Source: Methanomassiliicoccaceae archaeon
GTDB lineage: Archaea > Thermoplasmatota > Thermoplasmata > Methanomassiliicoccales > Methanomethylophilaceae
Assembly: GCA_003557905.1 (NCBI GenBank)
Contig: PWNH01000010.1
Span: 1-62,835 of the forward strand
Reading direction: 5' to 3'
Length of the DNA stretch: 62,835 nucleotides
In this document: positions 1-62,835 of the stretch, one piece after another
Numbering within the stretch: position 1 is the first letter of the stretch
Layout: the number at the start of each line of letters is the position of its first letter
Translations under genes and position numbers: made by a program
Notes under the pieces: generated by a model
The model's database searches: none
What the model was told of the DNA's origin: nothing
The model's input: the letters and a program-made list of their open reading frames with translations, nothing else

Positions 1-2
1 CC

Positions 3-485
3 ATGCGTTGTGAGTTATGCGGAAAGGAGACCGGCGCCTCCAAGCCGATTTTCGTGGAGGGAACGAAGCTGAACGTCTGCCCCGCCTGCACACGCTTCGG
101 CGACAGCTTCCGCGGCGGCTCGTCCACGGCCATCTCCAACAAGTCCGTCATAGAGGAGAGGTTGGAGAAGAGGAAGAGGCGCATGAGCAACAAGGACGTC
201 TTCTCGGGCGACAGTGAGGAACTGGTGCTCGACTACCAGGAGAGGATACGCTCCGCCCGCCGTCGCCTGGATTGGGACCAGGACAGACTGGCGGCGGAGA
301 TCAAGGAGAAGAAGAGCATAATCGCCAAGGTCGAGGCCGGGGACATAACCCCTCCTGAGGCATTGGTCAAGAAGCTGGAGAAGGCCTTGAACATAACATT
401 GAAGGAGAAGGTCCTCTCCGGTAGCGAGATCAAGGGTCAGGGCGGACGCGCCCTCACACTGGGTGACTTCATCAAGAAGGAATGA
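3..485 (+). CDS. Multiprotein bridging factor 1 family transcription factor (zinc ribbon + HTH)
   Basis: N-terminal MRCELCGKE...CPAC zinc ribbon, then a Cro/C1-type HTH (RSARRRLDWDQDRLAAEIKEKKSIIAKVEAGDITPPEALVKKLEKAL). Confidence 0.85.
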   Translation: MRCELCGKETGASKPIFVEGTKLNVCPACTRFGDSFRGGSSTAISNKSVIEERLEKRKRRMSNKDVFSGDSEELVLDYQERIRSARRRLDWDQDRLAAEIKEKKSIIAKVEAGDITPPEALVKKLEKALNITLKEKVLSGSEIKGQGGRALTLGDFIKKE

Positions 486-971
486 TCACCGGGATGAGAC
501 CAGTCCCGCCGCCTCATCGACAAGGGGCATCACTTCATGCCCCTCTTCGCGGAGGACGAGCATCCCGGCCACCTCTATCTCAACATCGAGACGGTCCTGG
601 AGGCCGTTGCATGTGGAGATGAACCTTCTTCTCTCCATCCCACCTTTCTCCGCCAGGGACATGAGCCTCGGGAACAGCCCATCCACGTCCTTGGGTTTCC
701 GGGGGGTTTTGCTCTTCAGTATGTCGCGGCTGGGTTTGAAAGCCACCGGGACATCGACCGACGCCATGTCGAAATCCGGTCTGAGATAATCGTTCTCCAA
801 CCGCAGCAGGCCCTCGGTGCGACAGATGTCGAGCAGCCTCTGCGCATCGGCGGGAGGGAACCAATGCAGGTCTATGGATGCGCTGAAGAGGAACTCCTTC
901 TCACTAAGCTCATTGCGCCCCTTGCGCCGGAACAGCATCGTGACGCACCTCTCAAGCTCATCCTTCATCAA
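486..971 (-). CDS. DUF2240-like archaeal protein
   Basis: 161-aa ORF; FLFSASIDLHWFPPADAQRLLDICRTEGLL resembles the archaeal DUF2240 family; convergent with the MBF1 gene. Confidence 0.55.
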   Translation of the reverse strand: MMKDELERCVTMLFRRKGRNELSEKEFLFSASIDLHWFPPADAQRLLDICRTEGLLRLENDYLRPDFDMASVDVPVAFKPSRDILKSKTPRKPKDVDGLFPRLMSLAEKGGMERRRFISTCNGLQDRLDVEIEVAGMLVLREEGHEVMPLVDEAAGLVSSR

Positions 972-1037
972 TATTCGAGAGCGGCAGCGAATAGATAAAA
1001 GTTGCTCACATGGACACGCTGGCGTCTAAGATAACCC

Positions 1038-1081
1038 TTATATAGAAGAACAAACTTTAGCATCGATTAGCAACGCTAATC
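1038..1081 (+). promoter_or_regulatory. Thermosome promoter: TATA-like CTTATATA plus 7-bp perfect inverted repeat GATTAGC-AAC-GCTAATC (1065-1081)
   Basis: Read directly from sequence; followed by AGGAGG Shine-Dalgarno and ATG at 1105. Confidence 0.6.
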
Positions 1082-1104
1082 TTGCAATCAAGGAGGAATA
1101 AGAC

Positions 1105-2736
1105 ATGGGTATGGGAAACGCCCCAATATTTATACTAAAAGAAGGCACGAAGAGGGATAGAGGAAAGGATGCTCAATACAACAACATCACTGCAGCCCGC
1201 GCTATTGCTGACTCAGTGAGGAGCAGCCTCGGACCCCGTGGAATGGACAAGATGCTAGTGGACTCCATGGGCGATGTGATCATCACCAACGACGGTGTGA
1301 CCATCCTCAAGGAGATAGACGTACAGCACCCCGCCGCCAAGATGCTGGTGGAAGTGGCCAAGACCCAGGACGCCGAGGTAGGCGACGGTACAACCACCTC
1401 CGTCATAATCGCCGGTGAACTGCTGAAGAAGGCCATAGACCTCATCGACTCCAACGTCCACCCCACCATAATCGCTGGCGGTTACCGCTTGGCCAACGCC
1501 AAGGCCCAGGAGATCCTCCAGGATGTTGCAATCAAAGTCGACATAGACAACCTCGAGATGCTGAAGTTCATCGCTGTCACTTCCATGATCAGCAAACAGG
1601 TCTCAGGTTCCAAAGAGTTCTTCGCTGAGCTGGTGGTCGACGCCATCAAGACCGTCGTCGAGGATGACGAGGGCGTTCTCAGCGCTGACCTGTCCAACGT
1701 TCAAGTAGTCAAGAAGACCGGCGGATCGATGGAGGACACGACCCTCGTGAAGGGCCTCATAATCGACAAGGAGCCCGTCCACACCTCCATGCCCCGCAAG
1801 ATCAAGGACGCCAAGATCGCCTTGCTCGACGCCGCTTTCGAGGTCAAGAAGACCGAGATAGACGCCAAGATCGAGATCACCGACCCCAGCCAGCTGAGTG
1901 CTTTCCTCCAGGAGGAGGAGAACATGATCAGGAAGATGGTCAAGAAGGTGAAAGAGACCGGCGCCACCGTGGTCTTCTGCCAGAAGGGCATCGACGACCT
2001 CGCCCAGCACTTCCTGGCCAAGGAGGGCATCTTCGCCTGCCGCAGGGTCAAGAAGTCCGACATGGAGAAGCTCGCACGCTCCACCGGCGGTAACATCATC
2101 AACAAGTTCGATGAGTTGGAGGCTGAAGACCTCGGCAACGCCGAGATCGTGGAGCTGAAGAAGGTCCAGGATGAGGAGATGACCTTCATCACCGGCCTTA
2201 CCGAGCCCAAGACCGTCTCCCTGCTGATAAGGGGCGGAACCGGTCACGTGCTCGATGAGATCGAGCGCTCCCTGATAGACGCCATGAGCGTCGTCAAGGT
2301 GACCATCGAGGACGGAATGATGGTGACCGGCGGCGGTTCCACCGCCACCGAGCTCGCACTGCGCCTGAGGGAGTACGCTTCCTCGATCGGCGGACGTGAG
2401 CAGATAGCCATCGACGCCTTCGCCTCCGCTATGGAGATCATACCCACCACCCTCGCTGAGAATGCGGGTCTGGACCCCATCGATGTCCTCATCGAGACCA
2501 GGGCCCAGCACAAGGCCGGCAAGATCCACGCCGGTCTGAACCCCTTCTCCGGACAGGTGGAGGACATGCTGGCTCTGAACGTCATAGAGCCCTACAGGAT
2601 AGGCAAGCAGGCCATAAACTCGGCCACCGACGCTGCCGTCATGATCCTGAGGATCGACGACGTCATAGCCTCCCGTGGCATGCCCATGCCCTCCGGCCCG
2701 CCCGGCGGTATGGGAATGGAAGATTTCGACGAGTGA
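1105..2736 (+). CDS. thsA: Thermosome subunit (group II chaperonin)
   Basis: Canonical chaperonin motifs ([50 protein letters not shown]) and Gly/Met-rich C-terminus. Confidence 0.97.
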
Positions 2737-2743
2737 ACAAAAC

Positions 2744-2759
2744 AGGGGGGAAACCCCCT
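2744..2759 (+). terminator. GC hairpin AGGGGG-GAAA-CCCCCT followed by a T-rich tract, after thsA
   Basis: 6-bp stem with GAAA loop 8 nt after the thsA stop; overlaps the TTTAAAT TATA-like element of grpE. Confidence 0.55.
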
Positions 2760-2791
2760 TTAAATCTCTTTTAATCAACGAGGCGATTGCT

Positions 2792-3313
2792 GTGAACGAA
2801 GAGTCTCGAGGGAAAAACGCGCAGGATCCTGTCGAGGAATGTGAAATGGACATGGAGTCATTGTTACAGGAGGCGGAGGCAAAAGCCTTCGAGAACCTGG
2901 ATATGGCCAAGAGGATCCAGGCGGATTACGATAACTATCGCAAAAGGTCGCAGAAGGAGATGGAGGAGTTCCGCAAGTTCGCCACCGAGGGCTTGGTCCT
3001 CGAGCTGCTTGTGATCCTCGATGACCTGGAACGCGCACTTCAGACCGAGGATGCCGTGGGCCCCTTCGCCGACGGTGTCCGCGGCATACATATCAATCTC
3101 AAGAAGCTGTTGGAGTTCAAAGGTCTCAAGGAGATCGCGACCGACGGCGTTTTCGATCCCCGCGTCCACGACTGCCTCATGACCTGTGAGGGTGATGAGG
3201 ACGGTCGGATAGCGGAGGTCTACCAGAAAGGATACTACCTCGGACCGAGGGTTATAAGATGTGCGAAGGTCAAAGTTACCAACGCAACAAAGAAAAATGG
3301 AGAAGGTGAGTGA
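2792..3313 (+). CDS. grpE: Nucleotide exchange factor GrpE
   Basis: GrpE core ([39 protein letters not shown]); GTG start at 2792 with GAGG upstream; immediately upstream of dnaK. Confidence 0.93.
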
Positions 3314-3315
3314 AT

Positions 3316-5160
3316 ATGTCACGTGTAATAGGAATAGATCTCGGAACAAGCAACTCCGCCGCAGCGATAATGGAGGGCGGAAGGCCCAGCATGATACCCA
3401 GCGCCGAAGGCACCAGCGTGGGCGGCAAAGCCTTCCCGTCCTATGTGGCCTTCACCGAGGACGGACAGCTCCTCGTCGGCGAGCCTGCCCGTCGCCAGGC
3501 GGTCACCAACCCCGATGGGACCATCAAGAACATCAAGCGCAAGATGGGGACCGATCACAAGGTCAAGATCCGCGGCAAGGAGTAAACCCCTCAGCAGATA
3601 TCGGCCTTCATCCTGCAGAAGATAAAGGCTGATGCCGAGGCCTACCTCGGTGAGAAGGTGGAGAAGGCGGTCATAACCGTCCCCGCCTACTTCAACGACA
3701 ATCAGAGGCAGGCGACAAAGGATGCCGGGGCCATAGCCGGTCTCGAGGTCATCCGTATAATCAATGAGCCCACCGCCGCCGCCCTGGCCTACGGTCTTGA
3801 CAAAGGCTCCGAAGAACAGAAGATAATGGTCTTCGACTTCGGAGGCGGTACCCTGGATGTCACCGTGATGGAGTTCAGTGACGGTGTGTTCGAGGTTCTC
3901 AGCACCAGTGGTGACACCAACCTCGGCGGCTCCGACATGGATGAGGCACTGGTCAACCACGTCCTATCCAGCTTCAAGAATGAGTCCGGCATAGACCTTT
4001 CGACGGACAACATGGCCCTGTGGAGGGTTCGCGAGGCCTGTGAGAAGGCCAAGATAGAGCTGTCGACAACTCAGGAGACGGAGATCAACCTGCCCTTCAT
4101 AACCGCTGATGCCAGCGGCCCGAAGCATCTGACCCAGAAGATCTCCCGTTCCAAGCTCGAGGACCTCGTCCACCCCATCGTGGAGAAGTGCCGGGTGTCC
4201 ATGTCCACCGCCATCAAGGACTCGGGCCTCAAGTACGAGGACATCAAGAGGATAATCCTGGTGGGCGGTCCCACAAGGATGCCCATCGTGCAGAAGTTCG
4301 TCGAGGGCATCGTCGGCCCCAAGATCCAACGCGGCATCGATCCCATGGAGTGCGTCTCCATGGGCGCTTCGGTCCAAGCGGCGGTCATATCCGGCGAGGT
4401 CAAGGACGTGCTACTCCTCGACGTCACACCCCTCTCCCTTGGTATCGAGACCTTGGGAGGTATCGCCACCAAGCTGATAGAGAGGAACACCACCATCCCC
4501 ACCCGCAAGACCCAGGTGTTCTCCACCGCCGCTGACAACCAGCCCTCGGTGGAGATACACGTCGTTCAGGGGGAGAGGGAGATGGCCGCCGGCAACACAT
4601 CCTTGGGCAGGTTCATGCTCGATGGAATCCCGCCCGCGCCCCGTGGAATCCCGCAGATCGAGGTCACCTTCGACATCGATGCCAACGGCATAATCAACGT
4701 CTCCGCCAAGGACAAGGGGACCGGCAAGGAGCAGAAGATAACCATCAGCACCTCCAACAAGCTGACCCAGGAGGAGATAGACGCCATGGTCCTTCAGGCG
4801 GAGCAGTTCGCCGACGAAGACCGCGCCCGCAAGGAGCGCATCGAGACCATAAACCAAGCTGACACCACCGTCTACACCACCCGCCGTTCCCTCGAGGAGC
4901 TCGGCGACAAGGTGAGCGACGAGGAGCGCAAGACCGTGGAAGCGGCAATCGATGAGCTTGAGAAGGCCAAGGAGGAAGAGGACCTGGGCAAGATCAAGGA
5001 GAAGACCGAGGCGGTCTTCAAGGCCATGGGTCCGATATCGCAACGTATCTACAGCGAGATGGCCCAGGACCAGCAGCAGGCCGGTCCTGCCGGGGGGCAG
5101 ACCTCCGGAGGCGAGGACTTCGTCGATGCGGACTACAAGATAGTCGATGATGAAGAGTAG
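3316..5160 (+). pseudogene. dnaK: Molecular chaperone DnaK interrupted by one in-frame TAA (3583-3585); otherwise full length
   Basis: [21 protein letters not shown]...[46 protein letters not shown]...; both halves are in the same frame (3658-3310=348, divisible by 3). Confidence 0.92.
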
Positions 5161-5165
5161 GTATC

Positions 5166-6308
5166 ATGCCTGAGGACTACTACCAGGTATTGGGGCTTGA
5201 GCGAGAGGCCACCAAGGACGAGATCAAGAAGGCCTATCGCAAACTCGCCCGTCAGTACCACCCTGACGTGACGACCGAGGACAAGACCGTAGCCGAGGAG
5301 AGGTTCAAGACCATATCCGAGGCCTACGAGGTCCTCGTCGACGACGAGAAGCGCAAGGTGTACGACCAGTACGGCCATGCCGGACTGTCGGGCAGCTTCA
5401 GCGGTGGCTCGTTCACCTGGGACGACTTCTCCCACTTCGATGACCTTCGGGACATCTTCGGAGGCATGGGAGGATTCGGCGGTAGCATCTTCGACATGTT
5501 CTTCGGCGGGGGAGGCGGGCAACAACGCCGCTCCCGTGGTCCGCGCCAAGGGGACTCGCTCCGCTATGACATAGAGGTGACCCTGGAGGACGCCTTCAAA
5601 GGTCTCAGCAAGGAGATCGATGTGCCGCACACCGTGCAGTGCAACGACTGCAAAGGCACCGGTGGCAAGGATGGGGATGTGCAGACCTGCGGTGAGTGCG
5701 GAGGTGCCGGACAGGTGCAGTCCATCCGCAACTCCGGCTTCGGCCGTTTCGTTTCCGTCTCCGCCTGCCCCAAATGTCAGGGCGAGGGGCGCACCTACAA
5801 GGAGCGTTGCCCGTCCTGTAACGGTGCCGGCCGCCAGCAGCGCAGTTCCAAGATAACGATAAACATACCCACCGGAGTGGAGGAGGGCACCCGACTCCGC
5901 GTGCCTGGCGCGGGCGATGCCGGTGCCATGGGCGGTCCTCCGGGAGACCTTTTCGTTGTCATTCACGTGAAGCAGCACAAGGTCTTCCGCCGTGAAGGTT
6001 CAAACCTCTGGTTGGACCTGACGACCAGTTACCCCAAACTCGCTTTGGGTGCGGAGTTGGAGGTGCCGACCATACAGGGTGAAAGCGCCATGCTGAAGAT
6101 ACCCTCTGGAACACAGGTCGACACCGTGCTGCGCATGCCTGGACAGGGACTTCCCCGCATGGGTGGAGGACCGCGCGGCGACCAGTTCGTGAGGGTCCGA
6201 ATCCAGGTGCCGAAGAAACTCAGTTCCCAGGAGAAGGACCTGCTACGGAAGTTGGACGGCGAGGAAGGTCACAAGGGCGGCATACTCGACAACATCTTCC
6301 GCAAGTGA
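5166..6308 (+). CDS. dnaJ: Chaperone DnaJ
   Basis: J domain with HPD, Gly/Phe region, four CxxCxGxG zinc motifs (CNDCKGTG, CGECGGAG, CPKCQGEG, CPSCNGAG). Confidence 0.96.
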   Translation: MPEDYYQVLGLEREATKDEIKKAYRKLARQYHPDVTTEDKTVAEERFKTISEAYEVLVDDEKRKVYDQYGHAGLSGSFSGGSFTWDDFSHFDDLRDIFGGMGGFGGSIFDMFFGGGGGQQRRSRGPRQGDSLRYDIEVTLEDAFKGLSKEIDVPHTVQCNDCKGTGGKDGDVQTCGECGGAGQVQSIRNSGFGRFVSVSACPKCQGEGRTYKERCPSCNGAGRQQRSSKITINIPTGVEEGTRLRVPGAGDAGAMGGPPGDLFVVIHVKQHKVFRREGSNLWLDLTTSYPKLALGAELEVPTIQGESAMLKIPSGTQVDTVLRMPGQGLPRMGGGPRGDQFVRVRIQVPKKLSSQEKDLLRKLDGEEGHKGGILDNIFRK

Positions 6309-6338
6309 GCAAACACTTTATCCCAATTTTCCGATGTT

Positions 6339-7109
6339 ATGACGATGGAAGGTCCCATCGCCATATCCACCGAGGACTTCGCCCTCTATCACGATCTGAT
6401 ACGCATCCTCCGGGAAAGGAAGGAGAAATTCATCTCCGTCCCCTTGGGTTCCGAGGTCCCGGATGGGGCATCGGTCCTGATATGTGCACCATCTGAGATG
6501 GTGATGACCTCTTTCCCGCGCACGGTGAGCGACAGCGATGCCCGGTCCGCGGTCATCAAGGCCCTGGACATGAGGGAGGGTTCGCAGGGGGGCACACTGG
6601 TCATAGGGGTGGACCCGGGCATGAAGTCCGGGTATGCCATGGTACTCCGCGGCCAGACGATCGACGCCGGGACCGTTTCCCGTCCGGAGGACCTCCAGAT
6701 GCTCGTGTCCTCCACCATCGATGCCGTCTCACCGTCACGGACTGTCCTGCGCATCGGTCACGGAGACCCCGTCAACCGTGACCGTTGCACCCGTTCACTT
6801 TTCGCTCTGGTGGATGAGGTGGAGGTGGTGGATGAGAGCCGCACCAGCGGCAGGACCTGCACAGACCACATAGACGCCGCTGAGACCATCGCACGGTGTG
6901 AGGGCGAAGGACTCGATTCGATGCCCGAGGTGTATCACACCGCGGGCTCGCTGCGCGACATCCAGAGGGAGAGCCGTCGGCTGAGCGGTGATGTGACAAT
7001 CAGCACGCCATTGGCGGAGGATGTGGCCCATGGCCGCCTCTCCATGGAGGAGGCCATAGGGGTACAGCGGCTCAGAGCTGAGGCACACCGCCGGGGATCT
7101 TCGTTATGA
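6339..7109 (+). CDS. RuvC/RNase H-fold-like protein of unknown function
   Basis: LVIGVDPGMKSGYAMVL resembles the RuvC first acidic motif; later VVDES and DHIDAAETIA resemble the remaining acidic motifs. Confidence 0.55.
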   Translation: MTMEGPIAISTEDFALYHDLIRILRERKEKFISVPLGSEVPDGASVLICAPSEMVMTSFPRTVSDSDARSAVIKALDMREGSQGGTLVIGVDPGMKSGYAMVLRGQTIDAGTVSRPEDLQMLVSSTIDAVSPSRTVLRIGHGDPVNRDRCTRSLFALVDEVEVVDESRTSGRTCTDHIDAAETIARCEGEGLDSMPEVYHTAGSLRDIQRESRRLSGDVTISTPLAEDVAHGRLSMEEAIGVQRLRAEAHRRGSSL

Positions 7110-8589
7110 GCATGCCCTCTATGGTCATCGGCTGCAGGCGCTTGGCGGTGTCAACGGCCCTCTGCAGTTTGGCCTCGTTGTCAGCATAGATGGTGAACAG
7201 TGTGTCACCCTGCTCGACCCTGTGCCCCTTCTTGGTGTGCAGGAGTATGCCGGCACCCTTGTCGTGCGGTGAACCGGCGGCACGGGCCACGACCACCAGG
7301 TCCTTGTTCCTGATGCCGTTGACGTAGCCGAACCGTGAGGCCTGGAAATCGAATTTGAACTCTCCTATCTTGATGTCCTCGGATGTCAGCTCCGGGTTAC
7401 CGTTCTGGGCGGCGACTATCTGGCGGAACTTCTTCAATGCCGCCCCGGAGGCCAATATCTCCCGGGCCTTACGGGCGCCGTTGTTGTGTCCTCCCATCTC
7501 CAATATCATTCCTGCCAATTCACAGGCCTTCTCAACCACACTGGAGGGATGGGCGCTACCTTCCAGGATACGGATGCACTCCCTGGCCTCCAATGCGGGG
7601 CCTATCGCAGAGCCCACGGGCTGATCGCCGTAGGTGATGGCGCACTCCACATGCATTCCCAGCATGTCCCCCAGGGTCATGAAGTCACGTGCATAGGCGC
7701 GGGCCTCCTCTACATTGGATATCTTGGTGCCCTGTCCGGTGGGTAGGTCTATCAAAAGGAAGTCGGCGCTGATGGCCTTCTTCTTGCTCATGATGGATGC
7801 CAACATCTGTGCGCGGGGGTTAATCGAAAGCGGATACTCGACCTTGATGACGATATCGTCCACCGGAGCCAGGTTAATGGACCCTCCCCATGTGAATGCC
7901 CCTCCGATGGTCTCGGTGATCTCCTTTAGACGCAGGGCATCGATGTCCACGTCACAGAAGACCTCCACGAAGTCGGATGTCCCGGCGGCACTGCTTATGG
8001 CCCTCGACGAGGTCTTGGGGATAAGGAGTCCCGCCTCGGCGATTATCGAAACCACGATGGGGGTGATCTTGTTACCGGGCACACCGCCGACGCTATGGAA
8101 GTCGAACACCGGCCCGCGGTCGAAACTCAGTACATCGCCGGTCTTGACCATGGCGTTGGTCATCGCCGCGATCTCCTCCAGATTCATGCCGTTTATGTAC
8201 AGGGCGGTCAACCAGGCCGAGACCTCGATGTTGGACAGACGGAATTCAACGATGTCCTGTATGATCGCGTTGATCGCCTCCTTTTCCAGCACCTTGCCGT
8301 CCATCTTGGCGCGGATGTGACGCACGGACTCCGGTTTGGGGGCGTAGCTAACGACAACTTCGTCACCCTGCTTGACCTTCAGACCACGGAAGGTGTCCTT
8401 CATCAGGCCTATCTCGCCTCTCTTGAGGACACTGTCACTGCGCTCCACTATGGCGACCATGGTCTCGGTGTTGGTCATTATCTTGACCCTGTCCATCTCC
8501 TGGACGCCTAGCTCGACGCAGTCCTCCTCATGCAGAATGACCTCGTTCTCCAAGGTGTCGACATCGAAATACTTGACTTTCAATTTCAT
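7072..8589 (-). CDS. deoA: AMP phosphorylase (thymidine phosphorylase-like, archaeal nucleotide salvage)
   Basis: Thymidine/AMP phosphorylase motifs (KTGDVLSFDRGPVFDFHSVGGVPGNKITPIVVSI); operon with RuBisCO. Confidence 0.92.
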   Translation of the reverse strand: MKLKVKYFDVDTLENEVILHEEDCVELGVQEMDRVKIMTNTETMVAIVERSDSVLKRGEIGLMKDTFRGLKVKQGDEVVVSYAPKPESVRHIRAKMDGKVLEKEAINAIIQDIVEFRLSNIEVSAWLTALYINGMNLEEIAAMTNAMVKTGDVLSFDRGPVFDFHSVGGVPGNKITPIVVSIIAEAGLLIPKTSSRAISSAAGTSDFVEVFCDVDIDALRLKEITETIGGAFTWGGSINLAPVDDIVIKVEYPLSINPRAQMLASIMSKKKAISADFLLIDLPTGQGTKISNVEEARAYARDFMTLGDMLGMHVECAITYGDQPVGSAIGPALEARECIRILEGSAHPSSVVEKACELAGMILEMGGHNNGARKAREILASGAALKKFRQIVAAQNGNPELTSEDIKIGEFKFDFQASRFGYVNGIRNKDLVVVARAAGSPHDKGAGILLHTKKGHRVEQGDTLFTIYADNEAKLQRAVDTAKRLQPMTIEGMLITKIPGGVPQL

Positions 8590-9830
8590 ACTGATCCCCA
8601 TTTCTCCAACGCCGCAGCCAGCTCGGGATGCTCGCGTGCGTATTCGGCCAATTCCACGCCATTGTAGGCGGCATCGACCGCCTGGGACATGGCCATCGCC
8701 CCTCCACGGATTCCCGCCGGATGACCGGCGACCCCGCCCCCGGCCTGTATCTGAGAGTCATTACCGGCAATATCAACCAGCTTCTTGACCATTCCGGGAT
8801 GCAGACCTCCGGAGCATACCGGCATGACCCGGCGGTAGGGGACGGAGTCATCGATGCAGGCATCACGGTTCATCACATCCTCTTGACAGGTGCCCCTCAT
8901 CTTGCCCACTCCCATGGTGCCGATGTGCAAGGCATCCCCTCCGCACATCCTCACCAGTTTGGTTATGGGGAGCATAGCTATGCCCAGATCCGGGTTGCGG
9001 GTCATGGCCCCATGCATCGTACGGTGCACATGGACCGGTAGCTTGATGGAAGGGTCTTCGGCCAGGGCCTGCACGGCTGCGAAGCCGGCGGTTAGGACAT
9101 CCACCATTATCTGCGACGCCCCCAGCTCCTGGACCCTCTCCGCCAGTTCCACTATGCGGTGACCGGAGGTACTGACGTTTATGGCATGGATCATATGATG
9201 CCCCTCTTGACGGAGGGTGTCGATCGCTTCGGCGATGGCAACTGTACGATCCTCTATGGGGCAGAACACCTGGTCCACCAGGGTCTCGTCGTCCTTACTG
9301 TTGCTCAGGCCTCCGCGTCCGCATTCCAGAATGTAATCGGCGGTTGCCTTGGGGGAAAGCCCTATCTTGGGTTTTACTATCGTCCCCACCAAAGGTTTAT
9401 CGGGGCGTTTCACCCGCTTTCGCAGGTCATCGATCCCATATTTGGGTCCCTTGTACTGTTCCAGGATGCTCTTAGGGAAGACCACATCCTCCAACCTAAC
9501 TCCCTCCAGGTCACTCAGTCCGAAGAGGTTGCCGGCAATGATGCTCAGGATCTGCGGCACGCCTCCAATGTCGATACTGAAATCCTCATCCGGGAATGCG
9601 ATGGTGGCCACATTACCCTCCAGGCCTATGACCTTGGCGCCGTAACGTTCGAATATGTCGTCCTTCAGGGTTACAAGGTCGGTCCAGGTGCCGGTGGACT
9701 GCTCTGTCGCAATGGCAGCCGCCGCCTCCTCCATGGACATCCTGTCGGTCTTTATGCGGTATTTGCAGATGACATGGGAATCCACGTCAATCTTCTCTCC
9801 AAGATGGAGGTATCGTTCGGAATATTGCAT
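8586..9830 (-). CDS. rbcL: Form III ribulose-bisphosphate carboxylase large subunit
   Basis: GTIVKPKIGLSP, SKDDE carbamylation motif, HRTMHGAMTR, loop-6 GVGKMRG and SGGLHPGM are present. Confidence 0.95.
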   Translation of the reverse strand: MQYSERYLHLGEKIDVDSHVICKYRIKTDRMSMEEAAAAIATEQSTGTWTDLVTLKDDIFERYGAKVIGLEGNVATIAFPDEDFSIDIGGVPQILSIIAGNLFGLSDLEGVRLEDVVFPKSILEQYKGPKYGIDDLRKRVKRPDKPLVGTIVKPKIGLSPKATADYILECGRGGLSNSKDDETLVDQVFCPIEDRTVAIAEAIDTLRQEGHHMIHAINVSTSGHRIVELAERVQELGASQIMVDVLTAGFAAVQALAEDPSIKLPVHVHRTMHGAMTRNPDLGIAMLPITKLVRMCGGDALHIGTMGVGKMRGTCQEDVMNRDACIDDSVPYRRVMPVCSGGLHPGMVKKLVDIAGNDSQIQAGGGVAGHPAGIRGGAMAMSQAVDAAYNGVELAEYAREHPELAAALEKWGSV

Positions 9831-9834
9831 TTTT

Positions 9835-10770
9835 TCACTCTCTGTTCTCGAATATGTAATCGTGTCCGAGAATCTTCACAATGACCTCATAGGCTGCGAA
9901 CGGGGGAATCATCCCTATCTCGGTAACGATCGAATCAATGTACTCTGGAGGGGTGGCGTCGAAGACGGGGTTGCGGACCTTAACACTGTCCGGGACCTTG
10001 GCGTCACCGATTATCTCCTTCCTGTCCCTCTCCTCGATCTCTACCAGGTCGCCGAACAAGGATATGGGGGAGAACTTGTAGGTCTCACTGCATACCAGGA
10101 ACGGTACCCTGGCCTCGTTTGCTATCAGTGCTATCTGCGAGGTCCCGATCTTGTTTATAAGGACGCCGCTGGATGTTATCGTGTCCGCTCCAACGAGCAC
10201 AAGGTCCACCGAACGCATCACGCTCCTCACAGCACTGTCCACGATCATGGTGACAGGCACTCCCGCTTCGCTCAGCTCGTTGACGGTTATGATGCCCTGT
10301 CTCCACGGCCGGGACTCGGTGGCGATCACTTGGATATTCTTACCCTGTCGGTGTGCCTCCTTGATCACGCTCAGGGCGGCATGGCTGTTGCAATGCGTGA
10401 GAACCGTGTCCCCGTCCCTGATGCGTTTGGCACCGATGCGTCCGATGGTATCCATGGCCCTCTCGGAGCGCTGGATGAAAGCCGCTGAGTTGGCCATGAC
10501 CTTGGCCTTGATCTCTTCGGGAATAATCATGCCCTCTATACCATGCAATGCGGCCTGGACCCCGTTCCATAGTGATATGGCGGTGGGTCTGGAAGCGAGT
10601 ATGCGGACTTTGGCGGTCTCCAATTCCGAGAGCAGGGCCTCAAGGTCCCCCGTCGACTCCGACGCCACATCGCAGATAGCCTTCACACCGGCCCGGGCGA
10701 TGCGTCCCGCGCCACGGATCTCCATGGATTCTATCGACTTGGCGACATCTTCAAAGCTCATGTTCAACAT
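9835..10770 (-). CDS. Ribose-1,5-bisphosphate isomerase (eIF2B-like)
   Basis: eIF2B-family fold (GDTVLTHCNSHAALSVIKEAHRQGKNIQVIATESRPWRQG; LVGADTITSSGVLINKIGT); directly upstream of rbcL. Confidence 0.9.
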   Translation of the reverse strand: MLNMSFEDVAKSIESMEIRGAGRIARAGVKAICDVASESTGDLEALLSELETAKVRILASRPTAISLWNGVQAALHGIEGMIIPEEIKAKVMANSAAFIQRSERAMDTIGRIGAKRIRDGDTVLTHCNSHAALSVIKEAHRQGKNIQVIATESRPWRQGIITVNELSEAGVPVTMIVDSAVRSVMRSVDLVLVGADTITSSGVLINKIGTSQIALIANEARVPFLVCSETYKFSPISLFGDLVEIEERDRKEIIGDAKVPDSVKVRNPVFDATPPEYIDSIVTEIGMIPPFAAYEVIVKILGHDYIFENRE

Positions 10771-10881
10771 GATTCAATTGGGCTCCACCATACTAAATGC
10801 TTTTCAGAACCCTCCTTGGACCCTCATGGCCAAGCTGGAAGGTTTTAAATAGACAATAATTTGTTTTTCAGGGAGATCGCC

Positions 10882-11118
10882 ATGATAGCCACTCCTAACG
10901 TTCCAGCATCAGAGCTCGGTTGGATGACCGAGGTCGCAGACGGCGTGGCGGGCGGAACCATCGCCCTGATACTCATAGTGACACTGATATTCCTGGAGCT
11001 CTACCGGGCCTATGGTGAGACGGACATACGGATGGTGAAGGACCTCTACTACGTGGTCATACCTTTCTTATGGGTGTTCTCCTTGGGGATAATCTACGCT
11101 GTGGTGGATGCCCTCTGA
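10882..11118 (+). CDS. Small two-TM membrane protein, unknown function
   Basis: Two hydrophobic segments (GTIALILIVTLIFLELY; VVIPFLWVFSLGIIYAVV); ATG at 10882. Confidence 0.6.
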   Translation: MIATPNVPASELGWMTEVADGVAGGTIALILIVTLIFLELYRAYGETDIRMVKDLYYVVIPFLWVFSLGIIYAVVDAL

Positions 11119-11179
11119 GTATCGAATGACGGGAAACCGATTTAAAATCAGGAGACCATATTCTAATCCGGAGTCCTCG

Positions 11180-11458
11180 ATGCCACCTGATAACGTTGTA
11201 TTCATAGGAAAGAAGCCTACCATGAACTACGTGCTGGCTGTTGTGACGCAGTTCAACAGCGGTAACCGAACAGTGAACATAAAGGCCCGGGGGAAGGCCA
11301 TCGTCCGCGCGGTGGATGTGGCTCTTATCACGCAGAGGAGGTTCATTGAGGATGCGGTCATTGAGGACATCAAGGTATGGACCGAGGAGGTGGCCATCGG
11401 GGATGACGAGCGTACGAACGTATCCTCGATGGAGATTGTGATGACCATCCCCGAATGA
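11180..11458 (+). CDS. albA: Alba family DNA/RNA-binding protein
   Basis: MPPDNVVFIGKKPTMNYVLAVVTQFNSGNRTVNIKARGKAIVRAVDVA matches the Alba signature. Confidence 0.93.
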   Translation: MPPDNVVFIGKKPTMNYVLAVVTQFNSGNRTVNIKARGKAIVRAVDVALITQRRFIEDAVIEDIKVWTEEVAIGDDERTNVSSMEIVMTIPE

Positions 11459-11462
11459 TCCC

Positions 11463-11945
11463 TCAGGACAGTCCGAGCATTCTTCTGCATACCATCCTTG
11501 CTGTTGCCAGACCTGCGCCGAGATACAAAGCGCCGACGATCGCCTCAAAGGCTCCGGACAACATCCTGTCACTCAGTGCATCGTGGCCCTCTCCTGTTAG
11601 TACCAGGGCTTCAAGGTCCAACGGACTTTCCCTCAGTCGGCTGGCGAGCGAGGCATTCGAAATCAGAGACTGCATGGCGAGTGTCATATCGCCCTCTCGC
11701 ATGTCACTGCTGAGGAATAGACTCTCTCTGACGATAAGCTCCAAAACGGCATCGCCAAGGAACTCCAGCCTCTCATTGTCACGCAAGCCCCTGCTCGGAT
11801 CCCGGTCCCGTAGCTCGTTGACGTAGCTGTCATGCATCAGGGCCATGTCGCAGAGGTCGACAAGCGGTTCGCTCGGCCCTTTGATGAGGAACGGCCATTC
11901 CGAAAGCGCTCTTCTGATACGGTCCCGCCTCTGAGCCGGGGGCAT
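11463..11945 (-). CDS. Stand-alone RNase III catalytic domain protein (no dsRBD)
   Basis: RNase III signature NERLEFLGDAVLELIV plus C-terminal SGAFEAIVGALYLGAG; only 160 aa. Confidence 0.85.
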   Translation of the reverse strand: MPPAQRRDRIRRALSEWPFLIKGPSEPLVDLCDMALMHDSYVNELRDRDPSRGLRDNERLEFLGDAVLELIVRESLFLSSDMREGDMTLAMQSLISNASLASRLRESPLDLEALVLTGEGHDALSDRMLSGAFEAIVGALYLGAGLATARMVCRRMLGLS

Positions 11946-12021
11946 GTGCCCGGATTGGATGGAATGCTAATTATTGATTGCTATAGCAAAGTATTAGGTA
12001 GACGAGAAATATTTGACGGCG

Positions 12022-13530
12022 ATGGCCCGAGGAGTTAAGATAAGGGGTGCGAAACACACATCCAAACGGCAGGAGAAGGAACTCGTGCAGAGGGCCGTTG
12101 ACCTCGCCAAGGACCCTGAACTGCTGAGACCCCGTTGTATAGGTTCCTGCCGCCGCTGCCATTTTGACAAGTCTTTCAAGAAGATCAAGGCCATGGCACC
12201 CTATATCGACAACTCCGAGAAACTGGCCAAGGCGGCATCGCGTGGATCGGATGCCTTGGTGAAGGCCTATGCCGGAACAGTCTCCTTGGCCGCCGCCGGT
12301 AAGATACCCTATCTAGCCACCGCTAAGATGCCCTCAGGTGATATTTCCTTCGCCGTCAGGGGCAAGGTCAAACACGACAAGCTAATCGGCGTTCAGTATT
12401 ACGACGACCCCGACATGAACCTCCTCGCCTATACCGATGTAAGTAAAAAGAGGAAGTTGAGGATGTACTCGATGGAGGACGGGATTCTGTGCTGTGACCG
12501 CCCCGGATTCCCGGACGAGTACGTGGAGGAGCGCCTTGCATCCAGCCCTTACACGCTCGATGAGGGCGGCTCCTGCCCGCATGAAACTTCAAGGGGCCAT
12601 CTGGTGTTGTCATTCAACGAGGATCAGAGGAGGATCAAGATATGCCGTTCCTGTGCTGGCGACAGGAACCTGATGCATCATATGATAAGCCGAATGACCT
12701 CCCCCGACCCGTTGAAGGACATAGATGTGCATGTGGTGCACAGCTTCCACGACATGGACTCGCCGTCGTTGGCGGACTTCCGTGTTGATGATGACCATCG
12801 CGAGGCCTACAGCAGCGGAAAGCTGAGCGACCGCAAGCTGATCGACGAGGTCATCAAGAGACGGTCGGGCGAGATGAAGTCCTCCGGTTCAGCGGTCCTC
12901 ATGATAGGGGACCGCAACTACGGTCGGGACATGGACGCGTTCCTCCACGACCTGCGCGGTTCCGATGAGGAGAAGGACATACTCCGCCGTTTCCTGGAAA
13001 CGGAGTTCGTGGCGGTCCTGGTCAAGGGGGACCGTGCCAGCGAAGCCATAAACCAACTATGGCCCGATCATCATGACGCCCTGATACTGGCAGCATCATC
13101 CCCTGAGGTATTGGAAGAGATGGGCGATGTCTCTGTGAAGAATCCCAACAAAGCGGTATCGGAAGCGATGATGCGTCAGCAGGCGAAGGGGATATTGGCG
13201 GACATACCGGTCTTCAGCGACCTGGGCGAGGTGGGGGGATATGCTGACCATCTTGCCAGAGCCTACAAGGTCGGCGGAGCCGCAGCGGTCAAACGCAGCG
13301 TGGAGTCCGAGACCCGCAGCTACCGCAACCGTGCCGTCGGATTGGCGTTCCTCCGCGCCGTGGGGGAGACATCCAACACCTGGCAGTACAACAAGGAGGA
13401 GTTGGAGTTCTCCATCTATCTGGAGCAGTTCGCCAAGGCGATGATGGAGGACAAGGGCGATGCCTACCGCGACTCCTTGGCCAATATGATAGTGGCGTCT
13501 GGATCGGGAGAGCAGCCGCCTCAGCCATAG
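12022..13530 (+). CDS. Uncharacterised 502-aa archaeal protein with two Cys-rich motifs
   Basis: Long ORF with typical codon usage; CIGSCRRC near N-terminus and SCPHETSRGH...KICRSC mid-protein. Confidence 0.75.
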   Translation: MARGVKIRGAKHTSKRQEKELVQRAVDLAKDPELLRPRCIGSCRRCHFDKSFKKIKAMAPYIDNSEKLAKAASRGSDALVKAYAGTVSLAAAGKIPYLATAKMPSGDISFAVRGKVKHDKLIGVQYYDDPDMNLLAYTDVSKKRKLRMYSMEDGILCCDRPGFPDEYVEERLASSPYTLDEGGSCPHETSRGHLVLSFNEDQRRIKICRSCAGDRNLMHHMISRMTSPDPLKDIDVHVVHSFHDMDSPSLADFRVDDDHREAYSSGKLSDRKLIDEVIKRRSGEMKSSGSAVLMIGDRNYGRDMDAFLHDLRGSDEEKDILRRFLETEFVAVLVKGDRASEAINQLWPDHHDALILAASSPEVLEEMGDVSVKNPNKAVSEAMMRQQAKGILADIPVFSDLGEVGGYADHLARAYKVGGAAAVKRSVESETRSYRNRAVGLAFLRAVGETSNTWQYNKEELEFSIYLEQFAKAMMEDKGDAYRDSLANMIVASGSGEQPPQP

Positions 13531-14537
13531 ACCCTTATGTCCGCGACATAGTGCGACACGGAAGGTGCGAAGGACTTCACTTCCCGGATATCTTCGATTA
13601 CGTACTCCCTTCCCGCACTGGCAAGGGCGACATCCCTCTCCAACGCCTGGGGCATCTCCCAGACCGGATAGGTGTCGTGGAAGTGTATCATCCCGCCGGG
13701 AATGACCAGGTCGAACCCCTTCCACAGGAAATCCCTCGTGCCACGCACATACCCCATCAATACCCTGTCGGCAACACCGGCGAGGGGCAGGTCGCGGTTG
13801 TCACCCAATACCGGCCGCACCTTGCCCTCCACCCCATTGAGGGAGATGTTCTCCTTCAGATAACGGAATGACTGCGGATTCTTCTCACAGGCATAGACCA
13901 CCTCCGCACCGGAATGCTTGGCCAACGGGATGGTGAAATACCCTATGCCGGCGAACATATCTACAACGGTCTCACCCTCACAATCGAGGGAACCCATACG
14001 GGCCCTCTCATCGACGTTGCCGGAGGCGAACATCAGCTCTCTCACGTCCAGCTTGTATAATATGCCGTTCTCGAGACGTACGGATTCCGATGAATCGCCG
14101 TGTATGAGGTCAACCTTGGGCCTCCTAAGCTCCCCGTGTATCCCGCCGCGGTCGACACACACCGAGGAAACATCCAGGGCATCAGCGTAGGCGGCACCGA
14201 TTTCCTTCTCGTAAGGGCTCAAACGTTGATCCAGGCGGATTATGGCCACGTTTCCTACGAACTCCCATCTCTGCGGCAGTAATGATTTCAGCTCCGCAGG
14301 CAGAGGGAGGGAGCGGTCGATGATCTGTTGCGGACTCTGATCCTTGCGGCCGTGGACCTCACCCTCGATGACATCCAGATCCAACGAGAGGGCGTAGGCC
14401 TCCCCTTCGGTGTTTATGGGCACCAGCGTCCCGCCATCGGTCTTGCTGATCTTTGCCGACCTCACGACCATGTCCCGTCCAAGGAGGTCTGGGATCAGCT
14501 CGGAGGCGCGATCATGAGGTACTACAGCCAAGCGCAT
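13521..14537 (-). CDS. Trm5/TYW2-family class I SAM methyltransferase-like enzyme (probable Taw2)
   Basis: VVDMFAGIGYFTIPLAKHSGAEVVYACEKNP SAM motif; VLMGYVRGT (TYW2-like) instead of the Trm5 NLP-type motif. Confidence 0.75.
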   Translation of the reverse strand: MRLAVVPHDRASELIPDLLGRDMVVRSAKISKTDGGTLVPINTEGEAYALSLDLDVIEGEVHGRKDQSPQQIIDRSLPLPAELKSLLPQRWEFVGNVAIIRLDQRLSPYEKEIGAAYADALDVSSVCVDRGGIHGELRRPKVDLIHGDSSESVRLENGILYKLDVRELMFASGNVDERARMGSLDCEGETVVDMFAGIGYFTIPLAKHSGAEVVYACEKNPQSFRYLKENISLNGVEGKVRPVLGDNRDLPLAGVADRVLMGYVRGTRDFLWKGFDLVIPGGMIHFHDTYPVWEMPQALERDVALASAGREYVIEDIREVKSFAPSVSHYVADIRVYG

Positions 14538-14540
14538 GCC

Positions 14541-15704
14541 CTACCTCGAGAGCATGGCGGCGATGAGCCGGGGTGAGAAACGAAGCAGTCCCGGCGATTT
14601 CCGCAACAGACGCGGGGCCATTTCCGCAGGGTGGTCTATGTCTCCGCAGTTGAGGATCTCATGGACGTCTGGACGGTCCACGAGGGCGGCGGCCTTGTCG
14701 AAGTCATGGTCGGACATGCCGGTGAACACCCGACGCAGACGATAGGTGCGGGCGAGCTCCCTGCCCACCTCCTTCTTCCAAGACTTCTCATATCTTCTGA
14801 GGAATGCCGCGTCCGTACGGTCCTGGCTCAAGGCATCCTCAGCCGTCTCGGCGAGACAGCGTGCCGATAGGAGACCGGGATGAAGCCCTCCTCCCGATGC
14901 CGGTTTGACCTGACCGGCGGCATCACCGACCAGCATGACACCGTCGGCAAAGGTGGGCCCTCTGCCGCCCAGCGGTATCTTGCCGCAGTGCTTATCTATC
15001 GGTTCCTCGTCCTGCAGACCAAGTTTTTTGAGGTAAGCCCTCAGATAATGCGAGGGCGGGCCATTGTCCCATGAGACGCATAGGCCCACACGGGTGAACT
15101 CCCCGCAAGGCAGTCTCCAGGCGAAGAAACCAGGGGCCACCTCGTTACCCACGTGTATGTCGACCATGTCGGAATCATCCTCTATGGGGAGGTCGACCTG
15201 CAGGCCACGTACCCACTCGCGCGGTTCGCCGGCCCCTATCTCGCGGCCTACGCGGGAGTTCTGTCCGTCCGCCCCGACAAGCAGACGGCATTCCATCTCT
15301 CCGACTTGCTTTTCCTGACAGTAATGCAGTCGATGACTGCCGTTCCAAATGCGTTTGAGGTAACGGCGGTTGTAGAAGTACTCCGCCCCGGCGTCGATGG
15401 CCTTCTCAGCCATCTGCTGGTCGAGCAGGGCACGGTCGATGACCACTCCCTTCGGTTCCGAGGACCGGACGGATATGTCCCTGCCGCCGGGAAAGTGCAG
15501 CCTTGCACCGTGGAGGACGTTCTTGGGAACCTGATCCACTCCGCACAGCCGCAGGACCCGCGGCGAGATCAAACCCGTGCACTGCACGGGTAGACCGCTA
15601 ACCTCATGCTCCTCGAGGACGGCCACCTCCCAGTCGGGAGAGAGCAACTCAGCGACCCGGCTCCCGGCCGGACCGCCGCCTGCGACCACGACGTCGTACC
15701 GCAT
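14541..15704 (-). CDS. Geranylgeranyl reductase family FAD-dependent oxidoreductase
   Basis: N-terminal VVVAGGGPAGSRVAELLS FAD motif and VMLVGDAAGQVKPASGGGLHPGLLSA. Confidence 0.85.
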   Translation of the reverse strand: MRYDVVVAGGGPAGSRVAELLSPDWEVAVLEEHEVSGLPVQCTGLISPRVLRLCGVDQVPKNVLHGARLHFPGGRDISVRSSEPKGVVIDRALLDQQMAEKAIDAGAEYFYNRRYLKRIWNGSHRLHYCQEKQVGEMECRLLVGADGQNSRVGREIGAGEPREWVRGLQVDLPIEDDSDMVDIHVGNEVAPGFFAWRLPCGEFTRVGLCVSWDNGPPSHYLRAYLKKLGLQDEEPIDKHCGKIPLGGRGPTFADGVMLVGDAAGQVKPASGGGLHPGLLSARCLAETAEDALSQDRTDAAFLRRYEKSWKKEVGRELARTYRLRRVFTGMSDHDFDKAAALVDRPDVHEILNCGDIDHPAEMAPRLLRKSPGLLRFSPRLIAAMLSR

Positions 15705-15709
15705 CTATC

Positions 15710-16357
15710 TCAGAGGTTCTTCGTTTTCTCCCAGTCTGCGAGGAAGGCCTCGATGCCCTCGTCAGTCTTGGGATGGGCGGCCATCTTCTTGAGGATATCG
15801 TAGGGTATGGTGGCTATGTGCACACCTATGGTCGCGGCCTGGCTGACATGCAGGGGATGCCTGATGCTGGCGGCGATGACCTCGGTGTCGAAATCGTAGT
15901 TGTCGAGTATGTCCATTATCTCCGCCACCACGTCCATGCCAACATGGCCGATGTCATCCAGACGTCCGATGAACGGGGATATGTAGCGGGCTCCGGCCTT
16001 GGCGGCCAGAAGTGCCTGCTGGGCGGAGAAGATCAGGGTCATGTTGACGTCTATCCCCTCGTTGTAGAGGGCCTTGGTGGCCTTCAGACCTTCGATGCAC
16101 ATCGGTAGTTTGATGTTTATGTTGCGGTGGATCTCGGAGAGCTCCATGCCCTCGTTGAACATCCCCTCAGCATCAAGGCTGATGACCTCGGCGGATATCG
16201 GACCGTCGACTATCTCCGCGATCTCCGCGACGACGGTCTTGAGGTCCTTGCCCTCTTTGGCTATCAGGCTGGGGTTGGTGGTCACACCATCCAATATCCC
16301 CCAGCTGTGTATCTCCTTGATCTTGTCGATGTTAGCGGTGTCTATGAAAATCTTCAT
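15710..16357 (-). CDS. tal: Transaldolase (TalC/FSA family)
   Basis: [36 protein letters not shown] signature. Confidence 0.95.
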
Positions 16358-16358
16358 C

Positions 16359-17324
16359 TTATTTCCTCCATAGGAATCCTTTCTTCTTGCGCTTCCGGTC
16401 TATGGCCTTACGGGCGGCGAAGACTATGTCCTCCTTGGTCAGACCGTACTTGATCATCAGCTCGTCCGGGTCCCCGGACTCTCCGAAGCTGTCACGGACC
16501 CCGACACGTACCAGTGGTTGGTTTCCGTTCTCACTGAGACACTCGGCCACGGCTGATCCAAGACCGCCGATTATGCTGTGCTCCTCGGCGGTCACCACGC
16601 AACGGGTCCTTTCGGCCGACTCCAACAGGGTGTCGGCATCCAAGGGTTTCACCGTGGACATGTTGATGACCTCGGCGGAAACGCCATCATCCTTTAGGAT
16701 TTCCGCCGCCTCCAGGCACACGGAGACCATCTGTCCGCTCCCCACAAGCGTCACATCCTTGCCCTTCTTGAGCACGGTAGCTTTGCCTATGGTGAACTCA
16801 TCATCCTCCCCGGTTATCATCGGGAAGTCGGCTCGGCCCATGCGCATGTAGCATGGTCCGGAATGCTCCGCCATTGCCATGGTGGCCTTGTAGGCCTCGT
16901 TGGCATCGGCAGGGCAAATGACAGTCATGTTCGGAAGAGAACGCATCAGGGACACATCCTCCAAGGCCTGGTGGGAAGCACCGTCCCCGCCCACACTGAT
17001 CCCGCAGTGTGTGGCCACTATCTTAACGTCCAAATCCGGATAGGCGATCGATTGTCTGATCTGATCCCAACATCTGCCGGTTGCAAAGACGGCGAAGGTC
17101 GATGCGAAGACCTTCTTACCGGAGACAGCGAGTCCGGCCGCGGTGCCCATCATGTTCTGCTCAGCGATACCACACTGGAAGAAACGCTCCGGATGCACTT
17201 TGGCGAAATCGCTGGTCTTGGTGGAGCCTCCGAGGTCGGCATCAAGGACCACTATGTCCTTGTTCCTGTCTCCCAGTTCCGCCAAGGCCTTTCCGAAGTA
17301 GGCCCTTTGTGCCACGTTCTTCAT
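16359..17324 (-). CDS. Transketolase, C-terminal subunit
   Basis: Pyrimidine and C-terminal transketolase domains ([33 protein letters not shown]). Confidence 0.93.
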
Positions 17325-18163
17325 AGACACTCCTCCAGTTCGCACATCGCCTTCTCCTTCTGTTCCGGGTTGCAGCACTTGCCATGGAAGTCGGGGTTGT
17401 TCTCCATGAATGAAACCCCGCGACCCTTGACGGTGTTGGCGATGACCACGGTGGGACGTCCGCGGCAGCGCTTGGCATCCTCACAGGCTTTGATTATCGC
17501 AGCGAAGTCGTGTCCGTCTATCTCGATGACGTTCCATCCGAACGCCGACCATTTGTCCGCCAAAGGCTCCAGGGACAGGACGTCCTCGGTATCGCCCATC
17601 GTCTGCAGTCTGTTGCGGTCCACGAAAACGACTAGGTTGTCCAGGTCATAGTGCGCGGCGAGCATGGCCGCCTCCCAGTTCTGCCCGCTCTGCAACTCAC
17701 CGTCCCCGCAGAGACAGTATATACGATTGTCAGCGGAATCGAGTTTGGCCGCCAAGGCCATGCCGTTCGCGATGCTGATGCCCTGGCCCAGTGAACCGGT
17801 GGACATCTCTATGCCTGGCAGCTTCCCGTAGGACGGGTGTCCCTGAAGACGGCTCCCCAGTTCACGAAGGGTGTCCAACTCCTTCACCGGGAAGTAACCG
17901 GATTCCGCCAGTACCGCATACAGGGCGGGGGCGACATGTCCTTTGGAGAGCACGAACCTATCCCTCTGTTTCCACTGGGGTGCTTTGGGGTCGTGCTTCA
18001 TCACCTTGAAGTAGAGGGTACAGAGGATATCCGTGGCGGAAAGAGACCCCCCCGGATGGCCAGAGCCGGCCGCGCAGGTCATATCGATAACATGGCGCCT
18101 GATGATGCGCGCCCTCTCCTTCAGAAAATCAAACTCCACTTCTTCATTGGGCAATTGGAACAC
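17321..18163 (-). CDS. Transketolase, N-terminal (TPP-binding) subunit
   Basis: TPP domain (SGHPGGSLSATDILCTLYF; LCGDGELQSGQNWEAAMLAAHYDLDNLVVFVDRN). Confidence 0.95.
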   Translation of the reverse strand: MFQLPNEEVEFDFLKERARIIRRHVIDMTCAAGSGHPGGSLSATDILCTLYFKVMKHDPKAPQWKQRDRFVLSKGHVAPALYAVLAESGYFPVKELDTLRELGSRLQGHPSYGKLPGIEMSTGSLGQGISIANGMALAAKLDSADNRIYCLCGDGELQSGQNWEAAMLAAHYDLDNLVVFVDRNRLQTMGDTEDVLSLEPLADKWSAFGWNVIEIDGHDFAAIIKACEDAKRCRGRPTVVIANTVKGRGVSFMENNPDFHGKCCNPEQKEKAMCELEECL

Positions 18164-18281
18164 TCCTGTTTTGAATCGGATTATAATTTGAAAGCTGACG
18201 ATGTAAAAAACATTTCCCTCTCGACTCCGTTAGAATAATGAGGAGGTAAAGGGGTTCCAAACAACGGGGTTTCATGTGGCC

Positions 18282-19019
18282 TCAGTCGCTCTCGATACGC
18301 GGAGCAAGCAGGTAGCCAACCTGGCCGTTACCATCGGCGAAGTTGAACATTATCTTCACCGGGTAGTTGTTGCCGAGGTTGATGCGTACAGTCGTATCAG
18401 AAGGTATGGCCTTCACAAGATTGGAGAAATAGTCCAAGGGGAAAAGGCTGCGTGCCTTGCCCTCCGTCTTAATCTCAACGAGCTGACTCCTCTCCAGTTT
18501 GAGGTTCACCGAGTCGGTGTCTCCCTCTGAGTATAGCTCGAAGGTATCGCCGTCGGCGGTAAGGGCGATGTGGTCGGAGACGCTCTCGGCGGCCTTAATG
18601 CCCTTCTGGATCTCACCAACGGCCAATTCCACATAGGCGGGGAGGTTGAGTTCCGGTACGCGGGGGTCGGCCATGCTCGAAGTGTCGACTAGGTTCATGC
18701 GGCGTACGATGTTGCCCACCTTGAGCACGAGACGGCTCTTCTCCTCGTCCTGGGTCATCTCGATCATGTCACCGGATGAGGCCAGCTTGAGCACGTCCTT
18801 GATCTTGTCGAGGTCGACGCCTATCTTGGTCTCGTCGGCGATGTACTCCTCAAAAGCCTCCTTCTTGATGCTGAGGTCGATCATGGCCACGTGGGCAGGG
18901 TCGACCGCTTTGAGGTTCATTCCGTCCGGCTGTATGTTGAATTTGGCCTCGTCCACCAGTGTGGATATGATGTTGACGATGCCTTTCAGTGTGTCCGACC
19001 TAATCTTTGCCTGAAACAT
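18282..19019 (-). CDS. pcn: DNA polymerase sliding clamp PCNA
   Basis: PCNA fold motifs (LKAVDPAHVAMIDLSI; APRIESD C-terminus). Confidence 0.95.
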   Translation of the reverse strand: MFQAKIRSDTLKGIVNIISTLVDEAKFNIQPDGMNLKAVDPAHVAMIDLSIKKEAFEEYIADETKIGVDLDKIKDVLKLASSGDMIEMTQDEEKSRLVLKVGNIVRRMNLVDTSSMADPRVPELNLPAYVELAVGEIQKGIKAAESVSDHIALTADGDTFELYSEGDTDSVNLKLERSQLVEIKTEGKARSLFPLDYFSNLVKAIPSDTTVRINLGNNYPVKIMFNFADGNGQVGYLLAPRIESD

Positions 19020-19072
19020 GTTTCCCCTTCCTCCCTTGACACAGTCGTTTAAGATAATAAATGTTCACACTT

Positions 19073-19378
19073 TCAGTATTCGCGCCAGGTCGCACTGCAC
19101 TTGCAGCACCTGTATATCCTGGTCTCGGGTTCATCAGCGGCACGGGTCTGCCTCAGAGTGAAGAAGGCCTCGCTGTGTTTGCACTCCGGACACTCTATCC
19201 TCGTCTTGGGCAGGGTCGCCGGGGCGTTCTCATCATTGATGACCGCGGTCTCTTTGTCATGGCCACGGGTCACGAAGCTTTGCGAATTGGCTTCACTACT
19301 CTTCTCATAGGTGCAACGGCTGCATTTGAAATTGGGGCCGTCACGGAACATCAGGGAACCACAGTCGGGGCAGAACAT
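19073..19378 (-). CDS. Transcription factor S (TFS/RPB9-TFIIS-like)
   Basis: N-terminal MFCPDCGSLM...CSRC ribbon and C-terminal CPECKHSEAFFTLRQTRAADEPETRIYRCCKC ribbon with the DE dipeptide. Confidence 0.95.
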   Translation of the reverse strand: MFCPDCGSLMFRDGPNFKCSRCTYEKSSEANSQSFVTRGHDKETAVINDENAPATLPKTRIECPECKHSEAFFTLRQTRAADEPETRIYRCCKCSATWREY

Positions 19379-19441
19379 GTATTAATCCTCTATCTACCCC
19401 ATCGAATGGATGTATAAAAATTGTTAGATTGGTTTACCGCT

Positions 19442-20245
19442 TCAAACGTAATCCCAGTCATCCCTCTGTGACCGGGAGGCGGGGCGGTCCTTGTTGGGAT
19501 CGTTGGCCTCCGCCCGATGGAAGAGCCCGCTGAATGTGGACTCTGAGGCCGTGTTCCGATGGGCCCTTCGCGGGGAACGGCTGTTCTTGGCCGAATCACC
19601 GCGGACCGCACGACCCTTCACAGGCATGCACTCGTCGAAACTCTCGAAAGAGGCCCGCGGTGCGGACCTGGCGACAGGGGGCGCGTACTGACGGACATAG
19701 TCCATCTCATTGCGGTTCTGTTCGGCGAGTATGCCTCCGACGTAGGCGAAAGCGACGGTTATGATGTAGCTGTTGATCTGTAGGGAAGTGGTGTTGCCGA
19801 CCGCGGCCAAGAATGATTCCAGATATCCGACGACGATAATCATGATCGCCCCCAGAGCCGGTATGTCCTCGCTGAATGCGGCGATCAACGGTCCGTTGCT
19901 GTCACAGAGGAATGAGAGGTGCGGCAACAGGCCGACGTCAGCACCGTATATCATGAAGGAGAACAAACCGACGGGTATCATGGCGGCCAACATCCCTCTG
20001 TTCGGGGAGCCCGCCTTCCTTCCACCGACGTATCCTGCGATCATCTGGCCGAACAGTGGGAGCCACCATAGGAGAAGGGAGAGGACGAATGTGACCTTGA
20101 CGGCGGCATAGAAGCTGAAGGGCCTACGAGGCTCGCCGGCGTATGGTTGGCCTGGCCTGCCGCTTGTCGACCTGCCGCGCTGGCCACCGTCATCCCTGAA
20201 CCGGTAGCCACGGCTGGTCATACCAAACCCTGACTTCATGTGCAT
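19442..20245 (-). CDS. Uncharacterised membrane protein with charged, disordered C-terminus
   Basis: Several hydrophobic segments, then an Arg/Ser-rich tail; start chosen at MHMKSGFG. Confidence 0.6.
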   Translation of the reverse strand: MHMKSGFGMTSRGYRFRDDGGQRGRSTSGRPGQPYAGEPRRPFSFYAAVKVTFVLSLLLWWLPLFGQMIAGYVGGRKAGSPNRGMLAAMIPVGLFSFMIYGADVGLLPHLSFLCDSNGPLIAAFSEDIPALGAIMIIVVGYLESFLAAVGNTTSLQINSYIITVAFAYVGGILAEQNRNEMDYVRQYAPPVARSAPRASFESFDECMPVKGRAVRGDSAKNSRSPRRAHRNTASESTFSGLFHRAEANDPNKDRPASRSQRDDWDYV

Positions 20246-20446
20246 CCCCGTCAGACGCGAGTCCGACAATTTTGTATGTAACACAAAAATATTTAATGGT
20301 TGTCTATGCCGCACCAACGATTCATTTAAAAGGCGGGAGAATCCCTTATCGCTCTTTTTCCACCCTCCAGACATCATTTTTCATGGCTCAAGCACTTCAC
20401 GGTTCCAGGGGAAAATAAATAAAGGTGTGCATGTTAGACTTCAGCG

Positions 20447-20863
20447 ATGGGGACCTACAGGAAGGTTCTGAGCTATAGGATGGAGAGCGGCGGTGTGCAT
20501 TACGTGTGTGATGACGCCCGTGCCGTTCTGAAGGAGAGCGGTCTGCGTCACGGACTGCTCTGCCTCTTCGTCAAAGGTTCCACTGGAGCCCTGGTGTTCA
20601 TGGAGAAGGACGCCGAGCTAGAACCCGACCTCAAGGATGCCCTGGAGAGGGTCGCCCCCTCCGACGCCACCTACCGGCATGACCGGAAATGGGGCGATGG
20701 GAACGGGCACTCCCATGTCCGCGCCAGCATGATGGGCGGATCCATTACCATTCCTTTCGCGGAAGGCGAGCTGGACCTGGGCCAATGGCAACAGGTCGCC
20801 CTGGTCGAGAACGACGTAAGGGACCGTCACCGCGAACTGATCATACAGATAGTAGGTGAATGA
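20447..20863 (+). CDS. YjbQ/UPF0047 family protein
   Basis: GLLCLFVKGSTGALVFMEKD...HVRASMMGGSITIPFAEGELDLGQWQQVALVENDVRDRHRELIIQIVG. Confidence 0.9.
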   Translation: MGTYRKVLSYRMESGGVHYVCDDARAVLKESGLRHGLLCLFVKGSTGALVFMEKDAELEPDLKDALERVAPSDATYRHDRKWGDGNGHSHVRASMMGGSITIPFAEGELDLGQWQQVALVENDVRDRHRELIIQIVGE

Positions 20864-20867
20864 CCTA

Positions 20868-22103
20868 ATGACAGTAAAGATAAGATTCCTAGGAGGAGCA
20901 GACATAGTTGGCAGGATGGGCATGCTGATGGAGGCCGGAGGCCGCAGCATGGTCTTCGAGTACGGGATGAGTCCCACCAAGCCACCGAGCTATCCGCTGC
21001 CCGCCCCCAAGGTTGACCATGCGTTCCTGACGCACTGCCACCTTGACCATTGCGGCATGATCCCCTGGTTGACCAGCAGGTACGATAACGACATTTTCAC
21101 TGCGCCGATAACCGCTGAGATTGCAGAGATAATGATGTTCGACTCCCTAAAGATCGCCAAGGCGGAGGGATATCCTGAACCCTACAACGAAGCGGACATC
21201 GACCGAACCATGAAGAACGTGATCCCCCTGGAGTTCGGGGACGTCATCGAGGTCGGTGACCTTGAGGTTGAGACCCACCGCGCTGGACATGTGCCGGGGG
21301 CGATGATGTTCGAGGTCATAGAAGACCGCAGCACACTCTACACCGGTGACATCCACACCATAAACACCCGTCTGGTGGAGGCGGCGAAGCCCGTGAAATG
21401 TGACAACCTGATCATAGAGGGCACATACGGAGGCCGTCTGCACCCCGACCGCAAACAGTCCGAGAAGGAGTTCCTGGACAAGATCAAGGAGGTCGTCGAC
21501 AGGGGCGGCAAGGTCCTGATACCGTGTTTCGCCGTCGGTCGGACACAGGAGATAATGATGCTCCTGAACGGTGCCAACTACGATAAGTGGGTCGACGGAA
21601 TGGGACGGTCTATCGCCCGCCTGTACATGCAATACCCGGAATACCTGATCAACCCCAAGAACCTCCGTGCGGCCCGCCGCTCGTTCAACGAGGTCAAGAA
21701 CGCCCAGATGCGTGGCAAGGCCCGCAAGGGCGAGGTCATCGTGACCACAGGCGGAATGCTTGACGGCGGACCGGTGCTCAACTACATGAAGAGCATAAAG
21801 GACGATCCCCTGTCCGCCATCCTGATCACGGGTTACCAGGCTGAGGACACCAATGGAAGGCTCCTGCTCGAGACCGGCTGCGTCAACATCGACGGTAGCC
21901 TGGAGAAGATCAACTGTGAGGTGCAGAGGTACGACTTCTCCGCCCACGCCGACCACGATCAGCTGATGGAGTTCATACGCGGATGCGATCCCGAGAACAT
22001 CGTGATCATGCACTCCGAGAGCCGTGAACCGCTCTACGATGCTCTGGCCGAGGAGTATAACGTCATACTCCCTGAATTGGACAAGACCTATACATTGGAG
22101 TGA
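20868..22103 (+). CDS. Beta-CASP metallo-beta-lactamase RNase (CPSF-like)
   Basis: HCHLDHCG, CFAVGRTQEIMMLL, TGGMLDGGPVLNYM, DFSAHADHDQL motifs. Confidence 0.92.
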   Translation: MTVKIRFLGGADIVGRMGMLMEAGGRSMVFEYGMSPTKPPSYPLPAPKVDHAFLTHCHLDHCGMIPWLTSRYDNDIFTAPITAEIAEIMMFDSLKIAKAEGYPEPYNEADIDRTMKNVIPLEFGDVIEVGDLEVETHRAGHVPGAMMFEVIEDRSTLYTGDIHTINTRLVEAAKPVKCDNLIIEGTYGGRLHPDRKQSEKEFLDKIKEVVDRGGKVLIPCFAVGRTQEIMMLLNGANYDKWVDGMGRSIARLYMQYPEYLINPKNLRAARRSFNEVKNAQMRGKARKGEVIVTTGGMLDGGPVLNYMKSIKDDPLSAILITGYQAEDTNGRLLLETGCVNIDGSLEKINCEVQRYDFSAHADHDQLMEFIRGCDPENIVIMHSESREPLYDALAEEYNVILPELDKTYTLE

Positions 22104-22921
22104 GGTGCATGGACGGATTGAGGGCTTTCCTGGAGGAGGACGTTCCCAACGGCGACGTCACCAGCGAGACCCTCATACCCGCCACCGCAGTCTCCAAGGC
22201 CGTTGTCACCAGCGGTGGCGATGGTATACTGGCCGGTGCTGAAGAGGCCGCATGGCTATTCGCAGACGGCGGGTTAGAGGTCAGGTCCATTAAGCATGAC
22301 GGCGACCCCGTATCGGCGGGGGACGAGGTCATGCACATAGAGGGCTCGCTCCGGGAGATGATGCTCCGTGAGCGTGTATGCCTGAACATCATGATGTTCA
22401 TGTCCGGTACCGCGACCGAGACCAACAGGGTCTTGAAGGCATGCCGCGCGGTCAATCCCCGGGTCAGCGTCGCCGCCACACGCAAGACCCTGCCCGGCCT
22501 CCGTGCCCTGCAGAAGAAGGCTGTTAGGTTGGCAGGAGGGGAGTCACACCGGGACTCGCTCTCCCACCACATCCTGGTGAAGGACAATCACATAGAGGCC
22601 GTAGGAGGCATGGAAAACGCGCTCCAGGCATTGAAGTCCGCCCCGGCAACGATCATAGAGGTGGAGGCGGAGACAGAGCAAGAGGCGTTGGCAGCCGCCG
22701 CTGCGGGAGTGGACATCGTGCTGCTCGACAACATGACCCCCGCTGAGGCGGGAATATGCTATCGTTCCATAAAGGGCGCGTACCCGAATGTCCTTGTGGA
22801 GGTGTCAGGCGGCATCGGTCCTGAGAACGCCCCCGCTTACGCGGAATTTGCCGACCGCATCTCGATGGGGCATCTTACCCATTCAGCGCCTTCCCTGCAG
22901 TTCTCGTTGCACATCCTCTAG
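22100..22921 (+). CDS. nadC: Nicotinate-nucleotide pyrophosphorylase (carboxylating)
   Basis: EEDVPNGDVTSETL, SGTATETNRVL, ATRKTLPGLRALQKKAVRLAGGESHRDSLSHHILVKDNH. Confidence 0.93.
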   Translation: MRCMDGLRAFLEEDVPNGDVTSETLIPATAVSKAVVTSGGDGILAGAEEAAWLFADGGLEVRSIKHDGDPVSAGDEVMHIEGSLREMMLRERVCLNIMMFMSGTATETNRVLKACRAVNPRVSVAATRKTLPGLRALQKKAVRLAGGESHRDSLSHHILVKDNHIEAVGGMENALQALKSAPATIIEVEAETEQEALAAAAAGVDIVLLDNMTPAEAGICYRSIKGAYPNVLVEVSGGIGPENAPAYAEFADRISMGHLTHSAPSLQFSLHIL

Positions 22922-23700
22922 TCGCGGGTGCGATGGTGGGACATGTAATCGACATCCCAACCCAAACAGCTGGCCACCAGCTCGGCAACGTGAATCACCT
23001 TCTTGCCCCTCGTGACGGTATCGAACTGCAGGAAGCAGAAAGGGCAGGATGTTATCAATGCATCAGCGTCGGAGAACTCATCAAGGGCCTCTTGGCTGAC
23101 CCCTTTGGCGACATCATCGTTGACAGAGGTCAGACTGCCTCCGCAACAAACCTTCGTCCGTGGCAGAACGGCCTCGCCCCCCAAGGCTTCGACGACATCG
23201 GCGAGCATGCGCTGCGCGCCCTCACGTCCGCCGGCCATATGGTCCCCGTGGCATCCGGGGTGGATACCGAATCTCATATCCACTTTCCCCACCGCCGATG
23301 CGACGATGGAATCAAGCCTTGAGTGCAACAGCGGAAGGAAACCGGTCACCTCCGCCCGACCGGAGTAGTTCATGCCCATCTCTTTCAGAACCTCGTTGGC
23401 AATCTCGGCGTTGCCGGAGTCCAGCACTTCCGCCACCTCTTGCAAGGAAAGGGTGCACCCGTCACAGAGGGTAAGGATCGGAGACTCCCTTTTCGTGGCG
23501 ATGGCGTGCAGCCGTGCCCCCGCCACCATCCAGGTCTCCAATCCCAATGACCTCAGCCCTACCGGTTCCACGCAACATGTGAACCCGGGAAAATCCGCGA
23601 AAGGGATTTCGAGCTTATCGAGCACGAAACGGGCGGCTGATTCCACGAATGGAAGTTTTGAGGGTATGGCACATCCCGGATATAACAGCATTTCATTCAT
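22918..23700 (-). CDS. hdrB: Heterodisulfide reductase subunit B-like (two CCG domains)
   Basis: LYPGC, GFTCCVEPVG, LCDGC, GIHPGCHGDH, VCCGGS, SCPFC Cys motifs. Confidence 0.85.
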   Translation of the reverse strand: MNEMLLYPGCAIPSKLPFVESAARFVLDKLEIPFADFPGFTCCVEPVGLRSLGLETWMVAGARLHAIATKRESPILTLCDGCTLSLQEVAEVLDSGNAEIANEVLKEMGMNYSGRAEVTGFLPLLHSRLDSIVASAVGKVDMRFGIHPGCHGDHMAGGREGAQRMLADVVEALGGEAVLPRTKVCCGGSLTSVNDDVAKGVSQEALDEFSDADALITSCPFCFLQFDTVTRGKKVIHVAELVASCLGWDVDYMSHHRTRD

Positions 23701-24154
23701 GTGCAAACCTCGTTCTGGAGACAACCTTCCCGAGCTCCCTCATGGCCCTGTCCCCGTTCTGCATATCCGGGAGGCCCAGATCCTTGCGCACCTTTTCGGT
23801 ACGGGGGCCGGCTGGAAAACCCCTGCCCTCCTTCAGGAACGCCTTGGCCCCACGGACGAACCTCTGCGGGGCATCCCCGTCCAAAGCGGAGCGGTAGCGC
23901 AGATGGGTTATCAACAAGGGGAGGTTTATGTCGACTGGACAAACGTCATCGCAGATATAACAGAGAAGACAGTCCCATACGTTCTCCTCATTCCCTTCGG
24001 AGATCAAGCCCCTGACTACTTGCCGGGGGTCGATCCCTCCATGCCTGGTGCTGGGGCATGATTCGGAACACAGTCCGCAATCGCGGCAGGTGTCCAAGGA
24101 GAAACGTACAGCAAGCCGCTCATCTGACAGGTCCGCGGGGTCGAAATCGTCCAC
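23693..24154 (-). CDS. hdrC: Heterodisulfide reductase subunit C-like (2x[4Fe-4S])
   Basis: CRDCGLCSESCP and CLLCYICDDVCP; overlaps hdrB by 8 nt. Confidence 0.88.
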   Translation of the reverse strand: MDDFDPADLSDERLAVRFSLDTCRDCGLCSESCPSTRHGGIDPRQVVRGLISEGNEENVWDCLLCYICDDVCPVDINLPLLITHLRYRSALDGDAPQRFVRGAKAFLKEGRGFPAGPRTEKVRKDLGLPDMQNGDRAMRELGKVVSRTRFAHE

Positions 24155-24228
24155 CCCGGCAAATCATACAACGGGGTTATCAAATTTCCGTAACAAAAAG
24201 GATAATGCTAATCGTCGATACGGGGTTC

Positions 24229-24408
24229 ATGAACATCGAGGACCATAAGTGCCAGATTTGCGGATCGCCCGCCAAGCACTTCGTATTCGCCGCTTTCACC
24301 TGCGACAGTGAGGAATGCATAGAGGCCGCCCGCAAGGAGCGGGGCGGACCCGGCGGCCATATGAAGAGGAAGGCCGAGGGCCGGCCGATAATCCCCTTGG
24401 ACGAATGA
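24229..24408 (+). CDS. Small zinc-ribbon-like protein, unknown function
   Basis: MNIEDHKCQICGSPAKHFVFAAFTCDSEEC; start chosen at ATG 24229. Confidence 0.5.
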   Translation: MNIEDHKCQICGSPAKHFVFAAFTCDSEECIEAARKERGGPGGHMKRKAEGRPIIPLDE

Positions 24409-24411
24409 CGC

Positions 24412-25968
24412 CTAGTGTCGGAACACGCGACAGCCGGTGAACACCATGGCCATACCATGCTCGTCAGCGGCCTGGATGACCTCCTCGTCCCTGATCGAGC
24501 CGCCGGGTTGTATTATGGCTGTTACACCGGCCTTGGCGGCCTCATCGACACCGTCACGGAACGGGAAGAAGGCGTCCGATGCCATGACGCTGCCTTGGGT
24601 GGCGTCCCCTCCCTTGATACGGGCTATCATCGCTGAGTCGACACGGCTCATCTGACCGGCGCCGATGCCTATGGCCCTCTCCTCCTTCACGTATACCACG
24701 GAATTGGAGGAGACGTGCTTGACGAGCTTCCATGCGAACTGCAGCGCCTTCGTCTCCTCCGCAGTGGGTGCACGCTTGGTGACGACCTTCAGGTCCTCGT
24801 CGGATACCCGGAGGGCCTCATCGGTCTGCACCAGCATCCCTCCTTGGATCCTCTTCATCTTCAATTCCCGCACCCGTGCCTGTGGGCCGATGGGGGAATT
24901 GGTGCGCAGAAGGCGGATGTTCTTCCTCTGCAACAGTATGTCCAAAGCCCCTGGCTCAAAATCCGGGGCGATGATGGCCTCCACGAAATACTTGTTCTCA
25001 CGGATCTCCTGGGCAACTGACTCGGGACACTCCCGGTTGAGGCATATCACGCAACCGAAGGCTGACTTCGGGTCGACCGCATAGGCGGTGACGAAAGCAT
25101 CATGGATGTCATCCGCACTGGCCAGTCCGCAGGGGTTGGTGTGCTTCATTATGACCGCGGTGGGTCTCTCGAAGTCCATGGCGATGTCCATGGCCTTGTC
25201 GAGGTCGAGGATGTTGTTGAATGAGAGCTGTTTGCCGTGCAACTGCTCCGCCTTGGCGACCGTGGGTCCCGGGGTGAAAGGGTCGGCGTAGAATGCCGCC
25301 CTCTGGTCCGGGTTCTCGCCGTACCGCAGTTCCATGAACTTCTCAGTGGGTATGGGCATGGACCCCGGGAACGGTTCACCGCCGAAACGCCGACGCAACT
25401 GATCGGCGATCATGGAATCGTAGTTGGCGCTTATGATGAACGCCTCCACCATCAGTTCCGCCCGCAGGGATTCGCTGATGCCTCCATCCCGCAGGGATTC
25501 GATTATCCTCGGATACTGCGATGGCGATGTGACCACCGCCACGGACTTGTAGTTCTTGGCTGCGGCGCGGACCATACTGGGTCCGCCGATGTCGATATTC
25601 TCGACAATGGCCTCCAGGTCGTCGGGGCTGGAGAGAACGGTCTTCTTGAAGGGATATAGATTGATCACGACCATGTCGATGGTTCCGATGTCCAAAGCGG
25701 CTATCGCATCCATATGCTCCGGCAGGTCACGACGTGCCAGAATACCGGCGTGAAGACGGGGGTGCAGGGTCTTGACCCTCCCGTCGAGCATCTCGGGGAA
25801 GCCGGTTATCTCCGCGACCTCTACAACGGCTATGCCGTTTTCCTTGAGTAGCTTTGCTGTGCCGCCAGTGGATATCAGTTCCACGCCCATGGAGGCCAGC
25901 TCCATGGCCAGGTCGACTATGCCTTCCTTGTCAGACACACTAAGAAGCGCCCTCTCGATTTTTGTCAG
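24412..25968 (-). CDS. purH: Bifunctional AICAR formyltransferase/IMP cyclohydrolase PurH (probable CTG start)
   Basis: Full-length PurH; upstream in-frame residues [15 protein letters not shown] match PurH N-termini; CTG at 25968 has GGAGG 7 nt upstream; the track starts at the internal GTG 25938. Confidence 0.93.
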
Positions 25969-26079
25969 TGAGATTCCTCCGCGATGTGGGCATACAGAGG
26001 TATGCCATGCCTATATTGCTAGGTCTGTCATAAATGTAATGCATGCCGCGATAATGTAATCTAGTCATCTTTTTTTATA

Positions 26080-26886
26080 ATGTCGCGATATCAAGCATTG
26101 AAGGAAATGATGGTCATCAGCGAGAGGATCAACGGTCTTTTCCGTTCCGTGGGTAAGGCCATAGACGACAAGGACTCCAATTTCATCCAGTCCCTCACAT
26201 TGAGGCAGATCGAGGCCGGAGCCACCGCACTCGATGTCAACGTCGGTCCCGGAAGAGGGGCCGAAGGCCCTGAGGACATGCGCTGGCTTGTCAAGACCGT
26301 ACAGGAGGTCACGGACCTTCCCCTGTGCATCGACACTCCCGGACTGAAGACCATGTCCGCCGGGCTGGCAGTCTGTGAGAACCCGGCGATCATCAACTCC
26401 ACCACCGCTGAGATGGAGAAGATGCAGGGGTTCTTCCCCCTTGCCCGGGACCATGATGCCGACATCATCTGTCTGACAATGGACGAGAGGGGCATACCAA
26501 ACGATGCTGACAGCCGCGCCGAGATGGCCATGCTGATGCTCACCACGGCGATGGAGTACGAGGTCATGCCCGACCGCATAATACTCGACCCCCTGGTGCT
26601 GCCCGTCGTGGCGGCCCAGGACCAAGGTGCCAAGGTAATAGAGGCCCTGAGGATGTTCCAGATGCTGAACGACCCCGCTCCGAGGACGGTCGTCGGTCTC
26701 AGCAACGTATCCAACGGATGCAGGGACCGCAGCCTGTTGAACCGAACCTATCTGGCGATGCTGATGGGCGCCGGACTCAGCGCCGCCATACTCGATCCCG
26801 AGGACAAGGAGACCATGGATGCCGTCAAGACGGCACAGGTTCTCCTGGATCAGAATCTGTACTGCGAGGATTACCTGCGAGCATGA
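26080..26886 (+). CDS. Methyltetrahydrofolate:corrinoid protein methyltransferase-like (AcsE/pterin-binding family)
   Basis: ISERINGL...; GATALDVNVGPG; PLCIDTPGLKTM; NPAIINSTTAE; TVVGLSNVSNG pterin-binding motifs. Confidence 0.85.
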   Translation: MSRYQALKEMMVISERINGLFRSVGKAIDDKDSNFIQSLTLRQIEAGATALDVNVGPGRGAEGPEDMRWLVKTVQEVTDLPLCIDTPGLKTMSAGLAVCENPAIINSTTAEMEKMQGFFPLARDHDADIICLTMDERGIPNDADSRAEMAMLMLTTAMEYEVMPDRIILDPLVLPVVAAQDQGAKVIEALRMFQMLNDPAPRTVVGLSNVSNGCRDRSLLNRTYLAMLMGAGLSAAILDPEDKETMDAVKTAQVLLDQNLYCEDYLRA

Positions 26887-27794
26887 GGCCGGGGTAACAG
26901 CCCCGCCCTCTCCACTATCTCAGGCACGGCACTCTCCCAGTTCACCGGCATCAGGTGTATGCCTTTTATGCCGGGGAGGTCACGGAGCTCATCGATGGTC
27001 TCCAGGCAGATCCTCATGCCCTCGGCCTTCTCATCGCTGGCGTTGGACATCCTCCGCAGTAGATCATCGGGGACGCTCATTCCCGGGACCTTATCGGCCA
27101 TGAACCTTGCCGCCTTGTAGGAGCGCAAGGGTAGCACGCCGGCGAGTATGTGGGTCCTTTCATGCAAACCCTTTGAGACCAGCAACCGATGCCACTCCCG
27201 GAAACGGTCGAGGTCGAATATCGCCTGTGTCTGGATGAAATCAGCGCCTGCACAGACTTTCTTGTTCAATCGTATTATGCCCATCTCCATGGGGTCGGCG
27301 AAAGGATTGGCCGCCGCACCGAGGAACATCTTCGGAGGCACCTTGATCGAATCCCCGCACCACATCTCCCCCTCATCACACATGCGACGGAAGACCATCA
27401 GCTGCTGCGTGGAGTCGAGGTCGAATACGTTGCGGGATTCAGGCTGGTTGCCGAACCTCTGGTGGTCGCCCGTTATGCACAGCATGTTGCGGACGCCCAG
27501 GGCGGCTGCGCCCAGCATCTCCGACTGCATCGCAAGGCGGTTGCGGTCGCGGCAGGTCATCTGCATTATGGGCTCCACACCCTCCTGGATGCAGAAGAGG
27601 CTGGCGGCCAATGAGGACATCCTCACTATCGCCGTCTGGTTGTCGGTCACGTTGAACGCATCGGCGAAACCCTTGAGCATGCGGGCCTTCTCCCTCACCG
27701 GTCCGCCGTCCGCGGACTTGGGGGGGCCTATCTCGGAGGTCACGACGAACTCCCCGGCCTCCAAGAGGGCCTGCAGGGAACTCCCGTCGATCAT
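26871..27794 (-). CDS. metF: Methylenetetrahydrofolate reductase
   Basis: VTSEIGPPK...; NMLCITGDHQRFG; GADFIQTQAIFDLDRFREW; GVLPLRSYKAARFM. Confidence 0.9.
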   Translation of the reverse strand: MIDGSSLQALLEAGEFVVTSEIGPPKSADGGPVREKARMLKGFADAFNVTDNQTAIVRMSSLAASLFCIQEGVEPIMQMTCRDRNRLAMQSEMLGAAALGVRNMLCITGDHQRFGNQPESRNVFDLDSTQQLMVFRRMCDEGEMWCGDSIKVPPKMFLGAAANPFADPMEMGIIRLNKKVCAGADFIQTQAIFDLDRFREWHRLLVSKGLHERTHILAGVLPLRSYKAARFMADKVPGMSVPDDLLRRMSNASDEKAEGMRICLETIDELRDLPGIKGIHLMPVNWESAVPEIVERAGLLPRPHARR

Positions 27795-28468
27795 CTCTTG
27801 TCCTCCTTCACCACGATACGGGACCCGCCGTCACGCCCCTTGGACCAGTCCTTGGGGGGCAGCAGGATCTCCAGAAGGTCGAGACGGCCTTTGCTCCTCA
27901 CCTGGTCGTAAATCAGCTGCCAGGCGCAGTCCCTGTCCGGTGACAGTTCGCACTTCCCTCCCTGGGACCCGCCGCAGGGTCCGTTCTGCAACATCTTGGA
28001 GCAACGGGCGATGGGGCATATGCCGCCACTGAGGTGAATGGTGCAGTCCCCGCATCCCGCGCAGCGTTCCTTCCATCGTCCCTTTCCCTCCGGGGAGCCC
28101 ATCGAGGACGTGTTTATTCCCGGGATGACGACCCGGGTAGGGTAAACCTCCGACAGGACCTGCGCTCCCACCCCGCATCCCAATGAGAGGACGACATCGC
28201 TGTCCTCCACCATATCCGCTATCTCCTTGTCGAAGTCCTTCTCACACTGACGCTGCAGGGTGACCGTGGAGACCGTCCAATCCATTCCTCTGGAGGCCGA
28301 GTGCTCCTCAAGCGATGAGGCCAGTTCGGCGACCTCCTTCTCACCGCCGGCGAGACAGACGGCCACGCAGGAGCGGCACCCAACCACGAGTATCCGACCC
28401 CCTCCCTCGGACTCCACCATATCGATGATGTCCGTCAATGGTTTCTGCTCGCCGATTATCATAATCAA
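27791..28468 (-). CDS. metV: MetV-like Zn/Fe-S protein (MTHFR C-terminal-domain family)
   Basis: Multiple Cys motifs with CAGCGDC...GICPIARCSKMLQNGPCGGSQGGKCE; overlaps metF by 4 nt. Confidence 0.85.
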   Translation of the reverse strand: MIMIIGEQKPLTDIIDMVESEGGGRILVVGCRSCVAVCLAGGEKEVAELASSLEEHSASRGMDWTVSTVTLQRQCEKDFDKEIADMVEDSDVVLSLGCGVGAQVLSEVYPTRVVIPGINTSSMGSPEGKGRWKERCAGCGDCTIHLSGGICPIARCSKMLQNGPCGGSQGGKCELSPDRDCAWQLIYDQVRSKGRLDLLEILLPPKDWSKGRDGGSRIVVKEDKR

Positions 28469-28577
28469 ACCTCATCCCTGCGAAGGGACAATCCAATCAA
28501 GAATAAGGGCGATATAACCTTTATGTCCTGAAGTGCTTCTGTGGAATCGGAAAGGGAATCAAGGAGGAAGGAATGAG

Positions 28578-29402
28578 ATGAGGGTTCTGGCGTTCACCAT
28601 CGACCTCGACCGGGACTGCAACACGGCAGTCCGCGGTGAGACCGCGGCGGCATCACGTTCCTGCGGTGTTACGACCAGTCCGTGTCATGATGCCTCCTCG
28701 CAGGGCATGGAGGCCATCGCTGACATGCTGAGGTCGATGGCATTCCCCGCCACGATATTCGCTGAGGGGGACTCGTTGCGCAAGCTCTGCGACCCTTCGG
28801 TGCTCCGTGGTCTCGAGGTCGCGTGCCATGGGATGGAGCACGAGGACCTCACCGGTGAATCGACGGGACTGCTGTTGGGGGACGATCAACTGGAGGACAT
28901 AATCTCGCGGTCCTGGGGAACGGTGCTGTCCGTAACCGGTGAGGTGCCACGCGGGTTCCGAGCCCCCTATCTGAACATAGACCCCCGTGTCCTCGCCCTC
29001 GTCAAGGGACGCGGTTTCACCTATGACTCATCGATGACCGAGAAAGTGCTCGACGGGGTGCTTAAGCCAAGATTGCTCCCGATGGGGATGTGGGAGTTCC
29101 CATTGGCACGCGACACCGATGCCGAAGGCAAGGTGATAGACTCCTACCTGTGGGCCATGCATGAGGGCCGAAGACCTGAATCGGACTATATGCGCATGAT
29201 CGACCGTTTCCAGGAAGGGGTCCTGGTAATGGCCACGCACAGCTGGCACGTCCTGGAGGGCGTCCAGGCCGGTCCCAAGTCGTCCGGGCAGACCGCGGGG
29301 GAACTGGATTCCATCGCGCGCATCCTCGGTCATGCCGAGGACTCAGGGTTCGAGATGCTCAGTCTCTCCGCGGCCGAGGACCTGCTCAACGAAGGCCGGT
29401 GA
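28578..29402 (+). CDS. Polysaccharide deacetylase family protein
   Basis: FTIDLDRDCN, ACHGMEHEDLT, GFRAPYLNID, ATHSWHVLEG motifs of NodB-type carbohydrate esterases. Confidence 0.75.
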   Translation: MRVLAFTIDLDRDCNTAVRGETAAASRSCGVTTSPCHDASSQGMEAIADMLRSMAFPATIFAEGDSLRKLCDPSVLRGLEVACHGMEHEDLTGESTGLLLGDDQLEDIISRSWGTVLSVTGEVPRGFRAPYLNIDPRVLALVKGRGFTYDSSMTEKVLDGVLKPRLLPMGMWEFPLARDTDAEGKVIDSYLWAMHEGRRPESDYMRMIDRFQEGVLVMATHSWHVLEGVQAGPKSSGQTAGELDSIARILGHAEDSGFEMLSLSAAEDLLNEGR

Positions 29403-31056
29403 CCTGTCCGCACTCATCCAGGTCTATGTCCATCGCCGACGGTCTCTTAGGCAGTCCTGGCATCAGGTTCATCTGTCCGCAGATGGGGACCACGAAGCCG
29501 GCACCGCTGGAGATGGTCAGCTCCCTGACGGTGAGTTTCCAGCCCACGGGCGCCCCCCGGCGCTTCGGATCGTCGCTCAATGATGCCTGGGTCTTCGCCA
29601 TGCACACCGGCAGATGCCCGTAACCGTGGGACTCGATAGATTCCAACGACTTCTCCGCTGCGCTGAGGAAGATCACCTGACCGGCACCGTATATGAGCTT
29701 GGCGACGGTCTCGACCTTCTCCCTGATGGGAAGGGATGTGTCATACAGCATGCGGAAGGAACCCTCCTTGCGGTCGATGGTCTCAAGGACCTTGCGGGCC
29801 AGCTCCTCCCCGCCGGCACCGCCATCCTCGAATACGGTGGACACCGCCGCCTCCACACCGAGTTCGGCGCAATGTTCGACCACTGCCGCGAGCTCCTCGG
29901 GACTGTCTCCTGGGAAGCGGTTCACGGCCACCACCACCGGGAGGCCGAAGAGCCTGATGTTGGAGATGTGGCGGTCAAGGTTGCAGAATCCCTGTCTCAG
30001 GGCGTCCATGTCCTCACGGCCGCAGTCCTCCACGCACTTGCCGCCATGCATCTTGAGCGCCCTCACCGAGGCCACGAGGACGACACAGTCCGGCACCAGC
30101 CCTGATTGTCTGCACACGATGTTGAAGAACTTCTCCGCCCCCAGGTCGGCGGCGAAACCGGTCTCGGTGACCACATAGTCCGCCAGTTTCAGGGCGTAGC
30201 GGGTGGCGAGCACCGAGTTCGTCCCATGGGCTATGTTGGCGAACGGGAATCCGTGCACGAACACCGGCTGACCCTCCAGGGTCTGTACCAGATTGGGGCA
30301 TATGGCATCCTTGAGGAGGGCCATCAGGGCCCCGACGCACCCCAGTTGTCTAGCCAGTACGGGGTTGCCGTCATGGTTGTATGCAATCGTCATCCTCTCC
30401 AACCTCTCCCGGAGGTCGTCGGGGGAATTCGCCAGTGCCAGTATGGCGCTGATCTCCGATGCCGGGGTGATCATGAACGAGCTCTCATGGGGCACCCCTC
30501 CCCTCACCTTCCCGCCCAGGCCCATCACGATGTGCCTCAGCTCACGTGATCCGATGTCCATGGCCTTGCCGAGCAGGATTCGCGTCGGATCGATATCGAG
30601 CTCGTTGCCCTTGGCGATGTGGTTCTCTAGCACCGCCGATAGAAGATTGTGCGCCGCTCCCACGGCATGGATGTCGCCGGTGAAATGAAGGTTGATCTCC
30701 ACCATGGGGTGGACCTGGGCCTTGCCGCCCCCGGTGGCCCCTCCCTTGATGCCGAATATCGGTCCCAATGAAGGCTCCCTCAGGGTACCCATCGAATCGA
30801 CGCCGATTCTGCCCAGCCCCTGGACGAGACCGATTGTGGTGACGGTCTTACCCTCCCCCGCCGGGGTTGCGGTTATGGCCGTCGTAACGATGAGCTTGCC
30901 GTTCGGGCGTCCATCGAAGCGGCTGAGCGACGCGAGGGGGACCTTGGCGGCATCCTTGCCGTAAAGCAGCACATCCTCCTCATCCAGTCCCAAGGACTCC
31001 GCCACCTTCAGAATGGGGCGCACGCCGTAGCTTGCATCATCATTGTCAGAGCTCAT
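29386..31056 (-). CDS. fhs: Formate-tetrahydrofolate ligase
   Basis: TAITATPAGEGKTVTTIGLVQGL; EPSLGPIFGIKGGATGGGKAQVHPM; KPDCVV-type motifs; PRKPSAMDIDL-like C-terminus. Confidence 0.95.
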   Translation of the reverse strand: MSSDNDDASYGVRPILKVAESLGLDEEDVLLYGKDAAKVPLASLSRFDGRPNGKLIVTTAITATPAGEGKTVTTIGLVQGLGRIGVDSMGTLREPSLGPIFGIKGGATGGGKAQVHPMVEINLHFTGDIHAVGAAHNLLSAVLENHIAKGNELDIDPTRILLGKAMDIGSRELRHIVMGLGGKVRGGVPHESSFMITPASEISAILALANSPDDLRERLERMTIAYNHDGNPVLARQLGCVGALMALLKDAICPNLVQTLEGQPVFVHGFPFANIAHGTNSVLATRYALKLADYVVTETGFAADLGAEKFFNIVCRQSGLVPDCVVLVASVRALKMHGGKCVEDCGREDMDALRQGFCNLDRHISNIRLFGLPVVVAVNRFPGDSPEELAAVVEHCAELGVEAAVSTVFEDGGAGGEELARKVLETIDRKEGSFRMLYDTSLPIREKVETVAKLIYGAGQVIFLSAAEKSLESIESHGYGHLPVCMAKTQASLSDDPKRRGAPVGWKLTVRELTISSGAGFVVPICGQMNLMPGLPKRPSAMDIDLDECGQVTGLR

Positions 31057-31141
31057 CCGACCCCAATCCACTTCCCGTTAAATTATGTTTTTGAGCTGTG
31101 AAAAGAATATATATCGACCGAGCATAGTGCAAAATGATAGG

Positions 31142-32026
31142 ATGAGTCTCCGTCTGATTAACGGCAGGGATGTGGCCGCCCAGGTCACAGAGGCGCTGAA
31201 TGACAGGCTGCAGGTCTTGAGGGCCCAGGGCATAAACCCCGGATTGGCGGTCGTGGTGGTCGGTGACGACCCCGCGTCCCACGTCTATGTCCGCATGAAG
31301 GGCAAGGCCTGTGACAGGATGGGGATGCTGTCGCGTACGCACATCCTCCCCTCCTCGACGTCCGAGGACGACCTACTCAGCCTGATAGATTCCCTCAATG
31401 CCGATGCGGAGATACACGGTATCCTCTGCCAACTCCCTCTTCCTTCCCACATAGATGAGCGCAAGGTCATCGAACGCATAGACCCCTACAAGGACGTGGA
31501 CGCCTTCCACCCCTACAACGTGGGTCGGATGCTGATCGGGGATCCTCTGTTCCTGCCCGCCACCCCGGCGGGCATCCAACGGTTGCTTGTGAGCTATGAA
31601 GTCGAGACCCGCGGCAAACACGTCGTCGTCCTCGGACGCAGCAACATAGTGGGAAAGCCCATCGCATCCATCCTCATGCAGAAGGGTGAAGGTGCCGATG
31701 CCACCGTGACCGTGGCCCATTCCCGCAGCACCGACCTCGAGGGTCTGTGCCGACGAGCGGACATACTCATCGCCGCGGTGGGAATCCCGCTGTTCGTCAA
31801 AGCGGACATGGTCAAGGAGGGGGCGGTGGTCATCGATGTGGGAACCAACCGTGTCGATGACCCTGCAAGCGACAAGGGCTACCGTCTCGTGGGGGATGTG
31901 GATTTCGACAACGTCAAAGGAAAGGTCGCTGCCATATCCCCGTCCCCAGGAGGTGTCGGCCCCATGACGATAGCGATGCTCATGGAGAACACCGTCAAGG
32001 CGGCCGAGATGTCCTTGGGCCATTAG
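31142..32026 (+). CDS. folD: Bifunctional methylenetetrahydrofolate dehydrogenase/cyclohydrolase
   Basis: ASHVYVRMKGKACDRMGM; GILCQLPLPSHID; VVLGRSNIVGKPIA; PSPGGVGPMTIAMLMENT. Confidence 0.96.
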   Translation: MSLRLINGRDVAAQVTEALNDRLQVLRAQGINPGLAVVVVGDDPASHVYVRMKGKACDRMGMLSRTHILPSSTSEDDLLSLIDSLNADAEIHGILCQLPLPSHIDERKVIERIDPYKDVDAFHPYNVGRMLIGDPLFLPATPAGIQRLLVSYEVETRGKHVVVLGRSNIVGKPIASILMQKGEGADATVTVAHSRSTDLEGLCRRADILIAAVGIPLFVKADMVKEGAVVIDVGTNRVDDPASDKGYRLVGDVDFDNVKGKVAAISPSPGGVGPMTIAMLMENTVKAAEMSLGH

Positions 32027-32065
32027 TCGATAGAAAGGTATTTCTTGATACCATCGCCTTCGGGG

Positions 32066-32707
32066 ATGAACATGCTGAGGGAATGTGAAGAACACGGATA
32101 CTTCCGCGATGAGCGCTGCCCGGTCTGTGACGAAGAGGGCAAGTTCCTCATGAGCACCGAGGAGATGGACAAGGTCGGCCGGACCATGGCAGGCATTCTG
32201 CGCCACTTCCCGGAGAGGTTCGAGTTGGAGATGGATGAACAGGGCTTCGTTTCCTTGAGGGAGATGGTGTCCGGGATGAGGGACAACAACCGCCGCATGC
32301 ACTGGTTGCGGACCCATCACGTCATCGCCTTGGTGGAGAGCGATCCCAAGGGAAGGTACCAGGTGAGCGGCGACAGTGTGCGCGCAACCTACGGTCACAC
32401 CCTTGACCTCGACCTCAGACACCCCACCGACAACATACCCGATGAACTCTACTATCCCGCCACATCCGATGAGGCGGAGATAATCCTGGAGATCGGCATA
32501 ATACCCGCTGACCGTCGCATGGTGCACCTGTCGAAGACCTTTGATGATGCCTTCTCCGCCGGTTCTGTCAGGGTCGATGACCCTGTGATATTGGCGGTGG
32601 ACACCGTCAGGGCGAGGGCCGACGGCGTTGAGATCGGACGGGCCGCCCGTACCGTTTACCTATGCAAACAGGTCCCGCCGGAGTACCTTAGTGTGAGTCA
32701 GCGCTGA
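32066..32707 (+). CDS. kptA: RNA 2'-phosphotransferase KptA with N-terminal Cys/His motif
   Basis: MAGILRHFPERFELEMDEQGFVSL; GRYQVSGDSVRATYGHT; N-terminal CEEHGYFRDERCPVC. Confidence 0.88.
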   Translation: MNMLRECEEHGYFRDERCPVCDEEGKFLMSTEEMDKVGRTMAGILRHFPERFELEMDEQGFVSLREMVSGMRDNNRRMHWLRTHHVIALVESDPKGRYQVSGDSVRATYGHTLDLDLRHPTDNIPDELYYPATSDEAEIILEIGIIPADRRMVHLSKTFDDAFSAGSVRVDDPVILAVDTVRARADGVEIGRAARTVYLCKQVPPEYLSVSQR

Positions 32708-32708
32708 G

Positions 32709-33539
32709 ATGTTCCGTAACGCGTCCGAGCTCATGGAGTCCTCGCCGCAGGATTGCTACCGCTCGCATGTCATCTCATTCAAATGGGAGGACTTCCAGCC
32801 TGTGCTGACAGAGAGGGTGATCTCCAGCGGCGAGGTCCGTAGGCTCTCAATGGATCCTTTGGACATCTTCGTATCCGAGGCCCGTCGTTGTGTCGGTGGC
32901 GAGGAGGCCTGCGATGCCGTACTGGAGGGTCGCATGTCCCACTGCCGGGTATGCGACAGCTTCCCGGTGCAGGAATGCCGCTTCCAACCCCGTTGCCGCG
33001 GCACCATGTGCGACGATACCGTGTGCGGCGATCCCCACGTGGTTTACCTGGCCGTGTTCGCCGCCAACCTGAAGGTGGGGATGACAAGGTCCTCACGCTT
33101 GACGGAGAGGGGGATGGAGCAGGGTGCGGACATGATCATCTCAGTCGGCGAGTACGGGTCGCGTATGGAGGCACGGTCAGCAGAGCAATCCCTGTCACGT
33201 TCCAGGGGGATACCGCAGACCATGTCGTTGGCGTCATTGGTCAATTGCCTGGGGGACGATTCCCTCGCCCAGGCCAAGGCCAGATGGGAGGAGGTCGCAT
33301 CATCGTTCACTCCCTTGACAGAGATAGTCCTCGACGGCTATCCGCTGAAAGGCCTGGATGGCGCGCCTCGCATCATGCCCTCCGCAGGCAAGCACCGCGG
33401 TGAGGTTTTGGGCGCCAAGGGACGCCTGGCGGTCTACCGTGACGAACTGGGGATGCTCAAGGCCCTGGACATGAAGGACCTCGTGTCCCGCTTCATCGGG
33501 ACGGCCCCCTCGCTCTGCGCCCAGTCGACCCTCTTCTAA
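32709..33539 (+). CDS. DUF2797 family protein
   Basis: Archaeal DUF2797-like (VYLAVFAANLKVGMTRSSRLTERGMEQGADMI) with Cys-rich segment. Confidence 0.65.
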   Translation: MFRNASELMESSPQDCYRSHVISFKWEDFQPVLTERVISSGEVRRLSMDPLDIFVSEARRCVGGEEACDAVLEGRMSHCRVCDSFPVQECRFQPRCRGTMCDDTVCGDPHVVYLAVFAANLKVGMTRSSRLTERGMEQGADMIISVGEYGSRMEARSAEQSLSRSRGIPQTMSLASLVNCLGDDSLAQAKARWEEVASSFTPLTEIVLDGYPLKGLDGAPRIMPSAGKHRGEVLGAKGRLAVYRDELGMLKALDMKDLVSRFIGTAPSLCAQSTLF

Positions 33540-33590
33540 AACAATAAAAACGTTGACTGTGTTGACCGGACAAAGAATCGGTGTTCTGCA

Positions 33591-34541
33591 ATGACCGAGA
33601 CATTAAGACCAGACCAGGTCAAGGACCGTTACGGCAGGTTGTTCTGCAAAGGCTTCTTCACCATAGTAGATGAGAAGAACGGCATAGCTCAGGTCATTGA
33701 GAAATGCATCGCCCGCGGACCCCCGGAATGGGATGCGGTCAACCGTAAACGCGCCGGCGGGGTCGTCAAGGACGTCCGCGTCGATGGCCACACCCTGATA
33801 ATGGACACCATCATCGGCGAGGGAGAACTGTCGTTCGGACCGGTCACCAAGGACCTCGGCGGCCAAGGTCTGAAGTCCCTGTTGATAGATGGTGACCAGG
33901 TGGTCACCAGCTGGGTAGGGTTGGCCGGGGCATCGGTGGGGGTCGGCGCCTGCATACCGCAGGCCCCGGAGGTCATATCCACAACCTATCCCGACGATTT
34001 CAAGATAGGCGGCGCCCATCGCGCCGAGGTCGTGGTCCGGAGCCCCAAGATGGTCAGGGTGATCATCGGTGCTGATGACACGGACACCAAGGAGAAGGGG
34101 GCCTCATGGTCCTTGATGATGAGGCTGGGTCAGGACTGTCCTGTGGGACGGTTCCTGGACCACAAGATAATCCAGCTCAACCCCTTGGTCCCCAACAAGA
34201 CCACCAACTGTTGCTCCACCGCCGTTTCTTTCGCGGTGGAGGAGAGGCAGATCGGGGAGCTCTTGGACTTCGCCAAGGAATATCTCCGTGAGCACACCTA
34301 CTCTGACGATACGGTAATGACCTCCTACGTAGGTCTGAAAGTGCCCGAGGCGTTGAAGGATTTCGGCTGGAGGTCGAAGAGTATAATATTCACAATCGAC
34401 GATGCCCTCAATGCCGCGCAGGAGTCCGGCGTCGAGGTGCATGAGATAACCGGTCCCAAGGGGACCATAGGCGCTGTCGCCGCCATAGGATGCTTCGACA
34501 TGGGCATGAAGGCGGCGGGCCTGCCGCAGGACTTCGAGTGA
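33591..34541 (+). CDS. Methanogenesis marker protein 11-like
   Basis: VIIGADDTDTKEKGASWSLMMRLG and NKTTNCCSTAVSFAV; recalled family resemblance, not a search result. Confidence 0.7.
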   Translation: MTETLRPDQVKDRYGRLFCKGFFTIVDEKNGIAQVIEKCIARGPPEWDAVNRKRAGGVVKDVRVDGHTLIMDTIIGEGELSFGPVTKDLGGQGLKSLLIDGDQVVTSWVGLAGASVGVGACIPQAPEVISTTYPDDFKIGGAHRAEVVVRSPKMVRVIIGADDTDTKEKGASWSLMMRLGQDCPVGRFLDHKIIQLNPLVPNKTTNCCSTAVSFAVEERQIGELLDFAKEYLREHTYSDDTVMTSYVGLKVPEALKDFGWRSKSIIFTIDDALNAAQESGVEVHEITGPKGTIGAVAAIGCFDMGMKAAGLPQDFE

Positions 34542-34550
34542 GTTGTTGAA

Positions 34551-35339
34551 ATGACCCTTCAAAAAGGAATCTCCCGGATACTCTCAGACACCGCCTACAA
34601 CACCTATGAGGCGAAGCTGGAGAAGGAGGTCCTCGCCTATCCCGCCCCCAACCATGTGGCGATAATCATGGACGGAAACCGCCGCTTCGCCCGGGAGATG
34701 GGCATGGCGAGCTCCGGTGGCCATGAGAAGGGCAGGGAGAAGCTGGAGGAGGTCATGGAGTGGTGTCAGGAGTTGGGGATAAGGGTCCTCACCGTGTACG
34801 CTTTCTCCACTGAGAACTTCAATCGCGCCGGCGATGAGGTAGATCTCCTGATGGAACTCTTCGAGGAGAGCTTCCGCTCCCTCGCCGAGGAGAAGAGGGT
34901 TCATGAGAACCGAATACGCATAACCGTCCTCGGCAACCGGGAGTTGCTGCCAGAAGGCATCCAGGCCGCGATCGCCGATGTGGAGGAGGTCACGAAGGAC
35001 TACGACTCCTACTTCTACAACATCGCCATCGCCTACGGTGGCCGGGAGGAGTTGGTACAGGCGTTCCGACGGATAGCCGCCAAGGTCGAGGAGGGCTGCA
35101 TAAAGGCCGATGACATCGATGAGGACCTCATCTCCAAGCACATGTACACCTCCCACGTTCCCGACCCCGACCTGGTGTTGCGCACCAGCGGTGAGGTGAG
35201 GATATCCAATTTCCTGCTGTGGCAGATGGCGTACTCCGAATTGTATTTCACCGACATATACTGGCCTGGTTTCAGGCGCATCGATTTCATGCGGGCCGTC
35301 AGGGCATACCAGCAGCGTCAGAGACGTTACGGGGTGTGA
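34551..35339 (+). CDS. uppS: Isoprenyl diphosphate synthase (UppS family)
   Basis: HVAIIMDGNRRFAREMG; YAFSTENFNRAGDEVDLLM; RTSGEVRISNFLLWQMAYSELYF. Confidence 0.95.
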   Translation: MTLQKGISRILSDTAYNTYEAKLEKEVLAYPAPNHVAIIMDGNRRFAREMGMASSGGHEKGREKLEEVMEWCQELGIRVLTVYAFSTENFNRAGDEVDLLMELFEESFRSLAEEKRVHENRIRITVLGNRELLPEGIQAAIADVEEVTKDYDSYFYNIAIAYGGREELVQAFRRIAAKVEEGCIKADDIDEDLISKHMYTSHVPDPDLVLRTSGEVRISNFLLWQMAYSELYFTDIYWPGFRRIDFMRAVRAYQQRQRRYGV

Positions 35340-35348
35340 GCTCACAAC

Positions 35349-35392
35349 CTTTATGTATCCTCTCGGCTTAGAGCGCCGAGAGGGAACACCAG
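35349..35392 (+). promoter_or_regulatory. TATA-like CTTTATGT followed by 9-bp perfect inverted repeat CCTCTCGGC-TTAGAGC-GCCGAGAGG (35359-35383) just before GTG 35392
   Basis: Read directly from sequence. Confidence 0.65.
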
Positions 35393-37137
35393 TGCCCAGG
35401 TCGGACATAATATTCCTGCACGCCCCGAGCGTTTACGACTTCCGTAAGAAACCCATCTTCTACGGTCCGGTCAGCGACGTCGTGCCGTCATCCCCGGTTT
35501 TCGAGATGTACCCCATCGGGTTCATGACCATCTCCACCCATCTGGAGAAGGCGGGATACCGTACCCGTATAGTGAACCTCGCGGTGCAGATGCTGGCCGA
35601 TGAGAGGTTCGACGTCGAGCGCCGCATCCGCAGCCTGGACGCCGAGGTGTTCGCCATCGACCTGCATTGGATGCCACACGCCCACGGGGCGTTGGAGATC
35701 GCCAAGCTGGTCAAATCGATACACCCTCACGCCAAGGTGCAGTTGGGAGGGTTCTCGGCGACCTACTTCCACGAGGAGCTGATGCAGCGCCCCGAGGTGG
35801 ACTTCGTCATGCGTGGGGACTCCACCGAGTTGCCGCAGGTGGAGTTCATGGACGCATTGACCGGTGAAGGCGACTTCTCCAAGGTTCCGAACCTGTGCTG
35901 GAAGGACAAGGACGGCAAGGCCGTCATCAACCCTCTGACATTCATACCCGATTCATTGGATTACGTGGAGTTCGACTACGGCACCATGATCAAGAACACC
36001 ATGAGGAACATGGACATCAAGGGCGCCCTTCCCTGGCTGGGATGGGACAAACTGCCCCTGACCTCGGTGTTCACCGTCCGTGGCTGCTGTTACAACTGCT
36101 CCCAATGCGGCGGTTCCGCCGCCGCCGGTAAGACGTTCCTCTGTCGCCGCCGTCCCGCTTTCCGCAGCCCGGAGAAGCTTGCAGAGGACATCGAGCGGAT
36201 CGGTGACTACCTGGCATCACCAGTGTTCATCATCGGGGACGTGCGTCAAGGCGGCAAGGACTACGCCGAACGCCTTTTCAAAGGCATCAAGGAGAGGGGC
36301 GTTGACAACCATATCGCCATGGAGATGTTCTATCCCGGCGACCGTGAGTTCTACCGTATGGCCGAGGATGCCCTGGGCGAGTACTCCCTGGAGTTCTCCC
36401 CCGAGTCCCAGGACCAGTCCGTACGCAGCAACATCAGCCCCCTGGGAGATTTCGACAACTCGGCCATGACAAAGACCATACGCACCGCATTCGAGCACGG
36501 ATGCCAGCGTTACGACCTTTTCTTCATGATCGGCCTTCCCGAACAGACCCGGGAATCAGCCCTCGGGATATCCGATTACTCGCGCAGCCTGTGGAACAGC
36601 CTCGACAACGACCAGCGCCTCTTCGTCTATTCAGCGCCGTTCGCACCTTTCGTCGACCCGGGCAGCAAAGCCTTCGAAAATCCGGAGAAATACGGCTACC
36701 GTTTCTTCGCCCGTACCTTGGAGGAGCATCGTCAACTGCTCGATTCACCCTCCTGGAAGTACGTGCTCTCCTATGAGACCAAGTGGATGAGCCGGGACGA
36801 CATCGCCCGGACGTCCTATGATGTGGCCTTCGGCCTTAACCAGGTGATGTTGGACTGCGGGCAGATAAGCGCCGAGGAGAAGGCCGGGCGTGACCTGCGC
36901 ACATCCACCGCCGTGGACCTGATGCACCGTATCGATGACATCATGCTCATCACTGACGCCGAGGAGAGGGAGTCGCGCCTGTGGGATGTGAAGGAGGATG
37001 GCATGAACATCATGGCATCCACCATCTGCGATAAGAAGGACCTCGACTGGAACACCGGTTCGATATGGAGGAACGCCCCCCGCGTCGCCACCGGTCTGCT
37101 CAAGTCCACGGCCCGGTCACTGCGCTCACGCTTCTAG
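35392..37137 (+). CDS. B12-binding/radical SAM domain protein
   Basis: [15 protein letters not shown] radical-SAM cluster motif; N-terminal cobalamin-binding-like region ([25 protein letters not shown]). Confidence 0.82.
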
Positions 37138-37943
37138 GACTGGCGGCCGAGTTCCTTCGACTTCTCCGCCGAGGCCTGCACCGCGCCCATGAACGCACCG
37201 CGCACACCCGATTCCTCGAGAACCTGCAGGGCCGCTATGGTGGTCCCTCCCGGGGAGCTGACGACATCCTTCATCTGTCCCGGGTGAACACCGGTTTCCA
37301 GTATCGTCTTCGCAGCACCGAGCAGGGTCTGTGCGGCCAGCATGGTCGAGACGTCCCGTGGCAGGCCCATAAGGACCCCTCCGTCGGAGAGCGCCTCTAT
37401 AACCACATACGCATAGGCTGGCCCACTGCCGCTCAGACCGGTGACCGCATCCAACAGCCTCTCTTCAACCTGATAGGCGATACCGACGGACTCCAACATG
37501 GTCTTGACATTCTCACCATCGGCGGCCGATGTCTTGGAGCCCAGGGAGTACGCCGAGGCACTAGCCATCACCATACAGGGCTGGTTGGGCATGACTCTCA
37601 CCACACGGGAGCGCGGAAGCAGTTCCTCCAGTGTCTCCAATGTGACGCCGGCCACGATCGATATGACCAGGTGGCCTTCGGTGAAGGCCGGACCGATGTC
37701 GGTCAGCACGGATTTGAGGTGTTGCGGCTTCACAGCCAAGAACACGATTTCACTTCCTGAGACCACCGCGGCGTTGTCCCCGGTTACATTGACCCCCAGG
37801 GTCCTGGAGATGAACTCCCGTCGGGGTTCGAACACCTCACCGGCTATGACGTCCTCCTTGCAGCATACCGCCTGGTCTATCAAACCGCGTATTAGCGCCT
37901 CGGCCATATTGCCGGCGCCGATGAAACCTATCTTGCCTTGCAT
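37134..37943 (-). CDS. proC: Pyrroline-5-carboxylate reductase
   Basis: [52 protein letters not shown]. Confidence 0.95.
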
Positions 37944-38106
37944 CGGTAATTCCCGCCTTGTGTATGATGAAGCTGATTATTAATGGCTGCGGGGCGGGTG
38001 CCAACGGCGTTTAGGCTACCTCCTCCAAGACACATTCAGTGAACCAGCTGGATAATTGCAGAAGGCCATAGAATGTTTAAATAATTATATTCTTTACCGT
38101 GTCGCA

Positions 38107-38469
38107 ATGATGCTCGTGGAGGAATACTTACCAGTAGCGCTTTTCGCTCTATTGGCAATGGGGTTCGCCCCCATAGCCTGGTGGGCCTCCAGGTTCTTTC
38201 GTCCAGAGAAGCCCTCCGAGTGGAGGAACACGACCTATGAGTGCGGTTCCGTACCCATAGGCGAAGCTCAGATCCAGTTCAAATTCCAGTATTACATGTT
38301 CGGAATCATCTTCGTGGTTTTCGATCTGGTTATCGTGTTCTTGATGCTCTGGGCCGTCGCTTTCGCAGACCTCTCCGTCATGGGTAGGATCTGGGCGGTG
38401 GCTTTCCTCGGAATTCTTCTCGTCGGTGTGACATATGCTTTGAAAAAGGAGGAGTCACTATGGATATGA
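38107..38469 (+). CDS. fpoA: Fpo/Nuo-like complex subunit A
   Basis: WRNTTYECGSVPIGEAQIQFKFQYYMFGIIFVVFDLVIVFLMLWAVA; TTTAAATAATTATA box upstream. Confidence 0.9.
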   Translation: MMLVEEYLPVALFALLAMGFAPIAWWASRFFRPEKPSEWRNTTYECGSVPIGEAQIQFKFQYYMFGIIFVVFDLVIVFLMLWAVAFADLSVMGRIWAVAFLGILLVGVTYALKKEESLWI

Positions 38470-39023
38470 GCCTGTACCCACACGCGATCGCTATGAGCGC
38501 CGCTGAATACATGAGTTGGTCAACGGCGATGATCGACGGCCTACTCAGCAGCGGAATGAAAAGGACTGTCGATAAGGTGACCGGACCTATCTGGGCTTGG
38601 GCGATGAAGAACTCCATCCACCCTCTGCACTTCGGTCTGGCATGCTGTGCCCTGGAAATGGCTGCAGCTTCCAACACCAAGTATGACGCCGAGAGGCTGG
38701 GTATGATCTACCGCTCCTCTCCCCGTCAGACCGATGTCCTGATAATCAACGGCTGGATATCCAAGAAGGTGCGTCCCGACATAAGGCGTCTGTATGAACA
38801 GATGCCATCCCCGAAGTGGGTGGTCGCCATGGGCGAGTGCGCCATTTCCGGTGGACCTTGGTACGACTCCTACAACATCGTACAGGGAACGGACCAGATA
38901 GTCCCTGTGGACATTTACATACCCGGCTGTCCGGTCAAGCCAGACGCGATGATCGACGGTTTCCTTCTCCTGCAGAAGAAGATCGAGAAGTACTTCGCCC
39001 GTGGCGTTTTCATGGAGGACTGA
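38460..39023 (+). CDS. fpoB: Fpo/Nuo-like complex subunit B (N2 cluster)
   Basis: HFGLACCALEM; VAMGECAISGGPWYDSYNIVQGTDQIVPVDIYIPGCPVKPDAMIDG. Confidence 0.95.
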   Translation: MDMSLYPHAIAMSAAEYMSWSTAMIDGLLSSGMKRTVDKVTGPIWAWAMKNSIHPLHFGLACCALEMAAASNTKYDAERLGMIYRSSPRQTDVLIINGWISKKVRPDIRRLYEQMPSPKWVVAMGECAISGGPWYDSYNIVQGTDQIVPVDIYIPGCPVKPDAMIDGFLLLQKKIEKYFARGVFMED

Positions 39024-39026
39024 GCC

Positions 39027-39500
39027 ATGTCCGGAGAAGACTTCTACGAGGCTCCGACAGTGGAGCAGGTCATAGACCTCATCGGCTCCCGCTTCGGCGG
39101 TGACGTGACCATACGCGGCAGCAAGGCGCGAAGGGTGTTCCTGAGCGCTGGAAGAGAGAGGATTTACGAAATCTGCGAGTACATACACGACGTCCTGAAC
39201 TTCGAACAGGCCAGCTCCGTGGGTGGAGTGGACTGGGAGACTCACATGCAGGTCGTCTATCATCTCTCCAACTATTACAACGGCGTGATGATCGAGATCA
39301 ATGTGGACATACCGCTGGACGATCTCCGTGTCGATTCGGTCACCCCCATATGGGAGGGCGCCAACTGGCATGAGAGGGAGACGTACGAGCTGTTCGGGAT
39401 CGTGTTCGACAACCATCCTCAGTTGGAGAGGTTGCTCACACCCTGCGACTACGATTTCTTCCCCTTCCGCAAATCATACAAGCTAAGGAGGGCTGAATGA
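39027..39500 (+). CDS. fpoC: Fpo/Nuo-like complex subunit C
   Basis: DLRVDSVTPIWEGANWHERETYELFGIVFDNHPQLERLL. Confidence 0.92.
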   Translation: MSGEDFYEAPTVEQVIDLIGSRFGGDVTIRGSKARRVFLSAGRERIYEICEYIHDVLNFEQASSVGGVDWETHMQVVYHLSNYYNGVMIEINVDIPLDDLRVDSVTPIWEGANWHERETYELFGIVFDNHPQLERLLTPCDYDFFPFRKSYKLRRAE

Positions 39501-40585
39501 TGACCTCGAAAATGTGGGTTACAATGGGTCCGCAGCATCCGTTCTCGCACGGACTTTGGACCCTCAAGGTTAGGATAGACGGAGAGGTCATAACCGATGC
39601 CATACCGATCATCGGATACCTCCACCGCGGTTGGGAGAAGGAGTGCGAGAACCGCACCTATCCCCAGATAATTCCCATGGCCGACCGTCTGTGCTACTCC
39701 GCATCGATGACATGGTCCCACGTGTACGTGATGACTGTCGAGGAGGCCTTGGGGATCGAGGTGCCGGAGAGGGCGCAGTACCTGCGTGTGGTGGCGGACG
39801 AGATATGCCGCATACAGTCGCACCTGATGTGGCTGGCTGCCATGGGTACCGACCTCGGGAACCTCACTGTGTTCCTGTGGTCACTACGTGAGAGGGAGAT
39901 GTTCCTCGACCTGTTCGTGAAGCTCTGCGGTCAGAGGCTCACGACCAACTACCCCCGTATCGGCGGTGTCCGCAATGACATGCCCTATCTCTTCGAGAGG
40001 GACTGCATGCGCGTCGTGGAACTGTTCGAGAAGAGGCTGTGGGACATCGTCGCACTCATGGACGATTCGGCGATATTCCTTTCCAGGATGCAGGACGTCG
40101 GCAGGATCTCCCGCAAGGAGGCTGCCAACATGGGCCTCACCGGCCCGGCGATGAGAGGTTGCGGAGTCAACTTCGACGTACGCCGCGACGACCCTTACGA
40201 GGTCTACGACCTTATGGACTTCGAGGTGCCTGTGCACAAGGACGGGGACGCCTACGCTCGTTACGCAGTTCGCATCGAGGAGATGTTCCAGAGCTGTGAG
40301 ATCATACGCCAGGCGATGTCCGGTATGCCCGATGGGCCGGTCAGGATGAAAGTGCCTAGGAACGTTCCCGAGGGGACTCACTTCGCGCGCATCGAGGACC
40401 CCCGCGGAGAGGCATTGATGTACCTGATATCCGACGGTACCGACAAACCCTATCGTCTGAAGGTTAGAAGCCCGATATTCGTGAACGTGTCCGGGGCCAA
40501 GAGGATGGTCCTGGGAACGAGGATGGCCGATGTGCCCGCAATAATGGGAACAATCGACATGTGCCTCGGGGAGACCGACAGGTGA
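39500..40585 (+). CDS. fpoD: Fpo/Nuo-like complex subunit D
   Basis: VTMGPQHPFSHG; GYLHRGWEKECENRTY; GDGDAY-type region and RVRSPIFVNVS-like C-terminus. Confidence 0.95.
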   Translation: MTSKMWVTMGPQHPFSHGLWTLKVRIDGEVITDAIPIIGYLHRGWEKECENRTYPQIIPMADRLCYSASMTWSHVYVMTVEEALGIEVPERAQYLRVVADEICRIQSHLMWLAAMGTDLGNLTVFLWSLREREMFLDLFVKLCGQRLTTNYPRIGGVRNDMPYLFERDCMRVVELFEKRLWDIVALMDDSAIFLSRMQDVGRISRKEAANMGLTGPAMRGCGVNFDVRRDDPYEVYDLMDFEVPVHKDGDAYARYAVRIEEMFQSCEIIRQAMSGMPDGPVRMKVPRNVPEGTHFARIEDPRGEALMYLISDGTDKPYRLKVRSPIFVNVSGAKRMVLGTRMADVPAIMGTIDMCLGETDR

Positions 40586-40589
40586 TACC

Positions 40590-41747
40590 ATGAGTTTCTC
40601 TGATTGGGTAAACATTAGCGATCCTCTGCAGAACAGCAACTCCCCCTATGGGGCCGCAGAGAACATCCCCTATGCGGTCGGCACTGGTCTCTGGGAGATC
40701 ATAGGCGGGATTCTAGCCTGGATCATAAACATGATAGCGCCCGGCAACGGGCTATCGACATGGCTCATAAGCGAGGCAGTAACCAACGCCCTGGGCCTGA
40801 TCCTGATGGTCGTTGTGTTCTTCGCGGTCATATTCGTTGTCAACCTGACGATGATATGGATCGAGAGGAAGGTGCTCGGAAGGATAATGGACCGCCGTGC
40901 CACCAGGATCGGCCCTCTGGGCTACCTGCAGTGTCTCGCGGACGGTCTTAAGACCTTCCTGAAAGAGCACATCATGCCGGACAAGGCCGACAAGAAGGGA
41001 TACATGTGGGCTGTGAGCATCGTCATCGGCAGCGCCGTCCTGATCGCGGGCATGATCCCGCTCAGCCCCCGCTGGTTCCTGGCGGACTACGGGTCCGGAC
41101 TGCTGATAATCTTCGCCATATTCGCTGTATCTCCCTTCATGATACTCGTCGCCGGCTGGGCGCAGAACAACAAGTACTCGCTCCTGGGCGGCATGAGGGC
41201 CGCGGCACAGATGATCAGCTACGAGATACCGATGCTGCTCGTCTTCGCCGCCGTCGTGTTGATGGCGGGGAGTTTCAACATAAACGACATAGTTCAGTTC
41301 CAGATGGACAACACCTGGTTCATAATCCCCCAGATAATCGGTTTCGTGGTCTTCATGGTCGCGGCCGTCGCCGAGGCGGAGAGGATACCCTTCGACCTGC
41401 CCGAGGCGGAGGCCGAGCTCGTCGAGGGCTGGCAGACCGAGTACGGTGGGATGAAGTGGGGTTTGATCATGCTGTCGGACTACTTCCGTGGATATGTCGC
41501 CTGTGCTCTGGGTGCAATAATGTTCCTGGGCGGATGGGCGATACCGTTCGTGGACGGTCTGATAGTGCCTGAGTTGGTGTTCCTGCTCAAGGTATTACTG
41601 CTGTTCTTCATACTGGTCTGGGCAAGGGGGACTTTCGGACGTATCAGGACCGATCAGATCCTGAACATCGGCTGGAAGGTCCTGCTGCCCCTGGCGGTGC
41701 TGAACCTGTTCATTGTCGTCCTTCTGAAGTTGGGAGGTGTGTACTGA
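40590..41747 (+). CDS. fpoH: Fpo/Nuo-like complex subunit H
   Basis: ERKVLGRIMDRRATRIGPLGYLQCLADGLKTFLKEHIMP; RAAAQMISYEIPM; ERIPFDLPEAEAELVEGWQTEYGGMKWG. Confidence 0.96.
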   Translation: MSFSDWVNISDPLQNSNSPYGAAENIPYAVGTGLWEIIGGILAWIINMIAPGNGLSTWLISEAVTNALGLILMVVVFFAVIFVVNLTMIWIERKVLGRIMDRRATRIGPLGYLQCLADGLKTFLKEHIMPDKADKKGYMWAVSIVIGSAVLIAGMIPLSPRWFLADYGSGLLIIFAIFAVSPFMILVAGWAQNNKYSLLGGMRAAAQMISYEIPMLLVFAAVVLMAGSFNINDIVQFQMDNTWFIIPQIIGFVVFMVAAVAEAERIPFDLPEAEAELVEGWQTEYGGMKWGLIMLSDYFRGYVACALGAIMFLGGWAIPFVDGLIVPELVFLLKVLLLFFILVWARGTFGRIRTDQILNIGWKVLLPLAVLNLFIVVLLKLGGVY

Positions 41748-42487
41748 TGGCACTGAAATACATGGACAAGTATCCCAAGAACGTCGCCCTGCGCGGTTGG
41801 ATACTCAAGCCGTTCTTCACCACCTTCAAGAACATGGTAAAGACCACCATCCGTAGGCCGGTCACTATCATGTATCCCTATGAGAAGGAGTGGATACCAG
41901 ATAACTACCGCGGACGCCCAGGACTGGTGTTCGACAAGTGCATCGCCTGCGGTATCTGTGAGAGGATATGCCCCACGACCTGCATAGAGCTCGTCGAGGT
42001 GGAGGATGAGAAACTGGGAACCGTAAAACGTCCCCAGGTCAACGTGGGACGCTGCATGATGTGCGGCTATTGCGCCGAGTACTGTCCGGTCGATGCGATG
42101 ACCGTTACACCGGACTTCGAACTCGCCGGCTACACCCGTGAGGACCTCATATACGACCCCTATCAGCTGAAGTGGGAGAACACAACCGCTGGTATGGAGA
42201 TACACATCGAGGAGCATCTGCCCTCGAACCTCGCCAAGGGGATAACCGACCAACCCACCTCCTTCTCCAAGGTGGACAGGCCCAAACTCATCGGTGAGAA
42301 GTGCATAAGCTGCTCCCGTTGCGCCAAGACCTGCCCCGTTGATGCGATCGAGATGGTCGTGGTCGGTGAGAATGCCAAAGGGAAGCCCATAAAGCATCCC
42401 AAGATAGACGACTCCAAGTGTGTGTTCTGCGAGCAGTGCATCATCATCTGCCCCAAGGACGCGCTTGAGATAAACGAGGTGCTCTGA
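41747..42487 (+). CDS. fpoI: Fpo/Nuo-like subunit I, extended: four [4Fe-4S] motifs
   Basis: CIACGICERICP, CMMCGYCAEYCP, CISCSRCAKTCP, CVFCEQCIIICP in a 246-aa protein positioned between H and J. Confidence 0.93.
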   Translation: MALKYMDKYPKNVALRGWILKPFFTTFKNMVKTTIRRPVTIMYPYEKEWIPDNYRGRPGLVFDKCIACGICERICPTTCIELVEVEDEKLGTVKRPQVNVGRCMMCGYCAEYCPVDAMTVTPDFELAGYTREDLIYDPYQLKWENTTAGMEIHIEEHLPSNLAKGITDQPTSFSKVDRPKLIGEKCISCSRCAKTCPVDAIEMVVVGENAKGKPIKHPKIDDSKCVFCEQCIIICPKDALEINEVL

Positions 42488-42798
42488 TGTTCTCAATAAT
42501 AGACGACATAATGGCCACCGACCTGAGCTGGTTCGGCCTGGACACCTTCTTCTTCCTGTTGGTGGCGGCCATAACCGTCGCCGCGGCGATATACGTCATA
42601 ACCTCGCAGGAGGTGGTGCACAGCGCATTCTACCTGGCACTGACCTTCGTGGGTGTCGCCGCCGTGTACTTCTTCCTGAATGCGGAGTACATAGCCGTCG
42701 TACAGCTAATGGTGTATGTGGGCGCGATCACGATACTGTTCGCGTTCAGCATCATGCTGACCAGGAGGAACATCATAGGGGGTGACTCCAATGAGTAA
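42487..42798 (+). CDS. fpoJ: Fpo/Nuo-like subunit J, N-terminal half
   Basis: SQEVVHSAFYLALTFVGVAAVYFFLNAEYIAVVQLMVYVGAITILFAFSIMLT. Confidence 0.9.
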   Translation: MFSIIDDIMATDLSWFGLDTFFFLLVAAITVAAAIYVITSQEVVHSAFYLALTFVGVAAVYFFLNAEYIAVVQLMVYVGAITILFAFSIMLTRRNIIGGDSNE

Positions 42799-43054
42799 GA
42801 AGACGACCACCGCCCTGGTCCTGGCATTCCTGCTGGGAGTGGCTTTGCTGGGAACAGTGGCCACCGTGGACTGGGGTGCAGGGGATGACATCAACAGCAT
42901 ACCCTTCAACCCCGTCGAGGGCGACCCCGCGTTCGCGGACAGTCTCAACTACGCCCTCTTCGAGGACTATGGGGCTGTCGTGATTGTCATGGGCCTGCTG
43001 ATGTTCGCCGCCATCCTCGGCGGCGTGTACCTGGCCAAGGAGGACCTCGAATGA
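42791..43054 (+). CDS. fpoJ: Fpo/Nuo-like subunit J, C-terminal half
   Basis: Two hydrophobic segments; LFEDYGAVVIVMGLLMFAAILGGVYLAKEDLE; position between J and K. Confidence 0.8.
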   Translation: MSKKTTTALVLAFLLGVALLGTVATVDWGAGDDINSIPFNPVEGDPAFADSLNYALFEDYGAVVIVMGLLMFAAILGGVYLAKEDLE

Positions 43055-43353
43055 TACCCATAGAGATGTTCTTGGGGCTGTCGGCGGTCCTGTTCGCCGT
43101 TGGGGCCTATGGGGTGCTGACGAAGAAGAACGGTCTGGTGGTGCTGATGTGCATCGAGATGATGCTCAACGCCGCCAACATCAACTTCATCGCCTTCGCC
43201 GCCTTCTTCAACGATGTGGCAGGCCAGATCTTCGTGATCATGGCCATCGCCGTGGCGGCCGCCGAGGTGGCCGTCGGAATAGCCATCCTGCTGAACCTTT
43301 ACAAGACCAGCGGAACGACCGACCTTGAAGAGATCAACGTCCTGAGGTGGTAA
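43051..43353 (+). CDS. fpoK: Fpo/Nuo-like complex subunit K
   Basis: FAVGAYGVLTKKNGLVVLMCIEMMLNAANINFIAF; AAAEVAVGIAILLNLYK. Confidence 0.93.
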   Translation: MIPIEMFLGLSAVLFAVGAYGVLTKKNGLVVLMCIEMMLNAANINFIAFAAFFNDVAGQIFVIMAIAVAAAEVAVGIAILLNLYKTSGTTDLEEINVLRW

Positions 43354-43357
43354 AGAC

Positions 43358-45397
43358 ATGAACTTTGTAGAATTTGCATGGCTCATACCCCTGATACCGT
43401 TGGCCGCATTCCTGTTCATCGGATTCTTCGGTGACAGGACTCCCGAGGGAGGAGGATACGTCGCCGTGGGCGCCGCCGCCCTCGCCTTCATACTGTCGGC
43501 CCTGGTAGGGTATGAGATCCTCTCAGGAACACATGGAGACTACTATTATGACTCCATACCGTGGCTGACGATATCCAACGGTGTGGTCCTAAATTTCGGA
43601 CTGTACCTGGACAACCTGGCAGTTCTGATGATGATGTTCGCATCCTTCATCAGCATGCTGATCTTCATCTATTCGATCGGCTACATGCACGACCAGGGTG
43701 ACAGGAAGAAGAGATACTACACCAAGGTGTCCCTCTTCCTCACCGCCATGCTCGGCCTGGTAATGGCCAGCAACTTCCTCCAGCTTTTCATATTCTGGGA
43801 GATAGTCGGTCTGTGCTCCTACCTGCTCATCGGTTTCTGGGGTTTCAGGCATCCCAAGGGCGACAAGGCATCCCTGGCGGCCGCTTCGGCGGCCAAGAAG
43901 GCCTTCCTCGTCACCCGGATGGGGGATGTCGCCCTGCTAGCCGGTCTGTTCGTCCTGCTGAACGCCTTCAGCAGCCTGGACTTTGTGACCTTGTTCGACC
44001 CTGCCAACATCGCGCTGGTCGACAAATCCACACTGGCCCTCGGTTCGCTGCTGATATTCGGCGGTGTGATCGGTAAGAGCGCTCAGTTCCCGTTGCACGA
44101 CTGGTTGCCTGATGCGATGGAAGGTCCGACCACAGTCTCCGCTTTGATACATGCGGCGACAATGGTCAAGGCCGGTGTATATCTCACCGCCCGCTCCTTC
44201 CCCATATTCGTCCAGAGCACCGATGTGATGCTGTTCATCGCCATAATCGGTGGTGTCACGGCATTCTACGCTGCCACCATGGCCCTCAACAACATGAACA
44301 TAAAGAGGGTCCTCGCCTACTCCACCCTCTCCCAGCTGGGATTCATGATCCTCGCTCTCGGGGCCGGTGGATACCTTATAGCGATGGGCGTGGCGGATGG
44401 AACTCCGATAACTGGCAGCAAGGCCTTCGGTTACACCGCCGGTGTGTTCCACATGATGAACCATGCCTTCTTCAAGGCCCTGCTCTTCCTGGGGGCTGGC
44501 TCCGTGATACACGCTGTCGGCACCGAGGACATGCGCCAGATGGGCGGACTGAGGAAGCGTATGAGCGTCACATCGATAACGATGCTGATAGGTACGCTAT
44601 CCATAGCCGGCATACCGGTGTTCGCCGGGTTCTGGTCCAAGGATTTCGTCCTTGAGGCCGTTATGGTGGTGGCAGAGGGCAGCGGTGTGGCAGCGGCGAT
44701 ATTCCTGCTGCTTTACATCCTCGCACTGGCAACCGCGTTCATGACCGCCTTCTACATGTTCCGTCTCTGGTACATGACATTCGGCGGTGAGGAGGGCGAG
44801 GCCAGCAAGCACTGTCACGGCGAGTCCGAGAAGGTTATGACCTATCCGCTCATCGTACTGTCCGTCTTCGCCGCCCTCTCCGGTTTCCTGATCCTGTTCG
44901 GATTCAACCAGGCTCTGACCTTCAATTGGGCGGGACCGGGTTCCGACTTCGTGATCGGTGGCGGAGGATACGGGATGATGGATGTGCTGGAGAAGATATT
45001 CACCAGTCCGTTCGCATACCTGGCGATAGTCGTCGCGGTTGCCGGTTTCTATGCCGCCTACCGCATGTACAACTTCAAGGACGTCGACCCCGGCCGCTTC
45101 AACAAGGACGGGGAGTCCGCGATGTACCAGCTGCTGCAGAAGAGGTACTTCTTCCCGCAGTTCTATGACGCGATAGCCCTCAAGCTGACCTACCCTGTGG
45201 CTTTGGCCGTGGAGCAGGTCGACAGGAAGGCCGTCGATGGCACTGTGGACGGAATAGCCAACTCCCTCACCGGGGGCTCGCAGATGCTGCGCCGCATCCA
45301 GAACGGATTCGTGCAGACATATGCCGCCTACGTTCTGGGAGGACTGCTGCTGCTGTTCGTTGCAATATACATGATCGGTTACATAGGGGGGCTGTGA
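43358..45397 (+). CDS. fpoL: Fpo/Nuo-like complex subunit L
   Basis: FWEIVGLCSYLLIGFW; KSAQFPLHDWLPDAMEGPTTVSALIHAATMVKAGVYL. Confidence 0.96.
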   Translation: MNFVEFAWLIPLIPLAAFLFIGFFGDRTPEGGGYVAVGAAALAFILSALVGYEILSGTHGDYYYDSIPWLTISNGVVLNFGLYLDNLAVLMMMFASFISMLIFIYSIGYMHDQGDRKKRYYTKVSLFLTAMLGLVMASNFLQLFIFWEIVGLCSYLLIGFWGFRHPKGDKASLAAASAAKKAFLVTRMGDVALLAGLFVLLNAFSSLDFVTLFDPANIALVDKSTLALGSLLIFGGVIGKSAQFPLHDWLPDAMEGPTTVSALIHAATMVKAGVYLTARSFPIFVQSTDVMLFIAIIGGVTAFYAATMALNNMNIKRVLAYSTLSQLGFMILALGAGGYLIAMGVADGTPITGSKAFGYTAGVFHMMNHAFFKALLFLGAGSVIHAVGTEDMRQMGGLRKRMSVTSITMLIGTLSIAGIPVFAGFWSKDFVLEAVMVVAEGSGVAAAIFLLLYILALATAFMTAFYMFRLWYMTFGGEEGEASKHCHGESEKVMTYPLIVLSVFAALSGFLILFGFNQALTFNWAGPGSDFVIGGGGYGMMDVLEKIFTSPFAYLAIVVAVAGFYAAYRMYNFKDVDPGRFNKDGESAMYQLLQKRYFFPQFYDAIALKLTYPVALAVEQVDRKAVDGTVDGIANSLTGGSQMLRRIQNGFVQTYAAYVLGGLLLLFVAIYMIGYIGGL

Positions 45398-45400
45398 GAC

Positions 45401-46912
45401 ATGACTGACTATCTGTTGTCAATGATACTCTTCACCCCTCTGGTGGGAGCCGTCATAGCCCTGTTCATGGCAGGGGACAAACTCAAGTACGCCCGTTGGG
45501 TGGCACTGGTGTTCAGCGCCATACCTCTGGGTCTTAGCCTGCTCCTGGTGGCGACCTTCGATAACAACATCTTAGGCTACCAGTTCCTGGAGCAGTACAC
45601 ATGGATCGAGACCTCGCTGCTTCATATGCAGTACATGCTGGGTGTCGACGGCCTGAGCCTGATAATGGTTCTGCTGACCACCATCCTGGTGTTCCTGGTC
45701 GTGTTGTTCTCCTGGGAGGAGAAGGAGAGGCCCAATTTCTTCTTCGCTCTCATCCTGGGGATGCAGACCGGACTCCTGGGTGTGTTCATGGCCATCGACT
45801 ACTTCATGTTCTTCATCTTCTGGGAGGTCGCCCTCATCCCGATGTACTTCCTCATAAACCTGTGGGGAGGTCCGCGTAGGCACTACGCGGCGATCAAGTT
45901 CTTCATATACACCCATGTGGCGAGCTTGGTCATGCTCATCGGCATATTCGCTCTGGCCTTCCAGGCTGCGAGCATAGAGGGTTGGAGCCAACTCAGCTTC
46001 GCCTTCACCGACATATCCGGTGTGGCGTTCAGCAGCGGCTTCCAGGTTCTGGTGTTCGGACTGCTCTTCTTCGGTTTCGCCGTGAAGATGCCCGTCGTTC
46101 CATTCCACACCTGGTTGCCCGATGCGCACGTCGAGGCGCCCACCGCAGGCAGTGTCCTGTTGGCGGGTGTGATGCTGAAGATGGGTTCATACGGTATCAT
46201 AAGGATATGTCTCGACGTCCTCCCTGAGGGGGCCGTCGCCTGGCAGATCCCGATGATCATAATCGCCTTGGTGGCCATAGTCTACGGCGCCTTGGCCTGT
46301 ATCGCACAGCGCGACCTCAAGAAGATGGTGGCCTTCTCGTCCATCAGTCATATGGGTATGGTGCTTCTGGGCATAGCGACCCTGAGCGACATCGGCATCG
46401 CCGCCGGTGCGTTCCAGATGTTCGCCCACGGCCTGATCACCGCCGTACTCTTCATGGTGTGCGGGATCGTCGGGCACAACGTCGGTACCAGGCAGATACC
46501 TCTGCTCGGTGGTCTGGCGGAGAAGATGCCCAACTACGCCGCGTTCATGATGTTCGGCTTCATGGCATCCCTGGGTCTTCCCGGTCTGGTGGGATTTGTG
46601 GCCGAGTTCAACATCCTGGCCGCGTTCTACAACTGGGGTCTGGCTGAGGGAGTCGCATGGGTCATAGTCATCGGACTTGCCTCGCTGTTGTTGACTGCAG
46701 GTTACTACCTGTGGGCTATGCAGAGGTCCATTTTCGGACCGGTCACGGACAAGGTCGATGTCAGCAAGGTGCACGACGTGAGCGTCTACGAGGGCGTCTC
46801 ATTGGCCGTGCTCTGCGGCCTGATAGCGCTGTTCGGCATATTCCCCGCCCTGGCCTGGGACTTCGTGTTCCCGGTCGCAAGCGGACTGGCTGCTGTATTG
46901 GGGGTGATCTGA
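45401..46912 (+). CDS. fpoM: Fpo/Nuo-like complex subunit M
   Basis: FFIFWEVALIPMYFLINLWGG; KMPVVPFHTWLPDAHVEAPTAGSVLLAGVMLKMGSYG. Confidence 0.96.
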   Translation: MTDYLLSMILFTPLVGAVIALFMAGDKLKYARWVALVFSAIPLGLSLLLVATFDNNILGYQFLEQYTWIETSLLHMQYMLGVDGLSLIMVLLTTILVFLVVLFSWEEKERPNFFFALILGMQTGLLGVFMAIDYFMFFIFWEVALIPMYFLINLWGGPRRHYAAIKFFIYTHVASLVMLIGIFALAFQAASIEGWSQLSFAFTDISGVAFSSGFQVLVFGLLFFGFAVKMPVVPFHTWLPDAHVEAPTAGSVLLAGVMLKMGSYGIIRICLDVLPEGAVAWQIPMIIIALVAIVYGALACIAQRDLKKMVAFSSISHMGMVLLGIATLSDIGIAAGAFQMFAHGLITAVLFMVCGIVGHNVGTRQIPLLGGLAEKMPNYAAFMMFGFMASLGLPGLVGFVAEFNILAAFYNWGLAEGVAWVIVIGLASLLLTAGYYLWAMQRSIFGPVTDKVDVSKVHDVSVYEGVSLAVLCGLIALFGIFPALAWDFVFPVASGLAAVLGVI

Positions 46913-46913
46913 A

Positions 46914-48371
46914 ATGACGTTACCTGATTTCACACTGATCGCCCCGCAGCTGATTGTGCTGCTGGCGGCGCTGCTGGTACCCGGACTGCACTTCCTGACT
47001 AGGAACGACAAGCTGGTCGGCATGGTGTCCATAGCGGCCGTCGTGGCCGCCGGTCTCTACCTGGGATGGATGATCCTCGAAGGCGTGGAGGGTAGCTTCC
47101 TCGGTGTTTATGCCGTCGATGCTTTCTCCCTGCTCCTGACAGGGCTGTTCCTGATGGTGGCACTGCTGGTGCTGCTGGCCTCGCTCCACAGCGTGGAGAG
47201 GGACCGCCACCACGGCGAGTACTACGCTCTGCTGTTGGCTGCCACCGCCGGTATGATGTTCGTGGCCTGCGCCCAGGACCTGATAGGCATATTCGTCGGT
47301 GTCGAGCTCACCAGCATATCATCCTACGCATTGGTGGCGTTCCGTAAGAACGACCCCCGTGCCGCGGAGGCCGCGGTGAAGTACCTGGTGATAGGCGGTC
47401 TCTCGACCGCTCTGACCCTCTATGGTTTCTCGCTGCTCTACGGAGTGACGCAGACCACCAACCTGGCGGAGATCGCATTGGCCATAGGGGCCGCACCCAG
47501 TGTCGCCCTCTATGTGTCCATGGCACTGATAATCGCCGGTCTGGGCTTCAAGATAACCACTGTGCCCTTCCACATGTGGGCCCCTGACGTGTACGAGGGA
47601 GCGACCGCACCGGTCGCCACCTTCCTCGCCATAGGCTCCAAGAAGATGGGATTCGTGGCTCTCTTCAAGATATTCCTGGTCGGCTTCATTGCCGCTCAGG
47701 CCACCGTGGTCAGCGACATGCAGTACCTCTTCGCCATACTGGCGGCCATAACCATGACCGTCGGCAACGTGGTCGCTCTCTCGCAGACCAACATGAAGAG
47801 GTTGCTGGCATACTCGAGCATAGCCCAGGCGGGTTATCTGATGATGGTCCTGGCCATAGCCACCGAATACGCGGTTATCGGCGGTCTGTTCCACATGATC
47901 ACCCACGTGTTCATGAAGGGCGGGGCCTTCATCATAGTGGCCGCACTGTGCTACCTCTCCATAGGGGACAAGCTCAGCGACTACAAGGGGCTGGCCAAGA
48001 GGGCGCCGGTACTGGCGTTCTCGATGCTGATATTCCTCTTCGCCTTGGCGGGTGTCCCACCTCTGGCAGGTTTCGTCAGCAAGTTCGTGCTGTTCTCCAG
48101 TGCCGTCGGTTCGCCCGGCGCGGAGATGGCAGGACAGTGGATTTGGCTGGTCTTCATAGCGGTGATCAACAGCGCCATCTCGTTGTACTACTACGCCCGT
48201 GTGGTGAAGTTCATGTACGTCGATGAGGGCGAGAGCGATGAGCGCATCAAGGTCCCCATGTCCTTCATGGCGGCCATAGTGATATGTCTCGTTGCTGTCT
48301 TCGCAATCGGTCTCTATCCAGAGCCTGTCATCAAGCTCTGTGAGGCCGCCGCCGCTGCCCTGCTCGGTTGA
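46914..48371 (+). CDS. fpoN: Fpo/Nuo-like complex subunit N
   Basis: GFKITTVPFHMWAPDVYEGATAPVATFLAIGSKKMGFVALFK. Confidence 0.95.
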   Translation: MTLPDFTLIAPQLIVLLAALLVPGLHFLTRNDKLVGMVSIAAVVAAGLYLGWMILEGVEGSFLGVYAVDAFSLLLTGLFLMVALLVLLASLHSVERDRHHGEYYALLLAATAGMMFVACAQDLIGIFVGVELTSISSYALVAFRKNDPRAAEAAVKYLVIGGLSTALTLYGFSLLYGVTQTTNLAEIALAIGAAPSVALYVSMALIIAGLGFKITTVPFHMWAPDVYEGATAPVATFLAIGSKKMGFVALFKIFLVGFIAAQATVVSDMQYLFAILAAITMTVGNVVALSQTNMKRLLAYSSIAQAGYLMMVLAIATEYAVIGGLFHMITHVFMKGGAFIIVAALCYLSIGDKLSDYKGLAKRAPVLAFSMLIFLFALAGVPPLAGFVSKFVLFSSAVGSPGAEMAGQWIWLVFIAVINSAISLYYYARVVKFMYVDEGESDERIKVPMSFMAAIVICLVAVFAIGLYPEPVIKLCEAAAAALLG

Positions 48372-48460
48372 AGATAAACCCTTTCACCAAACCCAATTTT
48401 TTCTCTATTTTTCGCTTAATCCAGCAAGGCTTAAGTAGACTATACCATTATCAGCGGTCG

Positions 48461-49426
48461 ATGCGGCAGACCTGGGATTCGGCCATCAGGGAGCAGCTAC
48501 TCCACGTCGATGAGCTTATGGAGAAGAGCATCGCTTCCAACCAGGCCGAGTTGACTGAGATATGCAGACATATTCTGGACTCCGGGGGAAAGCGCATGCG
48601 CCCCGGGATATGCATACTGTCGTTCCTGGCATCCGGTGGCGCTGATGCCGAAAAAGTGATCAAGATGGCCGCCGCCTTCGAACTTATACACAGTGCCACA
48701 TTGATCCATGATGACATCAATGATGACAGCGAGCTCCGTCGCGGAGCCATGACCGCTCATCGCAAATTCACCGTCCCCAAAGCGATAATCGCGGGGGACT
48801 ATCTTTTCGTGCAGGGATTCCGCCTCGGCGGTGCCATGGATGAGACCATAGTCAATTCCATCGCTGATGCCTGCAATGCCATGGCGGAGGGGGAGTTCAT
48901 CCAATCCGACCATGAGCGCAAGACCGGGACGCCCATCGAAGTGTACCGTAAGATCATAGAGGGCAAGACCGCCAAGCCCATCGCCGCCGGGGCGAGGGTA
49001 GGGTCCTATCTCGCTGACGGCGACTCCTACACCATAGAGGCCATGGGCGGTTACGGTCTCAACATCGGTCTTGCCTTCCAGATAGCCGATGACATTCTTG
49101 ACATAGAGGGGGAGATGGAATCCACCGGTAAGCAACCCGGCATCGACATCCACGAGGGAAAGCCGACCCTCCCCATAATAATGGCTATGGAGGACGATAT
49201 CATCGGCCCTCGCATAAGTGAGATATTCGCCCTCAAGGACAAGACGGACGATGAGGTCCAGGAGGCTTTGAAACTCATCCGTTCCAGTGATGTCCTGGAG
49301 AGATGTAAGAAGTACGCCCGCGATTACGCCCATGAGGCCAAGGACTATCTTGAGGGCATTCAGGATTCGATATATCGTGACTCGCTCATAATCCTGGCGG
49401 ATTATGTTGTCGAGAGGAACCTCTAG
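48461..49426 (+). CDS. Geranylgeranyl/polyprenyl diphosphate synthase
   Basis: GGKRMRPGICILSF; LIHSATLIHDDINDDSELRRG; GLAFQIADDILDIEGE. Confidence 0.94.
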   Translation: MRQTWDSAIREQLLHVDELMEKSIASNQAELTEICRHILDSGGKRMRPGICILSFLASGGADAEKVIKMAAAFELIHSATLIHDDINDDSELRRGAMTAHRKFTVPKAIIAGDYLFVQGFRLGGAMDETIVNSIADACNAMAEGEFIQSDHERKTGTPIEVYRKIIEGKTAKPIAAGARVGSYLADGDSYTIEAMGGYGLNIGLAFQIADDILDIEGEMESTGKQPGIDIHEGKPTLPIIMAMEDDIIGPRISEIFALKDKTDDEVQEALKLIRSSDVLERCKKYARDYAHEAKDYLEGIQDSIYRDSLIILADYVVERNL

Positions 49427-49434
49427 GTGAGTAC

Positions 49435-50529
49435 ATGGCAGACAAAATCGTCACCGATGTACTTGTCGTTGGAGCCGGTCCCGCCGGCAGTACCGTCGCC
49501 CGCTACGCTGCGGAGAGCGGCCTGGACGTCACGCTGATAGAGAGACGTAGCAAGGTCGGGTTCCCCGTCCGCTGCGGTGAGTTCATGCCCTGCACCGATG
49601 AGATAGCTGCGATGTTCCCGGAATCACAAGGGCTTGCTGAACTGTTCGACATCCCCTCATCATTGGTCCGTCGTGAGCTGGAGGCGATCAGGCTGGTCAC
49701 CCCCAGCACGAGATCGTACGACCTTCCTTTCATAGGTTACAGCACTGACCGCGACCGTTTCGACCAGCACCTGGCATCGGAGGCGGTCTCCGCCGGTGCC
49801 CAGTTGTTGACCGGATGTGCATTCCAGACCGTCGATTCTGACAGTTATATAACATCCGAGGGCAGGATAAAGGCCAAGGTCATAGTCGGAGCGGACGGTC
49901 CCGGATCCAGGGTAGCACAGGAGATGGGCCTGCCGCTGCCCCGTAACGCCTATCCCGCCGTCACCGCACAAGCCAAAGGTGATTTCGAGCCTGTGCTGGA
50001 GATGTACTTCGGAGGCATAGCCCCCGGCGCGTATGGATGGATAATCCCCAAGGACGGCTCCGCCAATGTCGGTGTCGGCTACTCACCCAAACTTGCTGAC
50101 CGGACCCCTACCGAGTACTTCCGTGCCTTCTCTGAGAAGCATGGATTCGATGTGCAGACCAGGTTGAGTGGAAAACACGTCCCCGCCCAAGGGCCTTTGA
50201 ACAGGATAACCGGAGAGGACCACTTGACCGTCGGTGATGCGGCAGGACACGTCATGGCAGTCAATGGAGGAGGAATACCCTTGGCCATGATAGGGGGAAG
50301 GTTGGCTGCTGAGGCGATCTTCGATCATATCCGCAACGACGCTCCGTTGGTGAGGTATGAGAAGGACTGCCGAAAGGTCTTGTTCCCTCCTCTCAAGAGC
50401 GCCGCCCGCACCAAGCAGATGGCTGATATTTTCGCATTCGGGTCGGATTTCCGTACCGAGTTGTGCATGAGGATACTTGGCAGAAGAAGGATGGCCAAGA
50501 TGCTCCGCTGCCGCTTCCCATTCCCCTGA
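49435..50529 (+). CDS. Digeranylgeranylglycerophospholipid reductase family flavoprotein
   Basis: VLVVGAGPAGSTVARYAAESGLDVTLIE; TVGDAAGHVMAVNGGGIPLAMIGGRLAAEAI. Confidence 0.9.
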   Translation: MADKIVTDVLVVGAGPAGSTVARYAAESGLDVTLIERRSKVGFPVRCGEFMPCTDEIAAMFPESQGLAELFDIPSSLVRRELEAIRLVTPSTRSYDLPFIGYSTDRDRFDQHLASEAVSAGAQLLTGCAFQTVDSDSYITSEGRIKAKVIVGADGPGSRVAQEMGLPLPRNAYPAVTAQAKGDFEPVLEMYFGGIAPGAYGWIIPKDGSANVGVGYSPKLADRTPTEYFRAFSEKHGFDVQTRLSGKHVPAQGPLNRITGEDHLTVGDAAGHVMAVNGGGIPLAMIGGRLAAEAIFDHIRNDAPLVRYEKDCRKVLFPPLKSAARTKQMADIFAFGSDFRTELCMRILGRRRMAKMLRCRFPFP

Positions 50530-50991
50530 TCATCGTCTACGGACGCTTTTCAAGCCGTGTCCGCAGACATCGCATTCAGTTTTGTCGGAATCATACATCT
50601 TCCCACATCCCTTGCAGCGATATGCCCACTTCCAAACCTTCTTTATCCCTCTGGTGGCAACTGGAACGCACTTAACCCCGATCAGCTGAGCAATGTTCTG
50701 CATCGAATAATCATCACTGAGCAAAACGGAATCCAGTTCCAATGCCAGCGCCAGAAGTTCCGTGTCCGTTGCTGACAACCTGCCGGAGTCGCCGCTCCGC
50801 TCCGCTGCCCTCTCGACCTTCGCCATCGACCCCGGTCCCGGACTGGATGTTCTCAGGATACCCTCCCAGTATGCTATTCGCGGATCCTTGTGGCGTTTCA
50901 ATTCGAGCCACACGCCAGGGACGGTGACGCAGTCGTCATCTGGAAGGTCCTGCATCTCGAATAGCGCTGAACTGTCAAGGACGACCGTCAT
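50530..50991 (-). CDS. nob1: Nob1-type PIN domain rRNA endonuclease with zinc ribbon
   Basis: VVLDSSALFEM; LSATDTELLALALELDSVLLSDDYSMQNIA; YRCKGCGKMYDSDKTECDVCG. Confidence 0.93.
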   Translation of the reverse strand: MTVVLDSSALFEMQDLPDDDCVTVPGVWLELKRHKDPRIAYWEGILRTSSPGPGSMAKVERAAERSGDSGRLSATDTELLALALELDSVLLSDDYSMQNIAQLIGVKCVPVATRGIKKVWKWAYRCKGCGKMYDSDKTECDVCGHGLKSVRRR

Positions 50992-51062
50992 ACAGTCCCA
51001 TCGCAACGTGGTTTATTAGTCTTTATGAATCTATTAAATACCATTAACAAAATCCGACGGCA

Positions 51063-51329
51063 ATGCTTAGGAAAATAGCCGTCGATGATGATGTCAAGGA
51101 TCATGTTATGGCCTCTGGCAAAGACTACCGTGTCTGCACCTCCTGTTACGGGCCGGCGTTGGTCCCGGTGGAGATGAAAGGACCCAAGGATTCAGACATC
51201 AGCATCCCGGTCGGTGACCAGACGCTGTACGTGTCCCGTGTTCAGGCTATGTACATAAGCCGTGTGTCCAAGGACATGCTGTACGAACCGGAATACCTGA
51301 ACGCCTGTCCTGCTGTCAAGGGTCACTGA
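51063..51329 (+). CDS. Conserved small protein, unknown function
   Basis: 88-aa ORF (MLRKIAVDDDVKDHVMASGKDYRVCTSCYGPALVPVEMKGPKDSDISIPVG) with its own AT-rich upstream region. Confidence 0.6.
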   Translation: MLRKIAVDDDVKDHVMASGKDYRVCTSCYGPALVPVEMKGPKDSDISIPVGDQTLYVSRVQAMYISRVSKDMLYEPEYLNACPAVKGH

Positions 51330-51945
51330 TCCTCAGTGATGCAAAGGTTCTTTCGATAAGTTCATCGATGCCCAGCTTGGCTTCCATGACCATCATCTTA
51401 TCCGGATCGGCCATGGTCGCCGGTTTGGACGGGACCGCCAGACAGGACTGCTCTGGGCCGATGGATATCTCATAGGTGCCGATATCCTTGGCGATGGCCT
51501 CTATCTCCAGTTTGTCCAACCCTATCAAAGGCCTGAGGATGGGCATTCCGCATCCATAGGATGACGCCTTGATGTTGTGCAGGGTCTGAGATGCCACCTG
51601 GCCCATGGAGTCCCCCATGATTATACCCTCGGCACCGAGAGACTCCGCAACCTTCTCCGCAGTTGCCAACATCAGTCGTTTGCAGAGAACGCATTGGTAA
51701 CTCCGGTCACACAACCGGGAGATGTCGGATTGGTTCTCCCCATGGGACGCCACATAGAGAGGCATCTCATCACCACTGAACTCACGGAGTTGGGCCGCGA
51801 CCTTCCTGACCTTGTCCAGACTTCGCTCATCACAGTAAGGTCTGTTGTCCATGTGCAGAAGGATGACCTCTGCACCACGGCGGGACATGAGATAGGCCGA
51901 TACCGGGGAATCGATTCCTCCGGAAAGGAGGGCCAATAGTCTCAT
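51316..51945 (-). CDS. ThiI-like PP-loop sulfurtransferase domain protein lacking THUMP
   Basis: ALLSGGIDSPVSAYLMSRRG PP-loop; CVLCKRLM; 209 aa only. Confidence 0.8.
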   Translation of the reverse strand: MRLLALLSGGIDSPVSAYLMSRRGAEVILLHMDNRPYCDERSLDKVRKVAAQLREFSGDEMPLYVASHGENQSDISRLCDRSYQCVLCKRLMLATAEKVAESLGAEGIIMGDSMGQVASQTLHNIKASSYGCGMPILRPLIGLDKLEIEAIAKDIGTYEISIGPEQSCLAVPSKPATMADPDKMMVMEAKLGIDELIERTFASLRISDP

Positions 51946-51951
51946 GATGCC

Positions 51952-52125
51952 TCAGTTGTTGAATCTGCTGATGTCGAGGCCGCCGATACCCGATCCACAG
52001 AACTCCTCCTCATCATCGTCCATATCGACGACCATGGTGAGGAGCATGCTGACCATCTCCTTCATCTGCTGCATCTCAGCCTTGAGATCGTTCAGTTGCT
52101 TGATCAGTTCCTCGTTCGATGTCAT
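51952..52125 (-). CDS. 57-aa small protein (amphipathic Met-rich helix plus acidic tail), absent from supplied ORF track
   Basis: Manual translation: MTSNEELIKQLNDLKAEMQQMKEMVSMLLTMVVDMDDDEEEFCGSGIGGLDISRFNN*; fills the gap between csl4 and the thiI-like gene on the same strand. Confidence 0.65.
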   Translation of the reverse strand: MTSNEELIKQLNDLKAEMQQMKEMVSMLLTMVVDMDDDEEEFCGSGIGGLDISRFNN

Positions 52126-52140
52126 ACGGTATTCCGATCC

Positions 52141-52701
52141 TCAGATGACCACTTGGCCGTAATCGTCGGCTATCTTTCGGCTGTAATACCTGTCACAGCT
52201 CTGACAGTACAGGCCCTTCTCCTTGCGTACCAGTGTCTCACGGCAACGGGCGCAGCGTGCCAGGATGACTCCCAAGTGAGGGTCTACGGTGACTACCTGC
52301 AGGGAGGGTTTGGCCTGTGTGACCCTTCCGCGGATTATGTCGTTCTTGCGGAACTCCTTGCTGACATCCTCCGTATAGCCGGGGGATATCTTGGAAACAT
52401 GAATGGTCCCGTACGTCTCTCCGCCCACGCCTCTCTTGACGCCCTCAACGGCAACAACGTCACACGTCGCCATCGTCGGCTTGGTGTCCGCTATCACCGC
52501 GAAAACGATGTCTCCGGGCTTCAGTACGTTGGGGGGGTTTGGGGACTTGACCTTGGCGGTCATCTCGTTGAGGTCCAATTCCAAATCTCCGAATTGGGAT
52601 GCGTAGATCACGCCGTTCTCGTTGTATGTGCCGTCAGCGGCGAGGTACTCTTCCTCCACTGCAACCTCGTCCCCTGGAAGCACTTTCCTTGTATCTGCCA
52701 T
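52141..52701 (-). CDS. csl4: Exosome RNA-binding subunit Csl4
   Basis: VLPGDEVAVEEEYLAADGTY; GDIVFAVIADTKPTMATCDVV; C-terminal CARC...CQSC zinc ribbon. Confidence 0.92.
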   Translation of the reverse strand: MADTRKVLPGDEVAVEEEYLAADGTYNENGVIYASQFGDLELDLNEMTAKVKSPNPPNVLKPGDIVFAVIADTKPTMATCDVVAVEGVKRGVGGETYGTIHVSKISPGYTEDVSKEFRKNDIIRGRVTQAKPSLQVVTVDPHLGVILARCARCRETLVRKEKGLYCQSCDRYYSRKIADDYGQVVI

Positions 52702-52706
52702 AAAAA

Positions 52707-53312
52707 TCACCTGATAGCTATCATCACTATTTCGACGGTCCTCTTGGACCGGCTATGGAATGAAAACAAGTGAGGGATATCGTATTTATATTCTTTGTGG
52801 AACCACAGTTCACGACCTTTACTGGCCACATGCCTATCCAGGAAGGGCAGTGTATTGGACATGTGCAGTGAGTAAACACTTGAGGCAGAATCCATGGCCT
52901 TGTCCAGGAAAGCGCGGTCGGCGTTGCGGTTCTGACAGCCGAATGGAGGGTTCATGATGACCGTATCAACTTTGAAACTAACATCTCTCACATCCATGGT
53001 ATGCAATTCAATTTCCGCATCCATCGCCCCACTGTTCACCCTGGCCTGTTCAACCGCTTTCTCCGAGGCATCGATGCCGATGACCCTCTCAGCCCCCAGC
53101 AACCATGCCCCTATGCCCAGTATGCCGCTGCCGCATCCGAGGTCGAGGACGGTCCTGCCGTCGATGGCCCCGTGTCCGAGGGCGGTGTACAGCATATCGG
53201 CGGCGATCGGTGCCGGTGTGGAGTACTGCTCCAGCTCGGCCGAGGGCTCTATGAATGAGGGAATCTTCTGCAATAACATCTCCAGTTCCCTCAATCTCAT
53301 GTTCTCAGTCAC
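52707..53312 (-). CDS. METTL5-like SAM-dependent RNA methyltransferase
   Basis: LEQYSTPAPIAADMLY; VLDLGCGSGILGIGA; IMNPPFGCQNRNADRAFLDKA. Confidence 0.88.
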   Translation of the reverse strand: MTENMRLRELEMLLQKIPSFIEPSAELEQYSTPAPIAADMLYTALGHGAIDGRTVLDLGCGSGILGIGAWLLGAERVIGIDASEKAVEQARVNSGAMDAEIELHTMDVRDVSFKVDTVIMNPPFGCQNRNADRAFLDKAMDSASSVYSLHMSNTLPFLDRHVASKGRELWFHKEYKYDIPHLFSFHSRSKRTVEIVMIAIR

Positions 53313-53512
53313 CCTGAAATACTATGCAGGAGGATATATTCAATCATTTTCGACGGTCCGGTCAGATACGGAGCATACAAATCCTATGAATATCTAATAA
53401 ATGATGATTTTTTCAATTATGACTATCAATTTGTCTAATTATCTTAAATTCATTAGATGTTTGAACAAAAAATTCAAATACTGACATCAGATTCGTGATT
53501 TGAACCGAGTGA

Positions 53513-53526
53513 TACGTGAACACGTA
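53513..53526 (+). promoter_or_regulatory. Inverted repeat TACGTG-AA-CACGTA upstream of the glutamate synthase operon
   Basis: Read directly from sequence; 28 nt upstream of ATG 53555. Confidence 0.45.
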
Positions 53527-53554
53527 AGCATTCGATCATCAAGGATGGATCGAT

Positions 53555-54781
53555 ATGGATCGCGACTACTTGCAACCGGCCACGCTTTCTTATCCGGAGG
53601 CGTCACGCGTCTTCGCCGAGCAGAGCTACGTCGTTGAGATACCTGATTGTCACAAGCCGCGTATGGGCAGCTGCGGTATAGCGGGCTGCATAAACATAGA
53701 CGGCTCATTGATTTCCGGCTCTAAGATAGAGAAGATGATAACCACCATGTCGGAGAGGGAGAACGGTCTCGGCTCCGGTTTCGTGGCCTATGGGCTTTTC
53801 CCCGATTTCGCCGAGGAGTACTGTATGCAGTTCCTCTTCGAGAGCGAGGAGTCCCAGGCCGACACCGAGGAGCTACTCTCCCATTGGGTCTACATGATCA
53901 AGGATGAGAAGGTACCAACCTTCCCCCAGAGGAGCATGACCCCTCCCTTCCCGTTGGTATGGCGTTATTTCGTCAGGCCTAAGAAGGGAACCGAGGTCTA
54001 CATCAGGACCGGGCTCAACGAGGAGGACTACATGGTCCGTTTGGTGATGTCCATAAATGAGACCATCCCCGGATCGTACTGCGTCTCCAGCGGAAAGGAC
54101 ATGGCGGTTTTCAAGGGCTCAGGCTACGCCCGCGAGATAGCGAAGTTCTATGACATCTCACGTTACAAGGGCAATATGTGGTTGTCCCACTCCCGTTTCC
54201 CCACCAACTCTCCGGGTTGGTGGGCGGGGTCCCATCCGATAAGCATCCTTGATTGGAGCGTCTGCCACAATGGTGAGATCACATCATATGGTGTGAACAG
54301 GAAGCTGGTGGAGATGGCGGGGTACAAGTGCACCCTGCTCACCGACTCCGAGGTCGTGACATATCTTTGGGATCTTATGGTAAGGAGGCACCGCCTTCCG
54401 GTCACGGCCACCGCCTTCGCGATGGCACCGTGGTACTACAAGGACATCGAACGGCTGCCCGACAACGAGCGCCGCCTGGCCAATCAGTTGCGTATAACAT
54501 ACAAGGAGGCATTCCTGAACGGCCCCTTCAGCATCCTGGTCGGACGTAGTGACCCTGTGACCATGATAGCCCTCGCGGACCGTAAGAAGCTGAGGCCCTT
54601 GGTGATGGGCGTTTCCGCGGACGGAAACTCCGTTTACGCTGCCAGCGAGGAGTGTGCCATCAAGTCGGTTCAAGGCGATGCCGAGATATGGGCGACAAAG
54701 GCCGGCAACCCCGCCATCGTTAAGGTGGGCGAGGGTATTGTGCGCCGTGGTACAGAGGCACCATTCCTGGGGGCGATCTGA
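53555..54781 (+). CDS. Glutamate synthase, amidotransferase (GATase II) polypeptide
   Basis: CGIAGCINIDGSLISGSKI; RFPTNSPGWWAGSHPISILDWSVCHNGEITSYGVNRK. Confidence 0.9.
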   Translation: MDRDYLQPATLSYPEASRVFAEQSYVVEIPDCHKPRMGSCGIAGCINIDGSLISGSKIEKMITTMSERENGLGSGFVAYGLFPDFAEEYCMQFLFESEESQADTEELLSHWVYMIKDEKVPTFPQRSMTPPFPLVWRYFVRPKKGTEVYIRTGLNEEDYMVRLVMSINETIPGSYCVSSGKDMAVFKGSGYAREIAKFYDISRYKGNMWLSHSRFPTNSPGWWAGSHPISILDWSVCHNGEITSYGVNRKLVEMAGYKCTLLTDSEVVTYLWDLMVRRHRLPVTATAFAMAPWYYKDIERLPDNERRLANQLRITYKEAFLNGPFSILVGRSDPVTMIALADRKKLRPLVMGVSADGNSVYAASEECAIKSVQGDAEIWATKAGNPAIVKVGEGIVRRGTEAPFLGAI

Positions 54782-56295
54782 TGAAGTCCATCATGACCAT
54801 TCCTGAGAAGTACCGCCCCATCATCGACCATGAGGCCTGCATACGTTGCAAGAAGTGCATCAAGGCCTGCAGCTACGGCGCTTTGGAGTTCAAGGACGAC
54901 AAGGTCAAGGTGGGTAAGGGCTGCGTCGCCTGTGTGCGCTGCGTCTTCGAATGCCCCACCGATGCCATCATAGTCAACGAGCTGCCCAAGCAGTTCGCAC
55001 CTCACGCGGTCTTCAGCCCCGAGATACGTCGCAGTCTGATATCGCAGGCCAACTCTGGAGGCGTCCTCCTATCATCCTGCGGGGCCAACGCGGAGTATAT
55101 GGACATATTCAACGACATACTGCTGGATGCGGCGCAGGTCACCAACCCATCCATCGACCCTCTGCGAGAGCCGGTGGAGACCAAGACCTATCTCGGACGT
55201 CGTCCCGGAAAGGTGGTCGTGGACGAGAACGGCAAGATCGATCTCGATGCCAGCGAGACTCCCATAGTGATAATGGACATGCCGATAATGATAGGCCACA
55301 TATCATTGGGGTCGATCAGCTACAACGCCCAGGCGGCCCTGTTCCGGGCGGCCACCCAATTGAACATATTGGCTGGCACCGGGGAGGGAGGTCTGCACAA
55401 TGACTTCTACCCGATGGCCAAGAATCTGTGTGCCGAGGTGGCCAGCGGTCGTTTCGGTGTCACCAGCCATTACCTCAAGGAGGTCAGCTGTGTGGACATC
55501 AAGATAGGACAGGGCGCGAAGCCCGGTCACGGCGGCCATCTGCCCGGTGAGAAGGTTCAGAAGCTGATATCGGAGACCCGTATGATACCATTGGGCACCG
55601 ATGCGTTGTCCCCATATCCTCATCACGACATCTACAGCATAGAGGACCTGCAACAGCTCATTTCAGTGTTGAAGGAGTCGACGGAGTACAAGGTACCGGT
55701 CGGTGTTAAGATCGCCGCCGTCCACAATGTCGGCGCCATAGCATCCGGCATTGTGCGCGCCGGTGCCGATTTCCTCACCATAGACGGTCTGAGGGGAGGC
55801 ACGGGATCGGCGCCGAGGGTCATCAGGGACCATGCTGGTATGCCCATCGAGATCGCGGTGTCCGCCGTGGACCAACGTCTGGAGCAGGAAGGCCTTCGTG
55901 ACAAGGTCACCCTCTGCGCCTCGGGAAGCATAAGGACCGCCGCCGATATGATCAAGTGCATAGCCCTTGGAGCTGACGTCGTCGGCGTCTGCACTTCAGC
56001 CATGATAGCCATGGGCTGTACGGTTTGCCAACAGTGCCACCGCGGTGCCTGTTCGTGGGGCATAGCGACACAGAAGCCGGAGTTGACCTCGCGTCTGGAC
56101 ATAGACATAGCCACTCAGCGCATAGTGAACATGTTCCACGCCTGGAACGAGGAACTCAAGGAGATCCTGGGGGCGATGGGCATCGATTCAGTGGAGAGTC
56201 TGGTCGGCAACCGTGACCGTCTACGCTACATCGGACCCAATCCCCGCATAGCCGAGATATTGGACGTCAAGCATTCCGGGGAGGGATGGGGATGA
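54781..56295 (+). CDS. Glutamate synthase, ferredoxin-like + FMN synthase polypeptide
   Basis: CIRCKKCIKAC and CVACVRCVFECP; GSISYNAQAALFRAA; KIGQGAKPGHGGHLPGEKV; DGLRGGTGSAP. Confidence 0.94.
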   Translation: MKSIMTIPEKYRPIIDHEACIRCKKCIKACSYGALEFKDDKVKVGKGCVACVRCVFECPTDAIIVNELPKQFAPHAVFSPEIRRSLISQANSGGVLLSSCGANAEYMDIFNDILLDAAQVTNPSIDPLREPVETKTYLGRRPGKVVVDENGKIDLDASETPIVIMDMPIMIGHISLGSISYNAQAALFRAATQLNILAGTGEGGLHNDFYPMAKNLCAEVASGRFGVTSHYLKEVSCVDIKIGQGAKPGHGGHLPGEKVQKLISETRMIPLGTDALSPYPHHDIYSIEDLQQLISVLKESTEYKVPVGVKIAAVHNVGAIASGIVRAGADFLTIDGLRGGTGSAPRVIRDHAGMPIEIAVSAVDQRLEQEGLRDKVTLCASGSIRTAADMIKCIALGADVVGVCTSAMIAMGCTVCQQCHRGACSWGIATQKPELTSRLDIDIATQRIVNMFHAWNEELKEILGAMGIDSVESLVGNRDRLRYIGPNPRIAEILDVKHSGEGWG

Positions 56296-57068
56296 GCAAG
56301 GAGGTTGAGACCATGATGATAGATGCTGGACAGCGGAATGATTTGGGACACCCCCTCGACTACCGCGAGCTAAACCGTCTCATACGGGAGGCGATATGCG
56401 CAGGCGAGGAGAGGTTGGTCCTAATGAACGTCATAGGTCAGAGGTACATCGCCTCCGCCACATCCAACCCCAACACGAGGATTGAGATACACGGAACACC
56501 CGGCAACGACCTCGGAGCCTTCCTGAACGGCGGCACCATCGAGGTCTTCGGGAACGCTCAGGACGTCACCGCCAACACCATGAACGATGGTATGATAATC
56601 GTCCATGGCAACTCCGGAGACATAACCGGTCTGGCAGCTCGAGGGGGGACCCTCCTGGTCAAGGGCAACTCCGGATACCGCGTCGGCATCCACATCAAGG
56701 AGTTCGAAGGGATAGGCGTTAAGCTGGTCATCGGCGGTTTCGTCAATGATTATCTCGGTGAGTACATGGCCGGAGGTACGATACTCATCCTCGGCCAAGG
56801 GGTGGAAGGATCGCCCGTCGGTCTTCATGTCGGAGCGGGCATGCATGGCGGCCGGATATACGTCCGTGGCCCGGTGGAGAAGCATCAGCTGGGTCCCGGG
56901 GCCTGTCTGGCGGAAATGACCGAGAAGGACTTGGAGATCGTGGGCTCATTGATCGACCAGTATGAGAAGGCCTTCGGTGTGGAGATAGACCGTTCGACCG
57001 GGTTCAGCAAGATCATACCGCTGGACAGCCGGCCCTTCCGCGGCCACTACGACAGCACCACGATCTGA
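56286..57068 (+). CDS. Glutamate synthase, GXGXG (alpha subunit C-terminal) polypeptide
   Basis: Beta-helix repeats GxxGNDLGAFLNGGTIEVFGNAQDVTANTMNDGMIIVHGNSGD; follows the synthase domain gene. Confidence 0.92.
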   Translation: MGMSKEVETMMIDAGQRNDLGHPLDYRELNRLIREAICAGEERLVLMNVIGQRYIASATSNPNTRIEIHGTPGNDLGAFLNGGTIEVFGNAQDVTANTMNDGMIIVHGNSGDITGLAARGGTLLVKGNSGYRVGIHIKEFEGIGVKLVIGGFVNDYLGEYMAGGTILILGQGVEGSPVGLHVGAGMHGGRIYVRGPVEKHQLGPGACLAEMTEKDLEIVGSLIDQYEKAFGVEIDRSTGFSKIIPLDSRPFRGHYDSTTI

Positions 57069-57141
57069 GGGAACACCGTCATCCTTTCGAAAACCATTTC
57101 ATATTTATTATAAAGAAAAAAAGTAAAAGATTTGGTAAGAT

Positions 57142-57153
57142 GGGGCGGACCCC
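57142..57153 (-). terminator. Candidate terminator hairpin GGGG-tccg-CCCC followed by T-rich tract (minus strand)
   Basis: Just after the minus-strand GltS-like stop codon; minus-strand sequence continues ATCTTACCAAATCTTTTACTTTTTTT. Confidence 0.45.
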
Positions 57154-57154
57154 T

Positions 57155-58768
57155 TCAGAGCAGACTCTCCATCACCCGCGCCGCGCGCTGGTCGATGGTC
57201 TCGATACCACTGACCTTGGCCGCATACTCGGTCAGGGTGTTTATGTCCGACCTCTCTATGCAGTCGAGACGGAACTTGCGGGCTCCGGCCATCAGCTGCT
57301 TCAGACCTTCGACCAACCTCTCGCTGAAATAGGTGTACAGACCGACAGCACCCCAGGGGATGTCGGTTCCGACCTCCAGGTCAGGGAACTTGGACTGCAG
57401 GTGCTCCTGGGCGATGAAGAACTGCTTGGGGGTGTCACCGTAGAGGGCCTGGAAGTTGGTGGGTAGTTTACCCTGCTCAGCCAGCTCGATGAAGAAATCG
57501 CTCTTCATCACCGCTAGCAACGGACTTCTGGCCATTGCTATCGATTTTACCAACGGACCATCCCCGAGGTCGCTCCAGGCCATTGCCTTGTACATCTGTG
57601 TCTCGTTCAGGAATCCTCCGGCGAAAGACAGATCCGGGATGTGGCGCCCCTTCTTCTTCAGTATCTCGGCGCACTGCATGACCTGGGCGATCAGGTGTAT
57701 GGTCGGGGTACTCATCTCGTTCATCATAGGAACGGGGCTCATGCCGGTGCCTCCCCCGGCACCATCGAAGGTCAGAAGGTCCACTTTGGCATCAGAAGCA
57801 GCCGACATCGTGAAGGCCACGACCTCAGGCCGGTAGGCTCCGGTCTTCAGGAACATGTTCTTGGCGCCCATGGAGCGGAACTGGTCGACCTCCTCCAGGA
57901 ATCCGTCCAAGGTGGGGAATCCGACACGGCTGTGCCTCTCGAAGCTGCGGAAAAGGCCATCGTTGAAGGCCTGCTGTACATTGGGGTCCTCAGGGTCCGG
58001 AAGGACCAGATATCCGCGGGCTTTGAGTTCGAGAGCCCTCTCAAGACTGTGAAGCCTGACCTCGCCACCTATCGCCTTGGCTCCTTGGCCCCATTTCCTC
58101 TCCAGTGCATCCACTTCCAACTTGGACATGGCGTACTCCTCGACGTTCCCACGACCATCCTCTATGTTGGTCTGTAGGACCACATGCCCATGCTCTCCGT
58201 CCCAAAGGTCGGTGAAGGACTTGACGCGGAACTCCAGGTCAGGCGAGTGCTGGACGTTGCCGTTGGAATACACCGCATCAGAGTCCATGCCGCACACGTT
58301 CTCGCCGATTATGTGTATCACACCGCTGAGGGCGGCACCCTTGGCCATCCCCTCCCAGTGTCTCTTGGCGACCGCTGTTGACCCCATTCCTGCGATGTGG
58401 AGGGGGATCTTCATCTTGATAGGTCTCTTTGAACGGGAACCAACCACGGTGGAGACATCGGCATTCTCAAAGAACGCCTTGTCAGGGTCGGCCTCAATAC
58501 CTTTCGTATCCAGCAGTTCGGCCATCAACTGGAAGTGTGACCAGTCAAGGAAGTAGTCCTTGTTGGCTCCAGCGGTGCTCCTGCCGAAGTGCTCCGGGCT
58601 GGGGTAAAGGACCTCCCTGCCGCGGAAGGCCGATTTCCCAACCTCGCAAAGAACGTTGCATCTCTCGAGACAAAGCGGACACATGCCGTTTATGGGGGCT
58701 ATGTCCTTGACCCTGGTGTTGGTGCCAGTGGTCGATCTTGAGTTTTCTATACAATACATAAATGCCAC
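57155..58768 (-). CDS. Stand-alone glutamate synthase-like FMN-binding protein with N-terminal Cys cluster
   Basis: CPLCLERCNVLC N-terminal motif; LTFDGAGGGTGMSPVPMMNEMSTP; DIPWGAVGLYTYFSERLVEGLKQLMAGARKF. Confidence 0.82.
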   Translation of the reverse strand: MAFMYCIENSRSTTGTNTRVKDIAPINGMCPLCLERCNVLCEVGKSAFRGREVLYPSPEHFGRSTAGANKDYFLDWSHFQLMAELLDTKGIEADPDKAFFENADVSTVVGSRSKRPIKMKIPLHIAGMGSTAVAKRHWEGMAKGAALSGVIHIIGENVCGMDSDAVYSNGNVQHSPDLEFRVKSFTDLWDGEHGHVVLQTNIEDGRGNVEEYAMSKLEVDALERKWGQGAKAIGGEVRLHSLERALELKARGYLVLPDPEDPNVQQAFNDGLFRSFERHSRVGFPTLDGFLEEVDQFRSMGAKNMFLKTGAYRPEVVAFTMSAASDAKVDLLTFDGAGGGTGMSPVPMMNEMSTPTIHLIAQVMQCAEILKKKGRHIPDLSFAGGFLNETQMYKAMAWSDLGDGPLVKSIAMARSPLLAVMKSDFFIELAEQGKLPTNFQALYGDTPKQFFIAQEHLQSKFPDLEVGTDIPWGAVGLYTYFSERLVEGLKQLMAGARKFRLDCIERSDINTLTEYAAKVSGIETIDQRAARVMESLL

Positions 58769-58899
58769 CCGATTTTTCTAAGGTTGAATGTCAGAATCGT
58801 ATATTAAGCATAGGGCTCTTTGGATGGTCGGTAGATAAGACATCTTGACATTTGTGCAAAGAAACGACAAAAAAATGAACAAAAGGGTGAGTGACCGAC

Positions 58900-59988
58900 T
58901 CACTCGAAAAGGTAATGGGAGGGTGACTCCGGTCGGGGGGAGAAACAGGACTCGGTCTCGAGCTCGACCTGCAAAGAGTGTTTGCTAGCCATCTCAGCGA
59001 CGATTTCCCTCATGACCTTCTCCAAGCGGTTGGGGGGAGACTCGACCCTGGCATTCAAGACCATCTTGCCAGTCCCTTTGAAGTACCTTGAACCGTGGAT
59101 CCCGTCCACCTGCATCGATTCCTGCACAAGTGACATCTTCGCCGCCGCCTGCTCCGAGCTGAGCACCATCTTCACATGCGCTATAGACCGGGGCTCATAC
59201 TGCTTGGCCACTGATTTCATGGTGTCACTTATGAGCGCATACATGTCCACCCGTTCATCGCTGCTAACCGCGTAGGTGCTGGAGTACCAACCCAGTTTGG
59301 CCTTCTCGAAAGCGAATTTCCTGTTCTCGTCACCCACGGGCATCTTATCGCTGTGCCGGTCGGACAACAGCAACGATAGGATGTCATCAAGGTTGCGTAG
59401 GTCCAGAGAAGATGTGACGATGACCTCGGCATCGGGGGCGGTACGTCCCAACTCCTCCATTATCGCCCTCATCTGGTCCTCGTTGACCCGGTCGGCCTTG
59501 GAGAGGATCACCACTTCAGCCTCACGGAGCTGATGGGAGGGTATAAGGCCCTCCTTCTCCACACCGTCGAGATGGGATAAGGCCCTGAGGCAATCGACCA
59601 CCACGCATAGGGGTGCAACGTTGAATTCGTCGGGGTAGAGGCTCTTCAGCGGTGCGACCACCGATGCCAGGATGTTTGTGGATGTGCCGATGGGCTCAGC
59701 GATGATTATGTCCGGCCTCCCCATGGAGACCAATGAGCGTGCGTTGTGAACGAACTCATCGAAATTGGCGCAGAAACAGCCCCCCAGGACCTCTTGGACA
59801 TCGAAACCGGAATCCTTGGTGTATTCGGTGTCGACAAGCACGTCCCCCTGGTCGTTGGTGATGATGGCCACGGATTTGTCGTGCCTCTCCCTCATCGCCT
59901 TGGCGAGATTGACTGCCAGTGTTGTCTTGCCCGCTCCCAGGAAACCACCCAGGATGAGGAACCTAGTAGGCTCTCCGTTGGCGCTCAT
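58900..59988 (-). CDS. CobW/COG0523-like G3E GTPase
   Basis: LILGGFLGAGKTTLAVNLA Walker A; GGCFCANFDEF (GCxC); ILSKADRVNED. Confidence 0.82.
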   Translation of the reverse strand: MSANGEPTRFLILGGFLGAGKTTLAVNLAKAMRERHDKSVAIITNDQGDVLVDTEYTKDSGFDVQEVLGGCFCANFDEFVHNARSLVSMGRPDIIIAEPIGTSTNILASVVAPLKSLYPDEFNVAPLCVVVDCLRALSHLDGVEKEGLIPSHQLREAEVVILSKADRVNEDQMRAIMEELGRTAPDAEVIVTSSLDLRNLDDILSLLLSDRHSDKMPVGDENRKFAFEKAKLGWYSSTYAVSSDERVDMYALISDTMKSVAKQYEPRSIAHVKMVLSSEQAAAKMSLVQESMQVDGIHGSRYFKGTGKMVLNARVESPPNRLEKVMREIVAEMASKHSLQVELETESCFSPRPESPSHYLFE

Positions 59989-60014
59989 GTCAGGGGAGAG
60001 TGCTGACCTCGGTA

Positions 60015-60632
60015 TTATTGTTTCCCCGTTGGATTCAGGGTTATGATGTTGCGGCGGCGGAGGAAATGGCAGGTCTCGCAGGGGATGGCGATCTCACACA
60101 CCTCCCCGGCCGCCATGTGCCTCATGGCGAGGATTGACGCCAGGTCTAGAGGACGGAAAGGAGCATGGCGCGAGTTCCTCTCCAATGTCTGGGCCTCGCG
60201 ATCGTCCATCCCGATCTCAAGACCTCCACTCTCCAAGGACCTGACGCAATTGTCCGCTTCATCATCCTGACAGGAGTCGCATCTCAGTCCCACGTCAGCC
60301 ACGGCGCCGAACAGTCCCGCCAACGGGTCCACGACGAATATCCTGCCTCCCGCCCCGACCGCCAGATAGACGGCGTTGCGATTGGCGGGGCCGATGTACT
60401 CCATGCGTGTACCGCGCACCTTCTCCTCTTCCTTGACATCCCAAAAGTCACGGAGATGATTGTTGAGCTGATAGACCAGCTGCGGGTATTTGATTCCCAG
60501 GGAGTCGGCCATGGCCTGCTTTGTGACCGGCTCGTGATACGCGGAACGGAACAATTCTACGAGAATTTCCTGCCTCATCGCATGGTCGGAGATCGCGGTG
60601 TAGGTCGCGGGGTCTAGGAAGACTATCTCCAT
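60015..60632 (-). CDS. Winged-HTH-like protein with Cys-rich C-terminal region
   Basis: REILVELFRSAYHEPVTKQAMADSLGIKYPQLVYQLNNHL HTH-like; CDSCQDDEADNC and CEIAIPCETC motifs. Confidence 0.65.
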   Translation of the reverse strand: MEIVFLDPATYTAISDHAMRQEILVELFRSAYHEPVTKQAMADSLGIKYPQLVYQLNNHLRDFWDVKEEEKVRGTRMEYIGPANRNAVYLAVGAGGRIFVVDPLAGLFGAVADVGLRCDSCQDDEADNCVRSLESGGLEIGMDDREAQTLERNSRHAPFRPLDLASILAMRHMAAGEVCEIAIPCETCHFLRRRNIITLNPTGKQ

Positions 60633-60682
60633 CCTACAGCTGTCCATGACTTGAAAATGAGGAAACTGCATTAATAAAGTTT

Positions 60683-61144
60683 TCACTCGAATTTTCCATC
60701 TAGCTCGAGTAGGTATTTCCTCAGCTCGAACCCCTGGGAACGGTAGAAAGGAATCACCGACTCATTCCCAGGCGTCACTGTCAGCCTGATAGCCCTCGCA
60801 TCCTGAGACCTCAGCCATTCCATCGAACGGTTCAGAAGCTCCCTCCCGATGCCCTCATGGCGTCTGTCCGGACGGACGTAGAAGGAATCGACCCATCCTA
60901 TCCGGTCCTCACCAATGGTGCTCAGGCAGTACCCCACCGCCTCGCCCTCATCTTCCGCAAGGACCAACCATATGTCCCCGCCGGCAGCTCTTTTCCGCAC
61001 GACATCCATCCTGCTGTCGAAAGTGACATCCACATAATGGTGCTGGAAGGTGGTGGCGACGTCTGCGAGCATCGATCTGAGCTCCTCCCATAGTGTGGAA
61101 ATGGACTCAAGGCCATCCCCTCCTTCCTCCCTGTAAAACACCAT
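60683..61144 (-). CDS. GNAT family N-acetyltransferase
   Basis: VDSFYVRPDRRHEGIGRELLNRSMEWLRSQDARAIRLTVTPGNESVIPFYRSQGFELR. Confidence 0.9.
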   Translation of the reverse strand: MVFYREEGGDGLESISTLWEELRSMLADVATTFQHHYVDVTFDSRMDVVRKRAAGGDIWLVLAEDEGEAVGYCLSTIGEDRIGWVDSFYVRPDRRHEGIGRELLNRSMEWLRSQDARAIRLTVTPGNESVIPFYRSQGFELRKYLLELDGKFE

Positions 61145-61215
61145 GTGAGAAGTAAACGCTGGGATAATGATAAAGGTAATTAACCCGCTACTGAATCCCG
61201 TTGCAGGTGTGATTG

Positions 61216-62550
61216 ATGTCCAACGATATCGGGGATAGGGTTAGGAGCGCCAAGGAGGCATACATAAGGCTGATGTCTGAGAGCACCTCCCGTAAGGACG
61301 GAGCATTGGAGGCCATGGCCGCAGCGCTCGACTCCGAGAGGGAGGCCATCAAGGCCGCCAACGCCAAGGACATGAAGGTCGCCGAGCAGATGGTGGCCGA
61401 CGGCGAATTGACCTCTGCGCTCCTGAAGAGACTGAAGGTCGACGATTCCAAGCTGGATGAGATGATAGCCGGAATAAATGATGTGATGCGCCTTCCCGAC
61501 CCGGTGGGGAGGACCATGCAGGCTCTGGAGCTCGATGACGGCCTGGAATTGTTCCAGGTAAGCACACCCATCGGACTCATCGGGGTGATTTTCGAATCTC
61601 GGCCCGACGTGGTGCCGCAGATAATGGCCCTGTGCCTCAAAAGTGGGAACGCAACGATATTCAAGGGCGGCAGCGAGGCCCGCGAATCAAACCGGGTGCT
61701 TTTCGATGTTCTGACGAACGCCATCGCCTCCGCGGGCTTGCCGTCCGAGGCATTTCAGCTCATGGAGACCAGGGACGATGTCACTGGCATGTTGGACATG
61801 GACGGCTATATAGACCTGATCATACCCCGCGGTTCCAATGACTTCGTCCGTTATATACAGGATAACACCAGGATACCCGTCCTCGGTCATGCGGCGGGGA
61901 TATGCCACGTGTACTTGGACGTTGATGCTGACCCGGTGAAGGCCAAGGAGGTGGCGGTGGACTCCAAGGTCCAGTATGCCGCGGTCTGCAATGCCATGGA
62001 GACCCTACTGGTGCACAAGGACATGTCTGCAGGACTACTTGCGGAGATAGCGACCGAGTTGTCCGACAAAGGCGTAGAGCTCCGTTGCGACCACGCATCC
62101 AAGGAGATACTGTCCACAGCAGGCGTGCCGGTCCTGGATGCGGATGTGGAAGATTGGGACACCGAGTACAACGAACTGATATTGTCAGTGAGGACAGTGG
62201 ATTCTTTGGAGGATGCGGTGGTTCACATAAACACCCATGGCTCCGGTCATACGGACTGCATAGTCACTGAGAACTCCGATTCCGCCAAGAGGTTCGTCGC
62301 CATGGTGGATTCATCGAGCGTCATGTTGAACGCATCCACGCGTTTCGCCGATGGCTTCCGTTACGGAAAGGGGGCTGAAGTGGGGATAAGCACCAACAAG
62401 ATCCATGCCCGTGGGCCGGTGGGCATGGAAGGGCTGATGATCTACAAATACGTCCTCCTGGGCCAGGGTCACGTCGTCAAGGATTATGCAGGAAAGGGCG
62501 CGAAACGTTTCACCCACAGGAACCTGTCCAAACATTTGGAGATCAGGTGA
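61216..62550 (+). CDS. proA: Glutamate-5-semialdehyde dehydrogenase
   Basis: PIGLIGVIFESRPDVVPQIMALCLKSGNATIFKGGSEA; VQYAAVCNAMETLLVH; THGSGHTDCIVTE. Confidence 0.96.
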   Translation: MSNDIGDRVRSAKEAYIRLMSESTSRKDGALEAMAAALDSEREAIKAANAKDMKVAEQMVADGELTSALLKRLKVDDSKLDEMIAGINDVMRLPDPVGRTMQALELDDGLELFQVSTPIGLIGVIFESRPDVVPQIMALCLKSGNATIFKGGSEARESNRVLFDVLTNAIASAGLPSEAFQLMETRDDVTGMLDMDGYIDLIIPRGSNDFVRYIQDNTRIPVLGHAAGICHVYLDVDADPVKAKEVAVDSKVQYAAVCNAMETLLVHKDMSAGLLAEIATELSDKGVELRCDHASKEILSTAGVPVLDADVEDWDTEYNELILSVRTVDSLEDAVVHINTHGSGHTDCIVTENSDSAKRFVAMVDSSSVMLNASTRFADGFRYGKGAEVGISTNKIHARGPVGMEGLMIYKYVLLGQGHVVKDYAGKGAKRFTHRNLSKHLEIR

Positions 62551-62555
62551 GTCAG

Positions 62556-62835
62556 ATGCGCAGCGGGGTATTGGCGGAGGTAGACAGCGTCGTCATCAAG
62601 GTGGGGACCTCATCCATAACCAAGGATGACTTCCAGGTCGACAGCGAGTTCATGGACTCCGTCGCCCGTCAGGTCAAGTGGATAAGGTCCCGGGGGATGG
62701 AGGCCATCGTCGTCACGTCCGGGGCGATAGGGATAGGCCTGGATGCCATGAAGGTGAGGCCCAAGCCCAACGAGGTACCCATAAGACAGGCGGCAGCCTC
62801 AGTGGGCCAGAGCATACTGATGCAGAAGTGGACGG
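62556..62835 (+). CDS. proB: Glutamate 5-kinase, truncated by window end
   Basis: Manual translation MRSGVLAEVDSVVIKVGTSSITKDDFQVDSEFMDSVARQVKWIRSRGMEAIVVTSGAIGIGL...; directly follows proA. Confidence 0.92.
   Translation, partial: MRSGVLAEVDSVVIKVGTSSITKDDFQVDSEFMDSVARQVKWIRSRGMEAIVVTSGAIGIGLDAMKVRPKPNEVPIRQAAASVGQSILMQKWT

Follow-up and report, generated by a model that had tools for sequence, protein, structure and literature searches.

An isolated ochre codon in the dnaK gene of a Methanomassiliicoccales MAG, probably a consensus fault over an intact gene

The dnaK locus and its relatives

The window, the whole stretch of 62,835 nucleotides that was analysed, belongs to a metagenome-assembled genome (MAG) of the order Methanomassiliicoccales (G000; 1,562,613 bases in 139 contigs, completeness 85.8%, contamination 1.32%). 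It carries grpE, dnaK and dnaJ in a row (Table 1), and the thermosome gene upstream of dnaK is intact. Translation of dnaK reveals a single internal stop, the TAA at codon 90, and the frame is otherwise open until the TAG at 5158-5160, with no second lesion seen in 3316-5160. The TAA is present in the sequence as given. When the stop is read through (one stop counted), the PF00012 profile spans dnaK positions 1-598 with 744.3 bits, and the portion 3' of the stop scores 790.7 bits with NF001413, the DnaK equivalog model. The gene therefore matches DnaK / HSP70 over its full length and departs from the family in the TAA that interrupts its frame. GTG 3658 is the first ATG, GTG or TTG in frame after the stop; a 500-codon open frame begins there, and a start at this codon loses 114 residues.

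Table 1. Features of the dnaK locus, and exact overlaps with contigs of congeners, in window coordinates
Feature	Position	Strand	Basis
grpE, intact	2792..3313 (start approximate)	+	
dnaK, full-length frame with one internal stop	3316..5160	+	translation; PF00012 and NF001413 profiles
In-frame TAA, codon 90 of dnaK	3583..3585	+	translation; TAC in the four congeners with the gene
GTG, first in-frame start-like codon 3' of the dnaK stop	3658..3660	+	
dnaJ, intact	5166..6308	+	
Exact 121-bp match to the first bases of G004 contig C7 (putative assembly-graph fork)	1..121	+	
Exact 121-bp match to the first bases of G003 contig C11 (putative assembly-graph fork)	3239..3359	+	

A preliminary description, made from the sequence before this analysis, had read dnaK as interrupted by one in-frame TAA, with both sides in the same frame over the full length and with grpE and dnaJ intact, and had put the cost of a restart at GTG 3658 at about 115 residues. 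Translation and the profile alignment across the stop bear this out, and both neighbouring genes have whole frames. That description also called for a search for a second dnaK and a comparison with related genomes, and both were carried out. A profile search of G000 (85.8% complete) found one HSP70 gene and no second, and rescue by another dnaK copy was rejected on this ground.

Five congeners were compared, four of which have the gene; the fifth, a 67%-complete genome, gives no match. All four copies read TAC at codon 90 and are free of stops, in keeping with the single base change, TAC to TAA, proposed at the outset. The closest is that of G003 (94% DNA identity over the full gene). The closest named relative is a 'Methanomassiliicoccaceae archaeon' MAG (PWHV01; 89% DnaK protein identity), and the nearest named ones are Methanomassiliicoccales MAGs. 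Codon 90 is Tyr in every other homologue retrieved except two Clostridium loci, which have Leu and His, so substitution is tolerated at this position; the earlier billing of a usually conserved Tyr holds for nearly all homologues and fails for these two. Judging from these homologues, the abnormality at codon 90 is the stop, not the loss of Tyr. A chimera with known neighbours was rejected as the source of the TAA, as G003 and G004 both have TAC.

Selection, mixed lineages and stops across the order

Changes on the G000 branch of dnaK were polarised with G004 as outgroup and G003 as the closest relative. Since the split from G003, the branch has gained 48 synonymous and four other nonsynonymous changes, plus the stop. 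The four are V85I, D558G, A596T and P597S, of which the last two may have occurred on the other branch instead. Fitting a mutation spectrum to the synonymous changes gives a neutral expectation of 2.45 nonsynonymous changes per synonymous one, and ~117 would be expected had dnaK been dead along the whole branch, versus the 4 observed. Had the gene been dead for 8% of the branch, these counts would have P of about 0.04; for 10% or more, P<0.01. The marks of a decayed pseudogene, relaxed selection and further lesions, are not found in dnaK. The 48 synonymous against 4 nonsynonymous changes therefore put the stop at the extreme end of the branch, unless the organism lacks it altogether. On these counts, purifying selection on dnaK lasted virtually to the present, if it is not still at work. 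C-to-A ranks among the more frequent synonymous changes on both branches, which makes the C to A change at codon 90 uninformative as a signature of oxidative damage.

Past the exact 121-bp copies listed in Table 1, G003 C11 and G004 C7 both diverge from the window, and the fork at 3239-3359 ends 224 bp ahead of the dnaK stop. Within G000 itself, contigs C7 and C8 (L199, L200) represent one 3.4-kb locus in two versions that are 91.6% identical and have exactly 121 bp in common at each end; both have a 927-codon frame that, by inspection, is a candidate cobaltochelatase-like gene. We infer that the recurring 121-bp length is a trace of unresolved forks in a de Bruijn graph with k=121. Taken together, the exact overlaps and the C7/C8 bubble indicate joint assembly of several close lineages, at least two of which are mixed in the G000 bin at one locus.

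A second private lesion lies in an Lhr-like DEAD/DEAH helicase gene (G000 contig C105:6246-8983, minus strand; L231, L278). It is a 1-bp frameshift near residue 76, where a run of C is one base short, and the full 913-residue frame is found in four congeners (G001, G003, G004 and G005). Only these two lesions were seen in the ~583 kb compared, so there is no gross fault in the assembly. De Bruijn assemblers seldom let a random base error into a contig, except at low coverage.

HSP70 was detected in 144 of the 147 genomes of the order, and in 73 of the 74 of good quality, so fixed loss of dnaK is rare. Among the matches listed from the 147 genomes, 115 HSP70 genes score at least 670 bits, and three of these 115 have one internal stop: TAA at codon 90 (G000), TGA at codon 204 (G022) and TAG at codon 222 (G024). 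Different stop codons at different places look like sporadic faults or private variants, not a shared mechanism. The G022 gene (L091), from another genus of the family, has unusual substitutions upstream of its TGA in a conserved stretch (ASFDDN for AYFNDN). In L019, taken to be the G024 dnaK, the TAG occupies a codon that is Lys in a relative, and the genome encodes PylS; the TAG may be an error or a chance pyrrolysine-containing DnaK.

Genetic code and pyrrolysine

The release factor aRF1 is intact in G000. A tRNA search gave 47 RF00005 hits, at 45 of which ARAGORN called tRNAs; the two weakest hits, on L166 (at its contig end) and on L167, have no call. No tRNA with a TTA anticodon is among the 45 calls, a set that is incomplete (Tyr, Trp and a few others are also unseen, and the genome is 85.8% complete). 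An ochre suppressor tRNA was rejected on the tRNAs found, short of absolute exclusion given the incomplete set. TAA terminates 3 of the 44 window genes examined. Over the first 37 kb of the window, compared with G003 and G004, no sense gene besides dnaK has an internal stop. Comparison of ~583 kb of the 1.56-Mb G000 with G001 (164 full-length matches) likewise gave no other clean in-frame TAA in conserved genes; on inspection, the remaining internal-stop flags proved to be antisense frames full of stops, or starts extended too far upstream, and were set aside.

On G000 contig C95, pylS is followed by radical-SAM (PylB-like), PylC-like and PylD genes. These stand in a row with a RACo-like (RamA) gene at C95:40565-46119 (L215:565-6119), where G+C is lower (0.50). 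No PylS above the cut-off was found in the congeners G001 (97% complete), G003, G004 and G005, and the presence of the cassette in G000 may reflect gain, loss or bin mixing. A simple pattern search found nothing resembling a tRNA-Pyl adjoining pylS. Pyrrolysine uses UAG, on which ground the preliminary description had set it aside, and tRNA-Pyl is an amber suppressor (PMC4153887); despite the pyl cassette, pyrrolysine is rejected at dnaK codon 90, which is TAA, not TAG.

Interpretation and comparison with known systems

So, is dnaK broken in this archaeon? Probably not: we favour an intact dnaK, masked in the consensus by an error or, the MAG being of mixed lineage, by a minor strain variant. 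The gene of the living population would be intact and working, and the TAA would be a lone one-base fault in the MAG consensus. The fault may go back to a sequencing or assembly mistake where local coverage was low or, alternatively, to a minor strain variant picked up where close lineages share the assembly graph. Most reads from the organism would then lack the TAA. Together with the products of the neighbouring grpE and dnaJ, DnaK would act as the usual ATP-driven Hsp70, with no readthrough. In favour of this reading stand the intact congeneric copies, selection up to the branch tip, the rarity of fixed loss in the order, the mixed lineages, the second private lesion in the helicase gene, the isolated stops of G022 and G024, and the many assembly errors among internal-stop pseudogenes in public assemblies (PMC11017572). 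Against a consensus fault count the scarcity of lesions, with random base errors by assemblers being rare, and the absence of the TAA from every relative compared, so that no known lineage supplied it by mixing.

A real and very recent nonsense mutation is possible, at clearly lower probability. The sampled strain would then carry a dnaK null allele, either transient and deleterious or a first step of loss, with the thermosome still at hand for folding. A single substitution of this kind is plausible, given how common C-to-A is on both branches, and the thermosome gene is intact. Archaea can live without DnaK, since it is missing from hyperthermophilic archaea and nearly all Methanococcales (PMC3564930). 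However, dnaK is near-universal in the order, grpE, dnaJ and the rest of dnaK bear no lesion, and the allele would need to have arisen in roughly the last 8% of the branch. The long open frame from GTG 3658 might suggest a split gene whose shortened DnaK functions, but this is scarcely credible: the 114 missing residues include the N-terminal DLGTSNS, in this family the phosphate-binding segment required for ATP binding, and such a start occurs in none of the full-length relatives aligned. UAA readthrough or ochre suppression, yielding full-length DnaK, would suit the selection that kept both sides of the stop and the sole HSP70 gene of this 85.8%-complete genome. It is nevertheless very improbable: no TTA-anticodon tRNA was found among the calls, aRF1 is intact, TAA ends window genes, no other clean in-frame TAA occurs in the genes compared, the stop is conserved in no relative compared, and tRNA-Pyl suppresses amber (PMC4153887). 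That a pyrrolysine-encoding archaeon has programmed UAA readthrough, or tolerates it, and can thereby carry an ochre stop in its sole dnaK, we regard as improbable in the extreme. The preliminary ranking, with error or strain polymorphism ahead of a very recent nonsense mutation and readthrough last, is thus borne out by the congeneric TAC, by selection up to the branch tip, by the lack of a second HSP70 in G000 and by the tRNA and in-frame TAA searches.

At face value, the stop would suggest that an archaeon has either lost a near-universal chaperone or recodes ochre. The evidence favours instead an ordinary one-base error or private variant, and no new way to read the genetic code. The lesson is that single stops in MAG genes need checking against reads.

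The gene order is that of the Methanomassiliicoccales grpE-dnaK-dnaJ cluster (NF001413, PF00012), and the DnaK of 614 residues has 89-99% protein identity to congeners; dnaK of the order differs in lacking the stop at residue 90. As in the pyrrolysine decoding described for Methanomassiliicoccales (PMC4153887), the G000 bin holds pylS and PylB-like, PylC-like and PylD genes, but that system decodes TAG, whereas the dnaK stop is TAA. Many internal-stop pseudogenes in public assemblies are errors tied to coverage and assembler (Cooley and Wright 2024, PMC11017572). That study, whose scope did not extend to MAGs, proved the cause by reassembly, whereas the dnaK described here is known from its consensus sequence. 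The likeness is close: like those spurious pseudogenes, it combines a single internal stop with an otherwise selected gene, a draft assembly and intact near relatives.
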